NCBI GenBank assembly: GCA_017446685.1
Contig: JAFSQI010000083.1
Coordinates: forward strand, 1-64,000
Length of the DNA: 64,000 bases
Reading direction: 5' to 3'
Source: Butyrivibrio sp.
Lineage (GTDB): Bacteria; Bacillota; Clostridia; Lachnospirales; Lachnospiraceae
Of the stretch, positions 1-64,000 are shown in pieces (the stretch's first letter is position 1; every line of letters begins with the position of its first letter). A program made the position numbers and the translations under genes. A model generated the notes under the pieces. The model saw nothing but the letters and a program-made list of their open reading frames with translations, was not told where the DNA came from and did no database searches.

Positions 1-141
1 ATGCCCGAGCGGCGGAGATGCCCTTCTCAAAGGGCAGTCTCCAAGAGCGGAGTTAAGGCTATGATAAAGCAAAGCCCCGGCATAAAAGCCAGGGCTAATG
101 TTAAAGATTTTTTGAGACATTTTCAAAAATGCTTGACATGA
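1..141 (+). CDS. Possible C-terminal end of a plus-strand gene entering from the left edge
   Basis: Frame 1 of the plus strand is open from the first base to a TGA at 139-141 and encodes 46 residues, basic and Ser-rich, ending in LRHFQKCLT. The first 96 bases are clearly richer in GC than the rest of the window and use CGG and CCC codons rare in the neighbours. This could be the tail of a gene of different origin convergent with the YlqH-like gene. The same stretch holds two stem-loops (14-42 and 73-96), so it may instead be non-coding structured sequence. I do not recognise a family, and nothing shows that translation occurs. Confidence 0.2.
   Translation: MPERRRCPSQRAVSKSGVKAMIKQSPGIKARANVKDFLRHFQKCLT
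66..96 (-). terminator. Stem-loop downstream of the YlqH-like gene, possible terminator
   Basis: AGCCCYGGC arms around a six-base loop (73-96) are followed on the minus strand by a short T-rich stretch. The hairpin lies about 75 bases past the stop of the minus-strand operon, so it could end that transcript. The T-tract is interrupted, so the call is modest. Confidence 0.35.
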
Positions 142-169
142 TTTTTTTCGTTACATAAATCACATAAAA

Positions 170-457
170 CTATTTTTTGCGTTGTTTTGCTTTAATCTTA
201 TCCATAGCATCAACAAATACAAGGATTTCAGCAACTACCTCATAAAGTTCAGGCGGAATCATCTCGCCTATTTCAAGTCTGGAAAGTGTATCCGCAAGCT
301 TATCATCCTCGTGAACAGGAATTTTATTTTCCTGAGCCTGCTCAATAATTCTCTCAGCAAGCGCTCCTTTTCCTGAAGCTATTACCTTAGGAGCTCCGTC
401 TTCATTAGGATCATAGCCTAAAGCTACCGCAGTCTTAATTTTTCTTCTTTCAGCCAT
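170..457 (-). CDS. YlqH-like protein (EscU/YscU/FlhB C-terminal-domain family)
   Basis: A 95-residue protein matching only the soluble C-terminal domain of the FlhB/YscU export-switch family, with a VALGYDPNEDGAPKV core that corresponds to the part of FlhB after its cleavage site. The membrane domain and the NPTH autocleavage motif are absent, so it cannot be a complete export-gate protein. In Bacillus the orphan paralogue YlqH sits beside YlqG and rnhB, exactly as here. An AGGTGA Shine-Dalgarno precedes the ATG. It follows the FliK-like YlqG gene by 23 bases and is the last gene of the rbgA-rnhB transcript. Its function is unknown; the window contains no flagellar genes. Confidence 0.85.
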   Translation of the reverse strand: MAERRKIKTAVALGYDPNEDGAPKVIASGKGALAERIIEQAQENKIPVHEDDKLADTLSRLEIGEMIPPELYEVVAEILVFVDAMDKIKAKQRKK

Positions 458-480
458 AGTATCACCTGATTTTTTATTCT

Positions 481-2184
481 TTAAGCTCTCGCATCAAAAG
501 AAGCTGTAGATAAGAGCGGTCTTTTTTTGACATCAAGCATTTCATCAATTGCTGCATCCTGGCCGTCAATATCTTCATGCAACATGAGCTTAGCCTGCAT
601 AGAGTAGCCTCTTTTTTCAAGTCTTTCATTCAAAATATGGATATTATCATTTATAAGATCCAGTATAGAATCGTCAGCAACATAAAAGTTCGTAGAAACC
701 TTGCTTTCAAGAAGTTTAACATAAACATCCACCGGTCCAAGACTTTCCATATCAAGATGTAAAACTGCGCTGACAGAACCATCCTCACTCATTTTTTTAT
801 GTTTATTCTTGTATACATATAAATCACCATGTACATTTTGCCCGGTCATTTGCAGCGGTAACTGCACATACTGAAACATCTGATTGAGCTGATTCATAAA
901 ATCAAGATTATTATTCAGATTATTTGCAGCCTGGCCAAGCTTAGACTCTGCACCAAGAGAATTTGTAATGCTCTCAGCCAGAGCTTTTGCCTGCGTTCCA
1001 AGTCTCTGATAAAGATTATCTACATTCTCTTTCTTTTCAACTTTTGAAGGATCTAAAAACCATTGAGAAGAAATATTTTCTTTTAACAGCTTATTATACT
1101 CATCAGATGAAAACAGCTTTTTCCAGGCCACCATTTCCACATTATTAGAAAGATCAGCTCCATCAAATGATGCGGAAAGTTCTTTAAACAAGGTCTGACT
1201 GTTTCCTTTATTTAAATCTTCAATTGCTTTTTCAGAGGCATTTAAATTTCTTAAATTATCAAGAAAGCTCTCGGAAAAGATATTCTTTACTTTCTCTGCA
1301 TTTTCTGATAGTCCGGGATTGAGTTGTGCAGCACTGTTTTCTGTTTCTGCCTGTTTAATATTCCTGCCATCAGCCCCAGATGATAGATTTTCTATATTTT
1401 CTTCACCTTCAGTAGCCAAAGCAGCCACATCACCTGCCGGCACTGTATCTCCCTGAGCCTGCACAGAAGCATCATTAAACAAAGTACCATTCTCGACAAC
1501 GGTCGTATTTTCAGAAAAAAGCTGCAACAATGAACCATATAGATTTATAGCACCATTGTTATTGCCAACGCTGACAAGATTATCAAATGCCTTTGGAAGC
1601 TCATTAATAATCTCATTCATATCATTTATGACTTGATGTTCATAGTTTTTGTAATTGGTAAATTGTTCAAGATTATTCTCCGTAATAGGTATACCAAGGC
1701 TTTTCATCTCTACCATAGCTGTAATCGAAGAATTTGGAAAAAGATTAAGTTTGGCACTCATTTCCTGTAATGTAGCCTTATCAATCGGAAGATGAGCCTC
1801 CATCATTTCTTTGACAAGTTGTATATTGTCATTAGTAATCTCAAGTCCTGCCGCATTCAAAGCTTTTAAAGTACTCTGATCAACAGATGTATTTTCAAAC
1901 AGGGGCGAAATGGTAATACCATTTGCCCCTGTTCCTCTTACAACAAAACTAAGAGCTTGTCCCTGTCTAAGCCCCATTTCCTCTGATAGTCTTGCAGATA
2001 TAACATTTTCGCCTATATTTATGCTGATAAGCTTACCCTGATCAGTATCAGAAACGGACATAATAGTCCCTTTAATAGTATCTCCGTTTTTGACAGTTAC
2101 AGGTCCCTGCTCAGCTGTTTCAGTCTGAACATTTCCATCAATACGAATATTTATATTCTGATGTATACCTGAAATATTACTCAT
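481..2184 (-). CDS. YlqG-like protein with FliK-type hook-length-control C-terminal domain
   Basis: A 567-residue protein. Residues about 30-100 form a small beta-rich N-terminal domain, followed by a long Asn/Ser/Glu-rich low-complexity middle. The C-terminal segment at about 470-540 (HLDMESLGPVDVYVKL, then an amphipathic helix) is typical of the Flg_hook domain of FliK. The start overlaps the rnhB stop by 4 bases, so translation is probably coupled. Gene order rnhB-ylqG-ylqH is conserved in Firmicutes. The pairing of a FliK-like and an FlhB-CTD-like protein mimics the flagellar substrate-specificity switch, but no flagellar gene is nearby. The role is therefore not assigned. Confidence 0.8.
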   Translation of the reverse strand: MSNISGIHQNINIRIDGNVQTETAEQGPVTVKNGDTIKGTIMSVSDTDQGKLISINIGENVISARLSEEMGLRQGQALSFVVRGTGANGITISPLFENTSVDQSTLKALNAAGLEITNDNIQLVKEMMEAHLPIDKATLQEMSAKLNLFPNSSITAMVEMKSLGIPITENNLEQFTNYKNYEHQVINDMNEIINELPKAFDNLVSVGNNNGAINLYGSLLQLFSENTTVVENGTLFNDASVQAQGDTVPAGDVAALATEGEENIENLSSGADGRNIKQAETENSAAQLNPGLSENAEKVKNIFSESFLDNLRNLNASEKAIEDLNKGNSQTLFKELSASFDGADLSNNVEMVAWKKLFSSDEYNKLLKENISSQWFLDPSKVEKKENVDNLYQRLGTQAKALAESITNSLGAESKLGQAANNLNNNLDFMNQLNQMFQYVQLPLQMTGQNVHGDLYVYKNKHKKMSEDGSVSAVLHLDMESLGPVDVYVKLLESKVSTNFYVADDSILDLINDNIHILNERLEKRGYSMQAKLMLHEDIDGQDAAIDEMLDVKKRPLLSTASFDARA

Positions 2185-2942
2185 ACAAAATTACCTATAA
2201 ATGTTCTTCGATGAATCGGACAAGGTCCATATTTTTTGAGTGCTGCAATATGCTCGGCACTGCCATACCCCTTGTTAGAATCAAAGCCATACTCAGGATA
2301 TTTCAAAGCATATTCCTTCATAAGACGATCCCTGGTTACCTTTGCTATTATGCTTGCAGCAGCAATCGATGCACTTTTAGCATCACCTTTTATAATAGAA
2401 ATCTGCTTATATTTTTCAAGCTGTGGAATATGAACCGCATCGATAAGCAGTCCTCCCGGCTCAATTCCAAGATTTGAAACTGCCTGAGTCATAGCCTCAT
2501 ATGTAGCCTGTAAAATATTAATTTCATCGATTCTGGAACAATCAGCATATCCTATACCAACAGCTACAGCTTTATCCATAATTACATCATAAAGCTCTTC
2601 TCTTTTTTTTTCGGATAATTTTTTTGAATCATTAAGGTATAGAATATTACAATCATTTGGAAGAATAACTGCAGCCGCATAAACAGGTCCTGCAAGAGGA
2701 CCTCTTCCCACTTCATCAATTCCGCAAAGAAGACCAAGCTCAGCATTTTCTCTTTCAAATTCATACATTGCAAAGGTTCGCTGTAATTCCAAATCTATTG
2801 CAGCGATTTTTTTAACTGCTGATTCACAAAGCTTTATTACTCCTGACCTTTCATCATTTGAATAAGTATCAAGAAAATTCTGAAGTTGATTTTTATCTAA
2901 AGCTTTTGAAAGTTCATTTTTTATTTCTGAAATAGCCTGCAT
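2181..2942 (-). CDS. rnhB: Ribonuclease HII
   Basis: Cleaves the RNA strand of RNA-DNA hybrids and single ribonucleotides in DNA. The 253-residue protein carries the GIDEVGRGPLAGPV motif with the catalytic Asp76-Glu77 pair. Other conserved RNase HII features follow: NDSKKLSEKKRE, the DSK-type loop, and a C-terminal KYGPCPIHRRTF segment. It has an N-terminal helical extension of about 70 residues before the catalytic core, as in many Firmicutes RnhB. The start overlaps the stop of the upstream signal peptidase gene by one base and its end overlaps the YlqG-like start. This places it in the rbgA-lepB-rnhB operon. Confidence 0.97.
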   Translation of the reverse strand: MQAISEIKNELSKALDKNQLQNFLDTYSNDERSGVIKLCESAVKKIAAIDLELQRTFAMYEFERENAELGLLCGIDEVGRGPLAGPVYAAAVILPNDCNILYLNDSKKLSEKKREELYDVIMDKAVAVGIGYADCSRIDEINILQATYEAMTQAVSNLGIEPGGLLIDAVHIPQLEKYKQISIIKGDAKSASIAAASIIAKVTRDRLMKEYALKYPEYGFDSNKGYGSAEHIAALKKYGPCPIHRRTFIGNFV

Positions 2943-3487
2943 TAATTTAATCCTCCAAAAGTACTAAATGGATAGATTCTTATAAATGCATGGCCAAGAA
3001 TATCTTTCTTTTTTACATTTCCAACAGAAGCATCTCTACTGTCCATACTGTGATTTCTATTATCACCCATGACAAAATATTCATCTTGCCCAAGCGTAAT
3101 GCCATTCAAAGCAACGCCTGGATCAAGAATCACTTCTGCTCCATAATTTTCCTCCAAGAGAACATCATTGATATATATATTTCCGTCAAGATCTATTCTA
3201 ACTGTTTCCCCCGGAAGACCAATAACTCTTTTTATAAAATACTCTTCATTTCCATATCTGTAAGGAAAGACAATAATATCAAATCTGTTAACATCGCCAA
3301 AGCGATATGAAACCTTTTCTATCAAAAGAGAATCTCTATCCCAAAGAGTAGGATTCATAGATGATCCACTTACTTCTGTTCTCTGCATTACAAAAGTAAT
3401 AAATAAAAATGTAAGCAAAAAAACAACTCCAACATAAATCAAAGTGCTTAACAGTTCTTTTACAACTTTACTCATATTCCCAACCAT
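2942..3487 (-). CDS. lepB: Type I signal peptidase (second copy)
   Basis: Membrane-anchored serine protease that removes signal peptides from secreted proteins. The 181-residue protein has one N-terminal transmembrane helix (about 12-34), the catalytic serine in GSSMNPT (Ser43), the general-base lysine in YFIKRVIG (Lys86), and the family box GDNRNHSMDSRD. An alternative ATG at 3475 (MSKVV) is possible because the SD-like AGGATGG overlaps the first start. It lies 12 bases after rbgA. With the other copy at 4387-4977, two non-identical signal peptidases flank rbgA; the pair is divergent enough to suggest an old duplication. Confidence 0.95.
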   Translation of the reverse strand: MVGNMSKVVKELLSTLIYVGVVFLLTFLFITFVMQRTEVSGSSMNPTLWDRDSLLIEKVSYRFGDVNRFDIIVFPYRYGNEEYFIKRVIGLPGETVRIDLDGNIYINDVLLEENYGAEVILDPGVALNGITLGQDEYFVMGDNRNHSMDSRDASVGNVKKKDILGHAFIRIYPFSTFGGLN

Positions 3488-3499
3488 CCTAAAAAAATT

Positions 3500-4372
3500 T
3501 TATGGGCGTTCAATAGAAATACGTCCTAATCTGCCATTTCTAAAATCATCAAGCAACAATGCCGCAGCCCTGTCCATATCAGGTTTTCCACCTTGCCCAA
3601 GACATTTTCTATTAATGGCAATTGCAGATAAAACAGCGCTCAGTGGTGTTGCAAACTGCTCTATAGATAACTCATTTATCTGCTCATCAGTAATATTATA
3701 CTTCTCAAAAATAGCATTTGGATAGCTTTCTTTAAGAATTTTGATAAGTTCACAAGCAAGCTCGGTAGTATCAAGGTTCTCATCATTAAGCGAACCTATC
3801 AAAGCTATATGAAGACCTATTGTCTCATCCTCAAACTTTGGCCATAATATTCCGGGCGTATCTAAAAGCTGCATATTTTTACCAAGTGAAATCCACTGTT
3901 TTCCCTTGGTAACGCCCGGTTTATTTCCGGTCTTTGCAGACGCTTTACCAGCAAGCTTATTTATAAATGTTGACTTGCCAACATTTGGAATACCGGCAAC
4001 CATAGCTCTTATAGGACGTCCTACAATACCGCGTTTCTTGTCTTTTTCAATTTTTTCTGCACAGGCATTTTGTATCATAGTCTTTACTTTGGTTGCTTCA
4101 TTGCCTGTCTTAGAATTCATCTCCATTACAAAAAGTCCCTGACTCTCGTAATAATCACGCCACATTTTTGTAACAGCCGGATCAGCCAGATCCGACTTAT
4201 TTAATACTATGAGTCTAAATTTATTTTTTCCAAGCTCATCTATATCTGGATTTCTTCCGGCTGCCGGAATTCTGGCATCGGTAAGTTCAATTATAATATC
4301 GATAAGCTTGATATTTTCCTGCATCATTCTGATAGCCTTGGTCATATGGCCCGGATACCACTGAAAATTCAT
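3500..4372 (-). CDS. rbgA: Ribosome biogenesis GTPase RbgA (YlqF)
   Basis: A 290-residue circularly permuted GTPase that acts late in 50S subunit assembly. The permutation is visible: the G4 motif NKSD (58-61) comes before the G1 P-loop GIPNVGKS (127-135) and the G3 DTPG (171-174). The N-terminal WYPGHMTKA signature is typical of YlqF. The C-terminal RNA-binding region continues to KPDMDRAAALLLDDFRNG. An AGGTG Shine-Dalgarno lies five bases before the ATG. It is sandwiched between two signal peptidase genes and followed by rnhB, matching the conserved rplS-rbgA-rnhB neighbourhood of Firmicutes. Confidence 0.97.
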   Translation of the reverse strand: MNFQWYPGHMTKAIRMMQENIKLIDIIIELTDARIPAAGRNPDIDELGKNKFRLIVLNKSDLADPAVTKMWRDYYESQGLFVMEMNSKTGNEATKVKTMIQNACAEKIEKDKKRGIVGRPIRAMVAGIPNVGKSTFINKLAGKASAKTGNKPGVTKGKQWISLGKNMQLLDTPGILWPKFEDETIGLHIALIGSLNDENLDTTELACELIKILKESYPNAIFEKYNITDEQINELSIEQFATPLSAVLSAIAINRKCLGQGGKPDMDRAAALLLDDFRNGRLGRISIERP

Positions 4373-4386
4373 ATAATCACCTATTC

Positions 4387-4977
4387 CTAATTTAATAATA
4401 TTCCGCCTTTATTATCTTCAAAGCTGAACTTATACCAGACTTTTCCAATTATCATATTGTTTTTTACAATACCGATATTGGCACTTCTGGAATCTTCACT
4501 ACTGTTTCTGTTATCTCCAAGAACAAAGTATTCTCCGCTAGCTAATTTAATCTCGTTGGCAGCAATTCCCGCATCTTCCATAAGGTCAAAATCCTCTTCA
4601 TCCTGACTGACAGCGCCATTAATATAAAGTACACCATCAATAATCTGAACCTTATCCCCCGGTGTTGCTACAACTCTCTTAACATAATAATGTGAATTGA
4701 CATTTCCATTTGGTAAAAAAACTATAACATCCCCTTTTGACGGTCCCAAAATCTTATATACAAGCCTGTTTACAAGAACTGTCTGTCCATTATATTCATT
4801 TGGTTCCATAGAATCACCTATAATCGTGACCTTAAAACCAAATGCTGTCACAAATACAAATGCCAAAACTATTGCAATAATAGTAACTGTAATCCATGAA
4901 AAAATTTCTCTAATAAGCTTTGGCGTAATTACTTTCTTTTTTTGACGAAAGGTTAAGGTATTTTTCTTTCGAAACAT
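4387..4977 (-). CDS. lepB: Type I signal peptidase (first copy)
   Basis: A 196-residue membrane protease for exported preproteins. A basic N-terminus is followed by a transmembrane helix at about 26-48. Catalytic Ser56 lies in GDSMEPN and Lys100 in YYVKRVVATPGD, and the GDNRNSSEDSR box is present. A GGGGG Shine-Dalgarno precedes the start. It begins just below the L19 terminator, so it is probably transcribed mainly from its own weak AT-rich promoter or by read-through. It is the first gene of the lepB-rbgA-lepB-rnhB-ylqG-ylqH run. Confidence 0.95.
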   Translation of the reverse strand: MFRKKNTLTFRQKKKVITPKLIREIFSWITVTIIAIVLAFVFVTAFGFKVTIIGDSMEPNEYNGQTVLVNRLVYKILGPSKGDVIVFLPNGNVNSHYYVKRVVATPGDKVQIIDGVLYINGAVSQDEEDFDLMEDAGIAANEIKLASGEYFVLGDNRNSSEDSRSANIGIVKNNMIIGKVWYKFSFEDNKGGILLN

Positions 4978-5063
4978 AAATCCCCCGAAGCAAAAGTAAA
5001 CTCTATATAATTATAAGCCATTTTAATAATTTATAATTATTAAGTCTAAAAAATCATATTAAG

Positions 5064-5098
5064 TAAAAAGAGGCAATTACTAATAAGTAACTGCCTCT
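5064..5098 (-). terminator. Intrinsic terminator after rplS
   Basis: A 12-base stem beginning AGAGGCA with a six-base loop (5069-5098) is followed by TTTTT on the minus strand. It separates the L19 gene from the signal peptidase operon downstream. Confidence 0.85.
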
Positions 5099-5108
5099 AA
5101 ATAACAAA

Positions 5109-5459
5109 TTATCTGGTAACAAGCTCCTTAACCTTAGCCTTTTTACCTGTAAGTCCCTTAAGGTAATTCAGCTTAGCTCTTCTTACCTTACCTCTTCTAA
5201 CAACCTCAACCTTTTCAACGATAGGTGAGTGAAGGGGCCATGTCTTCTCAACGCCAACACCGTAAGACTCTTTTCTTACTGTGAAAGTTGTACGGTTGCT
5301 ACCACCCTGGATCTTCTTAACAGTACCTTCGAAAACCTGTACTCTTTCACGGTTTCCTTCCTTAATCTTAGCGTGTACTCTGATAGTATCACCTGTGTTG
5401 AACTGAGGCGCATTAGCGTTCAGCTGCTCTTTCTCGAGCTCTTCGATAATTGTACTCAT
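5109..5459 (-). CDS. rplS: 50S ribosomal protein L19
   Basis: A 116-residue protein of the large subunit that lies at the 30S-50S interface. The L19 signatures [22 protein letters not shown] and [14 protein letters not shown] are all present and the length is typical. It has its own strong promoter and terminator, so it is a single-gene transcript here. Usually rplS follows trmD; in this genome a six-gene nucleoside operon separates it from trmD-rimM. The leader of roughly 70 bases contains short inverted repeats (for example CAGACGGTCCTCTG). These could be an L19 autoregulatory leader, but I cannot confirm that. Confidence 0.98.
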
Positions 5460-5537
5460 ATCTTTTCTCCTATTCTATGGACGTTCTTAAACATAATCAA
5501 TATGTCAGAGGACCGTCTGATTGTCACAACGTACTAT

Positions 5538-5567
5538 ACTATACCACAGACCAGATTGCTCTGTCAA
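5538..5567 (-). promoter_or_regulatory. rplS promoter
   Basis: On the minus strand a perfect TTGACA -35 (5562-5567) lies 18 bases before a TATAGT -10 (5538-5543), about 80 bases upstream of the rplS start. Confidence 0.75.
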
Positions 5568-5583
5568 CAACTATAACTTGACG

Positions 5584-6003
5584 TCAAATTAAATCTTTAG
5601 GTCCAAATCTGTCCGGAAGTATTTCAGGTAAAGAATAGGTTCTATACTCATTAATATTTTTTGCACAGATTATAACAAAGCTATCATTACAGAATTCACT
5701 CATAACTTGTCTGCAAACTCCGCATGGAGAACAATACTCAAGCTGATCTGATTCTGCAGGTCCACCAACTATTGCAATAGCTTGAAATTCTTTAACACCC
5801 TCACTGACAGCTTTAAAAAAAGCTGTCCTTTCTGCACAGTTTGTTGGAGTAAAAGAAGCATTTTCTATATTACAACCGGTGTAAATATTCCCGTTTGTTG
5901 CAAGAAGCGCTGCTCCAACATTGAAGTGAGAATAAGGTGTATATGAAAATTTTCTCATTTCAAGAGCCTTGACGATAAGCTCTTTTATCTGTTCTTCTGT
6001 CAT
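5584..6003 (-). CDS. cdd: Cytidine deaminase
   Basis: Deaminates cytidine and deoxycytidine to uridine and deoxyuridine for pyrimidine salvage. At 139 residues it is the short homotetrameric type. Zinc ligands and the catalytic Glu lie in CAE (Cys56, Glu58) and PCGVC (Cys94, Cys97). It follows the second nucleoside permease by 3 bases and ends the operon that starts with uridine phosphorylase. Imported cytidine could thus be converted to uridine and then split by Udp. Confidence 0.97.
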   Translation of the reverse strand: MTEEQIKELIVKALEMRKFSYTPYSHFNVGAALLATNGNIYTGCNIENASFTPTNCAERTAFFKAVSEGVKEFQAIAIVGGPAESDQLEYCSPCGVCRQVMSEFCNDSFVIICAKNINEYRTYSLPEILPDRFGPKDLI

Positions 6004-6006
6004 AAT

Positions 6007-6951
6007 TTACCTTGACCCCTTATCATATGGTATACCTTCCGCCTTTGGAGCTCTGGAATTTGATGAAGTAAAGGCAAGAACTATAAGTGAAACAATATAA
6101 GGGAACATGTTATAAACTGTTCCTGAAATTGGAAGCGCATGGAGGAATCCAATTCCCATATATACATTTGAAAGAGATCTGAAAACAGCAAACAAAATTG
6201 CTGACCACGCAATTCTTTCAGGCTTCCACTGACCAAAAATCATAACAGCAAGAGCAAGGAATCCTGCACCGGCAACACCATAATCAAAATGCCAGGTTGA
6301 ATTAGCTGCGGCAATATATATAATTCCACCAAGTCCTGCTAAAAATCCGGACATAAGAACACCGGCATATCTCATCGCATATACATTAATTCCAACAGAA
6401 TCAGCAGCCTGAGGATGTTCACCACAGGCACGAAGTCTGAGTGCAAATTTTGTCTTGTAGAACAAAACTATAGCTATTACAAGCAAAACAGCAGCAACTA
6501 CAACAAACCAGCTAAGCTGTAAACTTCCTATGCTAAACATAAATGCATCATGTCCTCTAACATAATCAAGCTTAGCTGAAAAATCTGTTCCGTTAGAACG
6601 ATTAGTATTAAAAGCCTTAACTATAACAGTTGCAGCAGCTGTTGCAAGCATATTAACTGCTGTTCCGATAAGAGTCTGATCTGCTTTAAAATATATGCAG
6701 GCAATTCCGATAAGAAGTGACGAAATCATACCGGCACATGCAGCAGCTATTAAAGTCAAAATAACAATAGTAGCTTTTGAAACTGTGTCAGGTAATAGAA
6801 CCATTACCATACCACCAGCCATTGCTCCGAATACCATAATGCCTTCAAGTCCAAGATTTATTATTCCGCTTCGCTCTGAAAACATTCCACCAAGTGCAAC
6901 AAGAATAAGTACTGCTGAGAAGATAAGTGTATATTGAATAAGTAGTACCAT
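6007..6951 (-). CDS. nupQ: Nucleoside ABC transporter permease (NupQ/YufQ type)
   Basis: A 314-residue membrane protein of the BPD_transp_2 family, about eight to ten hydrophobic segments, with the conserved GLNLGLEG-like stretch (here GIINLGLEGIMVFGA) near residue 30. It works with the adjacent permease, the ATPase and the BMP lipoprotein to import purine or pyrimidine nucleosides. It starts 3 bases after the upstream permease stop with an AAGGAGG Shine-Dalgarno. The pairing with udp and cdd supports nucleosides rather than ribose as substrate. Confidence 0.93.
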   Translation of the reverse strand: MVLLIQYTLIFSAVLILVALGGMFSERSGIINLGLEGIMVFGAMAGGMVMVLLPDTVSKATIVILTLIAAACAGMISSLLIGIACIYFKADQTLIGTAVNMLATAAATVIVKAFNTNRSNGTDFSAKLDYVRGHDAFMFSIGSLQLSWFVVVAAVLLVIAIVLFYKTKFALRLRACGEHPQAADSVGINVYAMRYAGVLMSGFLAGLGGIIYIAAANSTWHFDYGVAGAGFLALAVMIFGQWKPERIAWSAILFAVFRSLSNVYMGIGFLHALPISGTVYNMFPYIVSLIVLAFTSSNSRAPKAEGIPYDKGSR

Positions 6952-6954
6952 CTC

Positions 6955-8103
6955 TTACACCTCCTTCTTAGCGGTTACACCAGATGCAACCTTATTGTTT
7001 TTATTAGCATCCAAGCTTTTCTTGCGTGGCTTATTGAGTATACTCTTAAAGAATAATACAAATCCGCAGAGATAAATGATAATAGCAATCATAAGATCCG
7101 CTACCTGAGGATTAAAGTAATTTGTATTGAGATACTGACCACCAAGTGTAATATACTCAACAAAAAGTCCTGCAACTATTGTTCCGATAGGATGCAGTCC
7201 TCCAAGGAAAGCTACTGCTATTCCGGAAAATCCCATGCCGGGAACTGAAGATGCAATTTTAAAATGCTCAATACTTGTAAGATAATATAACGAAGCAGCA
7301 AGACCTGAAATTGCACCAGAAATAGCAAGAGTAAGAATTATATTTCTCTTTGCATTCATTCCTGCATACTTTGCAGCTTCTTTATTATGACCTGTTGCCT
7401 TAAGTTCATATCCGAAAGTAGTCATATTAAGAACAACTAATATAATAATCGCAACAAGAATTGTAATTGGAACAGCAATTGACATATACTGATTATTTCC
7501 AAATACGCCCTGTAAAAATCCTGGTAAAACTCCTGAAGGATTTTTTGCTGCAATATCATAAGTTTCTGATTTGGTTGTGTTCATACATGTCTCATTGGAA
7601 AGAATAATATTACAAAGATACAAACCAATCCAGTTAAGCATGATACCTGCAATAACTTCATTCACATTGCAAAATGCTTTAAAGAATCCACATAAAGCTC
7701 CCCATAAAGCTCCTGCAAGAACAGCGGCAAGAACACAGAAAAACCAGTTCCATCCAAGAGCAAGTGATGTATATAAGCTGACAAGAATACCTATTGTATA
7801 TTGTCCTGCTGCACCGATATTAAATAAGCCAGCCTTATAAGCAAACAGAATTGCTTCCGCACACAATATAACCGGAACAGATTTTACAAGGGTTGATCCT
7901 AGATAATACATCAGCTGCTGCGGCTTCCCGCTAAATTTAAAGAAATTCTTAAGTATAGCAACCATACCTTCTGTCGCATGTTCAGGATTCATAAACAGAA
8001 GGATGATATATCCCATTATAATACCAAGTACAGCGCAAAGAACAGAAGCAAGAATAGTCTGAACGCCGGGTCTTTTCAAAAAAGCTGTATTTTTCTTATC
8101 CAT
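6955..8103 (-). CDS. nupP: Nucleoside ABC transporter permease (NupP/YufP type)
   Basis: A 382-residue permease with about ten transmembrane segments. The family motif FKAGLFNIGAAGQYTIG-like stretch (AYKAGLFNIGAAGQ) lies near residue 90, and a Lys/Asn-rich cytoplasmic tail follows the last helix. It forms the transmembrane channel with the next permease. It starts 5 bases after the ATPase stop with an AAGGAGG Shine-Dalgarno. NupP-class proteins are usually the longer of the two permeases, as here. Confidence 0.93.
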   Translation of the reverse strand: MDKKNTAFLKRPGVQTILASVLCAVLGIIMGYIILLFMNPEHATEGMVAILKNFFKFSGKPQQLMYYLGSTLVKSVPVILCAEAILFAYKAGLFNIGAAGQYTIGILVSLYTSLALGWNWFFCVLAAVLAGALWGALCGFFKAFCNVNEVIAGIMLNWIGLYLCNIILSNETCMNTTKSETYDIAAKNPSGVLPGFLQGVFGNNQYMSIAVPITILVAIIILVVLNMTTFGYELKATGHNKEAAKYAGMNAKRNIILTLAISGAISGLAASLYYLTSIEHFKIASSVPGMGFSGIAVAFLGGLHPIGTIVAGLFVEYITLGGQYLNTNYFNPQVADLMIAIIIYLCGFVLFFKSILNKPRKKSLDANKNNKVASGVTAKKEV

Positions 8104-8108
8104 CTTCC

Positions 8109-9644
8109 TTACGCCTCCTTTCTGTTGTCACGCTTAGCACCTGACATATAAAGACCAAGTTCCTGAAGAGTTGTTGTCTTAGGATCTACTTCACCAACAA
8201 TCTCTCCTTCATACATGACAAGGATTCTATCTGAAAGATTCATTACCTCATCAAGTTCAAGTGAAACCAAAAGAATAGCACAACCTGCATCTCTCTGCTT
8301 AACAATTTCTTCATGAATATATTCAATGGCACCTACATCAAGTCCTCTTGTAGGCTGAACAGCAACCAATAACTTGTGTTCCCTGTCCATTTCTCTTGCA
8401 ATAATAGCCTTTTGCTGATTACCACCTGACATAGACCTTACAATTGTAGTTGCACCTTCTCCTGACCTTACATCAAATGCCTTTGTAAGCCTGTCAGAAT
8501 ACTCTCTCATTGTTTTTTTCTTGATAAATCCATGATTAGAAAATTCAGGTTCAAAATATCTTTGGAGAATCATATTCTCTTCAAGTGAATAATCTAGTAC
8601 AAGACCATGTTTATGTCTGTCCTCAGGTACATGACTCATACCATGTGTATTTTTGTATCTGATTGATTTATGAGTTATATCCTCTCCGCAGAAAGAAACC
8701 TTACCACTGCTTATATCATCCAAACCGGTAAGTGCTCCGATAAACTCAGTCTGTCCGTTTCCATCAATTCCGGCTATGCAGACAATTTCACCCTCTCTGA
8801 CATTAAAGGAAACATTATGTACAGAATCATTCTGATGAATTTTGCTCTTAACGCAGACATTTTCGACTTTTAAAACTTCCTTTCCTGGCTTAGCCGGTGC
8901 CTTGTCTACAGCAAACTTTACATCACGACCAACCATCATAGAAGAAAGCTCTTCTTTTGAGCTAGTAGCAACATCAACAGTACCGATATACTTTCCTCTT
9001 CTGAGGATTGTGCATCTATCAGCAACTTCCATAATCTCATTAAGTTTATGAGTAATAAAAAGAATTGATTTTCCTTCAGCAGCCAGATTCTTCATTATTT
9101 TCATAAGTTCATCAATCTCCTGAGGAGTAAGAACTGCGGTAGGTTCATCAAAAATAAGAATATTATTGTCTCTATACAACATCTTAAGAATTTCTACACG
9201 CTGCTGCATTCCAACAGTAATATCTTCAATAAGAGCATCCGGATCAACTTTAAGATTGTATTTATTAGAAAGATCCAAAACTTTTTTTATTGCATCTGCT
9301 TTAGTCAAAAAGCCAAATTTACTAGGCTCTGCACCCAAAATAATGTTGTCAAGAACAGAAAAAATGTCAACAAGCATAAAGTGCTGATGCACCATTCCTA
9401 TTCCCAATTCAGTGGCATCATTAGGGTTCTTAATGTGAACCTCCTTGCCATCTTTTTTGATAATTCCTTTTTCAGGCGTGTACAGGCCAAAAAGTACACT
9501 CATAAGAGTAGACTTTCCTGCACCATTTTCCCCTAGAAGTGCATGAATTTCCCCTCTTTTTAACTGCAAAGTAATATCATCATTCGCAATTATGCCGGGG
9601 AATTCCTTTGTGATATGCAACATCTCAATTACATAATCATCCAT
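8109..9644 (-). CDS. nupO: Nucleoside ABC transporter ATP-binding protein (NupO/YufO type)
   Basis: A 511-residue protein with two tandem ATPase domains, as in ribose and nucleoside importers. The first domain has Walker A GENGAGKST, the GMQQRVEI signature and Walker B ILIFDEPTAVL. The second has a modified Walker A GIDGNGQTEF and the signature SGGNQQKAI, the usual asymmetry in this family. I place the start at 9644 (MDDYVIEML) because AGGAAGGTG precedes it at good spacing. An in-frame ATG at 9683 has no Shine-Dalgarno. It follows the terminator that ends the BMP lipoprotein gene. Confidence 0.95.
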   Translation of the reverse strand: MDDYVIEMLHITKEFPGIIANDDITLQLKRGEIHALLGENGAGKSTLMSVLFGLYTPEKGIIKKDGKEVHIKNPNDATELGIGMVHQHFMLVDIFSVLDNIILGAEPSKFGFLTKADAIKKVLDLSNKYNLKVDPDALIEDITVGMQQRVEILKMLYRDNNILIFDEPTAVLTPQEIDELMKIMKNLAAEGKSILFITHKLNEIMEVADRCTILRRGKYIGTVDVATSSKEELSSMMVGRDVKFAVDKAPAKPGKEVLKVENVCVKSKIHQNDSVHNVSFNVREGEIVCIAGIDGNGQTEFIGALTGLDDISSGKVSFCGEDITHKSIRYKNTHGMSHVPEDRHKHGLVLDYSLEENMILQRYFEPEFSNHGFIKKKTMREYSDRLTKAFDVRSGEGATTIVRSMSGGNQQKAIIAREMDREHKLLVAVQPTRGLDVGAIEYIHEEIVKQRDAGCAILLVSLELDEVMNLSDRILVMYEGEIVGEVDPKTTTLQELGLYMSGAKRDNRKEA

Positions 9645-9764
9645 ACGAAAACACCTTCCTAAATCTTTATTAGCCATTGGCATTTTTGGTTCTCATGACC
9701 ATAACAATTTCCATTATCAGCAAATAATATAAATTGTTATTTTCCTGAAAAAATATTTTTTTAT

Positions 9765-9794
9765 AAAAAGGGAAGGATTAAGCTCCTTCCCTTT
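9765..9794 (-). terminator. Intra-operon terminator after the BMP lipoprotein gene
   Basis: An 11-base perfect stem AAAGGGAAGGA with a six-base loop is followed by a T-tract on the minus strand. It lies between the lipoprotein gene and the ABC ATPase, so it probably lets only a fraction of transcripts continue into the ATPase and permease genes. Confidence 0.85.
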
Positions 9795-9825
9795 GAAGAA
9801 AAACTAAATAAACAGCAACATAAGA

Positions 9826-11037
9826 TTAGTGAATATTATCAAATGTTGTAACCTTGATAGCTGTAGTAGGCATAGCCTCGATATTGCTATCAACTGTTAC
9901 ATATCCATCGTACATTGAAGCAACAAGTGCCTTGTAATCATCAACTGTAAATGTCTTCATTGTCCATGTATCAGTTGGAAGCTGAACATAGTTAAGTGAA
10001 GGATCATCAGCAGATACAAGACCAAGATTCTCAATCTTTCCTGAATGAGCATCCCAGTTGCCTGCAAAGAGATCTGTAAGAGTTGAATTAACAGTTGCAG
10101 CAAGACCCTTCATTGCAGATGTAACACAAAGACCTTCTACATTGTACTGAGCCTCGATTGTGCCAGACTGGTCAACGTCAACACCAACTACCTTACCGCC
10201 AACCTTAACAGCAGCTTCGCAAGCAGATGTGAAGATACCACCACCGCATGCAAATACGATTTCTGTTCCGTTAGAATACCATGTATCCATTGTAGCTGTG
10301 ATAGCTTCATCACCGTAGAACTGTCCACCATATACATAGTTAACTTCTACTTCTGAAGAGTTACCAAGCTCTGTAGCAGCTGCATCAGCGCCCTGTACAA
10401 AACCATAACCATAACGGATAACAGCAGGAACAGCCATACCGCCAAGGAAACCAAGTTTCTTGTAGCCTTCCTTAACTACAGCATAGCCAGCCATGTAACC
10501 AGCAAGCTCTTCCTGGTATGTGAATGAACATACATTAGCAGGAAGTGTAGTCATTCCAGCGCCTTCGAAATCGCCCTGTGAGCAGTCAAGAGCAATAATT
10601 GTAACTTCAGGATTAGCCTCAGCTACGTTTGCAATCATATCTGCGAAAAGATAGCCAGGAACAACAATAACGTTGTAGCCATCAGCAACTGCATTGTTAA
10701 AAGAAGCGATACGAGCTTCATTTGAATCTTCTGTAGGCTTGTAGTACTGGAAATCAGCACCATTAGCATCTGCAAAAGCCTTTGAAGCTTCATAAGTTGT
10801 CTGGTTGAATGACATATCTGTGATGTCACCAGAGTCTGTAATCATAGCGATTTTAAAGTCAGATGACTCTGTTGTTGCAGCAACTTCCTCTGTGGCAGTT
10901 GTCTCAGAAGTCTGCTCTGTAGCAGTTTCTGTCTCAGCTACTTCAGTTGTAGCAGTCTCAGTTTCAGTTGAACCGCATGCTGCAAGTGAAGCAACCATTG
11001 TTGCAGCCATAAGAACTGCAAAAAGTTTCTTTTTCAT
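9826..11037 (-). CDS. nupN: BMP family nucleoside-binding lipoprotein
   Basis: A 403-residue extracellular binding protein of the Med/PnrA/BMP family. It has a signal peptide with lipobox SLAAC (Cys21), then a Thr/Glu/Ala-rich linker of about 35 residues, then the BMP fold: FKIAMITDSGDITDMSFN, later GFLGGMAVPAVIRYGYGFVQG, and a glycine-rich FACGGGIF. It captures nucleosides at the membrane surface for the NupOPQ transporter encoded downstream. A GGAGGG Shine-Dalgarno precedes it. It follows udp by 52 bases and is followed by a strong terminator, consistent with the binding protein being made in excess. Confidence 0.95.
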   Translation of the reverse strand: MKKKLFAVLMAATMVASLAACGSTETETATTEVAETETATEQTSETTATEEVAATTESSDFKIAMITDSGDITDMSFNQTTYEASKAFADANGADFQYYKPTEDSNEARIASFNNAVADGYNVIVVPGYLFADMIANVAEANPEVTIIALDCSQGDFEGAGMTTLPANVCSFTYQEELAGYMAGYAVVKEGYKKLGFLGGMAVPAVIRYGYGFVQGADAAATELGNSSEVEVNYVYGGQFYGDEAITATMDTWYSNGTEIVFACGGGIFTSACEAAVKVGGKVVGVDVDQSGTIEAQYNVEGLCVTSAMKGLAATVNSTLTDLFAGNWDAHSGKIENLGLVSADDPSLNYVQLPTDTWTMKTFTVDDYKALVASMYDGYVTVDSNIEAMPTTAIKVTTFDNIH

Positions 11038-11089
11038 AATTTCCCTCCATAAATATGTTGTCTATAGTGACATTTATAATAAAACCCAT

Positions 11090-11866
11090 TCAGGCTTTAT
11101 CCATAGCAATAAGATTCCTTACGGCATCTATAGTAGTACGATATACAATATCCATATCATGAACCTGTGGATTTGAAAGACCTTTTTTTGCACGCTCCTG
11201 ATTGGCGACTACTAAGAGTACAGCACCGGTTCTTGCTCTTAAATATCCTCCAACAATAAACAATGTTGATGATTCCATTTCCGAGCAAAGCGACCCACAT
11301 TTTATCCAAGCATCCCACTTGTATAAAAGCTCTGCACCAACAGGCTTTGTTTCAGGTTCATGCTGACCAAAGAAAGAATCTTTACATTGAACCACACCAA
11401 CATGATATTTTGCATCATTCTTTTTGGCCCCTTGAACAAGGCTGTTAACTACATCATAAGTAGCTACAGCAGGATATTCTATAGGAGCATATTCCTTGGA
11501 AGTTCCCTCAGCACGAATAGCGCCGCTGGCAATAACAATATCTCCACCAATTACATCATCCTGCATACCACCTGATGTACCCATACGGATGAATGTATCA
11601 GCTCCACACTTATGCAATTCTTCAACAGCAATAGCCGTTGAAGCTCCACCAATACCAGTGGACATAACAGTAACCTTCTCACCATCAATGGTTCCTGTAT
11701 ATGTATTATATTCACGATTGTATGCAATAAATTTGGGATTATCAAAAAGATGTGATATAGTCTCGCATCGTCCGGGATCACCCGTCAAAATAACGTAACG
11801 TCCTACATCACCAGGCTTAACATGAGTATGGTACTGATAACCAGCGCCTTCAGTATAATCTACCAT
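11090..11866 (-). CDS. udp: Uridine phosphorylase
   Basis: Phosphorolysis of uridine to uracil and ribose-1-phosphate. The 258-residue protein belongs to the PNP/UDP family. It has the phosphate-binding loop GDPGRCE, the IRMGTSGGMQ stretch, and SEMESSTLF, which carries the ribose-contacting Met-Glu. It is the first gene of the nucleoside operon and has its own promoter upstream. With Cdd and the NupNOPQ importer it forms a complete uptake and salvage module. A related nucleoside phosphorylase is possible, but the similarity pattern favours uridine. Confidence 0.93.
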   Translation of the reverse strand: MVDYTEGAGYQYHTHVKPGDVGRYVILTGDPGRCETISHLFDNPKFIAYNREYNTYTGTIDGEKVTVMSTGIGGASTAIAVEELHKCGADTFIRMGTSGGMQDDVIGGDIVIASGAIRAEGTSKEYAPIEYPAVATYDVVNSLVQGAKKNDAKYHVGVVQCKDSFFGQHEPETKPVGAELLYKWDAWIKCGSLCSEMESSTLFIVGGYLRARTGAVLLVVANQERAKKGLSNPQVHDMDIVYRTTIDAVRNLIAMDKA

Positions 11867-11906
11867 AAGAATTCCCCATTCATTAATACTTTTTTATAAC
11901 ACATTA

Positions 11907-11935
11907 ATTATACGACATATTAAAAATTATGTCAT
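11907..11935 (-). promoter_or_regulatory. Promoter of the udp-nup-cdd operon
   Basis: On the minus strand ATGACA (11930-11935, one mismatch to consensus) lies 17 bases before a perfect TATAAT (11907-11912), about 40 bases upstream of udp. Confidence 0.7.
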
Positions 11936-11958
11936 CAGCATTTGCCATTATACCCAAA

Positions 11959-12471
11959 TTACAGCAATCCTTCAAGTATATGTATAATAATTTTGCCGGA
12001 TGAGATGTCTATTTTTTTGACACAATCCTTTATCGCAGGAATATACACTTTCTCATCGGATCCATCTTTAATCATTTCATATACATCATTAGCGCCGGTT
12101 TGCAATACATCTGTAATTTTTCCCAGCAAATTATCATCTTCGTCAAAAACTTCAAGTCCTATAAGATCTGCGCAATAATACTCACCGGGCTCAAGTTTAA
12201 GCGCATCTTTTCTATCTATAGTAAGCTCACAACTGCGAAACTTTTCCACTTCATTAATATCATTAAACTGCTTAAACTTTACAATAACAAATTTTTTAAA
12301 GAATCTTGCATTTTCTATATCAAGCTCAATCTCTTCTCCCCTGTTAGTATGAAGAGTAACCTTTTTTAATTTTTTGAATCTCTCAGGGTCTTCAGTAGTA
12401 GGGAAAACATTAACTTCTCCCTTAAGACCATGAGTAGATGCAATTACGCCAACTTGAAATCTGTCTGTCAT
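11959..12471 (-). CDS. rimM: 16S rRNA processing protein RimM
   Basis: Assembly factor for the 30S head region. The 170-residue protein has the N-terminal RimM barrel (QVGVIASTHGLKGEVNV) and the C-terminal PRC-barrel, with EYYCADLIGLEVF and NDVYEM motifs. It starts 2 bases after the trmD stop, with its GGAG Shine-Dalgarno inside trmD, so the two are probably translationally coupled. Here rimM follows trmD, whereas the common order is rimM then trmD. Confidence 0.96.
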   Translation of the reverse strand: MTDRFQVGVIASTHGLKGEVNVFPTTEDPERFKKLKKVTLHTNRGEEIELDIENARFFKKFVIVKFKQFNDINEVEKFRSCELTIDRKDALKLEPGEYYCADLIGLEVFDEDDNLLGKITDVLQTGANDVYEMIKDGSDEKVYIPAIKDCVKKIDISSGKIIIHILEGLL

Positions 12472-12473
12472 AT

Positions 12474-13289
12474 TTACTCCATTAAGTATTCTTGCTCATC
12501 ATGACGTTCTTCTGTTAATATATTATCATTATTTTGAGATGATTTGTGCTTTTTTCTACTTTTTTTTTCAGGCTTAGGTGGATTTTCAGAAAGCCACCTT
12601 TCATAGAGATCAGGACGCCTTTCTTTAGTCCTTAGAATTGACTGTTCCAGTCTCCATTCATCTACCTTTTTATGATCACCGGATAAAAGAATGGAAGGTA
12701 CTTTTTTTCCCATCCACTCCTCAGGTCTGGAATACTGCGGGTATTCCAACAGATTATTATGAAAACTTTCAGTTGTCGCAGACTCATTATTATTTAATAC
12801 GCCGGGAACAAGTCTGGAAACTGCATCAATCATAACCATAGCCGGGAGTTCTCCTCCGGTCAAAACATAATCACCTATTGAAATGTAATCTGTAACAATC
12901 TCTTCCAATACTCTTTCATCTACGCCTTCATAATGACCACATAGAAAAACAAGATTGTCTTCTTTTGCAAGTTCTTCAGCCTTTCTTTGATTAAAGACCT
13001 CTCCCTGAGGAGTTACATAAATTACTCTTGGTGATTTTTGACCTGAAGCTTCAATCTTTTCTTTTATAGAAAGGAAACAATCATAAATAGGCTGAGCCTG
13101 CATAAGCATGCCGGCCCCTCCACCATAAGTATAATCATCGACCTTGTGATGTTTTAAATCATTTGAAAAATCTCTTATATTAACAGCGTTAAAGGAAATG
13201 TACCCCTTACTCTCTGCTCTTCCGGTTATGCTGTTAGAAAGACTCTGCTGAATCATTTCCGGAAATAAAGTCATAATGTGAAAATTCAT
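12474..13289 (-). CDS. trmD: tRNA (guanine-N1)-methyltransferase TrmD
   Basis: Methylates G37 of tRNAs read with a 3' G36. The SPOUT-family enzyme is visible in the N-terminal FHIMTLFPEM, the knot motifs YVTPQGEVFNQ, LVFLCGHYEGVDERV and SIGDYVLTGGELPAMVMIDA. At 271 residues it is longer than usual because of a charged, disordered C-terminal tail of about 30 residues (KPEKKSRKKHK and on). The tail ends almost at the rimM start. It lies downstream of a terminator after khpA, so it may depend on read-through. Confidence 0.97.
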   Translation of the reverse strand: MNFHIMTLFPEMIQQSLSNSITGRAESKGYISFNAVNIRDFSNDLKHHKVDDYTYGGGAGMLMQAQPIYDCFLSIKEKIEASGQKSPRVIYVTPQGEVFNQRKAEELAKEDNLVFLCGHYEGVDERVLEEIVTDYISIGDYVLTGGELPAMVMIDAVSRLVPGVLNNNESATTESFHNNLLEYPQYSRPEEWMGKKVPSILLSGDHKKVDEWRLEQSILRTKERRPDLYERWLSENPPKPEKKSRKKHKSSQNNDNILTEERHDEQEYLME

Positions 13290-13303
13290 ATTAACTATCC
13301 TAG

Positions 13304-13338
13304 AAAAAAGCCGAATAAAGTTTTCACCTTATTCGGCT
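13304..13338 (-). terminator. Intrinsic terminator between khpA and trmD
   Basis: AGCCGAATAAAG arms around a short loop (13309-13338) are followed by a TTTTTT tract on the minus strand, 7 bases after khpA. Confidence 0.85.
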
Positions 13339-13345
13339 AAATTTT

Positions 13346-13573
13346 TTATACAATCTCTACATCAACCTTGAGATTATCTCTTGTTGATGCTGCCTTGACA
13401 ACAGCACGAATTGCCTTTGCTATACGTCCCTGTTTGCCAATAACCTTGCCCATGTCTGAAGGTGCAACATGAAGCTCAATCATTATATTGCGCCCATCTG
13501 CCTTTTCGGATACTACAACTTCATCCGGATTATCAACCAGCGCTTTTGCGATAACTTCAACTAATTCTTTCAT
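13346..13573 (-). CDS. khpA: KH-domain RNA-binding protein KhpA (YlqC)
   Basis: A 75-residue protein consisting of a single KH domain with the GKVIGKQGRIAKAIR loop that contacts RNA. In other Firmicutes it pairs with KhpB and affects cell elongation and RNA stability. It follows rpsP by 37 bases, the conserved position, and is the last gene before a terminator. Confidence 0.95.
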   Translation of the reverse strand: MKELVEVIAKALVDNPDEVVVSEKADGRNIMIELHVAPSDMGKVIGKQGRIAKAIRAVVKAASTRDNLKVDVEIV

Positions 13574-13610
13574 TGATCAACCCCCGGCATTTATTACAGT
13601 CAACAAAAAA

Positions 13611-13853
13611 TTATTTAATGCCGGCCTGCTTAAGGAGTTTTGCTACAGACTCTGTAGGCTGAGCACCATTTGAAAGCCACTTCTTAGCAAGCTCTTCATT
13701 GATCTTTACTGTGCTGGGATCTGTGTTAGGATCATATGTACCGATTTCTTCGATGAACTTACCCTGTACAGGAGCCTTTGAATCAGAAACGATAATTCTG
13801 TAGAAAGGAACCTTCTTCTTACCAATTCTCTTTAATCTCATCTTTACTGCCAT
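13611..13853 (-). CDS. rpsP: 30S ribosomal protein S16
   Basis: An 80-residue small-subunit protein with the N-terminal [20 protein letters not shown] signature and the [12 protein letters not shown] segment. Length and sequence are typical. A GGAGG Shine-Dalgarno precedes the ATG. It lies between ffh and khpA in the standard Firmicutes order. Confidence 0.98.
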
Positions 13854-13945
13854 TTTAATTTTCCTCCATTAAATAAATAATTAAGATAGATAATTTTTAA
13901 TTTATATGTATAACACAGCCATTTAGCTGATAGACATATCATCTG

Positions 13946-15319
13946 TTAAAACGGAAATTTCCCTCCGCCGAGGCCTTTAAAGCCACCAAACTTGCCAAAG
14001 CCACGCTTGCCGCCCATAAGTCCCGGCATCTGCTTCATCATCTTCTGCATCTGCTCAAACTGTTTGATAAAACGGTTTACATCTGCTATATCATTGCCTG
14101 AACCCTTAGCTATTCTAAACTTTCTCTGTGGATTCATAAGCTTAGGATTTTTTCTTTCTTCAGGTGTCATTGAAAGAACAATAGCCTCTATTTTAGCAAG
14201 TTGCTTTTCATCGGGAAGCTGATCATCGCTAATCTTTCCCATTCCAGGAAGCATACCCAATATAGCGGACAAGCCACCCATATTGCGCATAGCCTTCATA
14301 CTCTCAAGATACATCTCGAAATCGATTTTGCCCTTCTTCATCTTTTGGGCCATTTCACGATCTTTTTCTGCATCTCTTTCTGCATTGGCCTCAACAGCCT
14401 TGTCTATGAGACTGAGCACATCGCCCATTCCCAAAATTCTGCTTGCCATTCTGTCCGGATAAAACTGTTCTAGATCAGAAAGCTTTTCACCCATACCGAC
14501 ATATAATATAGGCTTACCAGTAACAGCTTTTGTAGAAAGCGCTGCACCACCTCTTGAATCACCATCCATCTTTGAAAGAATGATTCCATCAATTCCTACT
14601 TTATCATTAAATTCAGATGCAACATTTACCGCATCCTGACCTGTCATCGCATCAACTACAAGGAGAGTCTGATGAACAGTGACATTTTCCTTGATATCTT
14701 TAAGTTCCTGCATCATTGCTTCATCAATCTGAAGACGTCCGGCAGTATCAATAATAACGATATTATCTCCTTTTTTCTCAGCCTGCTCAATACCGGCTTT
14801 TGCTATTTCAACAGGACTTACATCGGTTCCCATAGAAAAGAAATCAACACCCTGTTTCTCAGCATTTATTTTGAGCTGATCAATAGCAGCAGGTCTGTAT
14901 ATATCACAAGCAACAAGCAAAGGCTTCTTACTTCTAAGCTTCATCTTGCCGGCTATTTTGGCTGCTGTTGTAGTCTTACCGGCACCCTGAAGACCACACA
15001 TCATGATAACTGTGATAGCCTTACCCGGCTGAAGCTGTATCTCAGTAGTCTCAGAACCCATAAGAGAAATCATTTCCTCATTAACTATCTTGATAACCAT
15101 CTGAGCGGGATTTAATCCATTAAGAACTTCATCACCAACAGCTCTCTCCTGTACAGAAGAAATAAACTGCTTAACAACCTTAAAACTAACATCAGCCTCA
15201 AGCAGTGCCATTTTAACTTCTTTAAGAGCAACCTTTACATCTTCTTCAGTAAGACGTCCCTTACCTCGAAGTCCCTTAAAAACATTTTGTAATTTATCTG
15301 TAAGACTTTCAAAAGCCAT
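13946..15319 (-). CDS. ffh: Signal recognition particle protein Ffh
   Basis: A 457-residue SRP GTPase that binds hydrophobic signal sequences and SRP RNA. Domains in order: N domain (1-90), G domain with P-loop GLQGAGKTTT (109-118), DTAGRLQID, and TKMDGD-like SKMDGDSRGG, then the Met-rich M domain from about 300. The M domain ends in MMKQMPGLMGG and a Gly/Phe/Lys tail. It starts 3 bases after ylxM and is transcribed from the ylxM promoter. Its receptor FtsY is encoded nearby, in the smc operon. Confidence 0.98.
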   Translation of the reverse strand: MAFESLTDKLQNVFKGLRGKGRLTEEDVKVALKEVKMALLEADVSFKVVKQFISSVQERAVGDEVLNGLNPAQMVIKIVNEEMISLMGSETTEIQLQPGKAITVIMMCGLQGAGKTTTAAKIAGKMKLRSKKPLLVACDIYRPAAIDQLKINAEKQGVDFFSMGTDVSPVEIAKAGIEQAEKKGDNIVIIDTAGRLQIDEAMMQELKDIKENVTVHQTLLVVDAMTGQDAVNVASEFNDKVGIDGIILSKMDGDSRGGAALSTKAVTGKPILYVGMGEKLSDLEQFYPDRMASRILGMGDVLSLIDKAVEANAERDAEKDREMAQKMKKGKIDFEMYLESMKAMRNMGGLSAILGMLPGMGKISDDQLPDEKQLAKIEAIVLSMTPEERKNPKLMNPQRKFRIAKGSGNDIADVNRFIKQFEQMQKMMKQMPGLMGGKRGFGKFGGFKGLGGGKFPF

Positions 15320-15322
15320 CTA

Positions 15323-15664
15323 TTAAGTAAGCTCCTCTAAAATACGACCTGAAATTTTTTTGACTTTCATTTTTAGTTCTGTATCATTTTCTATCTCATC
15401 TGATAAAACTTCAAGTTTCTCAGCCTGAGCCTTGATAGCTTCAAATCGCTTAATCATATGAAGTCTGTCCTCATATCCCTGAAGCGTATTTGTGCATCTC
15501 TTTATCAAATCATGTACACCCTGTTTGCTGATACCGTTTTCATCAGCAATCTCAGTCAATGACATATCATTGTATACGGCTGCCTCATATATTTTTTTTT
15601 GATGCTCTGTAAGCAGCTCGCCATAAAAATCATACAAAAGGCCCTGCTCTACGATTTTTTCCAT
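15323..15664 (-). CDS. ylxM: YlxM/p13-like DNA-binding protein
   Basis: A 113-residue protein with a sigma-70 region-4-like helix-turn-helix (MSLTEIADENGISKQGVHDLI) and a C-terminal helical segment. YlxM proteins are encoded immediately upstream of ffh and are thought to support or regulate the SRP pathway, as the arrangement here suggests. It starts the ylxM-ffh operon and has a strong promoter. Confidence 0.93.
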   Translation of the reverse strand: MEKIVEQGLLYDFYGELLTEHQKKIYEAAVYNDMSLTEIADENGISKQGVHDLIKRCTNTLQGYEDRLHMIKRFEAIKAQAEKLEVLSDEIENDTELKMKVKKISGRILEELT

Positions 15665-15723
15665 AGGTATCCTCTTGTACCTGCCATTTTAGGTAAATCA
15701 AAACCTTATCAGGCACAATGAAT

Positions 15724-15752
15724 ATAATACACAACAGCCTAATAAGTGTCAA
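15724..15752 (-). promoter_or_regulatory. Promoter of ylxM-ffh
   Basis: On the minus strand a perfect TTGACA (15747-15752) lies 17 bases before TATTAT (15724-15729), about 60 bases upstream of ylxM. A TGTCAAG...CTTGACA inverted repeat includes the -35. Confidence 0.8.
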
Positions 15753-15781
15753 GTATTTTTTCTTGACAGGCAGGAGATAAT

Positions 15782-16657
15782 TTAATTAAGAATTTTGACA
15801 TCAGACGGAAGAATTCCCAACTGGTTTTTAAATGCTCTGCTAAATGTCGAATAATCCTTGAAGCCGCATTCCAGACATGCTGTTGTCGCCGGCATTCCTC
15901 CAAGTATATAGCTCTTGGCCTTCAGTATTCTTTTTTCAAGAATATACTGATGAATAGAATACCCTGTTTCATTTTTAAAAATTCGCATCATATGATATTT
16001 GCTCATATAAAAATGATCCGCCAATCTGTCTATAGAAAGGTCTTTTCCAAGGTTGTCAGAAATATACGCAATAAGATCGATAACTTTTCGATTATATCGT
16101 GCTTCCGGTTTAAAGCCAAAATCTTCAGAAATACATGCTTTATTAAAGCTTATAAGTGCCTGCAGTACATCTATTCTGGTAGATAGCTTTCCTGCATACT
16201 CACTATCTTCGATTCTAATATCATCCTCAATTTTCTGAAAACGTTCAAAAATATCAGCACTGACATCTCCGGGAAATCTGACAACATAACTTTCTTTTTC
16301 TTTCACTTTTGCAAATGCATCCAAAAGCCCGTATTGCAAAAGAAAATTGTCACTTAGATACAGAATTATTCTGTCATAATAATTATCTTTACCATCTGTG
16401 ATCAGAGGTTTATGTATGGAAAACCTGTTTACAAGCACAAAATCGAAGGGCAAAAGCTCGTACTCTCGCCCTTCGATTAAATATTTTATACTTCCGTTCA
16501 AAACAAGTATCAATTTGTGAAAATCATGATAATGAAAAGGAATATCAAATTTTTCCTGATTTTTTATATGAAAAAATTTAAAATCCTCATTAAGATAACC
16601 CTTCTGCTCGTAATCCGCATAAGAAAGAGTTGAATCAAAATTATTTAAATTATCCAT
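15782..16657 (-). CDS. AraC family transcriptional regulator with cupin sensor domain
   Basis: A 291-residue regulator. The N-terminal half (about 30-110) is a cupin-type sensing domain (PFHYHDFHKLILVLNG, then a Phe-Val-Leu-Val strand). The C-terminal 100 residues hold the two helix-turn-helix motifs of AraC (DLSIDRLADHFYMSKYHMMRIF and the CGFKDYSTFSRAFK box). I use the ATG at 16657; a TTG immediately upstream is also in frame. It starts right after the GH25 gene stop and is the last gene of the ilvA-YitT-GH25 operon. Its ligand is unknown, and a role in regulating that operon is only an inference from position. Confidence 0.9.
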   Translation of the reverse strand: MDNLNNFDSTLSYADYEQKGYLNEDFKFFHIKNQEKFDIPFHYHDFHKLILVLNGSIKYLIEGREYELLPFDFVLVNRFSIHKPLITDGKDNYYDRIILYLSDNFLLQYGLLDAFAKVKEKESYVVRFPGDVSADIFERFQKIEDDIRIEDSEYAGKLSTRIDVLQALISFNKACISEDFGFKPEARYNRKVIDLIAYISDNLGKDLSIDRLADHFYMSKYHMMRIFKNETGYSIHQYILEKRILKAKSYILGGMPATTACLECGFKDYSTFSRAFKNQLGILPSDVKILN

Positions 16658-16660
16658 CAA

Positions 16661-17752
16661 TTAATAATCCGTTATACAAATATCAAGGTCAACATTACCG
16701 TCTATGCCATCTATAGTTCCCGTTGAACTAAACTGCCACACATCAAAATGATATGGATAATAAAGTGGATTTCCATAATATGCAATCCAAATTCCATATT
16801 CATCAACATCCACAGCATCAAGCAAAAGAGTGAAAGATTTAACATTTCCATAAATCATCGGTTTATAGCCGGCACTGGAAACCATATCACAAAAAGTTTT
16901 GGCAACAGCTTCATAGGAATCAGATGTAAGCTGAGCTGTTCTTGCATTATCAGAATCTGCCGATTCAATATCGATAACTACCGGATAGGTAATGTTATAA
17001 GGCTCAATCGCATCAAGAACAACCTGAACCTCCTCAGCAGCTTCTACTTCATCAACCGCCTGAGAATAAAAATATACACCTACTTCTATGCCATTCTCTA
17101 TTGCACCCTTGATATTGGTTTCAAAGTAATCATCTAAAAGTATCTTTCCTTCTGTAGTTCCTCTTAAACCAACTCTGACAAAAGCAAATTCAACTCCTGC
17201 TGAAGCAACTTTTTCCCAGTCAATCTTTCCCTGAAATCTTGAAACGTCAATTCCCTTTCTAACACTAACAGAAGAATCCTCACCTACATATTCAAGGAAA
17301 CCATCCTCACCAACAGTAAAATCCGATTCAACAAAACCATGCTTTTGAACCATATCCGTAATAGGAAAGAAATAGTATCTTCCACTACTTGCCACAACAA
17401 TCTGATCCGAGAAAAGAGATCTTATAGCTGCAGTTGTTCCCTCACCGGCTTCAAGTTTCGACTGAATCAGATTTCTAATTGAATTTGTTGTTTCAATTTC
17501 AGCTTGTTTTTTTGCCTCTTCAACAAGTTCTTGAGCTTCTGTAGTCGTGTAATAACCTTCGCTATTAAGTGCGTCAAGTTCATTTCTGACACTTTCTTCT
17601 TCCTTTTGAAGTGTTGCATTTCTGACAAGCAATAAAATACAAAACGAAAGAGCCACAAGCGCAACTATGCTTAGGAAAATAATAGAAAGAATATTATGAT
17701 TATTTTTTATGCCTATATGGCCACGGTTATCAGATGAATTATTCATGCTCAC
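16661..17752 (-). CDS. Membrane-anchored GH25 (lysozyme-type muramidase) protein
   Basis: A 363-residue protein with a cytoplasmic N-terminus, one transmembrane helix (about 21-43), and a coiled-coil, Glu-rich stalk (50-100). From about 166 it has a glycoside hydrolase 25 domain. Catalytic signatures are visible: GIDVSRFQG with Asp169, and VVIDIES with Asp261 and Glu263. The fold predicts cleavage of peptidoglycan glycan strands outside the membrane. The start codon is GTG overlapping the YitT stop (an ATG two codons later is possible). It is co-transcribed with ilvA, the YitT gene and araC. It has no SH3 or other wall-binding repeats, so anchoring is by the membrane helix. Confidence 0.88.
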   Translation of the reverse strand: MSMNNSSDNRGHIGIKNNHNILSIIFLSIVALVALSFCILLLVRNATLQKEEESVRNELDALNSEGYYTTTEAQELVEEAKKQAEIETTNSIRNLIQSKLEAGEGTTAAIRSLFSDQIVVASSGRYYFFPITDMVQKHGFVESDFTVGEDGFLEYVGEDSSVSVRKGIDVSRFQGKIDWEKVASAGVEFAFVRVGLRGTTEGKILLDDYFETNIKGAIENGIEVGVYFYSQAVDEVEAAEEVQVVLDAIEPYNITYPVVIDIESADSDNARTAQLTSDSYEAVAKTFCDMVSSAGYKPMIYGNVKSFTLLLDAVDVDEYGIWIAYYGNPLYYPYHFDVWQFSSTGTIDGIDGNVDLDICITDY

Positions 17753-18630
17753 ATTCTCTCGTCAAAATAACTTTTATAGCCTTCACCAAAAATCTCACTG
17801 GCACTGGAAACTATCATAAATGCGTTAGGATCCTCATCTCTTACAATATCTTCAGCAAGTGGTGATAATCTTTTCTTAATAGCGCACATTATAACTTTTT
17901 TCTTTTCACCGCTGTAAGCTCCCTGCGCAAATACATGAGTTACACCGATGTCAAGTTCTTCCAGTAATCTAGCAGTAATAATATCCGGTTTATCGGAAAT
18001 AATATAAAGAAGCTTTGCTCCATCTCTTCCGTACAAAACAAAATCAAGAACCGAAGATGTAACCATAACGGAAATAAAGGAGTATAAAGCTGCAGTAATA
18101 TCATTAAATACAATACCGGCAATTATAAGTACAACCACATCAGTTAAAAGATACAGCATTCCTGTTTTTATGTGGGGATACTTAATTCTTAATATTTTGA
18201 TTATAACATCCGTTCCACCACTCGTAGCATGATTTTTAAATACTATTCCCATAGCTACGGCAGACATTGCACTACCAATTGTAACGCCCAAAATAATGTC
18301 ATGAATAACATAGTCAGCCAAATATGTTCCTACAAGATCTGTAACCCAGGAAATTACAGATGTTGCATAAATAGTTGAAATAGTGAATCTAATCCCAAAT
18401 TTCCATATTGCCAATATAAGAATTGGAATATTCATTATCAAAAACCACATACCTGTTCCGATATTGACAAGTCTGTTCATTACAATTGCAAGTCCGGTTA
18501 TTCCACCGGGGGCAATGTTATTGGGGTCAATCAAAATTGCTGTTGCAAATCCATAAATAGTTGCACCAAGAGTAATAAAAAGATATTCCTGAACTCTTTT
18601 TTTTAAGCTGATTGAATTCTTGCTGTTCAT
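17749..18630 (-). CDS. YitT family membrane protein (DUF161/DUF2179)
   Basis: A 293-residue membrane protein with about five or six hydrophobic helices in the first 190 residues. The family signature GFATAILIDPNNIAPGGITG lies near residue 30, with NHATSGGTDVI further on. A C-terminal cytoplasmic DUF2179 domain (SDKPDIITARLLEELDIGVT, KKKVIMCAIKKR) resembles small nucleotide-binding regulatory domains. The function of the family is not established. It starts 2 bases after ilvA and overlaps the GH25 gene. Confidence 0.9.
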   Translation of the reverse strand: MNSKNSISLKKRVQEYLFITLGATIYGFATAILIDPNNIAPGGITGLAIVMNRLVNIGTGMWFLIMNIPILILAIWKFGIRFTISTIYATSVISWVTDLVGTYLADYVIHDIILGVTIGSAMSAVAMGIVFKNHATSGGTDVIIKILRIKYPHIKTGMLYLLTDVVVLIIAGIVFNDITAALYSFISVMVTSSVLDFVLYGRDGAKLLYIISDKPDIITARLLEELDIGVTHVFAQGAYSGEKKKVIMCAIKKRLSPLAEDIVRDEDPNAFMIVSSASEIFGEGYKSYFDERM

Positions 18631-18632
18631 GT

Positions 18633-19859
18633 TTAAATATTTGTCCTTACAATTCTAGGTTTATAACCGTTTTCATTGAGTGCATCAATTATCTGCTGTT
18701 TATGATCACTGCCAAAAGCTTCAAGTGTTATTCTAAGCTCAACAGCAGCATTTCGATTAATTGAAACAAACTGGTTATGCTCAAGCTTGATAACATTTCC
18801 GTTAACCGCAGCAATTATACCGGAAACGCGAGACAATTCACCCGGCTTATCAGGCAGAAGCACTGAAACGGTAAATATTCTGTCTCTCATGATAAGTCCC
18901 TGCTGAACCACGGAAGACATAGTAATAATATCCATATTTCCACCTGAAAGAACACAGGCAATCTTCTTATCTTTGCAATTAAGCTGTTTAAGTGCAGCAA
19001 CAGATAATAGACCGGAATTTTCAACTACCATTTTATGATTTTCTACCATGTCAAGGAAAGATACAACAAGATCCTCATCGGGAACGGTTATTATATCATC
19101 GATATTCTTGGTCAAATATGGGAATATATGCTCACCCGGAGTCTTTACTGCAGTTCCATCAGCGATAGTATTTACGGAAGGAAGCGTAACTACATGGCCG
19201 ACTTTCAAAGATTCCTGCATGCAATTAGCACCTGCCGGCTCAACACCAATTACTTTAATGTTAGGATTTAAAAGCTTGGCAAGTGTAGAAACACCTGTAG
19301 CCAGTCCGCCGCCACCTATAGGAACAAGAATATAATCTACAGTCGGAAGTTCCTTAAAAATTTCCATGGCAATAGTACCCTGACCTGTTGCAACGTCAAG
19401 ATCGTCAAAAGGATGTACCATTGTATATCCATGCTCATTTGCCAGTTCCAGAGCTTTTTCATATGCTTCATCATATACATTGCCATGAAGAACAACTTCA
19501 GCCCCCAATGCCTTGGTTCTGTTAACTTTTATAAGCGGAGTAGATGTAGGCATTACAATAGTAGCCTTTACACCATAACATTTAGCTGCATAAGCAACAC
19601 CTTGAGCATGATTTCCTGCAGATGCGGTAATCAGGCCTTTTTTTCTTTCTTCTTCAGAAAGAGTTGTTATCTTATAATACGCACCTCTAACCTTGTAAGC
19701 GCCGGTTCTCTGAAGATTTTCAGGTTTTAAGTAAACCTTATTTCCTGTAGAGCCGCTCCAGTAATCACTGTAAATAAGTTTTGTTTCAAGAGTTACTTTC
19801 TTGACATCTTCATAGGCTTGTTCAAATTTCTCAAGGGTCATCTTATTATCTTCCGCCAT
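18633..19859 (-). CDS. ilvA: Threonine ammonia-lyase (threonine deaminase)
   Basis: PLP enzyme converting threonine to 2-oxobutyrate and ammonia, the first step of isoleucine synthesis or of threonine catabolism. In the 408-residue protein the PLP lysine is in GAYKVRGA (Lys56) and the phosphate-binding loop is GGGGLATG at about 182-189. A single ACT regulatory domain fills the last 80 residues. That layout matches the short IlvA/TdcB class with one ACT domain rather than the long two-domain E. coli IlvA. It heads a tight operon with YitT, GH25 and AraC genes. No other isoleucine gene is nearby, so biosynthetic versus catabolic use cannot be decided here. Confidence 0.95.
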   Translation of the reverse strand: MAEDNKMTLEKFEQAYEDVKKVTLETKLIYSDYWSGSTGNKVYLKPENLQRTGAYKVRGAYYKITTLSEEERKKGLITASAGNHAQGVAYAAKCYGVKATIVMPTSTPLIKVNRTKALGAEVVLHGNVYDEAYEKALELANEHGYTMVHPFDDLDVATGQGTIAMEIFKELPTVDYILVPIGGGGLATGVSTLAKLLNPNIKVIGVEPAGANCMQESLKVGHVVTLPSVNTIADGTAVKTPGEHIFPYLTKNIDDIITVPDEDLVVSFLDMVENHKMVVENSGLLSVAALKQLNCKDKKIACVLSGGNMDIITMSSVVQQGLIMRDRIFTVSVLLPDKPGELSRVSGIIAAVNGNVIKLEHNQFVSINRNAAVELRITLEAFGSDHKQQIIDALNENGYKPRIVRTNI

Positions 19860-19946
19860 TTTTCATGCTCCTCCAATTCTTATGTCAGTAAAGACTGACA
19901 CTCATTTCATATATTTCTCCCCAGGTAAAACACTGTCATATATTCA

Positions 19947-19975
19947 AGAATACAAAAATACAGTTATTATGTAAA
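19947..19975 (-). promoter_or_regulatory. Possible promoter of the ilvA-YitT-GH25-AraC operon
   Basis: TTTACA (19970-19975) and TATTCT (19947-19952) with 17-base spacing on the minus strand, overlapping the end of ftsY. A small TGTCAG/CTGACA hairpin lies between it and ilvA. Confidence 0.4.
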
Positions 19976-20881
19976 TAAAGCATTAACAAATTCATCCGAA
20001 TCAAATCTTTGAAGATCATCAATTCCTTCTCCGACTCCAATATATTTAACCGGAATATTAAGTTCGGAAACTATTGCTACAGCAATACCACCCTTAGCTG
20101 TTCCATCAAGTTTGGTAAGAATAATACCTGTTAGATTGGCTGCCTCCCCAAACTCTCTTGCCTGATTTAGGGCATTCTGCCCGGTTGTACCATCAAGGAC
20201 GATGAAATTCTCTCTCCAAATGCCCTCAAGCTCTTTATCGATAATTCTGTTCATCTTGGCAAGTTCTTCCATCAGGTTCTTCTTGTTATGCAGTCTTCCG
20301 GCGGTGTCCACGATGAGAATATCGCAATTTCTCGCCTTAAAAGCACCTACAGCATCATATATTACGCTGGCCGGATCAGCACCTTCTCTTCCTGTAATTA
20401 TAGGCGTTTCAGCTCTATTAGCCCATTCAGTGAGCTGTTCGGTTGCTGCAGCTCTATAAGTATCTGCAGCAGCAATCAAAACTTTTTTACCCATTTGTTT
20501 ATAAATGGCTGCCAACTTTCCAACAGATGTTGTTTTGCCCACACCATTTACTCCAATAATAAAAATTACAGTCTTTTTATTCTCAAAGTCGTAAGCATTT
20601 TCGTCATTTTTCATTTGCTCACGAATATTTTCTATCAAAAGGGCCTTGCACTCAGCAGGTTCTTTTATATGTTGACTTTTCACCTGATCACGAAGCTTGT
20701 CCATAATCTTACTGGTAGCATTAATTCCAATATCTCCCATAATGAGAGTTTCCTCGAGTTCTTCATAAAACTCTTCATCGATATGTGAATAGCCATAAAA
20801 CACATTGTCTATACCTTTAGCAATGCTATCCCTTGTTTTAGCTAATCCCTGTTGTAATTTAGCGAAAAAACTGTTTGCCAT
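19967..20881 (-). CDS. ftsY: Signal recognition particle receptor FtsY
   Basis: GTPase that docks SRP-ribosome complexes at the membrane. The 304-residue protein lacks the acidic A domain seen in E. coli and consists of the N domain (1-100) and G domain: P-loop GVNGVGKTTSVGK (110-122), DTAGRLHNK, TKLDGTAKGG. The membrane-targeting amphipathic helix at the N-terminus (SFFAKLQQGLAKTRDSI) is present. Its start overlaps the last base of smc. The smc-ftsY pair is a conserved Firmicutes arrangement. Confidence 0.97.
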   Translation of the reverse strand: MANSFFAKLQQGLAKTRDSIAKGIDNVFYGYSHIDEEFYEELEETLIMGDIGINATSKIMDKLRDQVKSQHIKEPAECKALLIENIREQMKNDENAYDFENKKTVIFIIGVNGVGKTTSVGKLAAIYKQMGKKVLIAAADTYRAAATEQLTEWANRAETPIITGREGADPASVIYDAVGAFKARNCDILIVDTAGRLHNKKNLMEELAKMNRIIDKELEGIWRENFIVLDGTTGQNALNQAREFGEAANLTGIILTKLDGTAKGGIAVAIVSELNIPVKYIGVGEGIDDLQRFDSDEFVNALFT

Positions 20882-23800
20882 TAGTTAGTAAGCTCCTTAT
20901 CAATAAGGTTGACACTGACAAGAGTAGATACACCCTTTTCCTGCATAGTAATACCATACAATCTGTCAGCACTTTCCATTGTACCACGACGGTGAGTAAT
21001 TACAATAAACTGCGTGCTTGAAAGTTTGTGCAAATATCTCGCAAAACGAACAACATTGTTTTCATCAAGAGCCGCCTCAATCTCATCAAGAAGACAGAAT
21101 GGTGATGGCTTCAAATTCTGAATAGCAAACAAAAGCGCTATTGCTGTAAGAGCCTTCTCTCCTCCAGACATCTGCATCATATTAACAAGCTTTTTGCCCG
21201 GTGGCTGAGCATTAATACGAATTCCTGCCTCAAGAACATCCTCTTCCTCGTTAAGTTCAAGTGTGCCCTTTCCTCCGCCGAACATTTCTTTAAATACTTT
21301 GTCAAATTCAGTATTAATCTTGTGAAACTGTTCTATAAACTGCTTACGCATTGATTCATCAAGATCTTTTATTATACCTTTTAACTGCTCCTCTGCCTCT
21401 ATAAGATCATCATGTTGAGTTTTCATAAATGTATATCTCTCCATTAGGTTCTTATAGTCTTCAATAGCATTTACATTAACATCGCCAAGTTTTCTGATTG
21501 AGTCTTTGAGCTTAGCAGTTTCTTTTCTCATTGCAGGAACATCTGTCATTTCTTCATCACGAAGGTTGGCAGCGTCTGTCAATGTAATTTCATACTCATT
21601 CCACATGTAATTTATCTGACTCTCAATTGCTTCCTGGCACTTCTCTCGTTTTGAAGAAAGTCTGGTAACTTCTTTATCAAAACCTGACATTTGGTTATTT
21701 AATTCTTCAGTTTTGGTAAAGAACTCTTTTTGAGAAACTGTTAAATTATTTTTCTGCTCCTTTTTTTCTTCCAGTTCTTTACTGGTCTCATCATGTACAT
21801 TGGCTGAAGCCTCTATCGTCAATCTGACTTCTTCAATATCTTTTTTGCACTGTTCAAGCGTCTTTTCATTTTCAGTCAAAGAATTAACTATTTCCTCTAA
21901 TGCTTTTTCTTCTTCACTGATTTCATCTGTAATACGCTTGATATTCATTTGCTGGAATTCCTGTTTCTGGGAAATCTTTTCAAACTGAATATCCCATTTG
22001 GAAACCTTTTCGTTCTCAGTTTCCTCAATTTCATGAAGGCCTTCAAGTTCTTTTTGGAATTTTTCGACCTTTACAGTGCATTCGTTCTCAATATCCTGAG
22101 ATTCCTTAAGCTGAGCTTCTGCTTTTTCTCTTGAAGATGCTATCTCAGCCATCTTGGATTCTATTTCATCATTTTCTATTTTCAGATCTTCAAAGCTGCC
22201 TCTTTGCTCTTCCTGTCGTCTTATCTCATTGTCTACATTGAGTCTGGCTGTGTTCTGAGCGATAAACTTCCCCTGTAACTGCGTTCTTAATTCTTCGGCA
22301 ACAGTTCTAAGTTCATTACGCTTAGTCTTAGACTTATCTATATCCTCCTGAATTTCCTCTATCTGCTCTTTATACTTTTGAACATTTTTTTCGAGGTCTT
22401 CCATTTCACGACGTCTGCCCAGCAGGTTGCTGTTATTTTTAAATGCACCACCACTAATAGCACCGCCCGGTACAAGAAGTTCACCTTCAAGTGTAACCAT
22501 ACGAATAGTATAATTATACTTACGCGCTATTTTTACAGCATTATCTACATTGTCTACAGCAATGATTCTTCCAAGCATTGCCTTGGCAACATTTACATAC
22601 TTTGGATCAGTTTCTACAAGTTCATCAGCCATGCCAAGAACACCAGGTTCATTAAGAGCCTCTTTTGCCTTAAGCTCCTGAGGGTTATCCAGCGATGTCA
22701 ATGGTAAGAATGTAGCTCTTCCTGCTCGGGTATCCTTAAGGTATTTAATCATTTTCTTGGCTGTTTCTTCATCATCTGTAACAATATTTTGAATATTACC
22801 ACCAAGTGCAACTTCAATTGCAGTTTCGTATTTGGGCTGAGTCTTTATAATATCGGCAACAACACCTATAATTCCTTTGACTTCATCCTTTTTCTCCATT
22901 ACCTTCTTGACACTGCCGCCATATCCTTCATAGCGTTCTGTCAGATTAGCAAGTGCTTCCAGTTTAGATTTTTCCTGTTGGTAGAGTCCCTGAGTTTTTC
23001 GTAAAAGAGTATCCTGCTCACTCATGTGCTCTCTAATCGAAACAACTTGCTTTTCAGCTTCCTTCTGCCTGGTATTCATCTCAGATATTTCAGCCGTGAT
23101 CTTATCAAACTCGTCACGAAGTTTTTTTATTGTTTCTTCCTGCTTGGACTCATCAGAACGAGCTCGTACCAATTTACCTGTAAGCTCAGCCTTTCTGATA
23201 TTAACCTGCTCTTTCATAGTCTCAAGACTACTAAGACGCGATTTAATTGTAGCCCTCTCATTTAAGGTCTCGATTATTCTATTCTTACATTCTTCGATTT
23301 CATCATTAATATTGGAAATCTTTAAAATAACGGAATCAAGTTCTTTTCTTGCAGCATTCCTATCCTCAGAAAGAGCTTTTACCTGTTTATCTACTTCTTC
23401 TTTTTCAGAAAGATATTTTTCTTTTTCTTTATTTTTTTCAGCAATCTTAGCCTGCTCGTCATTCATTCTGTTTCTAAAATGAGTGTCATTGGCAGTTGCT
23501 GATTTTATCTTTTCATTTAAGACACCAATCTGTCCCTCAAGTTTTTCCCTTTTTACTGAGGAATCGGTAATTTTTGCTCTTGCCTCTTCAATAGCTTTAT
23601 CAAGTTCCTCAATAGTCTTCTGAATACTCTCATATTCCTCTTTAGTCCGCTCATAAGCACCTTTAGCTTCTGAAAGAGAGTTCTGGGCAATTTCAAGATT
23701 CTTTTCTGCATCTTCAAGTTGCTGTTTCTGATTCTTGTTTTCTACAAGAAACATATTTACGTCAAGAGTCTTTAATCTTTCTCTGAATTTCAGGTACTCT

Positions 23801-24438
23801 TTGGCAACCTCAGATTGCTTTTCCAAAGGACCGATCTGCTTTTCAAGCTCGGAAAGAATATCACTAAGTCTTGTAAGATTTATTTTTTCCTCTTCAAGCT
23901 TTTTTATCGCTGTTTCTTTACGCGATTTAAACTTAACTATACCTGCAGCTTCATCAAAAAGATTTCGCCTGTCCTCGGGCTTACTTGAAAGAATCTGATC
24001 AATCTGACCCTGTCCAATAATAGAATATCCCTCTTTTCCGATACCGGTATCCATAAAGAGCTCATTCACATCCTTGAGACGACAAGTTGACCCATTAATC
24101 ATATATTCACTCTCTCCAGACCTGTATAAACGTCTGGAGACAGTTACTTCATCATAATCTATAGAAAGAGAATGATCGGAATTATCCAAAGTGATGGCAA
24201 CAAAAGCGTAGCCTAATGGCTTACGCAATTCTGTGCCGGAGAAAATTACATCCTGCATGGAGCCTCCACGCAGCTGCTTGATACGTTGCTCACCAAGTAC
24301 CCATCGTACCGCATCGGCGACATTACTCTTACCAGAGCCGTTAGGTCCTACAATACCAGTGATTCCGTTGTGAAAATCAAACTTTATTTTATTGGCGAAC
24401 GACTTAAAGCCATGAATTTCTATACTTTTTAAATACAT
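20881..24438 (-). CDS. smc: Chromosome segregation protein SMC
   Basis: An 1185-residue ATPase that compacts and segregates the chromosome with ScpA and ScpB. Parts in order: N-terminal head with Walker A GPNGSGKSN (31-39); coiled coil to about residue 500; hinge (GIIGVVADIIKTQPKYETAIE through GAISGGA); second coiled coil; C-terminal head with ABC signature MSGGEKALTA (from 1090), Walker B FCLLDE (1114-1119) and a D-loop. Length is typical. It lies between rnc and ftsY with gaps of 6 bases and an overlap of 1, so rnc-smc-ftsY form one unit. Confidence 0.98.
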   Translation of the reverse strand: MYLKSIEIHGFKSFANKIKFDFHNGITGIVGPNGSGKSNVADAVRWVLGEQRIKQLRGGSMQDVIFSGTELRKPLGYAFVAITLDNSDHSLSIDYDEVTVSRRLYRSGESEYMINGSTCRLKDVNELFMDTGIGKEGYSIIGQGQIDQILSSKPEDRRNLFDEAAGIVKFKSRKETAIKKLEEEKINLTRLSDILSELEKQIGPLEKQSEVAKEYLKFRERLKTLDVNMFLVENKNQKQQLEDAEKNLEIAQNSLSEAKGAYERTKEEYESIQKTIEELDKAIEEARAKITDSSVKREKLEGQIGVLNEKIKSATANDTHFRNRMNDEQAKIAEKNKEKEKYLSEKEEVDKQVKALSEDRNAARKELDSVILKISNINDEIEECKNRIIETLNERATIKSRLSSLETMKEQVNIRKAELTGKLVRARSDESKQEETIKKLRDEFDKITAEISEMNTRQKEAEKQVVSIREHMSEQDTLLRKTQGLYQQEKSKLEALANLTERYEGYGGSVKKVMEKKDEVKGIIGVVADIIKTQPKYETAIEVALGGNIQNIVTDDEETAKKMIKYLKDTRAGRATFLPLTSLDNPQELKAKEALNEPGVLGMADELVETDPKYVNVAKAMLGRIIAVDNVDNAVKIARKYNYTIRMVTLEGELLVPGGAISGGAFKNNSNLLGRRREMEDLEKNVQKYKEQIEEIQEDIDKSKTKRNELRTVAEELRTQLQGKFIAQNTARLNVDNEIRRQEEQRGSFEDLKIENDEIESKMAEIASSREKAEAQLKESQDIENECTVKVEKFQKELEGLHEIEETENEKVSKWDIQFEKISQKQEFQQMNIKRITDEISEEEKALEEIVNSLTENEKTLEQCKKDIEEVRLTIEASANVHDETSKELEEKKEQKNNLTVSQKEFFTKTEELNNQMSGFDKEVTRLSSKREKCQEAIESQINYMWNEYEITLTDAANLRDEEMTDVPAMRKETAKLKDSIRKLGDVNVNAIEDYKNLMERYTFMKTQHDDLIEAEEQLKGIIKDLDESMRKQFIEQFHKINTEFDKVFKEMFGGGKGTLELNEEEDVLEAGIRINAQPPGKKLVNMMQMSGGEKALTAIALLFAIQNLKPSPFCLLDEIEAALDENNVVRFARYLHKLSSTQFIVITHRRGTMESADRLYGITMQEKGVSTLVSVNLIDKELTN

Positions 24439-24444
24439 GTCTGA

Positions 24445-25134
24445 TTAATTTTTCAATACAAGAAGTGCCTGATAAGCCGCCTTCTGTTCAGCAGCTTTTT
24501 TGGTTTTTCCTGTTCCCTCTCCCATATTCTTGTCGCCTACATAAACGCGAACCTCAAATATTTTATCATGTTCAGGACCACTTTCGCCACAAATTTCATA
24601 TCTGATTTCTCCAAGTGACTCACCCTGAACAAGTTCCTGCAGTATAGATTTACTGTCACTGAACATTTGCATACTGTCAGCATTTGTCAGTACGTAATTA
24701 TCGATAAACTTCTTGGCTTCATCTATTCCACCATCCAGGAAAAGAGCTCCTATAACAGCTTCCATAACATCAGATATAATTGAATCTTTGTTTCTTCCGC
24801 CTGTTGCTTCTTCGCCTTTTCCAAGCTGGATATAATTTTTTAATTCAAGCTGTTCAGAGTCAAATGCAAGTGCAGGCTCGCAAACTAAAGATGCCCTAAT
24901 CTTGGACATCTCACCTTCTTTTTTGTCCGGATACTTTTTGAACAAAAAAGCACTTGAAATCATCTCAAGCACAGCATCGCCCAAAAACTCAAGTCTCTCA
25001 TAATCAGGCTTTTTATTTATTTTCTGTTCATTCACAAAAGAACTATGAGTAAACGCCTGAATAATTAAGTCTTTATTTTTAAATGTATATCCGATCAGTT
25101 GTTCAAATTTGGAAATATCCTGCTCATTTAACAT
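24445..25134 (-). CDS. rnc: Ribonuclease III
   Basis: Double-strand-specific endonuclease for rRNA maturation and mRNA processing. The 229-residue protein has the nuclease signature ERLEFLGDAVLEM (46-58). The catalytic Asp and Glu of the C-terminal part of the domain lie in DVMEAVIGALFLDGG. A double-stranded RNA-binding domain follows (about 155-227, ending in GKTKKAAEQKAAYQAL). It follows the acpP terminator and precedes smc, as in many Firmicutes. Confidence 0.98.
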   Translation of the reverse strand: MLNEQDISKFEQLIGYTFKNKDLIIQAFTHSSFVNEQKINKKPDYERLEFLGDAVLEMISSAFLFKKYPDKKEGEMSKIRASLVCEPALAFDSEQLELKNYIQLGKGEEATGGRNKDSIISDVMEAVIGALFLDGGIDEAKKFIDNYVLTNADSMQMFSDSKSILQELVQGESLGEIRYEICGESGPEHDKIFEVRVYVGDKNMGEGTGKTKKAAEQKAAYQALLVLKN

Positions 25135-25158
25135 AATAAACTCCCTGTGTTACAAATA

Positions 25159-25184
25159 ATGAGGCAGTGCATCCACTGCCTCAT
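25159..25184 (-). terminator. Intrinsic terminator after acpP
   Basis: A perfect 11-base stem ATGAGGCAGTG with a four-base loop, followed on the minus strand by a T-rich stretch (TTATTTGT). It lies between acpP and rnc. Confidence 0.75.
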
Positions 25185-25233
25185 ATAATCTTAATAAGCA
25201 TTTGTATAAATGTCATTATAATAATCAGTATAA

Positions 25234-25470
25234 TTATTTGCCTGAAATTGCTGTCTTTAAGAGTTCAACGGCCTCTCCGACTGTAGTGATGCTCTCAGCC
25301 TTCTCTGGTTCAATCTGAACATCAAATTCATCTTCAAGTCCCATAATGATCTGGAAAAGATCAAGTGAATCTGCACCGAGATCCTCAGTAAAAGTTGTAT
25401 CCATTGTAATCTCTTCAGGATCAACATTGAGCACGTTTGCAATTACTTCTTTCATCTTTTCAAATTCCAT
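25234..25470 (-). CDS. acpP: Acyl carrier protein
   Basis: A 78-residue acidic carrier whose Ser35 in the LGADSLDLF motif takes the phosphopantetheine arm. It carries growing acyl chains for fatty acid synthesis and is used by PlsX, encoded immediately upstream. Length and charge are typical. A terminator downstream separates it from rnc, so it can be highly expressed. Confidence 0.97.
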   Translation of the reverse strand: MEFEKMKEVIANVLNVDPEEITMDTTFTEDLGADSLDLFQIIMGLEDEFDVQIEPEKAESITTVGEAVELLKTAISGK

Positions 25471-25521
25471 AATAAACCTTCTTTCAAATTACTATTATTT
25501 TCAATTATATATAATCAGTAC

Positions 25522-26529
25522 TTATTGATCAGATATTTTTGCACTGATTTTTTCACTAATCTTCTGCTGTGTAAATGTTACACACTGTAAAATTGAGTTT
25601 TTAACCTCTATATCGTTGGCGCTTCCATGAGTCTTAACTACAAGGCCTTTTAGTCCCAGCATAGGTGCGCCACCGTATTTATCCATATTATAATCTTCAA
25701 GAGACTTCTTAAGATCATTTTTGATAAGAAGAGCTCCGATTTTTGTCTTCAAATTGCTCATAAGTCCTTTTTTGATAATATGCATCATGGACTTGGCAAC
25801 ACCTTCATACATCTTAAGAATGACGTTTCCTGTAAATGCCTCACAGACAATAATATCCGCATTACCGGCCGGAATATCTCTAGCTTCGATACTTCCGATA
25901 AAATTGATATCAGGACAGTTCTTAAGAAGTGGAAATGTCTCTTTAACAAGTGCATTTCCCTTTTCCTCTTCTGCACCAATATTCACGATAGCAACAGTAG
26001 GATTCTTAATTCCCATTATATTCTCCATATAAACTGTTCCCATCTTGGCAAATTGAACCAAATGATTTGATCTGGCATCAACATTTGCGCCACAGTCAAT
26101 TAATAGAGAATTTCCTTTTTCAGTAGGAATAAGCGGAGCCAAAGGTGCTCTGTCAACGCCCTTCAGTCTGCCAACAATTACCTGACCGCCAACCAAAGTA
26201 GCACCGGTACTGCCTGCAGAAACGTAAGCATCTGCCTCTCCATGATTGACCATATACATAGCCTTTACAATTGAAGAATCTTTCTTTTTCCTGATAGCCA
26301 TAACAGGTGGTTCAGCCATCTCAATTACTTCTGTAGCATTAACAACTTCTATTTTGGCTGCGTCATAATTATATTTAGACAATTCAGCCCTGACAACATC
26401 TTCCTGGCCCACAAGAAAAACCTTGAGGTTGTCTGACTCTTTTACTGCATCAACAGCACCTTTAACCGTAACGAAAGGCGCATTATCTCCTCCCATTGCA
26501 TCTACAGCAACTCTTACAAGTTCTGACAT
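25522..26529 (-). CDS. plsX: Phosphate acyltransferase PlsX
   Basis: Converts acyl-ACP to acyl-phosphate, the donor for PlsY in phosphatidic acid synthesis. The 335-residue protein has the N-terminal VAVDAMGGDNAP motif, the GSTGATLVGG and LIDCGANVD motifs, and the AFTGNVILKM segment. It has its own promoter below the rpmF terminator and precedes acpP. The order rpmF-plsX-acpP is widely conserved and links ribosome and membrane synthesis. Confidence 0.97.
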   Translation of the reverse strand: MSELVRVAVDAMGGDNAPFVTVKGAVDAVKESDNLKVFLVGQEDVVRAELSKYNYDAAKIEVVNATEVIEMAEPPVMAIRKKKDSSIVKAMYMVNHGEADAYVSAGSTGATLVGGQVIVGRLKGVDRAPLAPLIPTEKGNSLLIDCGANVDARSNHLVQFAKMGTVYMENIMGIKNPTVAIVNIGAEEEKGNALVKETFPLLKNCPDINFIGSIEARDIPAGNADIIVCEAFTGNVILKMYEGVAKSMMHIIKKGLMSNLKTKIGALLIKNDLKKSLEDYNMDKYGGAPMLGLKGLVVKTHGSANDIEVKNSILQCVTFTQQKISEKISAKISDQ

Positions 26530-26564
26530 GAATAAATCCCCCTGTCCGATTTTTGACTTATTCT

Positions 26565-26593
26565 AATATACTAAAGTAAGTAGTAAAAATCAA
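26565..26593 (-). promoter_or_regulatory. plsX promoter
   Basis: TTGATT (26588-26593) and TATATT (26565-26570) with 17-base spacing on the minus strand, about 40 bases upstream of plsX and just below the rpmF terminator. Confidence 0.6.
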
Positions 26594-26600
26594 TAGATGT

Positions 26601-26639
26601 AAAAGCAAAAAAGAAGGCTTTCCGTTAAACGGAAAGCCT
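26601..26639 (-). terminator. Intrinsic terminator after rpmF
   Basis: A perfect 10-base stem AGGCTTTCCG (26615-26639) followed on the minus strand by a CTTCTTTTTTGC tract. Confidence 0.85.
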
Positions 26640-26672
26640 GCATCAGCGAACATATTCGGTTAAGTAAAAGCA

Positions 26673-26855
26673 TTAAGCCTCAACTTCAACAATGCTCTTC
26701 TTGTTGTAATAGCCGCACTTCTTGCATGCCATGTGTGGCTGCATAAGAGCTCCACAATGACTGCACTTAACAAGAGTTGGAGCTGTCATTTTCCAGTTAG
26801 CTCTTCTCTGGTCTCTGTGGCCTTTTGATGACTTGTTCTTTGGGCAGATTGACAT
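26673..26855 (-). CDS. rpmF: 50S ribosomal protein L32
   Basis: A 60-residue large-subunit protein with the zinc-binding cysteines in KCSHCGALMQPHMACKKCG. This is the four-cysteine form. A GGAGGTG Shine-Dalgarno precedes it. It has a strong promoter and its own terminator. The roughly 90-base leader could form a small hairpin from TTGCC and GGCAG repeats, without a recognisable regulatory motif. Confidence 0.97.
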   Translation of the reverse strand: MSICPKNKSSKGHRDQRRANWKMTAPTLVKCSHCGALMQPHMACKKCGYYNKKSIVEVEA

Positions 26856-26942
26856 TTCAGTAACACCTCCTTACAGTAACCGTATAAGAAACTGCCTATG
26901 TTCAAGGCAATTGTTTACGTTTATTCATTAGCATACCTAAGT

Positions 26943-26971
26943 AGTATACCTACCCTGCTTATATTTGTCAA
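26943..26971 (-). promoter_or_regulatory. rpmF promoter
   Basis: On the minus strand a perfect TTGACA (26966-26971) lies 17 bases before TATACT (26943-26948). Confidence 0.85.
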
Positions 26972-27024
26972 TATTTTTTTAATAAATTTAGTTACAAATT
27001 ACAGTATCAAAATTTTCTAAATAA

Positions 27025-27074
27025 TGCACAATAGTGCAAAAAAACTTGAATATTTTGAAGTATTATTGTATTAT
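27025..27074 (+). promoter_or_regulatory. Promoter and upstream inverted repeat of the AraC gene at 27119
   Basis: TTGAAT (27046-27051) and TATTAT (27069-27074) are 17 bases apart. Immediately upstream of the -35, TGCAC and GTGCA arms flank AATA (27025-27038), a 14-base inverted repeat that could be a regulator-binding site. Confidence 0.55.
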
Positions 27075-27118
27075 TTCATTGTTGCAATTTCAATTGGGGT
27101 TAATAAAGAGGGTACAGT

Positions 27119-27979
27119 ATGAAAGAATTAAATTCCTGCAAAGATGCAATGGCAAATAGTATTGAAAAAAAATATTTCAGTATTGCTCATTTATATAAAG
27201 ATGAAAAAGCAATGGAAATGCATATCCATGATTGCTACGAAGTATATTTCTCTATATCCGGTGGCAAACAGTTTCTAATTGATAATAAGGTATATGATAT
27301 TGCTCCCGGAGATTTATTTCTAATAAATCAGTATGATTCTCACTATCTCACTCAGATAGACAAGGAATTACATGAAAGAATTGTTATTATGATTGATCCG
27401 GAGTTTATGCAAAGCATTTCCTCTAAAGAAACCGATCTGGATGCCTGTTTCCAGAAAAGAAGTGAAAAATTTTCACATAAAATAAGTCTCACATCAGAAC
27501 AGCAAGGTCGTTTTTTATATTTTGTAAACAAGATCCTTACCAGCAACAGTTATGGTCACGATCTCCTGGAAAAAGCAATCTTCACAGAATTGTTTGTGAT
27601 GATCAACCAGATTATTTATGATAAAATGAGCAATCGTGCAGAAGAAAAGCCTGCAACCTATAACGAACAGGTTGATGCTATTCTTTCATATTTAAATAAT
27701 AATATTCAATATCCTATCAGTATAGGTGATTTATCAAAACATTTTTATATAAGCGAATCCTATATCTGCAGAATATTTAAATCAGCAACAGGTACTACCA
27801 TTAACAAGTATATGACTGCACGAAGGATTTCAATTGCAAAATCACTTTTAGCTGAAGGAATAGGAGTAAGCGAAGTATGTGACAGATGCGGCTTTTCAGA
27901 CTACAGCAATTTTCTAAAAGCATTCACTAAATCTGTCGGTATTTCCCCAAAAAAATATTCGCAGTATTGCAACCGCTAA
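27119..27979 (+). CDS. AraC family transcriptional regulator with cupin sensor domain
   Basis: A 286-residue regulator. The N-terminal cupin (about 30-110: MHIHDCYEVYFSISGG, then APGDLFLINQYDSH) is the ligand-sensing half. The C-terminal AraC DNA-binding domain shows both helix-turn-helix motifs (SIGDLSKHFYISESYICRIFK, then CGFSDYSNFLKAF). It is divergent from rpmF and convergent with ackA, with no obvious target operon adjacent. It is a paralogue of the regulator at 15782-16657 in layout. The signal it senses is unknown. Confidence 0.92.
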   Translation: MKELNSCKDAMANSIEKKYFSIAHLYKDEKAMEMHIHDCYEVYFSISGGKQFLIDNKVYDIAPGDLFLINQYDSHYLTQIDKELHERIVIMIDPEFMQSISSKETDLDACFQKRSEKFSHKISLTSEQQGRFLYFVNKILTSNSYGHDLLEKAIFTELFVMINQIIYDKMSNRAEEKPATYNEQVDAILSYLNNNIQYPISIGDLSKHFYISESYICRIFKSATGTTINKYMTARRISIAKSLLAEGIGVSEVCDRCGFSDYSNFLKAFTKSVGISPKKYSQYCNR

Positions 27980-28003
27980 GTCGGCTGTAATACTGCGAAT
28001 TTT
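27960..28003. terminator. Bidirectional terminator between the AraC gene and ackA
   Basis: CGCAGTATT and AATACTGCG arms (27960-27997) enclose an inner CCG/CGG pair. On the plus strand AATTTTTA follows; on the minus strand a run of T follows. The hairpin overlaps the last 20 bases of the AraC gene. Confidence 0.8.
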
Positions 28004-28018
28004 TATATACAATATTTA

Positions 28019-29215
28019 TTATTTGCAAAGAGCATAAGTATCACGTGCAATAGCAAGCTCTTCATTTGTAGGAACAACCATAAGTGTTACCTTACTGTCT
28101 GAAGTAGAAATAATCTTCTCTTCTCCACGAACCTTATTTGCCTCAACATCAAGTGATGCGCCAACAAATCCAAGCTTATCGCAAATAAGTTTACGAACAA
28201 AGCCACTGTTTTCGCCAACTCCTGCTGTAAAACAAATAGCATCAACGCTGCCCATAGCTGCTGTATAAGCACCAATATACTTAACAACTCTATAAACAAA
28301 TGCATCAACGGCACGTTTTGCTCCGGCATGACCATTGTTATATCCCTGCTCAAGATCTCTAAAATCAGATGATAATTCATCAGAAAGTCCAAATACACCG
28401 GACTTCTTGTTGAGAATATTTGTAACATCTGAAACTGAAAGATTTTCTTTCTTCATAATGAACTCTACAACAGATGGATCAATATCACCTGTTCTTGTTC
28501 CCATGATAAGACCTTCCAAAGGAGTAAGTCCCATGGATGTATCTACGCACTTTCCACCATCTACAGCACTGATACTGGCACCATTTCCAAGGTGACAAAC
28601 AATCATCTTAAGATCCTTACCGTCTTTTCCAAGAATTTCTGCTGCTCTCTTACTTACATAAGAATGGCTTGTTCCATGGAAGCCATATCTTCTGATTCCA
28701 TATTTCTCATAATATGAATAATGAAGTCCGTAAAGGTAAGCATTTTCAGGCATTGTCTGATGGAAAGCAGTATCAAAAACTGCAACCATAGGAACGCCTG
28801 GCATTGCCTTCTGGCAGGCTCTGATTCCGATAAGGTTTGCAGGATTGTGAAGAGGTGCAAGATCGCTGACATCTTCAATAGCCTTGATAACTTCATCAGT
28901 TATGATAACAGACTTTGTAAACTTCTCTCCTCCATGAACAATTCTGTGACCAACAGCGCCAATTTCCTCAAGAGAAACAACACCGTTTTCTTTATTGGTA
29001 AGAGCTTCAATAACTAGCTCAATTGCCCTGTTGTGGTCAGGCATTGGAGTTACGTTTGTAATCTTATCCTTTCCGGCAGGAGTATAAACTATCTGGCTGC
29101 CATCAATACCTATTCTTTCGCAAAGTCCCTTACAAATAACCTGTTCTGACTCTGAATCGATAAGCTGGAATTTAAGTGATGAGCTTCCGCAATTGATTAC
29201 TAAAATTTTCATCAT
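28019..29215 (-). CDS. ackA: Acetate kinase
   Basis: Makes ATP and acetate from acetyl phosphate, the energy-yielding step of acetogenic fermentation. The 398-residue protein has the N-terminal ILVINCGSSSLKFQL phosphate loop, HRIVHGGEKF, FDTAFHQTMP with its catalytic Asp, RRYGFHGTSHSYV, and GENSGFVR. Two consecutive ATGs begin the gene; AGAGG is close upstream. There is no pta gene next to it. A perfect cre-type site lies about 125 bases upstream, where CcpA activates ackA in Bacillus, and an inverted repeat surrounds the core promoter. Confidence 0.98.
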   Translation of the reverse strand: MMKILVINCGSSSLKFQLIDSESEQVICKGLCERIGIDGSQIVYTPAGKDKITNVTPMPDHNRAIELVIEALTNKENGVVSLEEIGAVGHRIVHGGEKFTKSVIITDEVIKAIEDVSDLAPLHNPANLIGIRACQKAMPGVPMVAVFDTAFHQTMPENAYLYGLHYSYYEKYGIRRYGFHGTSHSYVSKRAAEILGKDGKDLKMIVCHLGNGASISAVDGGKCVDTSMGLTPLEGLIMGTRTGDIDPSVVEFIMKKENLSVSDVTNILNKKSGVFGLSDELSSDFRDLEQGYNNGHAGAKRAVDAFVYRVVKYIGAYTAAMGSVDAICFTAGVGENSGFVRKLICDKLGFVGASLDVEANKVRGEEKIISTSDSKVTLMVVPTNEELAIARDTYALCK

Positions 29216-29261
29216 TAACCTCTTTCTATTGTTGTTTTAATCTTATAAAATGATGGTTGTG

Positions 29262-29306
29262 ATATTCACTACATAATAATTGTAGCAGTGAATATTTTAA
29301 TAGCAA
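29262..29306 (-). promoter_or_regulatory. ackA promoter with flanking 9-base inverted repeat
   Basis: On the minus strand TTGCTA (29301-29306) lies 16 bases before TACAAT (29279-29284). ATATTCACT (29262-29270) and AGTGAATAT (29287-29295) are a perfect inverted repeat spaced 16 bases apart, surrounding the -10. This may be an operator. Confidence 0.5.
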
Positions 29307-29336
29307 GGTAAAAGTTGTACAAATTTGTGATTTTCT

Positions 29337-29350
29337 TGAAAGCGCTTACA
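29337..29350. promoter_or_regulatory. cre site (CcpA-type operator) between ackA and tmcAL
   Basis: TGAAAGCGCTTACA matches the cre consensus TGWNANCGNTNWCA at every defined position. It ends 5 bases before the tmcAL start codon and is about 70 bases upstream of the predicted ackA start of transcription. That spacing suits activation of ackA and could block tmcAL. Confidence 0.7.
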
Positions 29351-29355
29351 TCCAC

Positions 29356-30630
29356 ATGAAAACTATAGCAGTAATAGCAGAATTTAATCCATTTCATAAT
29401 GGTCATTTACATTTAATAGAACAGTGCAAAAAAGATTTGGAGGCAGACCGATGCGTCATTATCATGAGCGGAGATTTTGTTCAAAGAGGCGCTCCTGCCC
29501 TTATAGATAAATTTACCAGAACAAAAACAGCTCTATTGTCAGGAGCTGATGTTTGTATTGAACTTCCTATCTACTACGCTCTTGGAAGTGCCGAATATTT
29601 TGCCGCCGGAGCTGTTTCAATTCTTGATAAACTTGGATGCATAGACTATTTGTGCTTTGGAAGCGAATGCGGCGAAATCAAATATTTAGAAAAAACAGCT
29701 GAAATATTGAACAAAGAACCTGAATTATTTAAATCAACACTTTCTGCTTGTCTTAAATCAGGCCAAAGTTTTGCTTCTTCAAGAGAAAAAGCTGTTTTAA
29801 CATTTATTACTAATGAGGATCCATCAATTTCTGATGAAAAACTAAAAGAATTCAAAAATATTCTATCTGAACCTAATAATACTCTGGCACTTGAATATAT
29901 CAAGGCACTAAAAAAAAGAAACAGCAAAATCGTTCCCTATACAATAAAAAGAAAGGGCGAACATTATAAATCTGAGACACTAAATGAATTTTCAAGCGCC
30001 ACAGCAATAAGAGAAGCTATTTTAAATTCACCCAAAAATAATATTGTTTTTTCTATAAAAAATACAATGCCACCCGTATGTGCTGATCTTTTACAATCCT
30101 ATGACAGCGAATTTGCTTTCACTACAAAAGAAAAATCGGAAAAGCTAGATGTCTTACTTCAATACAAACTAATATTATGCAATAATAGAACTTTTTCAGA
30201 ATATCTGGATGTTTCTGAAGATATAAGTAATAAAATCAGTTCATATCTCGATTATTACAATGGATTTGATGACTTTTGCACACATCTTAAATCCAAAAAT
30301 CTGGCATATTCAAGACTTAGCAGAATATGTATGCATATTTTATTAGACATAAAAACTCAAAATATGCAGGAATACAAAAATGATGATTATACATCCTATG
30401 CCCGCATTCTAGGAATGAAATCCTCAGCTTCTGATGTACTCAAATTAGCTAAAAAGACTTCTTCCATACCTATAATCAACAGATTAAAGGATGCTGACAA
30501 CAAAAGCTGTAATCTTTCATATCTTCAAAAAAGACTTTTAAGCGAGACCTTAAACTCAAGTAAAATCTATAACCTCCTTTACAAAAAAGATCAAGTAAAT
30601 GAGTATAGAATTAAGCAGATAATCTTTTAA
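29356..30630 (+). CDS. tmcAL: tRNA(Met) cytidine acetate ligase TmcAL (YlbM)
   Basis: Uses ATP and free acetate to form N4-acetylcytidine at the wobble position of elongator tRNA-Met. The 424-residue protein has the nucleotidyltransferase motif FNPFHNGH (10-17), then IIMSGDFVQRGAPALIDKF and LPIYYALGSAEYFA, which are diagnostic of YlbM. It is divergent from ackA, which produces acetate. There is no Shine-Dalgarno before the ATG: the cre palindrome occupies the place where it should be. The conserved N-terminus leaves no alternative start, so translation may be leaderless or atypical. Confidence 0.93.
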   Translation: MKTIAVIAEFNPFHNGHLHLIEQCKKDLEADRCVIIMSGDFVQRGAPALIDKFTRTKTALLSGADVCIELPIYYALGSAEYFAAGAVSILDKLGCIDYLCFGSECGEIKYLEKTAEILNKEPELFKSTLSACLKSGQSFASSREKAVLTFITNEDPSISDEKLKEFKNILSEPNNTLALEYIKALKKRNSKIVPYTIKRKGEHYKSETLNEFSSATAIREAILNSPKNNIVFSIKNTMPPVCADLLQSYDSEFAFTTKEKSEKLDVLLQYKLILCNNRTFSEYLDVSEDISNKISSYLDYYNGFDDFCTHLKSKNLAYSRLSRICMHILLDIKTQNMQEYKNDDYTSYARILGMKSSASDVLKLAKKTSSIPIINRLKDADNKSCNLSYLQKRLLSETLNSSKIYNLLYKKDQVNEYRIKQIIF

Positions 30631-30723
30631 CCAAATTTTAAGATTTCTCTCTTTTGCACGGATTGAAGATGTTTTTTTATCGTGATAACATATATATAGT
30701 GCTATATCCTTGGAGGAAATCTT

Positions 30724-32835
30724 ATGGGTCTTGTAAAATTAGAAAAAGGTCAGATACTTCACAGAGCTGCAAAAGACATCGTATCAACCATAGAAATTGT
30801 TGTAAAGGGAACTATTGGGATTTCCAACCAGTTCACTTCTATTTCTCTTGGTGTCGGCGGTCTTCTCGGAATCGTTGAAATTCCTGGAAACACATATATT
30901 TATACTTACGAAGCACTTGAAGAATGTGCTATTTACTCATATTCTTTTAATTCAGAAGAAGATATTCCTAAAGTAATCAAAGCTAACCCAAAGATTACTC
31001 CTATTCTTGCTGCGCAATGTGTTGAAACTGCAGCAAAATGCTGCGATGTATATGACAAAGAATATAATGAAGCTTTGTCGGAATACAATCAGATAATGCA
31101 GGATTATTCTGATTACCCTCAGCTTTGCATTAAGGTAGGTGAAGCAGCAAAAACTTTTCCGGAAATTGATCAGCTCATTTCGCCAGAGCGAAATAATGAC
31201 ATTCCCGAATGGTCATTTTCATTTATTCGCGGATTAAAAGATCATGATGCTGTTCTTAGAAAAAATGTCTATCCTTTAAGTCTGGATATAGCCATTGGTA
31301 TAATTATGATGAACTATACCGTTTTTTCCAAGATTTCAAATGCTTCTCAGCTTCTTATTGAATATCGAAAAGTATTAAAAACAAAAGCTTCTGCTTTCAT
31401 TTCCACAATGAAGGTAATTAGAGCCAAGTTAAATGATATAGAAAAGTCCGAAGAAAATGGCGAAAGCGTTGTAACTATTGTTAACGCTTTAAATACTATT
31501 TTACTTTATTCCGAACTTCCCCAGGATGTTACAACTAAATTTGAAGAAGAAATAAACGAATTTAAGAAAAATGAAAACCGTTATGATTCTTCCGACGAAG
31601 CACGTGCACTTAGACGTAGTATCGGGAATTCTTTTTATGATATATACTCCCATGCCTTTTTAAAGAGTCTAACGGATGAAGCTCTTCCAATGGAGCTTAA
31701 AATGTTCTTCATGTTTGGTTTTGTTGATGAAGAACTTGCAGGTGAAAAAAATACAGCGATTTTATACAACATGGCAAAAGCCTACACTCCTGATCCGGAT
31801 GGAAAGGTTCTGACAGTATATGAATGGCTAAAAAAGATATTTAACCTTGAAGTTGATCCTTCCAGAAACGAGTTTGATCAGGACTGGCCAACTTATTTAA
31901 GAGAACAAAAAACAAGCGGAAACATAACTCAGGAACAGCTTGATCGCATGACTAATTCGCCAACAAGCAGATTAAATTTTGAAATACACAATCTTTTTGC
32001 ACTTGGAAACAAAATGACTTTTGGAAGAATCTCCTCTTTTGTTCCTGTATTTGATGTACAAAATGTGCTAAGGCCATTAGATTCAGCATATCTTACTGCC
32101 GCCAGAATAAATGACTACTACAAAATGATTCGAAGTGTTGACTATGGTGTATTTTGCAGACAAGCAGTATATTCAAACACCGAGATTGGAATCACACAGC
32201 TTTACTACGCTGATGATATAACGCCTTACATGATTCTGATGCCCAACATAGGTTCAAGAGCCTCTCTATGGCAGGAAATTGAGGGCAAAAAAAGAAGCAC
32301 ACCTGCTCGTTTGGTTGTCTCCATATTTAACACAGAGAATACCGACGAATGTATGATAAAACTCTTTGGTGAATTCCGTTGGGAAATGTGTAAAACAGAG
32401 CAAGGCGTTCACTGGAATGATGTAACTGATCCTTCACTTACTTCAATGTACTGCGACTATCTTCAGTTTTATAAAAAGAATCCTGCACTCTCTGCAGATA
32501 ATAAGGAAAAGCTCAAAACAGATTTAAAGAAATACAGCAACAACTTCAAAAATATGTTTATAGCTGATTATCTTGCCTATGTTAAATTTGAAGCAGCAGG
32601 TTCTTTAAGGCTAAACAAAATTGCAAGAGAAATCTTATTTACTTTCTGTCCGTTTGCAAAAGAATTGCGTGAAAAGGTTGCAGAGAATCCTCAATACGGT
32701 GAACTAATAAATCACTACAACAACAGGATCAACAATCTTGCCAAGCCTGTAATAAATGCAATTCACAAATTAAATAAGGACGGTGTCGAAATTCCGCCTC
32801 AAATCAGTGGTCAACTTGAATATCTGAAAAAATAA
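30724..32835 (+). CDS. Large protein of unknown function with N-terminal cyclic-nucleotide-binding-like domain
   Basis: A 703-residue soluble protein I do not recognise. Residues about 1-95 resemble a Crp-type effector fold: strands ending in GGLLGIVEIPGN, then TYEALEECAIYSYSF, then a helix like the one after the Crp barrel. The Arg/Ser phosphate-binding cassette for cAMP is not evident and there is no helix-turn-helix. The remaining 600 residues are predicted largely helical, with Tyr/Lys-rich stretches, and contain no known catalytic motif. A GGAGG Shine-Dalgarno lies 7 bases before the ATG. It is a single gene with its own AT-rich promoter region and terminator, convergent with the GH43 operon. 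Function is not assigned. Confidence 0.85.
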   Translation: MGLVKLEKGQILHRAAKDIVSTIEIVVKGTIGISNQFTSISLGVGGLLGIVEIPGNTYIYTYEALEECAIYSYSFNSEEDIPKVIKANPKITPILAAQCVETAAKCCDVYDKEYNEALSEYNQIMQDYSDYPQLCIKVGEAAKTFPEIDQLISPERNNDIPEWSFSFIRGLKDHDAVLRKNVYPLSLDIAIGIIMMNYTVFSKISNASQLLIEYRKVLKTKASAFISTMKVIRAKLNDIEKSEENGESVVTIVNALNTILLYSELPQDVTTKFEEEINEFKKNENRYDSSDEARALRRSIGNSFYDIYSHAFLKSLTDEALPMELKMFFMFGFVDEELAGEKNTAILYNMAKAYTPDPDGKVLTVYEWLKKIFNLEVDPSRNEFDQDWPTYLREQKTSGNITQEQLDRMTNSPTSRLNFEIHNLFALGNKMTFGRISSFVPVFDVQNVLRPLDSAYLTAARINDYYKMIRSVDYGVFCRQAVYSNTEIGITQLYYADDITPYMILMPNIGSRASLWQEIEGKKRSTPARLVVSIFNTENTDECMIKLFGEFRWEMCKTEQGVHWNDVTDPSLTSMYCDYLQFYKKNPALSADNKEKLKTDLKKYSNNFKNMFIADYLAYVKFEAAGSLRLNKIAREILFTFCPFAKELREKVAENPQYGELINHYNNRINNLAKPVINAIHKLNKDGVEIPPQISGQLEYLKK

Positions 32836-32837
32836 AT

Positions 32838-32871
32838 AGCCCCGCGCCAGTTAATCTGACGCGGGTTTATT
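32838..32871. terminator. Bidirectional terminator between the 703-residue protein gene and the GH43 operon
   Basis: A GC-rich stem (CCCGCG...CGCGGG with an inner CAG/CTG, 32841-32865) is followed by TTTATTTTA on the plus strand and by a T-rich tract on the minus strand. Confidence 0.88.
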
Positions 32872-33717
32872 TTAGGCATTAATATATTTTTTCTCAATAT
32901 TCTGTATAAACTCTCTGGCTGCAACAGCGTTGTCAGGCTTGGTATCTTCTAAAGTAGCATGGATAAATGGTTTCTTTTCTACGGCGAATTTAATTACACT
33001 ATCATAGTTGATTTCTCCAAGTCCGCAAGCCATACTCTTGACTGAATCACCTTCAACAACTGCATCCTTAAGATGGATCATACAAATATCTTTTGCAAGA
33101 ATATCTATTGCTTCCTCAAAAACCTCCTGTCTCTGATCAAAGTTATCAGTCCAAAGAAGATTAACAGGATCAAAAATAATCTGAAGATTAGGTGATTCTA
33201 TTCTATCAAGAACCTCTCTTGCTCTCTTCGGATTCCATACAATATGTCTGTAAACAGGCTCAATAGCTACAATTACGCCCATCTTTTCAGCATAATTTAC
33301 AACAGGCTTAAGATTAGTTATAAATGTTTCAAGCGCCTCTTTAGAATGACACGCCTCTTTGTCATAAGTATATCCTGTATTTGGAGCACCTGTCTCAGTA
33401 CCTACCATACCCGCTCCCATCAGTGAAGCAAATCTGATATGAGCCATATACTTATTCTGAGTTGCCTTCAATTGCTCAGCATCAGGTGTTGCAAGATTGA
33501 GATAACATCCAAGTACAGCCACATCAAGGTCAGCTCTTCTAAATGCATCCCTCATATACATCGCATATCCGGGAGTAAGTGCTGTTGGATCTGCAGTAAA
33601 ACCGGGAACCTTTGAAAGAGCTATATGCGTACATGTAAATCCCTGTTTCTTAATCTCCTGTAATCTTTCCTCGAAAGGCAGTTCTTTAGTGTCATGAAAT
33701 CTGATTCCTATCTGCAT
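32872..33717 (-). CDS. Sugar phosphate isomerase/epimerase-like TIM barrel protein
   Basis: A 281-residue protein of the xylose-isomerase-like (AP endonuclease 2) superfamily. Candidate metal-binding residues are visible in VAIEPVYRH (Glu), IIFDPVNLLW (Asp), MIHLKDAV (His) and HATLEDTK (Glu). The fold covers ketose epimerases, hydroxypyruvate isomerases and related enzymes, so the substrate cannot be read from sequence alone. It is the last gene of the SGNH - GH43 - ankyrin-GH43 operon. That position suggests it handles a monosaccharide released by those hydrolases. Confidence 0.85.
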   Translation of the reverse strand: MQIGIRFHDTKELPFEERLQEIKKQGFTCTHIALSKVPGFTADPTALTPGYAMYMRDAFRRADLDVAVLGCYLNLATPDAEQLKATQNKYMAHIRFASLMGAGMVGTETGAPNTGYTYDKEACHSKEALETFITNLKPVVNYAEKMGVIVAIEPVYRHIVWNPKRAREVLDRIESPNLQIIFDPVNLLWTDNFDQRQEVFEEAIDILAKDICMIHLKDAVVEGDSVKSMACGLGEINYDSVIKFAVEKKPFIHATLEDTKPDNAVAAREFIQNIEKKYINA

Positions 33718-33743
33718 AAAAAATACTCTCCTCTGTAAAAATT

Positions 33744-35681
33744 TTAAGTTTGAACATTTATATCTTCATAAAAACTATTTGAAAAATCGACCAATAAATC
33801 ATCAAAAGCCCCTGAAAAAGCATACATTCCCACAAGTGCTCCTGTAAATCTTTTTCCCTTTTTAAGCCCTTCGTCACATAAATAATATACATTATCAAGT
33901 ACATTAAAAGGTATTATTTCTGATTTTTTTCCACTGGTTTCCAAAAAATTATAATACAATTTTCTTGTAAGATAAGATGTTTCCATCTTAAAACTTATAC
34001 CGCAAAACTTATCTTCTATTTTTTTCGAAAACTGCCATTTGTCATCATCACCAATGTGTTCTCTAGTGTAAACAAAAGTATCAGGCCCTTTTTTTATTAT
34101 ACCAAATTCAAAAAAAGTATTTTCATCATAATATCCGGTTATACCAGCTCTTTGAGAATCTTTAAGCTCATGCTCTGATATATTCAAATCAGCGCTATAG
34201 TTAAAAGAAAAAGATGTCTGTCTTCTAAGAACAATGTTTCTGCTATTTACATCAGATAAATCATATTTGCTTCCTTTAATCACAAAATGCTTTCCATTTT
34301 TATCTTCTTTATATGAAATATCTCCGTTTTTGAATGTTCTTGGAGTCATATAATCCATTGGAAGTCCGCAATTTGATACCATAGTTTTATTATATTCAGT
34401 CTTTTTCATCTCAGGAAAAGGATTTATCTGCATACATGAAGGTCCCTTTAAATTATTGACAACAGGCCATCCATCAGCTGTCCACGTAACCGGATCAATT
34501 GCAGTTTCCCGCCCAAGAATGCTATATTCATCATTCATTTTTCTTCCACAAAGATAGACCATGTACCATCGTCCGTCCGGTGTGTCGACAAGATCTCCAT
34601 GCCCGCATCGTTGAATAAGCGCATCCTCATCCTCCTGACGCATTATTGGATTGTAGGGACAAGGCTCATAATTGCCGAATAACTCTTTCGACCTTGAAAC
34701 AGTCACGCGATGCCCTGGACCTGTTCCTCCCTCTGCTTCAAGAAGATAATAATATCCATCTTTTTTATAAAGATGTGGTCCTTCAGGCGCTCTCTTATGA
34801 TCTCCATAAAACAAAAGCCTTGCATCTGATATCTGCCTGGTTGCTGTTTCATCCAGTTCGAATATTCTGGCTCCTCGATTTAAAAGCATGTATCTTTTGC
34901 CATCATCATCATTAAAAATACTTGGATCAATTCCATCTTCGTCAATAAATGCCGGCTCAGAATAAGGGCCTTCAGGTTTATCCGAAGAAACGACAATCTG
35001 TCTGCGATAAACAGGTGGTACATCATTTAATCTATAAGTGGCAGTTATGTAAAATCTACCTTTGTAAAAAGATATATCCGGTGCCCAAAAACCTCTTCCA
35101 CCTTCAAGTTTGTCAATTCCTGCCCATTCAGGATTAGTAATTGCATACCCAATAATTTCCCAGTTAATGAGGTCTTTTGAATGAGAAACCGGAATACATG
35201 GGAAAAAGATAAACGAAGAATTGACCATATAGTAATCATCTCCGACTCTGCAAATAGACGGATCAGGAAAAAAGCCACATCTTATGGGATTACGATAAAA
35301 ATCCTCATAAGGATGTTCATATTTGTCAGCAAGATAATCGTCAATTTCTTTAGAATAATAATCTTTATTTCTCACAATATCCCATGGTGTACATAGATTC
35401 TTGTCGCCTTTAAGCGGGTCCATTCCACATTTTTCTACAAGATATTTAAAAAGCTTGTAATTTCCTGATTCTGCAGCATAATGAAGAACATTTCTATGAT
35501 TATCATCATATTCATTAAGACTTATCCTTGAATATTCAACACGCCACTTAACTATTCCAAAATCACCTATTCTTGCAGCCTCAAAGAAACATTCTTTATT
35601 TATTAACGTTGGTTCATTTATCAATATTTCGCGAACTTTTTCAAAATGGTTTTGCCGTATTTCATCAATTAAATTACTCAT
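33744..35681 (-). CDS. Ankyrin-repeat - GH43 glycosidase fusion
   Basis: A 645-residue protein without signal peptide. Residues 1-125 hold ankyrin-type repeats (CFFEAARIGDFGIVKW, NVLHYAAESGNYKLFKYLVEKCGMDP, TPWDIVRN). From about 135 a GH43 five-bladed propeller begins: general base Asp140 in FFPDPS, pKa modulator Asp252 in IDPSIF, acid Glu300 in APEGPHLY. A C-terminal beta-sandwich (about 430-640) completes the usual GH43-xylosidase layout. It lies 21 bases after the other GH43 gene. GH43 enzymes cut xylosyl, arabinosyl or galactosyl ends, here on imported oligosaccharides in the cytoplasm. Ankyrin fused to a glycosidase is unusual; the reading frame is continuous, so the fusion is real in this sequence. 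Confidence 0.9.
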   Translation of the reverse strand: MSNLIDEIRQNHFEKVREILINEPTLINKECFFEAARIGDFGIVKWRVEYSRISLNEYDDNHRNVLHYAAESGNYKLFKYLVEKCGMDPLKGDKNLCTPWDIVRNKDYYSKEIDDYLADKYEHPYEDFYRNPIRCGFFPDPSICRVGDDYYMVNSSFIFFPCIPVSHSKDLINWEIIGYAITNPEWAGIDKLEGGRGFWAPDISFYKGRFYITATYRLNDVPPVYRRQIVVSSDKPEGPYSEPAFIDEDGIDPSIFNDDDGKRYMLLNRGARIFELDETATRQISDARLLFYGDHKRAPEGPHLYKKDGYYYLLEAEGGTGPGHRVTVSRSKELFGNYEPCPYNPIMRQEDEDALIQRCGHGDLVDTPDGRWYMVYLCGRKMNDEYSILGRETAIDPVTWTADGWPVVNNLKGPSCMQINPFPEMKKTEYNKTMVSNCGLPMDYMTPRTFKNGDISYKEDKNGKHFVIKGSKYDLSDVNSRNIVLRRQTSFSFNYSADLNISEHELKDSQRAGITGYYDENTFFEFGIIKKGPDTFVYTREHIGDDDKWQFSKKIEDKFCGISFKMETSYLTRKLYYNFLETSGKKSEIIPFNVLDNVYYLCDEGLKKGKRFTGALVGMYAFSGAFDDLLVDFSNSFYEDINVQT

Positions 35682-35702
35682 TTCACCACCGCTTATCAGA
35701 AG

Positions 35703-37364
35703 TTATATTTCTGTTGTATGTACATAAAGAAAATCTGCATATCCTTTGCTGTCAACATTATCCGAAAGAGAATAAATTCCTACTTTTGCACCAACCCAGG
35801 TATGATCTGAAGGAGTATATGAAACTCCCAAATCCATCAGATTAGAAGAATCCTTACCAATCTGCAAGCATATTTTCAAAACAGGATTTTTTCCACCTAA
35901 AGGCTTGAATACGTTTTGAAAATACATATCATCTGATGATAATGTCTTATCTTCATGAGAAAATTCCATTTTCCACAATATATTTTTTATTGCACTATCT
36001 AAAGAAATACCTTTTTCCTCGCAATACTGTGACAAAGAAAACTTGCTTTCTATAATTTCTTCTTTGTTATCATCCTGTCCTTCAGAATTAATTACCACTA
36101 CAAAATATTCATCATTTTCTTTTTCAAGAAAAGCTGAAAGGTATTGTCCTCCTGTCATACAAACGCCTGCTCTGTCTCCTGATAAAAGACCGGACGCATC
36201 CATAAGAATTTCCGTCTTAAACATTGGATAAATAAGCTTTTGAGTAAGAACATTTGAGCTTTTCCAGATGATAGGCTCTTTTTCTCCGGATGGATTTACT
36301 GCAAATAATCTTAAACCATTTTTTCCATCATTTACTTTACCGCAAAAAGAATCGTAATGGTTTCCAAGCCATTGCCACAAAAGTCCATAACATCCGTTTT
36401 CAAAATCATCTGATGATTCCAAATAGCAAGGTTCATCAATTACACCAGTATTTGGCTTATTCATCTCATAAACAGGTTCTCCGCAATTTTCACTATCAGG
36501 ATTTCCCCCGATTATAGGCCATCCGGCTTTCCATACTACAGGCTGCAAATGACATATTCTTCCATAAAGTCCTCTATCCTGAAAATGAATAAACCACTCA
36601 TCACCATTTACAGTATCAATAAGTGCTCCTTGATGAGGTCCATTAATTACGGTATTACCTGTATGCATTACCTCTTTAATTTCATAAGGGCCATAAATAT
36701 TTTTACTTCTAAGAGCTACCTGATATCCCTCTTTAACGCCTCCGGCAGGAGCAAATATATAATAATAACCGTCTCTTTTATAGACTTTTGGCCCTTCTAT
36801 TGTTACAGCAGGATGCTCAGGATCATTGCCATTAAAAATAAAATGATCCTCAGTCAATGCTTTTGTTCCATCAGGAGATATTTCGAAAATGCCTAGAATA
36901 CTCTTAAATCCGATTCTACTTTTTGCATAGCCATGGATAACATACGCTTTTCCGTCATCATCCCAGAAAGGACAAGAATCGATAAGCCCCTTTCCAGGCA
37001 AAATACAAATAGGCTTATCCCACTCTCCTAAAGGATCTTTTGTTTTCACAACATAGAATCCTTCATCAGGCATGCCGTAAAAAATAAAGAAATATCCATC
37101 ATGATATCTTATTGCCGGAGCCCAGATTCCTTCAGAATGTCTCGGAATATCAAAACGTTTTTCTTCAATATTTTTTACCGCATAATTAACCAGCTTCCAA
37201 TTAACCATATCTTTAGAAATAAGTATCGGAAGTCCGGGAGTATAGTTAAAGCTGGAGGCAGTCATATAATATGTATCGTCAACTCTTATTACATCAGGAT
37301 CACTGTAATCCGCAAACAAAATCGGATTTCTGAAATTTGTTCCAAGGTCTGCATAATTTCCCAT
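35703..37364 (-). CDS. GH43 beta-xylosidase/alpha-L-arabinofuranosidase
   Basis: A 553-residue cytoplasmic glycosidase. The start is set at 37364 (MGNYADL) because AGAGG lies six bases before it; an ATG seven codons upstream overlaps the preceding gene and lacks a good Shine-Dalgarno. GH43 residues are visible: Asp22 in YSDPDVIR (base), Asp129 in IDSCPFWDDDG (modulator), Glu190 in TIEGPKVY (acid). A C-terminal beta-sandwich of about 200 residues follows. No signal peptide, so it acts on imported oligosaccharides. It is coupled to the SGNH esterase upstream and the ankyrin-GH43 gene downstream. Confidence 0.93.
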   Translation of the reverse strand: MGNYADLGTNFRNPILFADYSDPDVIRVDDTYYMTASSFNYTPGLPILISKDMVNWKLVNYAVKNIEEKRFDIPRHSEGIWAPAIRYHDGYFFIFYGMPDEGFYVVKTKDPLGEWDKPICILPGKGLIDSCPFWDDDGKAYVIHGYAKSRIGFKSILGIFEISPDGTKALTEDHFIFNGNDPEHPAVTIEGPKVYKRDGYYYIFAPAGGVKEGYQVALRSKNIYGPYEIKEVMHTGNTVINGPHQGALIDTVNGDEWFIHFQDRGLYGRICHLQPVVWKAGWPIIGGNPDSENCGEPVYEMNKPNTGVIDEPCYLESSDDFENGCYGLLWQWLGNHYDSFCGKVNDGKNGLRLFAVNPSGEKEPIIWKSSNVLTQKLIYPMFKTEILMDASGLLSGDRAGVCMTGGQYLSAFLEKENDEYFVVVINSEGQDDNKEEIIESKFSLSQYCEEKGISLDSAIKNILWKMEFSHEDKTLSSDDMYFQNVFKPLGGKNPVLKICLQIGKDSSNLMDLGVSYTPSDHTWVGAKVGIYSLSDNVDSKGYADFLYVHTTEI

Positions 37365-37377
37365 GTTTTTCCTCTTT

Positions 37378-38100
37378 TCATCCATTTATTTCAATATCAG
37401 AATTAGCTTCAAGAAGCTCCTTTGCTGCAATTAAAGAAGCATACGGATTCCCAAGCTCCAATAAGCCTTTAGCTATCATTCCGGAATAAAGGCATGCTCC
37501 TTCATATTTTAAGTGTGAATTGTCTTTTTTGCCTTCAGGTGCCCATGAAGCCTCCCCCGGTGCAAGATTCATATAATATTTTTTTGAAGCTTCATCACCT
37601 GTCTTTTCAAGAAATTCTCTGCTCATCGAAAAAAGATCAACAATCGGAACGTCAAACTTTTCAGCAGCTTCTTTCATCCCTTTCACATATTCTGTATGCT
37701 CGGAATCCTTCAATTTACCATTCTCATCAAATAGTCGTCTCTCAACCGATGTAATAAAAACAGGATAAGCCCCCTTATTTCTTGCCACATTAACAAACTT
37801 ACCCAAATTGACTATAAACTCTCCATGAGGGTCTGTATATCTTGTAGGATCTTTTATCTTTTCATCATTATGGCCAAATTGAATAAAAAGATAATCTCCC
37901 GACGTAATCTCATTGTAAATTGTTGCAAGTCTGCTTTCATCAATGAAGCTCTTTGTGCTTCTTCCATTTACAGCGTGATTATAAATGACAACATCTTCTT
38001 TAGTATATCTGTCAAATGCTTGAGCTATACCGGTCTGCGGATATGTATTAAATTTGTTACAGGCAACTGTTGAATCTCCTGCCCAAAATATGTGTCTCAT
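37378..38100 (-). CDS. SGNH hydrolase, rhamnogalacturonan acetylesterase-like
   Basis: A 240-residue esterase. The nucleophile is Ser10 in WAGDSTVA, block III is QFGHNDEK, and the catalytic Asp-His pair is in the C-terminal DNSHLKYEG. The pattern fits carbohydrate esterase family 12 (RhgT/YesT type), which removes acetyl groups from rhamnogalacturonan; acetyl-xylan is another possible substrate. I use the ATG at 38100, preceded by AAGGAG; earlier in-frame starts are TTG or inside the Shine-Dalgarno. It has no signal peptide and is the first gene of the GH43 operon. Confidence 0.88.
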   Translation of the reverse strand: MRHIFWAGDSTVACNKFNTYPQTGIAQAFDRYTKEDVVIYNHAVNGRSTKSFIDESRLATIYNEITSGDYLFIQFGHNDEKIKDPTRYTDPHGEFIVNLGKFVNVARNKGAYPVFITSVERRLFDENGKLKDSEHTEYVKGMKEAAEKFDVPIVDLFSMSREFLEKTGDEASKKYYMNLAPGEASWAPEGKKDNSHLKYEGACLYSGMIAKGLLELGNPYASLIAAKELLEANSDIEING

Positions 38101-38221
38101 AATCATTCTCCTTTTCAACAAATATATTGTAATTTTATAAATTTTAAAAAATTATTTATAGCGTCGACTTGACTAATATATTGCTTATTTTTCACAAATA
38201 CATTTCATCAATCCTTACTCA

Positions 38222-38277
38222 TTTTTAAAAAGAAAACTCCCGAAATCAAGCCAGTCAATAGCCTGATTTCGAGAGTT
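38222..38277 (-). terminator. Intrinsic terminator of the uronide/pectin ABC importer operon
   Basis: AACTCNCGAAATCA-type arms (38235-38277) with an inner GCC/GGC are followed on the minus strand by TTTTCTTTTTAAAAA. Confidence 0.88.
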
Positions 38278-38305
38278 AAATACTTTTTCAAAAAAGAAAA
38301 ACAAA

Positions 38306-39181
38306 TTATTCTTTTACAGCTCCTACATTAACACCCTGTACAAAGTACTTCTGAAGGAAAGGATATGCAACCATGAAAGGAAGAATTGCACAAACAATAG
38401 CTGCATAATACAAAGTATTCTGTGATACTTTGTAAGCTGTCGTCGGCGTATCACCGTCCATGATCATAACTCTCAGCTTGTACTGGAAGTTAACCTGATC
38501 AGGATTTGTAATATAAATCTGTACTGTGCTGTAGTCATTCCATACAGTTACCGCATACATAAGACCAATTGATGCAAGTGCTGCCTTGGAAAGAGGAAGT
38601 ACAATTTTGAAGAAAATACCCATTGGAGAGCAACCATCAATTTCGGCTGCCTCAAAAAGTGAGCCTGGAATTCCTTCAAAGAAGTTCTTCATAAGTACAA
38701 GGTTATATACATTCATACCATGCTTTATAACCAGAATCCACATTGTATCAACCAAATGGAGCTGTTTCATAACAAGGTATTCAGGAATCATACCGCCGGA
38801 GAATATCATAGTAAAAAGGAGGAAGAAAGACATTGCACTTCTGCCCGGCATTTCATTTTGTGTTAAAACATATCCACCAAGAGTTGATAAAACAAGACCA
38901 AGTAATGTTCCAAGTACAGTAGTGATAACTGAATTAAGGAAAGGTCTATAAAGTCTAACTGTTGTAAAAATAGTAAGGTATCCGTTAACTGTAAAATCTT
39001 CAGGCCATAGTTTGAACTGGTAAACACCTACAGCATTAAAAGAATCTACTAAAACCTTCCAAATAGGAATGAGAACTATAAGAGCAACAATAACGAATAC
39101 AACATAGTTTACTACGTCAAATACATGTACTTTATTTTTATTAGCTTTTACACGTACCTGCTCCATCTTTGCCTGTGCCAT
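38306..39181 (-). CDS. Carbohydrate ABC transporter permease (LplC/YtcP type)
   Basis: A 291-residue membrane protein with six transmembrane helices. The permease loop EAAEIDGCSPMGIFFKIVLPLSK (coupling motif EAA---G) lies near residue 190, and it ends in the typical FVQGVNVGAVKE tail of LplC/YesQ permeases. It pairs with the permease upstream and the lipoprotein at 40320. As usual for this subfamily there is no ATPase gene in the operon, so a shared MsmX-like ATPase elsewhere must energise it. Flanking genes suggest oligogalacturonide, rhamnogalacturonan or xylan oligosaccharides as substrate. Confidence 0.93.
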   Translation of the reverse strand: MAQAKMEQVRVKANKNKVHVFDVVNYVVFVIVALIVLIPIWKVLVDSFNAVGVYQFKLWPEDFTVNGYLTIFTTVRLYRPFLNSVITTVLGTLLGLVLSTLGGYVLTQNEMPGRSAMSFFLLFTMIFSGGMIPEYLVMKQLHLVDTMWILVIKHGMNVYNLVLMKNFFEGIPGSLFEAAEIDGCSPMGIFFKIVLPLSKAALASIGLMYAVTVWNDYSTVQIYITNPDQVNFQYKLRVMIMDGDTPTTAYKVSQNTLYYAAIVCAILPFMVAYPFLQKYFVQGVNVGAVKE

Positions 39182-39193
39182 AATGTTCCCTCC

Positions 39194-40150
39194 TTAAATA
39201 ATTCCGCGTCCACGAACTTTCTTACTAGCGTAATTACATACAAGAACAAGTACGCAACCTACAATTGATTTAAACAAACCAACCGCGGTCGTATAACCGT
39301 AATCTGGTATCGCAGTAAGGAAGGTCTGACGGTAAATATATGTTGAAATTACATCGGAAACATCGAAAACACGGTTATTATATAATACGAATACTGACTC
39401 AAAAAGATTGAGAACCTTAGCAAGGTTAAGAATCAGTACAATAATTACTGTGTTCATAAGTGCAGGAACTGTTACATACCAAATCTTCTGAAGTCTGGAT
39501 GCACCATCGATATCTGCAGCTTCATAAAGCTCAGGATTGATACCTGAAAGTGTTGCCAGGAAAATAACTGTTCCCCAACCTGTCTCTTTCCAGATATTAA
39601 TCAAGTAGAAAATTGGTCTCCACATTGACTGAGTATGAAGGAAATCAATACTCTGGCTCAAAATTCCCCATGACTTCAAAGTTTCATTTACAAAACCTGT
39701 TGAAGATTTAGAGAGGAACAACTGGAAAATAGCAGCTACAACTGCCCAAGACATAAAGTGTGGTAAATAGATAATTGTCTGCAAAGATTTTTTTGCAAAC
39801 ATGTTATGCATCTCATTCAAGAAAACTGAAACAAGAACTGATGTAAGTGTTGTAATGATAAGTTTAGTAATTGAAATCTGTAAGGTGTTACTAAAAGCTG
39901 TCCAGAACTCCTTTTTAGCGAACATAGTCTCGAAGTTCTTAAGTCCTACCCATGTAATATTCCTGAGTTTATACTCGTAAAAAGCATAACGCACACCAAG
40001 CATTGGCCAGTAGTAAATTATAATTACAAATACAAGAACCGGCAAAAACATAAGATAATAACCGCGATTATTCCAAATACGAGTGCCTAGAGGTTTCTTG
40101 TTGATAGGAGCGCCTGTGGATGTAGTAGCAACATTCTGATTCTTACTCAT
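39194..40150 (-). CDS. Carbohydrate ABC transporter permease (LplB/YteP type)
   Basis: A 318-residue permease with six helices, the YYWPMLGVRYAFYEYKL N-terminal segment typical of LplB, and the coupling motif EAADIDGASRLQKIWYVTVP. It starts after a hairpin terminator that follows the binding-protein gene. Its leader holds a TATAAT flanked by GTTTACG and CGTAAAC arms, so it may also have its own promoter. A GGAAGAGG Shine-Dalgarno is present. Confidence 0.93.
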   Translation of the reverse strand: MSKNQNVATTSTGAPINKKPLGTRIWNNRGYYLMFLPVLVFVIIIYYWPMLGVRYAFYEYKLRNITWVGLKNFETMFAKKEFWTAFSNTLQISITKLIITTLTSVLVSVFLNEMHNMFAKKSLQTIIYLPHFMSWAVVAAIFQLFLSKSSTGFVNETLKSWGILSQSIDFLHTQSMWRPIFYLINIWKETGWGTVIFLATLSGINPELYEAADIDGASRLQKIWYVTVPALMNTVIIVLILNLAKVLNLFESVFVLYNNRVFDVSDVISTYIYRQTFLTAIPDYGYTTAVGLFKSIVGCVLVLVCNYASKKVRGRGII

Positions 40151-40224
40151 AGCATCCTCTTCCTTTCACAAAATAGCGTTTACGAATCTACTTATATTAT
40201 ATCAAAAATCGTAAACTTTTCCAT

Positions 40225-40271
40225 AAAAAACCCATCCCATTGAAGAATATATTACTCCCCAAGGGGATGGG
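40225..40271 (-). terminator. Intra-operon terminator after the sugar-binding lipoprotein gene
   Basis: CCCATCCC and GGGATGGG arms (40231-40271, with a long loop that adds CCTTGGGG pairing) are followed by TTTTTT on the minus strand, between the binding protein and its permeases. Confidence 0.8.
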
Positions 40272-40319
40272 AAAAATAATCATTACTGTCGTCTGAAAAG
40301 CAACAATAATTTCACTTAA

Positions 40320-42014
40320 TTACTGTGCATTAAGTTCAGAAACGATCTGCTCTGATACATCGCCATAAGCTTCTACGTACTGAGCTACTGCTTCTTCAGG
40401 TGTAATTTCACCTGCTACAGCCTGCTTCATAAGAGTAGTCTTAACTTCAACAAGCTCAGCCTCAACTTCTGTAAGAGTTTCGCAAGAAGCTGCTGCAGGA
40501 GCGTCTACACAGTTCTCTGTGAAGAACTTGTTACCTTCTGCAACGAGTTCATCATTATCAACGAATCCGTTTGTAAGAGGAGCAATTACAAGTACAGCAT
40601 CAAGGTGATTCTTCTTCCACAATGAGTTAGGGTCATTAGGAGACTGCTTAAGGTGGAACTCACCATCAGCATATTCGTATGATTTCTCATTTTCTGTACC
40701 TTCGTTTGTCTTGAAGGACTCAGCCTTTGTTGACCAGTGAACGTCCTCAGCACCATATGTCCAAAGTGTCTGAACTCTGTCACCATCAAGCATTGTCTCA
40801 AGAAGTGCATCAAAGATAGCCTGCTCACGAGAATCATTGCCATCCTGATCGTCTGTAATTACCCATACAGGAGCTTCTCTGTTGAGGTATCCGCCCCATG
40901 TATCCTTGATTTCCTGAATAGGAGCAAGCTGTACAAGTCTGTCATCACCAAGATCGTTGTCAACTTCCTGCTTCTCCATGTTTGTTGTAAGAGTTCTAAG
41001 CCATGTACCAGCCCAGTATGTGAATACACCTTCTGATGTTGACTGGTCATTTGAGAAGAACTTCTCACGAGCCTGCTTTGTTCCTGCATCCTCAGTATCA
41101 GGATCGATTACGCCATCAGCATAACCCTGAGCAAGTCTTGCAAGAGCATCAATTGTAGCCTGCTCTGTGAATCCGTCTACCCAAACACCATCCTTCTGAT
41201 AGAATGAAGGATAAGCGCCCTGCCAGAACTCAGGCATGTAGTTGATATATGGAGCCTCATCAAGCTTACCATAACCTGCAGCGATTACGCCGTATGTTCC
41301 TGCTGAACCGTTTCCATCTGGATCATTTTCTGTAAATGCCTTAAGCATTGCATAGTAATCATCAAATGTCTTGATATCCTCTGCCTTCATTCCTACAGCA
41401 TCAAGCCATGACTGCTTAACATAAGTAACACATCCGTTACCATATGTAGGAGCGAAACCATAAAGAGCACCATCAGAAGTCTTCATGTTCTCGTTTACTG
41501 AAGGAAGTGTAACACGAGACTGGAATTCAGCATTTTCATAAGCATCAGCCATGTTCCAAAGAAGACCTGTTGTCTGATACTGTCTGAGCATTGTTGCGCT
41601 CATGATAAGAGCATCAGGATATCCTTCATCACCAGGCTGACCTGTTGTAAGAAGACGTGATACTGTGCCTGAGTAATCTGAGTGATCAAGCTGGTTGATG
41701 TTGAGCTTGATAGGATGTCCAAGCTTCTCAGAAACAGCTTCTTCCCACTGCTGAACGAATTCAGCCTGTCCGCTCTCAACTGTTGCTGTTACAGTACCGT
41801 CAACAACGATGTTAAGAGTCTCAAGAACATAATCCTCAGCGGCTGCAGTATCTGTTGTTGATGTTGCTGTTGTAGAATCAGATGTCTGTGTCTCTGTTGT
41901 TGTGTTGTCACCAGTTGTAGTAGTTGTTGTTGTTCCTGCATCTGTGCTTCCGCATGCTGCAAGAGAAGCTACCATTGCTGTTGACAGAAGTAATGATAAA
42001 ACTTTCTTTTTCAT
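40320..42014 (-). CDS. Extracellular sugar-binding lipoprotein of an LplABC-type importer
   Basis: A 564-residue lipoprotein with lipobox SLAAC (Cys21), a Thr/Asp-rich linker (about 23-55) and a large type-1 solute-binding fold typical of LplA/YtcQ proteins. The start is placed at 42014 because GGGAGG lies ten bases before it; the upstream in-frame ATG overlaps that Shine-Dalgarno. It delivers oligosaccharides to the two permeases downstream. Its promoter has near-consensus boxes and a perfect CG-centred palindrome just after the start of transcription, so it is probably repressed in the absence of substrate or under good carbon supply. Confidence 0.92.
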   Translation of the reverse strand: MKKKVLSLLLSTAMVASLAACGSTDAGTTTTTTTGDNTTTETQTSDSTTATSTTDTAAAEDYVLETLNIVVDGTVTATVESGQAEFVQQWEEAVSEKLGHPIKLNINQLDHSDYSGTVSRLLTTGQPGDEGYPDALIMSATMLRQYQTTGLLWNMADAYENAEFQSRVTLPSVNENMKTSDGALYGFAPTYGNGCVTYVKQSWLDAVGMKAEDIKTFDDYYAMLKAFTENDPDGNGSAGTYGVIAAGYGKLDEAPYINYMPEFWQGAYPSFYQKDGVWVDGFTEQATIDALARLAQGYADGVIDPDTEDAGTKQAREKFFSNDQSTSEGVFTYWAGTWLRTLTTNMEKQEVDNDLGDDRLVQLAPIQEIKDTWGGYLNREAPVWVITDDQDGNDSREQAIFDALLETMLDGDRVQTLWTYGAEDVHWSTKAESFKTNEGTENEKSYEYADGEFHLKQSPNDPNSLWKKNHLDAVLVIAPLTNGFVDNDELVAEGNKFFTENCVDAPAAASCETLTEVEAELVEVKTTLMKQAVAGEITPEEAVAQYVEAYGDVSEQIVSELNAQ

Positions 42015-42053
42015 TAAATTTGTTCCTCCCATATTTAATGTTTAAGTTAAAAA

Positions 42054-42067
42054 TGTAAGCGTTTTCA
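42054..42067. promoter_or_regulatory. cre/LacI-type operator at the sugar-binding lipoprotein promoter
   Basis: TGAAAACGCTTACA (minus strand) fits TGWNANCGNTNWCA. It is located roughly +9 to +22 relative to the predicted start of transcription, a roadblock or repression position. It is near-identical to the site at 43896-43909. Confidence 0.7.
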
Positions 42068-42082
42068 CTTGCTTATGTACGT

Positions 42083-42111
42083 ACTTTATCATGTATTTGA
42101 AACCTTTGCAA
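42083..42111 (-). promoter_or_regulatory. Promoter of the sugar-binding lipoprotein gene
   Basis: TTGCAA (42106-42111) and TAAAGT (42083-42088) with 17-base spacing on the minus strand. The surrounding region 42068-42330 holds no gene; near 42271-42304 it has a GCACAAT/ATTGTGC hairpin of unclear role. Confidence 0.65.
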
Positions 42112-42330
42112 GCACGAATTTTGTAGGATTTGTAACAAACTTGTACATTTTTTTTGAGAAGTGCCATTTTTACTGCATTTCCGTAAGTGCTTTCATGTAA
42201 AAAATTTACAAATAAATTTTTAATAAACTTTGAACAAATAAAATGCTGTATGTATTTTTGCACAATTTTCATGCATGAATAAGTTGCTTCTATTGTGCAT
42301 TTTTAAATTTGTCTCTGATCATTTTGTATA

Positions 42331-43833
42331 TCAGAGTGTAACTCCTCTCTTCCAAATTGCCATATCATGGAATCCTGCTTCTTCACTCTTTAATTTTTCT
42401 CCTGAAGCAGTTCTTAATATCTTGTCAAACAACTCATCTGTAAGCTCATCGAATGTTCTGCCCTCAAGAATCTGACCAGCTCTAAAATCAATCCAGTTTC
42501 CTTTTTTATCAGCGATTGTGTTGTTACTTGCAATCTTCATAGTAGGTACAGGACATGCAAAAGGTGTTCCTCTTCCTGTTGTAAACAGAACAATCTGTGC
42601 GCCGGCACTTGCAAGCGCTGTTGCTGCACATAGATCATTTCCCGGTGCACACAAGAGATTTAGACCTCTTACATCCGTTCTATCACCATATTCCATAACA
42701 TTCATAACAGGGTAGTCACCAGACTTCTGCGTACATCCAAGTGATTTATCTTCCAGTGTTGTGATTCCACCAGCTTTATTTCCAGGAGAAGGATTCTCAT
42801 AAATAGGCTCACCCTGCTTTGTGAAATAATCCTTGAAACCGTTTATCATATTTACAGTATCATTAAATGTAGCCTCATCTTTACATCTGTTCATTAGGAT
42901 AGTTTCAGCACCGAACATTTCAGGAACTTCTGTAAGAATAGATGTTCCGCCATATTCAATTATTCTGTCGGAAATTCGTCCAACAAGGGGATTTGCTGTG
43001 ATTCCGGAGAATCCGTCACTTCCTCCGCACTTAAGACCGATTATAAGTTTGGAGCAATCAACTTCTTCTCTTTCATCTTTACTTACATTATCAATTATCT
43101 CTTCCAAAAGTCTGAGTCCATCAGCCATTTCATCATCTGACTGCTGGCAGACAAGGAATTTAACTCTTGATTCGTCAACTTCACCAATATAAGGCTTTAA
43201 AACATTAATATTGCTGTTTTCGCATCCAAGTCCTAAAACAAGAACACCTCCGGCATTTGGATGATTTATAAGATCAGATAGAATTGTTCTTGTATGCTCC
43301 TGATCATCACCTGTCTGAGAACAGCCATAATTATGGGTAAAAGCAATTACTTCTTCCACACTGCCCTTTACAAGCTTATTTGCTTTATTAGCAAGAGCTG
43401 TTGCTATATTATTAACACAGCCAACTGTTGGGATGATCCAAACTTCATTTCGTATTCCAACTTTGCCATTCGCTCTTACAAAGCCTTTAAATGTTCCTTT
43501 TTTGGTACCCATTTTGGCAATTTTCTTATCTATATCTTCTTTATCAGGTGTATATTTGTATTCGAGTATTCCCTCAAGATTAGTCTTAATATCGTGAGTA
43601 TGCACCCATCTGCCTATAGAGATGTCCTCTGTTGAATGTCCAATTGCATAGCCATATTTAACAACATTATCGCCATTTGAAATATTCTTGACAGCCATCT
43701 TATGTCCTGCAGGTACATCCTCCACTGCAGTAACTTCTCTGCCATCAGAAAGGGTTATTGTCTCACCCTTAGCCATGGGTTCGAGACATACAACTACGTT
43801 ATCTTCAGGATGAATCTGTAAAAATCTGCTCAT
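42331..43833 (-). CDS. uxaA: Altronate dehydratase
   Basis: Dehydrates D-altronate to 2-keto-3-deoxy-gluconate in galacturonate catabolism. The 500-residue protein has a small N-terminal SAF domain (1-95) and the large dehydratase domain with FTHNYGCSQTGDD, LGLGCENSN, IGLKCGGSDGFSGITANP and FTTGRGTPFACPVPTMK motifs. It is divergent from uxaC, which makes the precursor tagaturonate. The tagaturonate reductase (uxaB) and the KDG kinase and aldolase are not in this window. An AAGGGG Shine-Dalgarno precedes the ATG. A CG-centred palindrome sits at its start of transcription. Confidence 0.96.
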   Translation of the reverse strand: MSRFLQIHPEDNVVVCLEPMAKGETITLSDGREVTAVEDVPAGHKMAVKNISNGDNVVKYGYAIGHSTEDISIGRWVHTHDIKTNLEGILEYKYTPDKEDIDKKIAKMGTKKGTFKGFVRANGKVGIRNEVWIIPTVGCVNNIATALANKANKLVKGSVEEVIAFTHNYGCSQTGDDQEHTRTILSDLINHPNAGGVLVLGLGCENSNINVLKPYIGEVDESRVKFLVCQQSDDEMADGLRLLEEIIDNVSKDEREEVDCSKLIIGLKCGGSDGFSGITANPLVGRISDRIIEYGGTSILTEVPEMFGAETILMNRCKDEATFNDTVNMINGFKDYFTKQGEPIYENPSPGNKAGGITTLEDKSLGCTQKSGDYPVMNVMEYGDRTDVRGLNLLCAPGNDLCAATALASAGAQIVLFTTGRGTPFACPVPTMKIASNNTIADKKGNWIDFRAGQILEGRTFDELTDELFDKILRTASGEKLKSEEAGFHDMAIWKRGVTL

Positions 43834-43895
43834 ATAACCTACCCCTTAATTTTTAAAAAGTATTTTTTTAACATTGTTACATTTTGCTTACATAA

Positions 43896-43909
43896 TGTAA
43901 GCGATTACA
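43896..43909. promoter_or_regulatory. cre/LacI-type operator at the uxaA promoter
   Basis: TGTAAGCGATTACA fits TGWNANCGNTNWCA and begins 5 bases downstream of the -10 box of the uxaA promoter. It partly overlaps a 17-base palindrome, GCTTACAT-A-ATGTAAGC (43886-43902). Confidence 0.75.
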
Positions 43910-43914
43910 TTTAA

Positions 43915-43943
43915 ACTATATAATTATATAAGTTTTACGTCAA
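43915..43943 (-). promoter_or_regulatory. uxaA promoter
   Basis: TTGACG (43938-43943) and TATAGT (43915-43920) with 17-base spacing on the minus strand. Confidence 0.8.
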
Positions 43944-43955
43944 CAAATTTTTCTA

Positions 43956-43984
43956 TTGTATTTGCTGATACTGTCTTGTATAAT
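43956..43984 (+). promoter_or_regulatory. uxaC promoter
   Basis: TTGTAT (43956-43961) and a perfect TATAAT (43979-43984) with 17-base spacing. The leader to the uxaC ATG is about 145 bases. Confidence 0.7.
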
Positions 43985-44001
43985 ACATTTGAAAAAATAT
44001 A

Positions 44002-44015
44002 TGAAACTGCTTACA
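44002..44015. promoter_or_regulatory. Degenerate operator in the uxaC leader
   Basis: TGAAACTGCTTACA differs from the operator at 42054 (TGAAAACGCTTACA) at two central positions. It lies just downstream of the predicted uxaC start of transcription. The central CG is TG, so binding would be weaker. Confidence 0.4.
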
Positions 44016-44137
44016 TTATTTTTATATCTTTTCATTTTTTTGAAAAAGATTATATTGTACTGATTTCATATTGTTTATTTTCACTTTTTAATATATTGAA
44101 TAATAATATTTTTTTACTAAAAGGGAGGTTATTTGGG

Positions 44138-45556
44138 ATGAGAAAATTCATGGACAAAGATTTCCTGCTTCAGTCTGAAGCTGCCAGGAAACTTTATCAC
44201 GATTATGCCGAGAACATGCCTATTCTCGACTACCACTGTCACATCAGTCCAAGAGAAATAGCTGAGGATCGTCATTTTGACAACATTACACAGGTTTGGC
44301 TTGGCGGTGATCATTATAAGTGGCGTCTCATGAGAGCATTTGGTGTAGACGAGAAATATATGACAGGAGATGCCTCTGACGAAGAAAAGTTCCTTATGTT
44401 TGCAAAATGTCTTGGAAAGGCTGTAGGCAACCCTCTTTATCATTGGGCTCACCTTGAACTTCGCAAGTATTTCGGATATGACGGTATTTTAAATGAAAAG
44501 ACTGCAAAAGAAGTTTATGATCTTTGCAATAAAGTTCTTCAGTCTCCTGATATGAGTGTAAGAAAGCTCATAAAAATGTCAGGTGTTACACTTATCTGTA
44601 CAACAGATGATCCTATCGACACACTTGAATGGCATGACAAGATCAAAGCTGATCCAACTTTTGATGTAAAGGTTCTTCCGGCTTGGCGTCCTGACAAAGC
44701 TAAAAATATCACTAAACCTGAATTTGTATCATACATTAATACTCTTTCCGAAATAAGCGGAGTAAAGATCGACTCCTTTAATTCATTGAAGGAAGCTCTG
44801 AGAGTAAGACTTGACTACTTTGCTTCAAAGGGCTGCAATGTTACAGACCATGCTCTTGAATATGTAATGTACCATCCTGCTACTGAGGAAGAAATCGAAG
44901 CCATCTTTGCTAAGAGACTTGCAGGCGGTGAGCTTACAAAAGAAGAAGACTTAAAGTACCAGACTGCTTTCATGCTCTTTGAGGGCGAAGAAATCTCTAA
45001 GAGAGATTGGGTTATGCAGCTTCACTTTGGTTGTAAGCGTGACAACAATACTCCTATGTATGAGAAGCTTGGTCCAGACACAGGTTTTGATACAATAGAT
45101 GCTTACTACCCTATGGCTGAGCTTGCTGATTTCCTTGATGCTCTTCATTCAAAGAAAATGCTTCCTAAGACCATACTTTACAGCTTAAATCCTAATGATA
45201 ACAAGATTATTAATACAACTCTCAATGCGTTCAATGAAGCTCCTGTTGTTGCAAAGATTCAACAGGGAAGCGCATGGTGGTTCAATGATACCAAGCTCGG
45301 AATGGAAGAACAGCTTGCTTCTGTTGCAGAATCCGGAAACCTTTCAGGTTTTGTAGGAATGCTTACAGATTCAAGAAGCTTCACATCTTATACAAGACAT
45401 GACTACTTCCGCCGTATTCTCTGCAACTACCTTGGTTCACTTATTGAAAATGGTGAATATCCTGAGGAAGAACTTGATACACTCGGTGAAATAGCTCGCG
45501 ATATTTCTTACAACAATGCTGTAAGATACTTTAAATTTCCTTTAGAAACGAGATAA
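44138..45556 (+). CDS. uxaC: Uronate (glucuronate/galacturonate) isomerase
   Basis: Interconverts D-glucuronate/fructuronate and D-galacturonate/tagaturonate. The 472-residue protein shows the family motifs ILDYHCHISPREIA near the N-terminus (metal-binding His pair), TTDDPIDTLEWH, ASKGCNVTDHALEYVMYH, and GMLTDSRSFTSYTRHDYFRRILC. The start is ATG 44138, with GGGAGG nine bases upstream. A longer frame beginning TTG at 43976 would start before the promoter -10 box and is rejected. It is followed after 3 bases by a LacI regulator gene. Together with UxaA it indicates uronate use from pectin or glucuronoxylan. Confidence 0.97.
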   Translation: MRKFMDKDFLLQSEAARKLYHDYAENMPILDYHCHISPREIAEDRHFDNITQVWLGGDHYKWRLMRAFGVDEKYMTGDASDEEKFLMFAKCLGKAVGNPLYHWAHLELRKYFGYDGILNEKTAKEVYDLCNKVLQSPDMSVRKLIKMSGVTLICTTDDPIDTLEWHDKIKADPTFDVKVLPAWRPDKAKNITKPEFVSYINTLSEISGVKIDSFNSLKEALRVRLDYFASKGCNVTDHALEYVMYHPATEEEIEAIFAKRLAGGELTKEEDLKYQTAFMLFEGEEISKRDWVMQLHFGCKRDNNTPMYEKLGPDTGFDTIDAYYPMAELADFLDALHSKKMLPKTILYSLNPNDNKIINTTLNAFNEAPVVAKIQQGSAWWFNDTKLGMEEQLASVAESGNLSGFVGMLTDSRSFTSYTRHDYFRRILCNYLGSLIENGEYPEEELDTLGEIARDISYNNAVRYFKFPLETR

Positions 45557-45559
45557 CAA

Positions 45560-46585
45560 ATGAGTAACCAGATGACAATATATGATATTTCCAAAAAAGC
45601 CGGAGTATCTATTGCTACAGTTTCAAGGGTATTGAATGGAAGCACTAATGTAAAGCCACGTACCCGTAAGAAGGTTATGGATATCATTGAGCAATATGGA
45701 TATAAACCCAATGCATTTGCAAGAGGTTTAGGTCTTAACTCAATGAAAACAATCGGCATTCTTTGTGCCGATGCTTCCGATCTCTATCTGGCAAAAGCCA
45801 TTTATTATATCGAGCAGAACCTTAGAGAAAACGGATATAATTCTGTTCTTTGTTGTACCGGTTATGAGATGGATGCTCGTAAGGATTCACTTAACCTACT
45901 GCTCTCTCAGCACGTTGACAGTGTAATCATGATAGGTTCAAACTTTATTATGAATAATGCTGAAGATAACCAGTATGTCAAGGATGCAGCGGTTACAACT
46001 CCTATCATGCTTCTCAATGCAGATTTTGATTGTCAAAATGTGTATTGTACGCTCTGTGATGACTATAAGGCAACACAGGATGCTACTGAGAAAATGCTCA
46101 ATGCAGGACTTAAGAATATTCTGTATCTCTACAACAGTAATTCTTATTCCGGTCTGAAAAAGCTTGCAGGATATCAAAATGCTCTTCTATCACATGATAT
46201 CCCTGTAAAAAAGGAATTAATGCAGTGTTTTAAAGGTTCTAACGAAGATATAGATGGTGTAAAAAATTTTGTTGAAAAAATTTACTCTAAAGGAGTAAGA
46301 TTTGATGGAATTGTTTCCAGCGACGATTTTTTGGCAATTGGAGCCATGAATTTTGCAAGAGCAAATAAAATCAAGGTTCCTTCTGAGCTTCAAATAATCG
46401 GATACAATAATTCAATTCTTACTCACTGCTCAGAGCCTCCTATTTCTTCAATAGATAATAGACTTGAAGATATGTGTATTCAACTTGTAAAAACTCTTAT
46501 TGGCACTCTTTCACAGAATGAGATGCCACAGAAAACTATTTTCTCTGGCGAATTGATTGAACGAGGTTCAACAAAATTAAAATAA
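45560..46585 (+). CDS. LacI family regulator, probably of the uronate locus
   Basis: A 341-residue regulator with a canonical LacI DNA-binding head (TIYDISKKAGVSIATVSRVLNG) and hinge (YKPNAFARGL with the leucine that inserts at a central CG step). A periplasmic-binding-protein-like effector domain follows. It is co-transcribed with uxaC. The CG-centred palindromes at the uxaA, uxaC and binding-protein promoters are the kind of sequence such a hinge recognises, so they are good candidate operators. They also match cre, and this protein is not CcpA-like enough in context to settle the question. The likely inducer is a uronate intermediate. Confidence 0.93.
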   Translation: MSNQMTIYDISKKAGVSIATVSRVLNGSTNVKPRTRKKVMDIIEQYGYKPNAFARGLGLNSMKTIGILCADASDLYLAKAIYYIEQNLRENGYNSVLCCTGYEMDARKDSLNLLLSQHVDSVIMIGSNFIMNNAEDNQYVKDAAVTTPIMLLNADFDCQNVYCTLCDDYKATQDATEKMLNAGLKNILYLYNSNSYSGLKKLAGYQNALLSHDIPVKKELMQCFKGSNEDIDGVKNFVEKIYSKGVRFDGIVSSDDFLAIGAMNFARANKIKVPSELQIIGYNNSILTHCSEPPISSIDNRLEDMCIQLVKTLIGTLSQNEMPQKTIFSGELIERGSTKLK

Positions 46586-46599
46586 TTCATCTGATATAA

Positions 46600-46655
46600 A
46601 ATAAAGCCTATGTTATTACATTTATCAAGCGTAATAACATAGGCTTATTTATTTT
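46600..46655. terminator. Bidirectional terminator between the LacI gene and the ROK kinase gene
   Basis: A perfect 15-base stem AGCCTATGTTATTAC (46605-46619) with its complement (46631-46645), T-rich on both flanks. Confidence 0.9.
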
Positions 46656-46657
46656 AC

Positions 46658-47524
46658 TTATTCAGCATCTATAGCAAGTTTTATTGCTCCCATAATTCCC
46701 TGGTCATCATTAAGGCTTGCAGGAACGATATACTCATCAAGATTTTCTAAAAGCTCCGTCTTAATATATCCATTCATTGCTTTCTTAAAATACTCTCTTA
46801 TCAGAGGGAACAGCTGCATCTGATGCATTACACCACCGCCAAGAATAATTTTCTGCGGACTAAGAATCATGCAGCAATTTACAAGTGCTGTTCCAATATA
46901 CTCAGCTTCAAGTTTCCAGACTTCCATTGTATCAGCAAGGTCTTTTGCCTTCTTCCCCCATCTTGCCTCTATTGAAGGGCCTGCAGCAAGTCCTTCAAGA
47001 CAACTGTCATGGAACGGACACAAAGAATTTCCTTTATCATTCTGACTCTTACTTATTATCATATGTCCAACTTCAGGATGCATCATTCCATGCAAAAGTT
47101 TTCCATTTGACATTACTCCGCCACCTACTCCGGTTCCTATTGTAAGATAAATAGCATCTGTCAGCCCTTTTGCACATCCCCATGTAATTTCTCCAAGTAG
47201 GGAACCATTAACATCTGTGTCAAAACCAACCGGCACGTTAAGCGCATTCTTAATGCAGCCAACTATATCATAATTCATCCATGCAGTTTTGGGTGTGGAT
47301 GTGATATACCCATAAGTCTTTGAATTCTTATCAAGATCAATAGGTCCAAAGCAAGCTACGCCAATTGACTTAATATCCTTATCCTTAAAATACTCAATTA
47401 TCTTGGGCATTGTCTCTTCAGGAGTAGTTGTTGGTATAGATACCTGTTCCAATATCTTGCCATTCTCATCCCCAAGTGCACATACCATTTTTGTTCCGCC
47501 TGCTTCTAATGCTCCGTATAACAT
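46658..47524 (-). CDS. scrK: ROK family fructokinase
   Basis: Phosphorylates fructose. The 288-residue ROK kinase has the phosphate loop EAGGTKMVCALGD at the N-terminus, GFDTDVNGSLLGE with the catalytic Asp, GTGVGGGVMSNGKLLHG, PEVGHMII, and the zinc site H-x-CPFHDSC typical of fructokinase rather than glucokinase. A GGAGGG Shine-Dalgarno precedes it. It lies 35 bases after mnmA. The nearby GH32 enzyme would supply fructose. A related hexose substrate such as mannose is possible for this family. Confidence 0.92.
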   Translation of the reverse strand: MLYGALEAGGTKMVCALGDENGKILEQVSIPTTTPEETMPKIIEYFKDKDIKSIGVACFGPIDLDKNSKTYGYITSTPKTAWMNYDIVGCIKNALNVPVGFDTDVNGSLLGEITWGCAKGLTDAIYLTIGTGVGGGVMSNGKLLHGMMHPEVGHMIISKSQNDKGNSLCPFHDSCLEGLAAGPSIEARWGKKAKDLADTMEVWKLEAEYIGTALVNCCMILSPQKIILGGGVMHQMQLFPLIREYFKKAMNGYIKTELLENLDEYIVPASLNDDQGIMGAIKLAIDAE

Positions 47525-47559
47525 ATTCTCCCTCCAACGTTGTTTATCATTTAAATCTC

Positions 47560-48702
47560 TTAAAACTCACCGACATGATCGATTATGCCGCCTCCAAGTA
47601 CATAATCACCATCATATAAAACTGCGGATTGTCCTGCTGTAATAGCTCTTTGCGGTTCATCAAAGACAATTCTTGCAAGTCTCCCATCTAAAGGCGTAAC
47701 TACACAAGGCTGCTCTTTATGGCGATAACGTATCTTGGCACTGCATCTAAAATCATTTTCAGGTCTTTCACCTGTAATCCAATGAAAATCTCTAATGTAT
47801 AACTCCCTCTTAAAGAGATCTTCGTTATCAGCAAGAATAACCTTATTATTTTCTACATCCAGCTTTGTCACATAAAGTCTTCTGTCTGCCGGAATTCCAA
47901 GTCCACGGCGCTGACCGATAGTATAATTGATTATACCGTCATGCCTACCCAAAACGTTGCCATCCTTGTCAACAAAATCACCCTTAGGATAATCCTTTCC
48001 TCTAAAGCGTTTTATCATGGAAACATAATCACCATCCGGAACAAAACAAATATCCTGGCTTTCACTTTTATGTGAAGTTACAAAATCATTTTGTTCAGCA
48101 ATTTCTCTTACATGGGTTTTATCATACTCTCCAAGCGGAAAAGCTGTATGTTTTAACTGTTCTTCTGTCAGATCATAGAGCACATAACTCTGATCCTTAT
48201 TCAGATCTTTTGCCTTAGCCAGATAAAAATGACCATTCTTCTCAATTATTCTGGCATAATGCCCTGTTACAATTACATCGCATCCAAGTTCGCGTCCCTT
48301 GTTATACAGACTCTCAAACTTAAGATATCTGTTGCAACGGATGCATGGATTAGGTGTCTCTCCATGTTCATAACTACAAACAAACGGTTCGATAACTTTA
48401 TCTTTAAATTCCGCTTCATAGTGAAAAATATGATACGGAATTCCAAGCTTGTCTGCCACCTGCCTTGCATCCTCTGTATCTTTTATGCTGCAACATGTAC
48501 CTAATAAATCAGCACCAATCATATCATTTTCATAAAGGCGCATTGTACATCCCATACATTTATAGCCTTTATGAACCATTTCATAGGCTGCAACCGAACT
48601 GTCTACGCCTCCGCTCATTGCTATAAGTGCCGTTTTCTCATTTTCATTATTTCTTAATCTGATATCTTCCTGTCCGGGACTAAAAAATTCTATTTCGCTC
48701 AT
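47560..48702 (-). CDS. mnmA: tRNA-specific 2-thiouridylase MnmA
   Basis: Thiolates U34 of tRNA-Glu, -Gln and -Lys. The 380-residue protein has the PP-loop AMSGGVDSSVAAYEM, the first catalytic cysteine in NPCIRCNRYLKF, the second in SQDICFVPDGDY, and a C-terminal beta-barrel (CSAKIRYRHKEQPC, AITAGQSAVLYDG). It has a 26-residue N-terminal extension before the PP-loop. The gene sits between sucrose-use genes but has its own promoter, so the placement is probably incidental. Confidence 0.96.
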   Translation of the reverse strand: MSEIEFFSPGQEDIRLRNNENEKTALIAMSGGVDSSVAAYEMVHKGYKCMGCTMRLYENDMIGADLLGTCCSIKDTEDARQVADKLGIPYHIFHYEAEFKDKVIEPFVCSYEHGETPNPCIRCNRYLKFESLYNKGRELGCDVIVTGHYARIIEKNGHFYLAKAKDLNKDQSYVLYDLTEEQLKHTAFPLGEYDKTHVREIAEQNDFVTSHKSESQDICFVPDGDYVSMIKRFRGKDYPKGDFVDKDGNVLGRHDGIINYTIGQRRGLGIPADRRLYVTKLDVENNKVILADNEDLFKRELYIRDFHWITGERPENDFRCSAKIRYRHKEQPCVVTPLDGRLARIVFDEPQRAITAGQSAVLYDGDYVLGGGIIDHVGEF

Positions 48703-48788
48703 ATAAACCTTACTATTCTTAAAAAAATTTTTATATTATAGAATGAAAAAATGTGTAATAATCATTCTCAATATTTCCTACAGTAAAC

Positions 48789-48817
48789 ATTATATGGGGA
48801 AATAAGCAAAAGTCCAA
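48789..48817 (-). promoter_or_regulatory. Promoter of mnmA-fructokinase
   Basis: TTGGAC (48812-48817) and a perfect TATAAT (48789-48794) with 17-base spacing on the minus strand, in the gap after the GH32 gene. A GAATGA/TCATTC hairpin lies in the leader. Confidence 0.75.
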
Positions 48818-48840
48818 TAAATTCTACCTTATATTTATAT

Positions 48841-50322
48841 TTATTTTTCTACAAGTTCATGCATAGTTACATCAACGAGCGCATCTCCCAAAGCCTTGAA
48901 AGTAATTCCCTCAGCACGTATTGTAGTAAATATTCCCATTGACATAACCTGCTCACCATCATTAATGAACAGTTCCATGCTATATCTGTCCAAAATCAAT
49001 CTGAGCTTTATTTTTCCATCCGGTGCCATGACCTTGCAACGTCTTTGATGAACTATCGCTCTTCTGCTTCCGGAATGCTTTCTGTCAATTTTTACTATCT
49101 GATCCTTGGCATTAAATTCAATAGTAGAATAAAACTGACCATTATCAGCAAATCTTATTTCAAACTTCTCATAAGGATTATCCATATTAAGAGGTCTTAA
49201 ATTCACTGTCATATCTATAGTTCTACCGGAAATACTTGAAAGTGCACAGCTATCGTTTATAAGTACATTCTGTCTGCAAATTTTCTTTCCGTAATAATTT
49301 TCTATTTCTCTTATAGGATTTTGTATCAGCTTTCCATTCTTTACAGAGAGCTCTCTCGGAATTGATAACTGACCAAACCATGGAAAATCATCCCTTCTAA
49401 TTCCGCATGTATCCCAGTTCTGAAGCCATCCCATCATAATAGTTCTGCCATCTGCTGTCTCTATTGTCTGAGTGGCATAAAAATCTATTCCATAATCAAT
49501 TGCCTGGCAATTCTCCTCATTAAAATTACCATTTTCATCAACAGTACCAATAACGCAAAGAGTACCATTACCATTATGAAACTCAAGCTCTTCAGGAAGC
49601 ATGTCCTGAGGACTTGTCAAAAGAACCTGCTTGTCGTCAAGTTTAAAATAGTCCGGACATTCCCACATTACGCCAAATCTGAAATTATTCTTGATTACCA
49701 GACCGTCATAGTCCCATTTAAGACCATCATCACTCTTAAATCTGAGAATCTGTCCGTCTCCGTCTATTGTCTTATTACCGACAACAATATAATACTTTCC
49801 GTTTTCTTTCCAGATTTTTGGATCTCTGAAATCTCTTTTACCACAACCTTCCGGAAGACTGTCTCCGCAAATAACAGGATTAGTTCCAAGCTTTTCATAA
49901 TTTACGCCGTCACCTATTGCAACACACTGATTCTGCTCCTCATGAAAAGATCCATCCTCATCTTCTACTTTTTTTACACCGGTATAAATAAGAAGATGTT
50001 TGCCATCAGCAGTCTCAATTGCACCGCCCGAAAAGCAACCTGCACCATCATATTCAGTATCAGGAGCCATCGCACAAGGTCGATATTCCCACTTTAATAA
50101 ATCCTTACTTACAGCATGTCCCCAATGCATAGGTCCCCAAACAGTCTGATATGGATAATACTGGTAGAAAATATGATACTGTCCGTCAAAATAGGAAAGT
50201 CCGTTTGGATCATTCATCCATCCTGTTCTTGGCGTTAGATGAAAAAGAGGTCTAAGTTCCTTTGCAATATTTTTTCCCTTATCCTCTTCATATTTTCTTG
50301 CTTTATCTAATAATTCACTCAT
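48841..50322 (-). CDS. scrB: GH32 sucrose-6-phosphate hydrolase / beta-fructosidase
   Basis: Hydrolyses the fructosyl bond of sucrose(-6-phosphate) or fructo-oligosaccharides. The 493-residue cytoplasmic enzyme has the nucleophile motif WMNDPNG, the RDPKIW transition-state Asp, and WECPDYF with the acid Glu, followed by the GH32 beta-sandwich. I set the start at 50322 (MSELLDK), eight bases after AGAAGG; the ATG three codons upstream overlaps that Shine-Dalgarno. It follows an ABC sugar importer and an intra-operon terminator. Because an ABC importer does not phosphorylate its cargo, unphosphorylated sucrose or fructan oligomers are the likelier substrates. Confidence 0.95.
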   Translation of the reverse strand: MSELLDKARKYEEDKGKNIAKELRPLFHLTPRTGWMNDPNGLSYFDGQYHIFYQYYPYQTVWGPMHWGHAVSKDLLKWEYRPCAMAPDTEYDGAGCFSGGAIETADGKHLLIYTGVKKVEDEDGSFHEEQNQCVAIGDGVNYEKLGTNPVICGDSLPEGCGKRDFRDPKIWKENGKYYIVVGNKTIDGDGQILRFKSDDGLKWDYDGLVIKNNFRFGVMWECPDYFKLDDKQVLLTSPQDMLPEELEFHNGNGTLCVIGTVDENGNFNEENCQAIDYGIDFYATQTIETADGRTIMMGWLQNWDTCGIRRDDFPWFGQLSIPRELSVKNGKLIQNPIREIENYYGKKICRQNVLINDSCALSSISGRTIDMTVNLRPLNMDNPYEKFEIRFADNGQFYSTIEFNAKDQIVKIDRKHSGSRRAIVHQRRCKVMAPDGKIKLRLILDRYSMELFINDGEQVMSMGIFTTIRAEGITFKALGDALVDVTMHELVEK

Positions 50323-50337
50323 AAAACACATCCTTCT

Positions 50338-50365
50338 AAAAAACAGGGAGGAGTCATGCTCCTCC
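50338..50365 (-). terminator. Intra-operon terminator between binding-protein gene and GH32 gene
   Basis: GGGAGGAG and CTCCTCCC arms (50345-50365) around a five-base loop are followed by TGTTTTTT on the minus strand. It lies 8 bases upstream of the GH32 Shine-Dalgarno region. Confidence 0.85.
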
Positions 50366-50393
50366 CCATAATAAAATCAATTAATTTTCTACA

Positions 50394-52049
50394 TTAGTCT
50401 GCATAAAACGCATCAAAGTACTTCTGGTAAATTGAAAGATATTCATCAAGGCCATAAGCATTTACCTGTTTTACGTACTCATCCCAATCAGCATCTGTAA
50501 GTCCATTCATAACGAAATTACTTCTCTGTGAATTTACATAAGAAATAAGATCTGTCTGAATCTGTGTAAGCTTTTCTGTATCTTCCTGTGACATGAATAC
50601 ATTAGGATATACATATTTGCAGTTCATATCATCTGTATAATACTCTTTAATCCAGTCAAGACGATACTGCGCATCATCAGGACATGTTACATATACACCA
50701 TAGTACTCATCAAGGATTGCAAGAGGTCCACCTACACATTCAGCTTCACGAACTTCAACAGGAGAAGCATCGCCAAGTGCTGCATGCTTAAGCATCTTGT
50801 CGCCGTTAGCATTTGTTGAAAGCTCGAAGATATCGAATTCATCATCTTCGCCATATGTTCCCCAGTTGTTCTGTGGAGACTGGAATGGATCATACATAAG
50901 ATCAAGCCAAGCGCATACAAATGCAGGATTATCACATTTAGATGTAAGTACGCATCTACCACGGTCAAAACCTGATGTAAATGAAGCGTTCATAGGAGTT
51001 ACATTCTTCACATCAGCTTTAAGTGCTGGAAGAGGAACATAATCTACGATGTTATCAATATTTGCAACGTCCCATGTAAAGCAAACACCATATCTGTGTG
51101 ACTTACCCTTTGCAACGTATGTTGACCAGTCTTGTGTAAAGCACTCAGGATCGATAAGGCCTTCATCATAGAGTTTGTGGAGCCACTGCATACCTTTTTT
51201 AAAGCCTTCCTGTGTTGCAGTAAAAATAACTTTCTTGTCATCTGTAACTGCAATATGCTGTCCTATATCGTTGTCACCATATCCCTCACCAAATCCATTT
51301 ATAAGAAGGCTTGGATCGTTGTCATTCATTATGCATGACATAGGAATGATATCACCGTCAATTCCAAATTCAGCCTGAAGCTCAGATGCATGCTCCTTGA
51401 ATGCAAGAAGAACCTGCTCAAATTCATCTACAGTTGTAGGAATTTCAAGTCCAAGGAAATCAAGCCACTTTTTATTAATGTATGTGAAGTTATTTCCTAC
51501 TGTCTGAATAGCTGTCTTATTTGATCCAAGCTGTTCAATCCATGGAAGTGCCCAGATATGACCATCAGCATCTTCACACATTGTTCTGTATTCCGGATAC
51601 TTATCAAATACAGCCTTAAGATTAGGCATATACTCATCAATATATGATTCAACAGGAATAATTACACCCTGATCTGCATATCTGAGAAGATCGCTGTTAG
51701 AAAAACCAGCGTTAAATACAAAGTCAGTAAGTGTATTGGCATTAGCCATATTAAGAGTTATCTTGTCTCCCCACTGATCACTTGAAATAGCAGTCCAATC
51801 AACATGTACATTTGTTTCCTCTTCAAGTCTCTTGAAGATTGTTCTGTTGTTTGGCTCTTCCTCAGTTCCAACAGGATAACTGATCATACCTGTGATAGTA
51901 ACCTTCTCTGCAAGAGGAAAACTAATATCCTCAGTTTCAACTTTAGCAGCTTCACTGCTTGTTGAAGTGTTGCCACAGCCGGCAAGCATTCCGACTGACA
52001 TTGATGCTGTTGCAAGAACAGCAAGTGCCTTTGTAAATCCCTTTTTCAT
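50394..52049 (-). CDS. Extracellular sugar-binding lipoprotein (sucrose/fructan importer)
   Basis: A 551-residue lipoprotein of the LplA type with lipobox MLAGC (Cys25), a short Ser/Glu linker and the large solute-binding fold (for example YADQGVIIPVESYIDEYMPNLK and LINGFGEGYGDN). It lies downstream of its two permeases, the reverse of the order in the uronate importer, and is followed by a strong terminator and then GH32. The substrate is inferred as sucrose or fructo-oligosaccharides from GH32 and the fructokinase. An AGGAGAGG Shine-Dalgarno precedes the start. Confidence 0.92.
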   Translation of the reverse strand: MKKGFTKALAVLATASMSVGMLAGCGNTSTSSEAAKVETEDISFPLAEKVTITGMISYPVGTEEEPNNRTIFKRLEEETNVHVDWTAISSDQWGDKITLNMANANTLTDFVFNAGFSNSDLLRYADQGVIIPVESYIDEYMPNLKAVFDKYPEYRTMCEDADGHIWALPWIEQLGSNKTAIQTVGNNFTYINKKWLDFLGLEIPTTVDEFEQVLLAFKEHASELQAEFGIDGDIIPMSCIMNDNDPSLLINGFGEGYGDNDIGQHIAVTDDKKVIFTATQEGFKKGMQWLHKLYDEGLIDPECFTQDWSTYVAKGKSHRYGVCFTWDVANIDNIVDYVPLPALKADVKNVTPMNASFTSGFDRGRCVLTSKCDNPAFVCAWLDLMYDPFQSPQNNWGTYGEDDEFDIFELSTNANGDKMLKHAALGDASPVEVREAECVGGPLAILDEYYGVYVTCPDDAQYRLDWIKEYYTDDMNCKYVYPNVFMSQEDTEKLTQIQTDLISYVNSQRSNFVMNGLTDADWDEYVKQVNAYGLDEYLSIYQKYFDAFYAD

Positions 52050-52141
52050 CTCAACCTCTCCTTTTTACACTTTATAATCTGTGGTAATTGTCTTCACTGC
52101 CTGAAAAAGCAACGTCAAATCACCTTATTACCTTAGAAAAA

Positions 52142-53056
52142 TTACCCCTTTACCGAACCAACCATTATTCCGGCATCAAAATACTTCTGGAAGAAAGGAT
52201 ACATAACAACAAGTGGTAAACTTGAAACAATAATTGTTGCATATTTTAAAAGCTCTGCAAGCTGAGCCCTCTGAGCAGTACTCTGCATATCGGCAATCAT
52301 TCCTGGATCAGGCTCATTCTGGATAAGAATGGATCTGAGAACAAGCTGCAGGGGCTGCTTGGCTGATGAATTAAGGTAAATCATCGCATCAAAGTAACTG
52401 TTCCACATTCCTACAAACTGCCAAAGTACTAAAACTGCGATAAGCGGCATACAAACCGGAAGCAGTATTCTAAAGAAGAATACAAGCTCATTGGCTCCAT
52501 CAACTTCTGCTGCTTCCTGAAGTTCTGAAGGTATTCCCTTATAATATGTTCTTGCAATAATCATATTCCAAACGCTAAAGGAACCCGGAAGTATTACTGC
52601 CCACATGCTATCCAAAAGTCCAAGGGAACTTATGAGCAAATATGTAGGAATCAGTCCGCCGCCAAAAAACATCGTGATAACAAATATTGCATTAAAGAAT
52701 TTTTTACCCTTAAAATCATCCCTTGACATTGGATAGGCACATAGCATTGTTATAAAAACTGATAAAAAACTAAACAGTACAGAATAAATAACTGCATTTT
52801 TAAATCCAATCCAAATCTGTGAATTGGACATAACTCGTTCATAAGCTGTAAGTGTCCACTTCTCTAAATCAAATACTATACCTTTGTTCTGAAGTGTGAT
52901 CGGGTCCATAAATGAAGCGATAATTATATAAATCATCGGAACAATGATTGCCAGAACAAATGCTCCAAGAAACACATACCCTACTATAAGAAATGTTTTA
53001 TCTCCAAGCGAATATCTGGAAAAATGACTTTTCTGTTTAACTACTGTTTTTTCCAT
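52142..53056 (-). CDS. Carbohydrate ABC transporter permease (LplC type)
   Basis: A 304-residue permease with six helices, the coupling motif EAAEVDGANELVFFFRILLP, and the C-terminal FFQKYFDAGIMVGSVKG. The start is set at 53056 (MEKTVVKQK) because AAGGAGG lies five bases before it; the longer frame from 53086 would overlap the upstream permease. It works with the permease at 53067. No ATPase is encoded in the operon. Confidence 0.93.
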   Translation of the reverse strand: MEKTVVKQKSHFSRYSLGDKTFLIVGYVFLGAFVLAIIVPMIYIIIASFMDPITLQNKGIVFDLEKWTLTAYERVMSNSQIWIGFKNAVIYSVLFSFLSVFITMLCAYPMSRDDFKGKKFFNAIFVITMFFGGGLIPTYLLISSLGLLDSMWAVILPGSFSVWNMIIARTYYKGIPSELQEAAEVDGANELVFFFRILLPVCMPLIAVLVLWQFVGMWNSYFDAMIYLNSSAKQPLQLVLRSILIQNEPDPGMIADMQSTAQRAQLAELLKYATIIVSSLPLVVMYPFFQKYFDAGIMVGSVKG

Positions 53057-53066
53057 ATCTTCCTCC

Positions 53067-53987
53067 TTATAGCCCCTGACCATCATTCATCTTCTCAACA
53101 ATCTTATTTACAAGAATAAGAAGAATAACATTGATAACTGTATTAAAAAGACCTACCGCTGTTGAATAGCTGTAATCGCCATTCAAAAGACCTTTTTTGT
53201 AAACATATGTTGCAATGATTTCAGATGATGCCAGATTCATATCTGACTGAAGTGCATATGCCTTCTCAAAACCAACGCTCATGATATTACCGGCCTGAAG
53301 AATAAACTGAATAACTACCATATCTTTAATAGCCGGCCACTCTACTGCTTTGATCTGCTGAAAAATATTAGCACCGTCAATCTGAGCTGCTTCCTTAAGC
53401 TCTGTGCTGGCATTTGAAAGAGCCGCTGTATACATGATTGAAGCCCAACCAGCCCCCTGCCAAATTCCGCTGATAATGTAGATAGGACGGAAAGCTGCAG
53501 GTATGGTCAAAAAGTTAATACTTGTCCCCAAAAACATATTCAAAGGGCCTGTAACTGAGAGAAGGATTCTGACCATACCGCACAGTACAATAACCGATAT
53601 AAAATTAGGCATATAAAGAACTAACTGAATTTTTTGTTTGATACTGCTACTTGCTACTCTGTTAAGCAAAAGCGCCAATATGATTGGCATCGGAAATCCC
53701 CATAAAAGACCGAATATGCTCAGCTTAAGAGTATTTACAAGATATTGCATAAAATCCGGTGAAGATAGAAACTGCTTAAAATATTTAAGTCCTACCCACT
53801 CACTTCCCAAAATTCCCTTGAAAGGATTGTATTTCTGGAATGCTATCAGAATGCCTCCCATCGGAACATATCTGAAAAGAATGGTAAGAACCAGAGCAGG
53901 CCCCAAAAAGAAAACATATAACTGCCAATGATGTTTGATATACATGAGAGTATTATGAAATTTACTCTCCCTGGCTACTTCATTCAT
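53067..53987 (-). CDS. Carbohydrate ABC transporter permease (LplB type)
   Basis: A 306-residue permease with six helices, N-terminal YVFFLGPALVLTILFRYVPMGG and coupling motif EAAQIDGANIFQQIKAVEWP. It is the first gene of the sucrose/fructan operon. Promoter boxes and several operator-like repeats lie in the 350-base region shared with the divergent LacI gene. A GGGAGGG Shine-Dalgarno precedes the ATG. Confidence 0.93.
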   Translation of the reverse strand: MNEVARESKFHNTLMYIKHHWQLYVFFLGPALVLTILFRYVPMGGILIAFQKYNPFKGILGSEWVGLKYFKQFLSSPDFMQYLVNTLKLSIFGLLWGFPMPIILALLLNRVASSSIKQKIQLVLYMPNFISVIVLCGMVRILLSVTGPLNMFLGTSINFLTIPAAFRPIYIISGIWQGAGWASIMYTAALSNASTELKEAAQIDGANIFQQIKAVEWPAIKDMVVIQFILQAGNIMSVGFEKAYALQSDMNLASSEIIATYVYKKGLLNGDYSYSTAVGLFNTVINVILLILVNKIVEKMNDGQGL

Positions 53988-54114
53988 TCAAAACCCTCCC
54001 TAAAAAAACTGTCTTATACAAATATTAAAAACAAAGTTTTGCAAATGTTATATTTGTAATTTGTAATTTGTAAATGTAATATTTTACATTTGCACAACTC
54101 TTTTGCATGTGTAA

Positions 54115-54143
54115 AATATAACACTATATTTTTTTCATGTCAA
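54115..54143 (-). promoter_or_regulatory. Promoter of the sucrose/fructan importer operon
   Basis: A perfect TTGACA (54138-54143) and TATATT (54115-54120) with 17-base spacing on the minus strand. Operator-like repeats lie just upstream (54152) and just downstream (54072-54091). Confidence 0.8.
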
Positions 54144-54181
54144 CATATATTTTACATTTGTAACATTTTGCAGATTTACAT

Positions 54182-54210
54182 TTGACACTTTTGTTTGAAC
54201 AACCTATAAT
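54182..54210 (+). promoter_or_regulatory. Promoter of the LacI gene at 54338
   Basis: Perfect consensus: TTGACA (54182-54187), 17-base spacer, TATAAT (54205-54210). One operator-like copy overlaps the -35 and another lies at 54249-54264 in the leader. Confidence 0.88.
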
Positions 54211-54337
54211 AGATTCAGCAATAAAGCATATCTTCAATTTTTTTTCAGTTTTACATTCGTAAAAAGTCAAAACTGTGTCAGAATAAAATAATCATTTTTA
54301 CGTTATATTGGAAGTAATTATAGAAACGAGGTAAATA

Positions 54338-55396
54338 ATGGCTACAAGAGTAACTTTACAAGATATAGCAGACGCGCTTGGAGTATCACGTAACACTGTT
54401 TCAAAAGCAATAAATAACACCGGAGTCCTTGCTGATTCAACCAGGGAAAAGGTTTTGCAAAAGGCAATAGAAATGGGTTACAAACAGTTTTCATACGCAA
54501 ATTCTATTTCAGATATAAAGTCTCCTCAAATATCGCAGACAAAAGCCGCAGGCGACATTGCTCTTTTTACAGGAAGTTTTCTTAATAATTCGCATTTTGC
54601 ATCTACAATGCTTGATAAATTTCAGTACGAAATATCGCTGTTAGGATATTCTCTTACAATGCACAGAGTTGATTCTTCGAATATTTCGGAAATGTCTCTT
54701 CCCATATCATTTTCTACAGAAAATACCAAAGCTATCATGTGCATTGAAATGTTCGATCAGGCATATTGCGAAATGTTGTGCGAGCTTGGGCTTCCTGTAC
54801 TAATGGTCGATGCTCCTGTTTCAAGTTATTGGAGGCCATTAAAAGCCGATACAATCCTGATGGATAATTTTTCAAATATTTATACTGTTGTGAATGATAT
54901 GAAAAAACAGGGTATTTCCAAGATTGGTTATATCGGACAGGTAACTCACTGCCGTTCCTTTTACGAAAGATTTATAGCTTTTAGAGAAGCAATGTATATC
55001 AACAATCTTGAGGTAAATGAAAAATACTGCCTTACTGAAGTACATGCTCATGACACAAAATACAGAGAATACCTCTCAATTGAATTATCAAGACTAGATG
55101 ATATGCCTGAGCTTTTTATCTGTGCGAATGATTTCGTTGCACTGGATGTTTTATATGGACTAAAAAAACTTGGAATCGAATGCCCAGAAGATATAAAACT
55201 ATTTGGATTTGATGATTCTCCTGAATCAAAACTCACCACTCCTACCCTTTCAACCAGCCATATACACAGCCAGATTATAGGATATTCAGCCGCAAATATG
55301 ATTATTTCAAGAATAGAGCAGCCTGACCTTAATTACAGAACCACCTATACAGAAACAGACCTGATCTACAGGGATTCTACAAGAATCACAAAGTGA
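54338..55396 (+). CDS. LacI family regulator with non-canonical hinge, probable regulator of the sucrose/fructan operon
   Basis: A 352-residue regulator. The DNA-binding head is normal (VTLQDIADALGVSRNTVSKAINN), but the hinge that usually reads PNxxARxL is replaced by KQFSYANS. It therefore lacks the leucine pair that pries open a central CG step. The effector domain follows (DDSPESKLTTPTLSTSHIH near the C-terminus is typical). It is divergent from the importer operon. The repeats between the two promoters have an AT-rich centre without CG, consistent with the altered hinge. It is probably autoregulated. Confidence 0.9.
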   Translation: MATRVTLQDIADALGVSRNTVSKAINNTGVLADSTREKVLQKAIEMGYKQFSYANSISDIKSPQISQTKAAGDIALFTGSFLNNSHFASTMLDKFQYEISLLGYSLTMHRVDSSNISEMSLPISFSTENTKAIMCIEMFDQAYCEMLCELGLPVLMVDAPVSSYWRPLKADTILMDNFSNIYTVVNDMKKQGISKIGYIGQVTHCRSFYERFIAFREAMYINNLEVNEKYCLTEVHAHDTKYREYLSIELSRLDDMPELFICANDFVALDVLYGLKKLGIECPEDIKLFGFDDSPESKLTTPTLSTSHIHSQIIGYSAANMIISRIEQPDLNYRTTYTETDLIYRDSTRITK

Positions 55397-55409
55397 TAAA
55401 TACACAATA

Positions 55410-55473
55410 ATAAGCATAATAAAACGGCTTCGATTACAAGAAAATGTAACCAAAGCCGTTTTATTATGCTTAT
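55410..55473. terminator. Bidirectional terminator between the LacI gene and the cation antiporter gene
   Basis: A perfect 21-base stem (55410-55430 with 55453-55473) extended by an inner TTACA/TGTAA pair. It is unusually long for an intrinsic terminator. Confidence 0.88.
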
Positions 55474-55489
55474 AAACCAATAATCTAAA

Positions 55490-56464
55490 TCATCTAACTA
55501 TAGCAAATACAACCTGTGCCACATATATAAGTATCATAATAATACCCTCTGTCCTGTTTATCTCCTTTCTGGTCAGAATAAACAGATATGTAACAACACT
55601 CATAAGGATAAGAATTCCCAAATCATAAAATGAAGCAAAATTTACTGAAATTGGGTTAAGTGCTGCTGAAGTTCCAAGAATGAGCATTAAATTAAAAATA
55701 TTGGAGCCTACCGCATTTCCTACAGCAAGTGCTGTCTCTTTTTTTCTTGCAGCAACGATTGATGTAACAAGCTCAGGAAGTGATGTTCCCACAGCAACAA
55801 TTGTAAGACCAATCAATGTCTCAGACATTCCAAAGGTTCTGGCAATTTCTTTTGCACTGTTTACAACAGCCTGTCCGCCGAAAACAATAAGAGCAATACC
55901 AACCACTATCAGAATAAGACATTTCCAAAGAGGTTTCAATTCCTCATCGGTCTCTTCTGTTTTGTTCTTTTTGGCATCCATTATAAGCCATGCAATATAT
56001 GCAACAAAAAGAACAACAAGGATTATGCCTTCAATTCTTCCGATCATACCTGCCTGTGATTCCATGTCTCTTCCAAAGATACCACCGGCAAATAAAGCTG
56101 AAGAAAAAGTAAAAATCAGAACAAGAACTGCATTTCCAATAGATATTGGAAAATCTCTTTTTAAAATGTCTTCTCCGGCAGGAACAACAGCAAACAATGA
56201 ACATGCACCAAGTACAACCAAAAGGTTAAACATGTTAGAACCAACTACATTTGAAAGTGCAATTTCATTAGACCCCTGCAATGCAGCAGTTGTACTAACA
56301 GCAAGTTCAGGTGCACTGGTTCCAAGCGCAACTATTGTAAGACCTATTATCAAACTGGGAACACGAAAGACCTTGGCAAGCGACGCACTGCCATCAACGA
56401 AGAAATCTGCGCCTTTTATAAGGCACACAAAGCCAACAAGTAACAACAAAAGATTTAGTAACAT
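55490..56464 (-). CDS. Sodium/calcium-type cation antiporter (YrbG/CaxA family)
   Basis: A 324-residue membrane exchanger with two inverted alpha-repeats: ALGTSAPELAVSTTAAL...NVVGSNMFN and VGTSLPELVTSIVAA...NAVGSNIFN. About ten helices; a cytoplasmic Lys/Glu loop lies between the halves. I place the start at 56464 (MLLNLLLL), preceded by GGAGGG. The longer frame from 56509 would begin inside the riboswitch terminator and is rejected. The family exchanges Ca2+ or other cations for Na+ or H+. Control by a Mn2+-type riboswitch suggests this member may export Mn2+. Confidence 0.93.
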   Translation of the reverse strand: MLLNLLLLLVGFVCLIKGADFFVDGSASLAKVFRVPSLIIGLTIVALGTSAPELAVSTTAALQGSNEIALSNVVGSNMFNLLVVLGACSLFAVVPAGEDILKRDFPISIGNAVLVLIFTFSSALFAGGIFGRDMESQAGMIGRIEGIILVVLFVAYIAWLIMDAKKNKTEETDEELKPLWKCLILIVVGIALIVFGGQAVVNSAKEIARTFGMSETLIGLTIVAVGTSLPELVTSIVAARKKETALAVGNAVGSNIFNLMLILGTSAALNPISVNFASFYDLGILILMSVVTYLFILTRKEINRTEGIIMILIYVAQVVFAIVR

Positions 56465-56488
56465 AATTTCCCTCCTATAAAATTGCAG

Positions 56489-56533
56489 AAAAAAAGAGAC
56501 TTTTTCCACAACAAAAATTGTGGTAAAAGTCTC
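56489..56533 (-). terminator. Riboswitch-controlled terminator upstream of the cation antiporter
   Basis: GAGACTTTT-A-CCACAA pairs with TTGTGG-A-AAAAGTCTC and is followed by TTTTTTT on the minus strand. Its 5' arm is also the 3' closing strand of the yybP-ykoY aptamer, so aptamer and terminator are mutually exclusive. Confidence 0.88.
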
Positions 56534-56626
56534 GCTTCTTACAACATAACCCGAGGAAAAAATTCCTGTGCTGACGAATATATGTTACATGAAAAATTTT
56601 CTCATGCAAGCTACTCCCTAATACCG
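56525..56626 (-). ncRNA. yybP-ykoY (manganese-sensing) riboswitch
   Basis: On the minus strand the leader begins with GGGAGUAGC (56610-56618), the hallmark 5' element of yybP-ykoY. A hairpin arm GCAUGAGAAA..UUUUUCAUGU follows, then a CGUCAGCAC..CCUCGGG internal segment and the closing GCGAGAC element (about 56528-56535). A promoter sits just upstream and a terminator overlaps its 3' strand. Family members bind Mn2+ and usually turn expression on by blocking the terminator. The downstream cation exchanger is a fitting target. Confidence 0.82.
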
Positions 56627-56632
56627 TTCTAA

Positions 56633-56662
56633 ATTATAGCACAGAAAACAAACAAAAAACAA
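56633..56662 (-). promoter_or_regulatory. Promoter of the riboswitch-antiporter transcript
   Basis: A perfect TATAAT (56633-56638) with TTGTTT (56657-56662) 18 bases upstream, on the minus strand. Transcription would start about at the 5' end of the aptamer. Confidence 0.7.
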
Positions 56663-56685
56663 CACTACAAAATATAAAAAAATTA

Positions 56686-57840
56686 TCACCAGATTCGATA
56701 GTTTCCAGATAATGCAAGAAATGCAAAAAGGTACAAACAATTATCATAATATCGTCTCACGCCTTTTCTAAGAGGCTGATTCCAAAACCACTCAACCCAT
56801 TTCTTTGCCTCGGCAAAGTCACTCTCTGCTTCCTCACTGTATTCTATCGCAAGTGCAGACTGCGCAATCGTAGCAAGAAGACCAACCGGATGTAGAACAG
56901 GTCTGTCAAGCGCCGTTCCATCTACTTTATACGCGCATCTACAAGCCTCAAGATCGGTTCCAAAGAATCTCATCTGTTTAAGAGGAATTTCAAGTTGTCC
57001 TTCATCATTTCCAAACCATTCAGCGTCTAATCCTATATTTGCTGCAGTTCTGTATGCATCACTAAAGAAATCGCCAAAATTTCCCCAAGGAAGATCTTCA
57101 GAAACAGGCTTGCCATCAAAATGAGCATATTCACTGCAAAGACCGGTGTTTTTATCACAGGCAGTTACCAGGTATTTTCTACTTACTTCTGCAGCCTTTT
57201 TAAAGAAATCTCTATCTTCTTCGTAAGCCCATTCTGCAAAAAGCTCATAAAAATGAGGAAGGTGATAAGATGGATCTGTAAAAGTACTCCCAGGAACAAA
57301 AAGAATCTGATGATTTTCAAGATTCCACATCGTAGTTCCAACTCTTCCATCCTGTCCTTTATGAAGGCAGGCTTTAAGCAGTTCTTTTGCCTCTTTGCTG
57401 TACTCAAAAATTCCTTCTCTGTCTCCCCATCTGTGAGAAGCAAAGAAAAGTGCCATAGCAAAAAACTCTTCTCCATCAGGAGCAGGACCATATGCATTCT
57501 TAGTTCCGTCTGTCTGACATGACCAGGCAAAATATCCTTCGTTTTCGCCCTCATCCATGAACATATATGTCTTTGCCCACTTCCAGATGCGATCAAATTC
57601 TTCCTGCTTATCCAGCTGAACGCACATCATCATTCCATAGGACATTCCCTCGGTTCTGGCATCATTATTTCCGGTGTCGGTAAGATAACCTGTTCCGTTT
57701 TCAGCCTCATGATATATACGCTCATTTTCATCATAAAAAAATGTATTAACAATCTCTTCAAGACGTTTATTTATCTCTTCGTCTGTTTTGCCGATTTCTT
57801 TAAAAACATTTCTGTATTTTCCGGTCTTATACGCATTCAT
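56686..57840 (-). CDS. GH8 reducing-end xylose-releasing exo-oligoxylanase (Rex type)
   Basis: A 384-residue cytoplasmic (alpha/alpha)6-barrel enzyme. The GH8 signature NNDARTEGMSYGMMM contains the likely acid Glu64; TWNLENHQ-like and FTDPSYHLPHFYELFAEW motifs follow. Without a signal peptide and at this length it fits Rex, which removes xylose from the reducing end of imported xylo-oligosaccharides, rather than a secreted endo-glucanase. It would work with the GH43 enzymes. Its Shine-Dalgarno (GTGAGGTG, seven bases before the ATG) lies inside a long hairpin. Confidence 0.9.
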   Translation of the reverse strand: MNAYKTGKYRNVFKEIGKTDEEINKRLEEIVNTFFYDENERIYHEAENGTGYLTDTGNNDARTEGMSYGMMMCVQLDKQEEFDRIWKWAKTYMFMDEGENEGYFAWSCQTDGTKNAYGPAPDGEEFFAMALFFASHRWGDREGIFEYSKEAKELLKACLHKGQDGRVGTTMWNLENHQILFVPGSTFTDPSYHLPHFYELFAEWAYEEDRDFFKKAAEVSRKYLVTACDKNTGLCSEYAHFDGKPVSEDLPWGNFGDFFSDAYRTAANIGLDAEWFGNDEGQLEIPLKQMRFFGTDLEACRCAYKVDGTALDRPVLHPVGLLATIAQSALAIEYSEEAESDFAEAKKWVEWFWNQPLRKGVRRYYDNCLYLFAFLALSGNYRIW

Positions 57841-57901
57841 AAAAACACCTCACGAAAATCTAAAGTATATAAATAAACTTACACAATTTCCGTGAGGGTG
57901 T
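57841..57901 (-). terminator. Hairpin containing the GH8 Shine-Dalgarno; terminator of feoB or translational switch
   Basis: ACACC-C-TCACGGAAAT pairs with ATTTTCGTGAGGTGT (57845-57901, about 15 pairs with one bulge and a 27-base loop). It is followed by TTTTT that runs directly into the GH8 ATG. It can act as an intrinsic terminator of the feoB transcript or hide the GH8 ribosome-binding site. A 16-base palindrome CATTATTCGAATAATG lies further upstream (57921-57936). Confidence 0.6.
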
Positions 57902-57952
57902 CCTATTGTATTTAGCTAAACATTATTCGAATAATGCTAAAAAACCAACTAT

Positions 57953-60295
57953 TTAAAACATTAAACCTATTATTCTTACACAAAAAGCTGCTATCCAAGC
58001 GACAACACACTGCCATATCACTACACCTACAGCCCATTTGCGTCCCATCTCCCTGCCAATAGATGCAACTGCAGCAACACAAGGTGTATATAACAAAGAA
58101 AAAACAATTAAGCAAAAAGCTGAAAGAGGTGAAATAGCTACCCCTACACCGCCTTCCTGAGCAAACAAAACTTCCAGAACGGAAACCACACTTTCTTTTG
58201 CCATAAATCCTGAGATAAGCGATGTACAAATTCTCCAGTCTCCAAGTCCAAGCGGTTTAAACAAAGGCACAAAGATTCCGGCTATAGCAGCAAGAATACT
58301 ATTCTTCGGATCAGAAACCAGATTAAAATAAAAGTCAAAGCTCTGTAAAAACCATACAACAATTGTTGCCACCATAATGACTGAAAAAGCCTTCTTCATG
58401 AAATCCTTGGATTTTTCAATCGCAAGCTGCATTACACTTCTAAAGCTTGGCATACGATAATTGGGAAGTTCCATTACAAAAGGAACTGCTTCGCCCTTGA
58501 ACAAGGTCTTTTTGTAAATAAGTGCAATCAAAATTCCAAGAATAATGCCAATAAAATAAAGAGAAGTTATTACTACCCAGCCGTTATTTGGGAAAAATAC
58601 CGATACAAAAAAGGCGTAAATCGGAAGTTTGGCAGTACAACTCATAAAAGGTGTCAAAAGAATGGTCATACGCCTGTCTCTTTCACTTGGAAGTGTTCTT
58701 GTTGACATAACCGCCGGAACAGTACATCCAAAGCCAATCAAAAGCGGTACAATACTTCTTCCCGACAATCCTATTTTTCTAAGGAGCTTATCCATAAAAA
58801 ATGCAACTCTGGCAATATATCCACTGTCCTCAAGTAAAGACAGGAACAAGAACATCGTAACGATTATAGGCAAAAAGCTCAACACGCTTCCTACGCCCTC
58901 AAATATACCATCTATAATCAGGTCATGAATCGCGACATTAACGCCAGCTTCAACAAGGAACGAATCAACCATGGACGTTATTTCACCTATGGCAAGTTCC
59001 AAAATATTTTGTAAAAAAGCACCTATAACATTAAAAGTAAGGAAAAACACCAGTGCCATTACGATAATAAATACAGGTATAGCAGTAAATTTTCCTGTAA
59101 GAATATTATCAATTTTACGGCTTCTGATATGTTCTATACTCTCATGCGGTTTTACAACACATTCCGAACACACCTTGTTTATAAATGAAAAACGCATATC
59201 TGCAATTGCAGCAGCTCTGTCAAGTCCACGCTCAATTTCCATCTGTCTTGTTATATGTTCAAGCGTATCCTTTTCATTATTATCAAGATGAAGTTTTTCA
59301 ATAATCAGTTCATCACCTTCTATAGCTTTACCAGCAGCAAATCTAAGAGGTAATTCTGCCTCTTGTACATGATCTTGAATTAGATGCATTACAGCATGGA
59401 AACATCTATGAACCGCACCACCATTGTCATTTTCATCACAAAAATCCTGTCTTCCGGGTTTTTCCTGATAATGTGCAATGTGCATTGCATGTCTGACAAG
59501 CTCATCAATGCCTTCATTTTTGGCGGCAGAAATAGGAACCACAGGAACTCCAAGCATACTTTCCATGCGATTTATGTCCACCGTTCCACCGTTTCCTCTA
59601 AGCTCATCCATCATGTTAAGAGCAATTACCATAGGAATATCCATCTCAAGAAGTTGCATGGTCAAATATAAATTTCTCTCGATGTTTGTAGCGTCAACAA
59701 TGTTAATTATTGCCTCAGGTTCTTCAGTCAAAACAAAGTCTCTGCTGACCAGTTCCTCATTAGAATACGGAGACATTGAATAGATGCCGGGAAGATCTGT
59801 TATAACCGTATTCTTATGACCTCTTATAACACCATCCTTCTTGTCAACTGTAACACCCGGAAAATTACCAACATGCTGATTAGAACCAGTGAGCTGGTTA
59901 AATAAAGTAGTTTTTCCGCAGTTCTGATTTCCAACTAGGGCAAAAGATAAAATAGCATCATCGTCAAGTGGATTTCCGCTTCCTTTCGGATGATACTTTC
60001 CTTCCTCACCGAGTCCTGGATGTTCTATTTCTTTCACTTTATTCTTCTTATTATTTTGGGCAGAAGAATTTTCTATGCCTGTTGCCTCAATTTGTGAAGC
60101 CTCGGCAAGTCTTAATGTAAGCTCATACCCATGAATTCTAAATTCCATTGGATCCCCAAGAGGGGCAAGCTTCACAAGAGTAATTTCAGCACCGGGAATA
60201 ACTCCCATATCAAGAAAATGCTGCCTTAGCGCTCCTGTACCTCCAACAACTTCAATCAGGGCACTTTCTCCCACTTCCATATCTTTTAATGTCAT
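57953..60295 (-). CDS. feoB: FeoA-FeoB fusion ferrous iron transporter
   Basis: A 780-residue protein. Residues 1-72 are an FeoA SH3-like domain (MTLKDMEVGESALIEVVGG, GYELTLRLAEA), followed by a charged linker. The FeoB G domain has P-loop VGNQNCGKTT (122-130), DLPGIYSMSPYS and ALNMMDE. The gated membrane domain carries the conserved LLIGFGCTVPAVMSTRT and FMSCTAKLPIYAF (cysteines of the pore). It imports Fe2+ across the membrane. The start is set at 60295 because AAGGA lies five bases before it; an in-frame ATG at 60325 has only a weak site. A Fur-box-like sequence lies about 135-150 bases upstream. Confidence 0.95.
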   Translation of the reverse strand: MTLKDMEVGESALIEVVGGTGALRQHFLDMGVIPGAEITLVKLAPLGDPMEFRIHGYELTLRLAEASQIEATGIENSSAQNNKKNKVKEIEHPGLGEEGKYHPKGSGNPLDDDAILSFALVGNQNCGKTTLFNQLTGSNQHVGNFPGVTVDKKDGVIRGHKNTVITDLPGIYSMSPYSNEELVSRDFVLTEEPEAIINIVDATNIERNLYLTMQLLEMDIPMVIALNMMDELRGNGGTVDINRMESMLGVPVVPISAAKNEGIDELVRHAMHIAHYQEKPGRQDFCDENDNGGAVHRCFHAVMHLIQDHVQEAELPLRFAAGKAIEGDELIIEKLHLDNNEKDTLEHITRQMEIERGLDRAAAIADMRFSFINKVCSECVVKPHESIEHIRSRKIDNILTGKFTAIPVFIIVMALVFFLTFNVIGAFLQNILELAIGEITSMVDSFLVEAGVNVAIHDLIIDGIFEGVGSVLSFLPIIVTMFLFLSLLEDSGYIARVAFFMDKLLRKIGLSGRSIVPLLIGFGCTVPAVMSTRTLPSERDRRMTILLTPFMSCTAKLPIYAFFVSVFFPNNGWVVITSLYFIGIILGILIALIYKKTLFKGEAVPFVMELPNYRMPSFRSVMQLAIEKSKDFMKKAFSVIMVATIVVWFLQSFDFYFNLVSDPKNSILAAIAGIFVPLFKPLGLGDWRICTSLISGFMAKESVVSVLEVLFAQEGGVGVAISPLSAFCLIVFSLLYTPCVAAVASIGREMGRKWAVGVVIWQCVVAWIAAFCVRIIGLMF

Positions 60296-60427
60296 AATCT
60301 TCCTTACGCCGGTGTACTGTCTCATTCTTAATAAATTACTTGTATGAATTTATTAAAAGATGATCGAGACTTACTACCAATCCTTTATCTTTTATCTTAT
60401 TCTTAACATATTCTATCTTATTTGCAG

Positions 60428-60446
60428 CCAAATGAAAATAATTATC
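60428..60446. promoter_or_regulatory. Fur-box-like site upstream of feoB
   Basis: On the minus strand GATAATTATTTTCATTTGG matches 13 of 19 positions of the Fur consensus. It overlaps a possible TTTTCA -35 with a TAGAAT -10 downstream. Iron repression is therefore plausible. Confidence 0.45.
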
Positions 60447-60477
60447 AATAAATACAGATTTTTTTAGCTACGATTCA

Positions 60478-60508
60478 ATAAAAAAGCATCCACTTATGAA
60501 TGGATGCT
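60478..60508 (-). terminator. Second of two tandem terminators after mscL
   Basis: AGCATCCA arms (60485-60508) followed by TTTTTTATT on the minus strand, between mscL and the feoB promoter region. Confidence 0.75.
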
Positions 60509-60534
60509 CAGGTATTATATGTGATTTAAGCGCT

Positions 60535-60587
60535 AAAAATGCTGACAGGATTGCTTCGCGCCCTGCACTTTAACAATCCTGTCAGCA
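60535..60587 (-). terminator. First of two tandem terminators after mscL
   Basis: A perfect 14-base stem TGCTGACAGGATTG (60540-60553 with 60574-60587) followed by TTTTTAG on the minus strand. The 20-base loop is GC-rich. Confidence 0.8.
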
Positions 60588-60613
60588 TAAATAATATTAT
60601 GTTAATTTCAAAA

Positions 60614-61096
60614 TCAAAGATCCGAAGTACAGCATGGGCACTTTGTAGCTTCAATATTGATTTCACTCTTACATTTAGGGCAAATCTTAGTTGTTGCTGG
60701 AGCTTCAGCTTCATCCTTAGCAAACCTCTTGGCAACACTGTTCATAAACTTAACAAGACAGAATATTACAAGTGCCATAAGAAGGAAATTAATTACTACA
60801 GTAATAAATGTACCGTAATTAAGTGTTGCTGCTCCTGCCTCTTTTGCAGCATCTAAGGTTGCATAGCTGCCGCCGTCAAGAACTATAAATTTATTATTGA
60901 AATCAATACCACCAGTGAGAATACTAATTACAGGCATAATAATGTCATCTACCAAAGAAGAAATAATCTTCTGGAATGCACCACCGATGATAACACCGAC
61001 AGCCATATCCATAACATTGCCGCGCATAATAAACTCACGAAATTCACCTGCAAAGCCCTTTCCTTTGCTTGCAACATTTTTCATTTTTTCTGTCAT
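60614..61096 (-). CDS. mscL: Large-conductance mechanosensitive channel MscL with C-terminal zinc ribbon
   Basis: A 160-residue channel that opens under membrane tension to release solutes on hypo-osmotic shock. The MscL core is clear: EFREFIMRGNVMDMAVGVIIGGAF (first helix and amphipathic N-terminus), then a periplasmic loop, the second helix VVINFLLMALVIFCLVKFMN, and a basic cytoplasmic bundle. The last 25 residues add CPKC...CPCC, a four-cysteine zinc-ribbon-like module absent from the E. coli protein. The start is set at 61096 (MTEKMKN) after GGGAG; longer frames extend into the leader. Confidence 0.93.
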   Translation of the reverse strand: MTEKMKNVASKGKGFAGEFREFIMRGNVMDMAVGVIIGGAFQKIISSLVDDIIMPVISILTGGIDFNNKFIVLDGGSYATLDAAKEAGAATLNYGTFITVVINFLLMALVIFCLVKFMNSVAKRFAKDEAEAPATTKICPKCKSEINIEATKCPCCTSDL

Positions 61097-61209
61097 CTCT
61101 TTTTCTCCCTGTTTTCCCCAAATACTTTTGTCCAACCTTTCATGAGTAAATAGATATAACAAGATTGAACTGTTACCAAAAATAAAATGCAAATGAAATA
61201 ATATTTCTC

Positions 61210-61238
61210 TTGAAATTATAACACATATTGTATAAAAT
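61210..61238 (+). promoter_or_regulatory. tRNA-Gly promoter
   Basis: TTGAAA (61210-61215) and TAAAAT (61233-61238) with 17-base spacing, ending 13 bases before the mature tRNA. Confidence 0.65.
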
Positions 61239-61251
61239 AAAATAGTCGTTT

Positions 61252-61322
61252 GCAGGATTAGTACATCGGTAGTATATCAGCTTCCCAAGCTGAGGAGGCG
61301 GGTTCGATTCCCGTATCCTGCT
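61252..61322 (+). tRNA. tRNA-Gly (anticodon CCC)
   Basis: A 71-base cloverleaf. Acceptor GCAGGAT pairs with ATCCTGC, the D stem is GTAC/GTAT, and the anticodon stem TCAGC/GCTGA has loop TTCCCAA and anticodon CCC. A four-base variable loop and T stem GCGGG/CCCGT around TTCGATT complete it. The discriminator base is T. CCA is not encoded and must be added. It reads GGG glycine codons. Single gene with its own promoter and terminator. Confidence 0.95.
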
Positions 61323-61333
61323 TATATTATAAG

Positions 61334-61367
61334 AGCAGTTATTCCTTTTGGAGTGATTGCTTTTTTT
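61334..61367 (+). terminator. tRNA-Gly terminator
   Basis: A 12-pair stem with three G-T pairs (AGCAGTTATTCC with GGAGTGATTGCT) followed by TTTTTTT, 12 bases after the tRNA. Confidence 0.85.
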
Positions 61368-61372
61368 ATTAT

Positions 61373-61410
61373 AAAAAACCGCCGATCATATTTTTTCATG
61401 ACCGGCGGTT
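61373..61410 (-). terminator. Terminator of the large solute-binding lipoprotein gene
   Basis: AACCGCCG and CGGCGGTT arms (61377-61410) followed by TTTTTT on the minus strand. It is convergent with the tRNA terminator. Confidence 0.88.
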
Positions 61411-61417
61411 AATTTAT

Positions 61418-63928
61418 TTAACTGTTTTCATTTACATAAATTGATAATCTACTCTGAATAATATCTGCAACTTCTTTTGCAGTCTTCTGACCGCTGAAAT
61501 ATGCTGATGCTTCTTCAAATATGATATTATTCACGTTTTCATTGTAACTATTTACCAATTTAAGAGATTTAATGAAGTTTGTAACAAACAAAACTTCCTC
61601 AGATGAAAGAGGGTCAACCTTTACTTCTACACCATCGATATAATAAGTCTGGTCATACTCTACTTTCTTGTCACCATCCATATAAAATGGCTTATGAGTT
61701 GCTGCTTCAGCTTTCTTGTCAAAGCTTGACTTTCTCACAGGGAAACCATAATCAATATTGTCCTGATAATCCTCTGAATAAAAACTCTTCAAAAATTCCC
61801 AGGCTACATCCTTATATTTACTGGAAGCACTGATAGCCATTCTCTTTGTTGGATAAATGATAGAATTATTTATTCCCATATCATTAGGGAAACCAACAAA
61901 GGAAATATCATCCCCAAATCTTGCTCTCTTTAAGAATGTATAATCAGTAAAATCTGAAAGCGAGTATAAAGAGAATAGCGCATCATCAGTCATATACAAA
62001 GAATCCTTGTAATTATCCCATACTCCGTCCTGATATTCAGAAGGCAATGTATTGGCAAATTCCAAAAACTCTATGAAAGAATCGCTGTTAAAATTACAAG
62101 ACTTGCTGCTCCAGTCAATGTATGTATTTCCGGAATATCTAAGTCCTGATTCAACAAAATCATTCCTCGCAATGATGCCAAAGCTGCTATCGGGTTTGAC
62201 TCCCATTTTATTTATCAGGTCAGTGCAGTCTTTAAATGTAAGAGTATCTTTTCCATCAGTAAACTTTGTCTTAACAACCATTGTTGAAACATAGAAGCTC
62301 GGAACAAGCTGATAAAGCTTATCACCTGTTTTGAAAGCATCCATTATATTTGTAATAAATTCAGTCTGTGAAAAATCCGAATCATTGCTAATATATGTAG
62401 TAAGATCAGCAAATAGTCCCTTGTTAATGTAACTATCAACCGGCATTGAATCATTTAAAAGGATAATATCAGGAACATTTCCGGAAATAATATCCATATT
62501 CATCTGCTCAATTCCGCCATTTTCTTTTTCGTCAGAATCGTATGTTGAATAATCTACAAATTTAAATTTATAATCATTGCTCTGCTTGTTATACGCAAAA
62601 GCCTGTTTTCTTACATCATAATCAATATAATAACCGCCGATTGTAATAACCTGCTTATCCTTTACATCTTCGGGTGCTACTTTTGTAAGACGTGCAAGAT
62701 AATAGTTGTACTCAGAATCAGGGAATATGCCGACAAATTCTACATCACTAATAGCAGCAACCTGATTTGTTGATGAATTAAGTTCAAGATCAGAATCAAC
62801 ATAATCCATAATCTTTGTCATACTGTCAGAAGCAAGATCGTATCCATAAAATCCTGCGCCATCACTTATGTAAAGATCATAACCATTTCCACCAAAGAAA
62901 GAATAATCGGTATATCCCGTAAGGGCTGTAGAAGGCTCTCCTATAGTTCCGTTTGTAATATCAAATGAACATAGTTCTATTCCTTTATCTCCATATGAAG
63001 AAACAAAATACTTATTGTCAAAGCCTTTATAAATCTGGTAATAACGATACTCTCCATTTGCAGAAATGTCATACAAAGTCTTGAAATCAGAGCCGTCGTA
63101 CTTTACAATACCTTCTTCAAGACTAATGATAACTTCACCTTCATCAGTGACAACCATTCCATTTACTGAAGTGTAGTTATCATCTCCTGCAAACTTCTCT
63201 TTTAAATCGACTCTGTCAAGTTCGTTGCCTTCCGGATCAAATTTAATAAGATAAATTTCTTCTTCACTTCCATCCATTACGTCCTCAGAATCATCCACAA
63301 CTTCTTCATCAGAAGCTTCTTCACTACTTTCATCTGAAGCACTTTCATCCGGATTTTCTTTTTTATCATCAGTATGCGCTGTATCTTTTTCTTCTATAGC
63401 TTCCTCTGAACTTTCCAAAGCTGAACTATCTTCATCATCTCCTGCGGTTCCCATAGCTTTGTCGTCATCTATAGGCTCAGGCACACCACCTTCATCATAA
63501 AGATGCATTTCACCATCTTCATCTTCAAAATCACAATTATATATATAGCTAATGGCATAAATATTCTCATCTTTGTCCACTACCAGATACTGATAATTTT
63601 CATTATCTGAAAGCGGTAACTGAACATTTTTTACATTTGAACCGTCAGAATTAAAGGAATAAAGATTTATTTTTCCTCCATCACCATACGTAGAAGCATA
63701 AACTCTGTCACCAGTTATCGACAATCTGCTAAAATCAATTTTCTGTCCATCCGCTATATCCAGAAGTTCTGTGGCAAAAACATAGTCCTTTGTACTGGAA
63801 ACAGCCTGATCAACAATACTGTCGCCAGAACCAGTCTGTTTACCACAGCCTGTGAATAGCATGGTCACAGTACTGCCTGCAAGGATAAGCCCTGTAAAAC
63901 GTTTAAATAATCCTCTTCTCATTTTCAT
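61418..63928 (-). CDS. Large lipoprotein: N-terminal propeller-like region, acidic linker, C-terminal ABC solute-binding domain
   Basis: An 836-residue lipoprotein with lipobox LFTGC (Cys28). Residues about 45-440 contain repeated short beta-strand blocks (YASTYGDGGKINLYSFNSDG, YVSSYGDKGIELCSFDITNG-type) that suggest a beta-propeller. They are interrupted at about 145-225 by a Ser/Glu/Asp-rich disordered stretch. From about 450 a type-1 extracellular solute-binding fold follows (IISGNVPDIILLND, WEFLKSFYSEDYQ). It is at least 250 residues longer than the other binding proteins here. The substrate is unknown. A separate short frame from another gene ends 30 bases upstream, possibly from the same operon. 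Confidence 0.85.
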   Translation of the reverse strand: MKMRRGLFKRFTGLILAGSTVTMLFTGCGKQTGSGDSIVDQAVSSTKDYVFATELLDIADGQKIDFSRLSITGDRVYASTYGDGGKINLYSFNSDGSNVKNVQLPLSDNENYQYLVVDKDENIYAISYIYNCDFEDEDGEMHLYDEGGVPEPIDDDKAMGTAGDDEDSSALESSEEAIEEKDTAHTDDKKENPDESASDESSEEASDEEVVDDSEDVMDGSEEEIYLIKFDPEGNELDRVDLKEKFAGDDNYTSVNGMVVTDEGEVIISLEEGIVKYDGSDFKTLYDISANGEYRYYQIYKGFDNKYFVSSYGDKGIELCSFDITNGTIGEPSTALTGYTDYSFFGGNGYDLYISDGAGFYGYDLASDSMTKIMDYVDSDLELNSSTNQVAAISDVEFVGIFPDSEYNYYLARLTKVAPEDVKDKQVITIGGYYIDYDVRKQAFAYNKQSNDYKFKFVDYSTYDSDEKENGGIEQMNMDIISGNVPDIILLNDSMPVDSYINKGLFADLTTYISNDSDFSQTEFITNIMDAFKTGDKLYQLVPSFYVSTMVVKTKFTDGKDTLTFKDCTDLINKMGVKPDSSFGIIARNDFVESGLRYSGNTYIDWSSKSCNFNSDSFIEFLEFANTLPSEYQDGVWDNYKDSLYMTDDALFSLYSLSDFTDYTFLKRARFGDDISFVGFPNDMGINNSIIYPTKRMAISASSKYKDVAWEFLKSFYSEDYQDNIDYGFPVRKSSFDKKAEAATHKPFYMDGDKKVEYDQTYYIDGVEVKVDPLSSEEVLFVTNFIKSLKLVNSYNENVNNIIFEEASAYFSGQKTAKEVADIIQSRLSIYVNENS

Positions 63929-63958
63929 AATCTCCTCTCACAATAAAATTCTTTACAC

Positions 63959-64000
63959 TCATTTTCCACTAAGCTTTTTACGAGCTTCATAATCATACTT
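63959..64000 (-). CDS. C-terminal end of a gene continuing beyond the right edge
   Basis: The minus strand is open from the right edge to a TGA at 63959-63961 and encodes YDYEARKKLSGK preceded by Lys. It lies 30 bases upstream of the large lipoprotein, which is operon-like spacing, and the lipoprotein has its own GAGGAG Shine-Dalgarno between them. Too little is visible to name it. Confidence 0.5.
   Translation of the reverse strand, partial: KYDYEARKKLSGK

Follow-up and report, generated by a model that had tools for sequence, protein, structure and literature searches.

A 64,000-nucleotide stretch of a Butyrivibrio sp. contig (the window) encodes an enzyme, here called B, in which ankyrin repeats (Ank) stand in front of a family 43 glycoside hydrolase (GH43) domain; a second GH43 enzyme, A, is encoded next to it. 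The reading that we favour, at a probability of roughly 0.44, is that A and B form a cytoplasmic pair in which an Ank module gained once would hold B in position, most probably docked on A, and that the pair acts most likely on pectic oligosaccharides. B would be the second half of a two-enzyme unit. The two enzymes would finish imported, decorated plant oligosaccharides, either in sequence or together, and Ank would serve as a protein-contact element that fixes the geometry of B, most probably against A. What we infer from comparisons of genes and genomes is that Ank docks on A physically, that the substrate is pectic, and that product is channelled between the enzymes.

B is encoded by a complete open reading frame of 645 amino acids on the minus strand (33744..35681). 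The ankyrin region spans residues 1-122 (35316..35681, minus). Pfam places Ank_2 at residues 9-89 (E 1.2e-7, 32.6 bits against a cut-off of 27.3), and Ank_4 and Ank_3 are likewise above their cut-offs. The Pfam match stops at residue 89; a family profile and conservation extend the ankyrin part to about residue 122. The GH43 catalytic domain at residues 129-406 (34464..35297, minus) covers the full Glyco_hydro_43 profile (positions 1-288 of 288, E 3.5e-81). These two domains had been recognised in an earlier, sequence-only reading, which overlooked a third: a concanavalin-like GH43_C2 domain at residues 440-634 (33780..34364, minus; E 2.7e-19). The three acids named in that reading, which we take to be catalytic from what is known of GH43 enzymes, are intact. 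The codons of Asp140 (35262..35264), Asp252 (34926..34928) and Glu300 (34782..34784) all lie on the minus strand, and the residues are invariant in two alignments: A1, which combines the window with the Ank loci L061-L088 except L069, L083 and L085 (25 of 28), and A2, which has 54 rows.

The ankyrin assignment, which a profile search could have overturned, is borne out by the Pfam matches. The best ankyrin-type match in the PDB covers residues 32-106 (E 1.1e-10). A chance or artefactual match is ruled out by the score above the Pfam cut-off and by recurrence of the architecture in other genomes. A separate gene mis-joined to B is also ruled out: homologues in other genera share the N-terminus in the same frame, and frame and architecture are identical in dozens of genomes. 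A Pfam search of all six frames of the assembly that contains the window (3.24 Mb, 88.75% complete) found Ank_2 at E <= 0.001 in B only; Glyco_hydro_43 matches 15 stretches. PDB entries 6ms3/6ms2 have the same GH43 domain followed by a C-terminal GH43_C2, and residues 126-625 of B align with them (E 3e-123). However, their 538-amino acid chain is matched at positions 27-521, which leaves no room for ankyrin; B adds residues 1-122.

The cytoplasmic location proposed earlier for B holds; its N-terminus has no hydrophobic stretch. Averaged over 12 residues, hydropathy on the Kyte-Doolittle scale peaks at 0.67 within the first 40 residues, by a scan that is not a signal-peptide predictor. By the same scan, in which a downstream ATG was taken for L067 and L071, the peak is at most 1.46 in the 28 Ank loci L061-L088 but at least 2 in 38 of 51 Ank-less homologues (L089-L140).

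A (35703..37385, minus) has 560 amino acids and contains GH43 and GH43_C2 domains. It lies upstream of B and is co-directional with it; acidic motifs corresponding to the GH43 active site are present. Also on the minus strand are a GDSL esterase (37378..38121) with a weak match, far below the cut-off, to the pectin acetylesterase PaeY; two carbohydrate ABC permeases identified by profile matches (38306..40150); a likely solute-binding protein (SBP; 40320..42032), which has no Pfam match of its own but whose relatives adjoin permeases; and, again by profile matches, a D-galactarate/altronate dehydratase-type enzyme (42331..43833). Glucuronate isomerase (UxaC) is encoded on the plus strand (43976..45556). 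Immediately downstream of B is an epimerase-like protein with a xylose-isomerase-like TIM barrel (32872..33717, minus). For a 703-amino acid open reading frame at 30724-32835 (plus), neither Pfam nor NCBIfam gives a match at E <= 0.001.

Imported pectic oligosaccharides are suggested by these surroundings, because they include the PaeY-like esterase, the galactarate/altronate-type dehydratase and UxaC. Judged from the genes around it, the likeliest substrate is a pectic oligosaccharide decorated with xylose or arabinose. In Monoglobus the neighbours of A are a pectinesterase, a GH28 enzyme, a tagaturonate reductase and an altronate dehydratase; Bacteroides finegoldii has a protein related to A (41.5% identical) that is encoded beside a GH88 enzyme and an alginate-lyase-family protein. 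It should be noted that PLSDB holds plasmid-labelled records of Monoglobus pectinilyticus and B. finegoldii (NZ_OY725742 and NZ_OY725939) which contain housekeeping genes (era, recO and scpB; mnmA) and so look like pieces of chromosome. In the portion of a Butyrivibrio transcriptome study drawn on here, GH43 genes are up on pectin and some are up on xylan; these genes are not matched to the gene for B (PMC6344614).

The Ank-GH43 enzyme is a widespread type in rumen and gut Clostridia. The same architecture, sought in other Lachnospiraceae as the sequence-only reading had advised, recurs in 21 of the 299 genomes sampled from the window's family, and no two of the 21 share a genus code; short or split matches were added to this count from inspection of the loci. 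An independent Pfam search over the 299 found Ank_2 in 64 genomes; the 21 carriers are among these 64, each with a match at B. Within Butyrivibrio itself, Ank-bearing B is found in 25 of 61 sampled genomes. Carriers include Butyrivibrio sp. CB08, YAB3001, XPD2006, AE2015, MC2021 and NC2007, and B. proteoclasticus P18. A second Clostridia family (coded f20) contributes nine genomes, of which seven belong to one genus; the Ank profile was verified in five of the nine. M. pectinilyticus has an Ank-B whose ankyrin part is confirmed by Pfam; its record annotates the protein merely as 'family 43 glycosylhydrolase', and the gene lies by itself amid housekeeping genes.

Trees of B indicate that the Ank module was gained once, at the root of the B clade. 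On a 52-row tree of the catalytic domain, built under a mixture model, the Ank-bearing enzymes form one clade with support of 98/94, obtained with a bootstrap that had not settled; 37 of its 38 members bear Ank. The sister of this clade is an Ank-less group, B', which includes Bacillus. The rows of this tree were chosen and cover about the first 300 residues of B (for L089-L091 and L104, the first 360 of the open reading frame), without L170. A larger, quick tree of 76 rows, which omits L051, L172, L085, L160, L170 and identical copies, recovers the same clade with an SH-aLRT of 99, the quick trees having flagged long branches; Ank is present in 55 of 56 members. Two losses are apparent. L141, a genus member inside the Ank clade, has an Ank-less B fused directly to A. 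L170 falls inside the clade on a 30-row quick tree, and a search of its six frames with the ankyrin profile at E <= 10 gave zero matches. Both are long branches of uncertain position, and L170 is placed only on a quick tree. A was not found in the genome that holds L170 (100% complete), where the best match to A (5.7e-23) is the L170 enzyme itself.

The ankyrin region of B comprises about four units: a weak first unit (residues ~1-33) and a core (34-122). Conservation was calculated from 50 sequences under 80% identical, and the set used for this and for the joint described below leaves out L051, L172, L085 and L160. The first unit is weakly conserved (0.35 across its 14 sufficiently filled columns), and three sets of sequences lack it: a Butyrivibrio subclade, a few distant members, and all four loci where A, Ank and B share a frame. 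The subclade (L071, L072, L074-L078, L148, L151, L152 and L156) lacks the same unit as those four loci, and its A and B are separate genes. The mean top-residue fraction of ankyrin units 2-4 is 0.59, above that of C2 (0.51); the catalytic domain reaches 0.82. E49, Y50, S51, S54, N56, R63, G86, P89, G92 and D93 are each 82-96% conserved. Set against the usual ankyrin consensus, these residues presumably lie mostly in loops between units, and both conserved loops appear to be one residue longer than standard. In one Butyrivibrio metagenome-assembled genome (L085, identical with L160; 1221-3251 and 3957-6626), low-complexity inserts occur in both GH43-A and Ank-GH43-B; among them are a repeated stretch resembling 'AEKEQPS' ahead of C2 and, within the fourth ankyrin unit, a long insert.

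The poor conservation of the first unit, and its absence from the Butyrivibrio subclade and the A-Ank-B loci, would be expected if Ank were a passive N-terminal extension, inherited without a function of its own. We regard this as very improbable: 55 of 56 clade members retain units 2-4 (55 of 57 if L170 is added), and the loop residues are strongly conserved among sequences that are under 80% identical.

A more serious competitor comes from the joint between Ank and GH43. From the last Ank helix to the start of GH43 there are 18 residues in 68 of 75 sequences and 17 in the other seven, whereas the loop just ahead of the joint varies from 13 to 81 residues. Because the joint is nearly fixed in length while the preceding loop varies, Ank is probably held rigidly relative to B's own enzyme. 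The Ank core might therefore sit on the GH43 propeller of B, stabilising it or shaping the cleft, with no partner involved. Retention of Ank where A is distant or missing, and in the four loci where A and B are joined, is consistent with such a role, as is the Monoglobus gene that stands by itself among housekeeping genes. However, the Ank-less sister group B' and the apparent losses L141 and L170 manage without the module, and ankyrin repeats usually bind proteins. An intramolecular role is a tentative option, nearly as likely as docking on A.

Docking on A has to be judged first against how often the two enzymes occur together. Of 62 genomes carrying Ank-B, 60 also encode A: 19 of 21 from the family sample, 24 of 24 further genomes of the genus, 10 of 10 further genomes of the class sample, and seven of seven further genomes. 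One genome (G739) was dropped from this count since its contig and coordinates match those of another (G307), and one (G041) was counted as A-bearing from locus data, its best single match to A being merely 1.3e-52. The two Ank-B genomes in which A was not found are G253 (97% complete, best match 1.4e-37) and G277 (82%, best match 5.3e-40). Within the family, 18 of the 21 genomes with Ank-B contain A (19 if G041 is counted), as do 18 of the 278 without it (Fisher 3e-16, kinship ignored); within the genus the figures are 25 of 25 against 10 of 36 (Fisher 2e-9, kinship again ignored). The family association is lopsided: at the cut-offs used, 11 genomes have A and neither Ank-B nor B'. A is also found in all seven family genomes that have B' and lack Ank-B, so the co-occurrence of A and B may reflect a shared substrate only. 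It indicates that both enzymes work on the same thing, and it is silent on whether Ank binds A.

In the window, 21 bases separate the open reading frames of A and B. Among 36 adjacent pairs, which include one Ank-less locus (L168) and one with a broken frame (L042), the first ATG of B overlaps the end of A by 4-7 bases in six. Programmed read-through of a stop codon joining A and B was considered because the stop of A in the window is in frame with B. It is ruled out by the even spread of the frame offset over these pairs (11/11/14), a single in-frame stop separating the two in eight of the 36. In many genomes A is encoded away from Ank-B, which also rules out a strict bond between Ank and an adjacent A. 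Among the seven further genomes, A is not beside Ank-B in six and is adjacent in L086; the Monoglobus A is on another record of the same strain.

The same loci bear on other possible partners. The sequence-only reading had offered the neighbouring GH43, the esterase and the importer alike as proteins to which the repeats may tether B. Among 55 Ank-B loci (listed duplicates removed, loci cut by contig ends included), A is encoded in 38, the first permease in 40, the solute-binding protein in 37 and the GDSL esterase in 36, and these counts would suit docking on another cytoplasmic protein or on the membrane importer (esterase, ABC system or catabolic enzyme) as well. However, the esterase and the importer are both missing around several relatives. 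In L198-L202 none of the window proteins searched for, apart from Ank-B, was found nearby, and in Monoglobus none is annotated beside Ank-B; A is still encoded in all of these organisms. A partner other than A is improbable on these grounds.

Further evidence on A comes from natural fusions. Three genomes (L044, L045 and L048) encode A-Ank-B as one open reading frame of 1131-1189 residues. In L042 the frame is broken within A, and the C-terminal part of A continues unbroken through Ank and B. In L044 and L045 only 10-13 residues separate the C2 domain of A from Ank by the Pfam bounds; judged from these frames, the C-terminus of A and the N-terminus of Ank are near each other in at least some relatives. 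Fusions of A to B' without Ank occur in four genus members (L142 and L145-L147), and L141 is a B-A fusion without Ank in which B is N-terminal. Since the fusion label changes three times on the 52-row tree and five times on the 76-row tree, A and B were, by this count, joined more than once. The closest solved relative of A is PDB 6mly, a bifunctional GH43-CE enzyme (19-440 aligned, E 3e-52). That enzyme joins a GH43 covalently to a second activity; in the window A is encoded by a gene of its own, with a second GH43 rather than an esterase as partner. Two Prevotellaceae open reading frames of about 1110 amino acids (L114 and L121) have a B-like GH43 as their C-terminal half. Their N-terminal halves gave a best E of 0.037 against A and the other window proteins tried, which is not significant.

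The Ank core persists in all four A-Ank-B loci, so the module is not just a stand-in for a covalent linkage. The idea that fusion simply replaces Ank is thus not upheld in general, although L141 fits it. Ank has apparently been lost in L141, where A and B are fused, and in L170, whose genome lacks a detected A; it is kept in the four A-Ank-B loci and in G253 and G277, where A was likewise not found. We would place Ank against A because of the fusions, the two apparent losses and the pairing of the genes. As the order A-Ank-B suggests, Ank could also be wedged between A and B and contact both.

Of the tethering proposed earlier, the part that concerns the neighbouring GH43 is therefore kept, in conditional form: adjacency, the presence of A in nearly all Ank-B genomes, the fusions and the two fitting Ank losses argue for it. 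The fused loci that keep Ank, the Ank-less B' that occurs with A, the frequent distance of A, and the 97%-complete genome that keeps Ank-B without A argue against it. The part that concerns the esterase and the importer is weaker.

Ank might instead drive self-association of B into a dimer or higher oligomer. Many GH43 enzymes are oligomers, and oligomer shape matters in the family. Several PDB entries for GH43 beta-xylosidases have at least four chains, although the number of chains in a crystal does not establish an oligomer. Self-association is not set apart by any of the sequence data, and we give it a small chance, slightly above that of a partner other than A.

Docking on A, if right, would have a parallel in cellulosomes, in which non-catalytic modules gather carbohydrate enzymes. 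The differences are considerable: A and B are intracellular, there are two enzymes, ankyrin takes the place of dockerin and cohesin, and binding is hypothetical here. Closer to B in setting are the cytosolic, oligosaccharide-processing GH43 enzymes described, in the part of the report drawn on here, from B. proteoclasticus, a member of the same genus (PMC5217386). They differ in that the word 'ankyrin' is absent from the main text of that paper, as it is from the main text of PMC6912079; strain P18 of the species carries Ank-B (L071). Among the open-access matches listed, judged by titles and the beginnings of abstracts, none describes an Ank-GH43 enzyme, and as far as that literature shows the type is apparently undescribed. 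It varies the domain architecture of a well-known enzyme family, and its mechanism can be tested. It does not amount to a new category, since each module by itself is ordinary and the effect of their fusion is hypothetical.

To our knowledge, little is known of how bacteria organise the cytoplasmic enzymes that degrade oligosaccharides, which are mostly treated as free, independent proteins. Many genera of rumen and gut Clostridia retain an ankyrin-bearing glycosidase, and the natural fusions are ready-made constructs for testing whether two glycosidases act as one unit; they may also be used for building enzyme pairs for plant-fibre processing. We hold it possible, with the tentativeness that comparative data impose, that Ank is an intracellular docking module which brings two glycosidases of gut Clostridia together in one cytoplasmic complex. 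If that is true, separate genes held together by Ank, A-Ank-B polypeptides and direct fusions without Ank would be alternative routes to the same complex, and this complex would be a small intracellular counterpart of the extracellular enzyme scaffolds.
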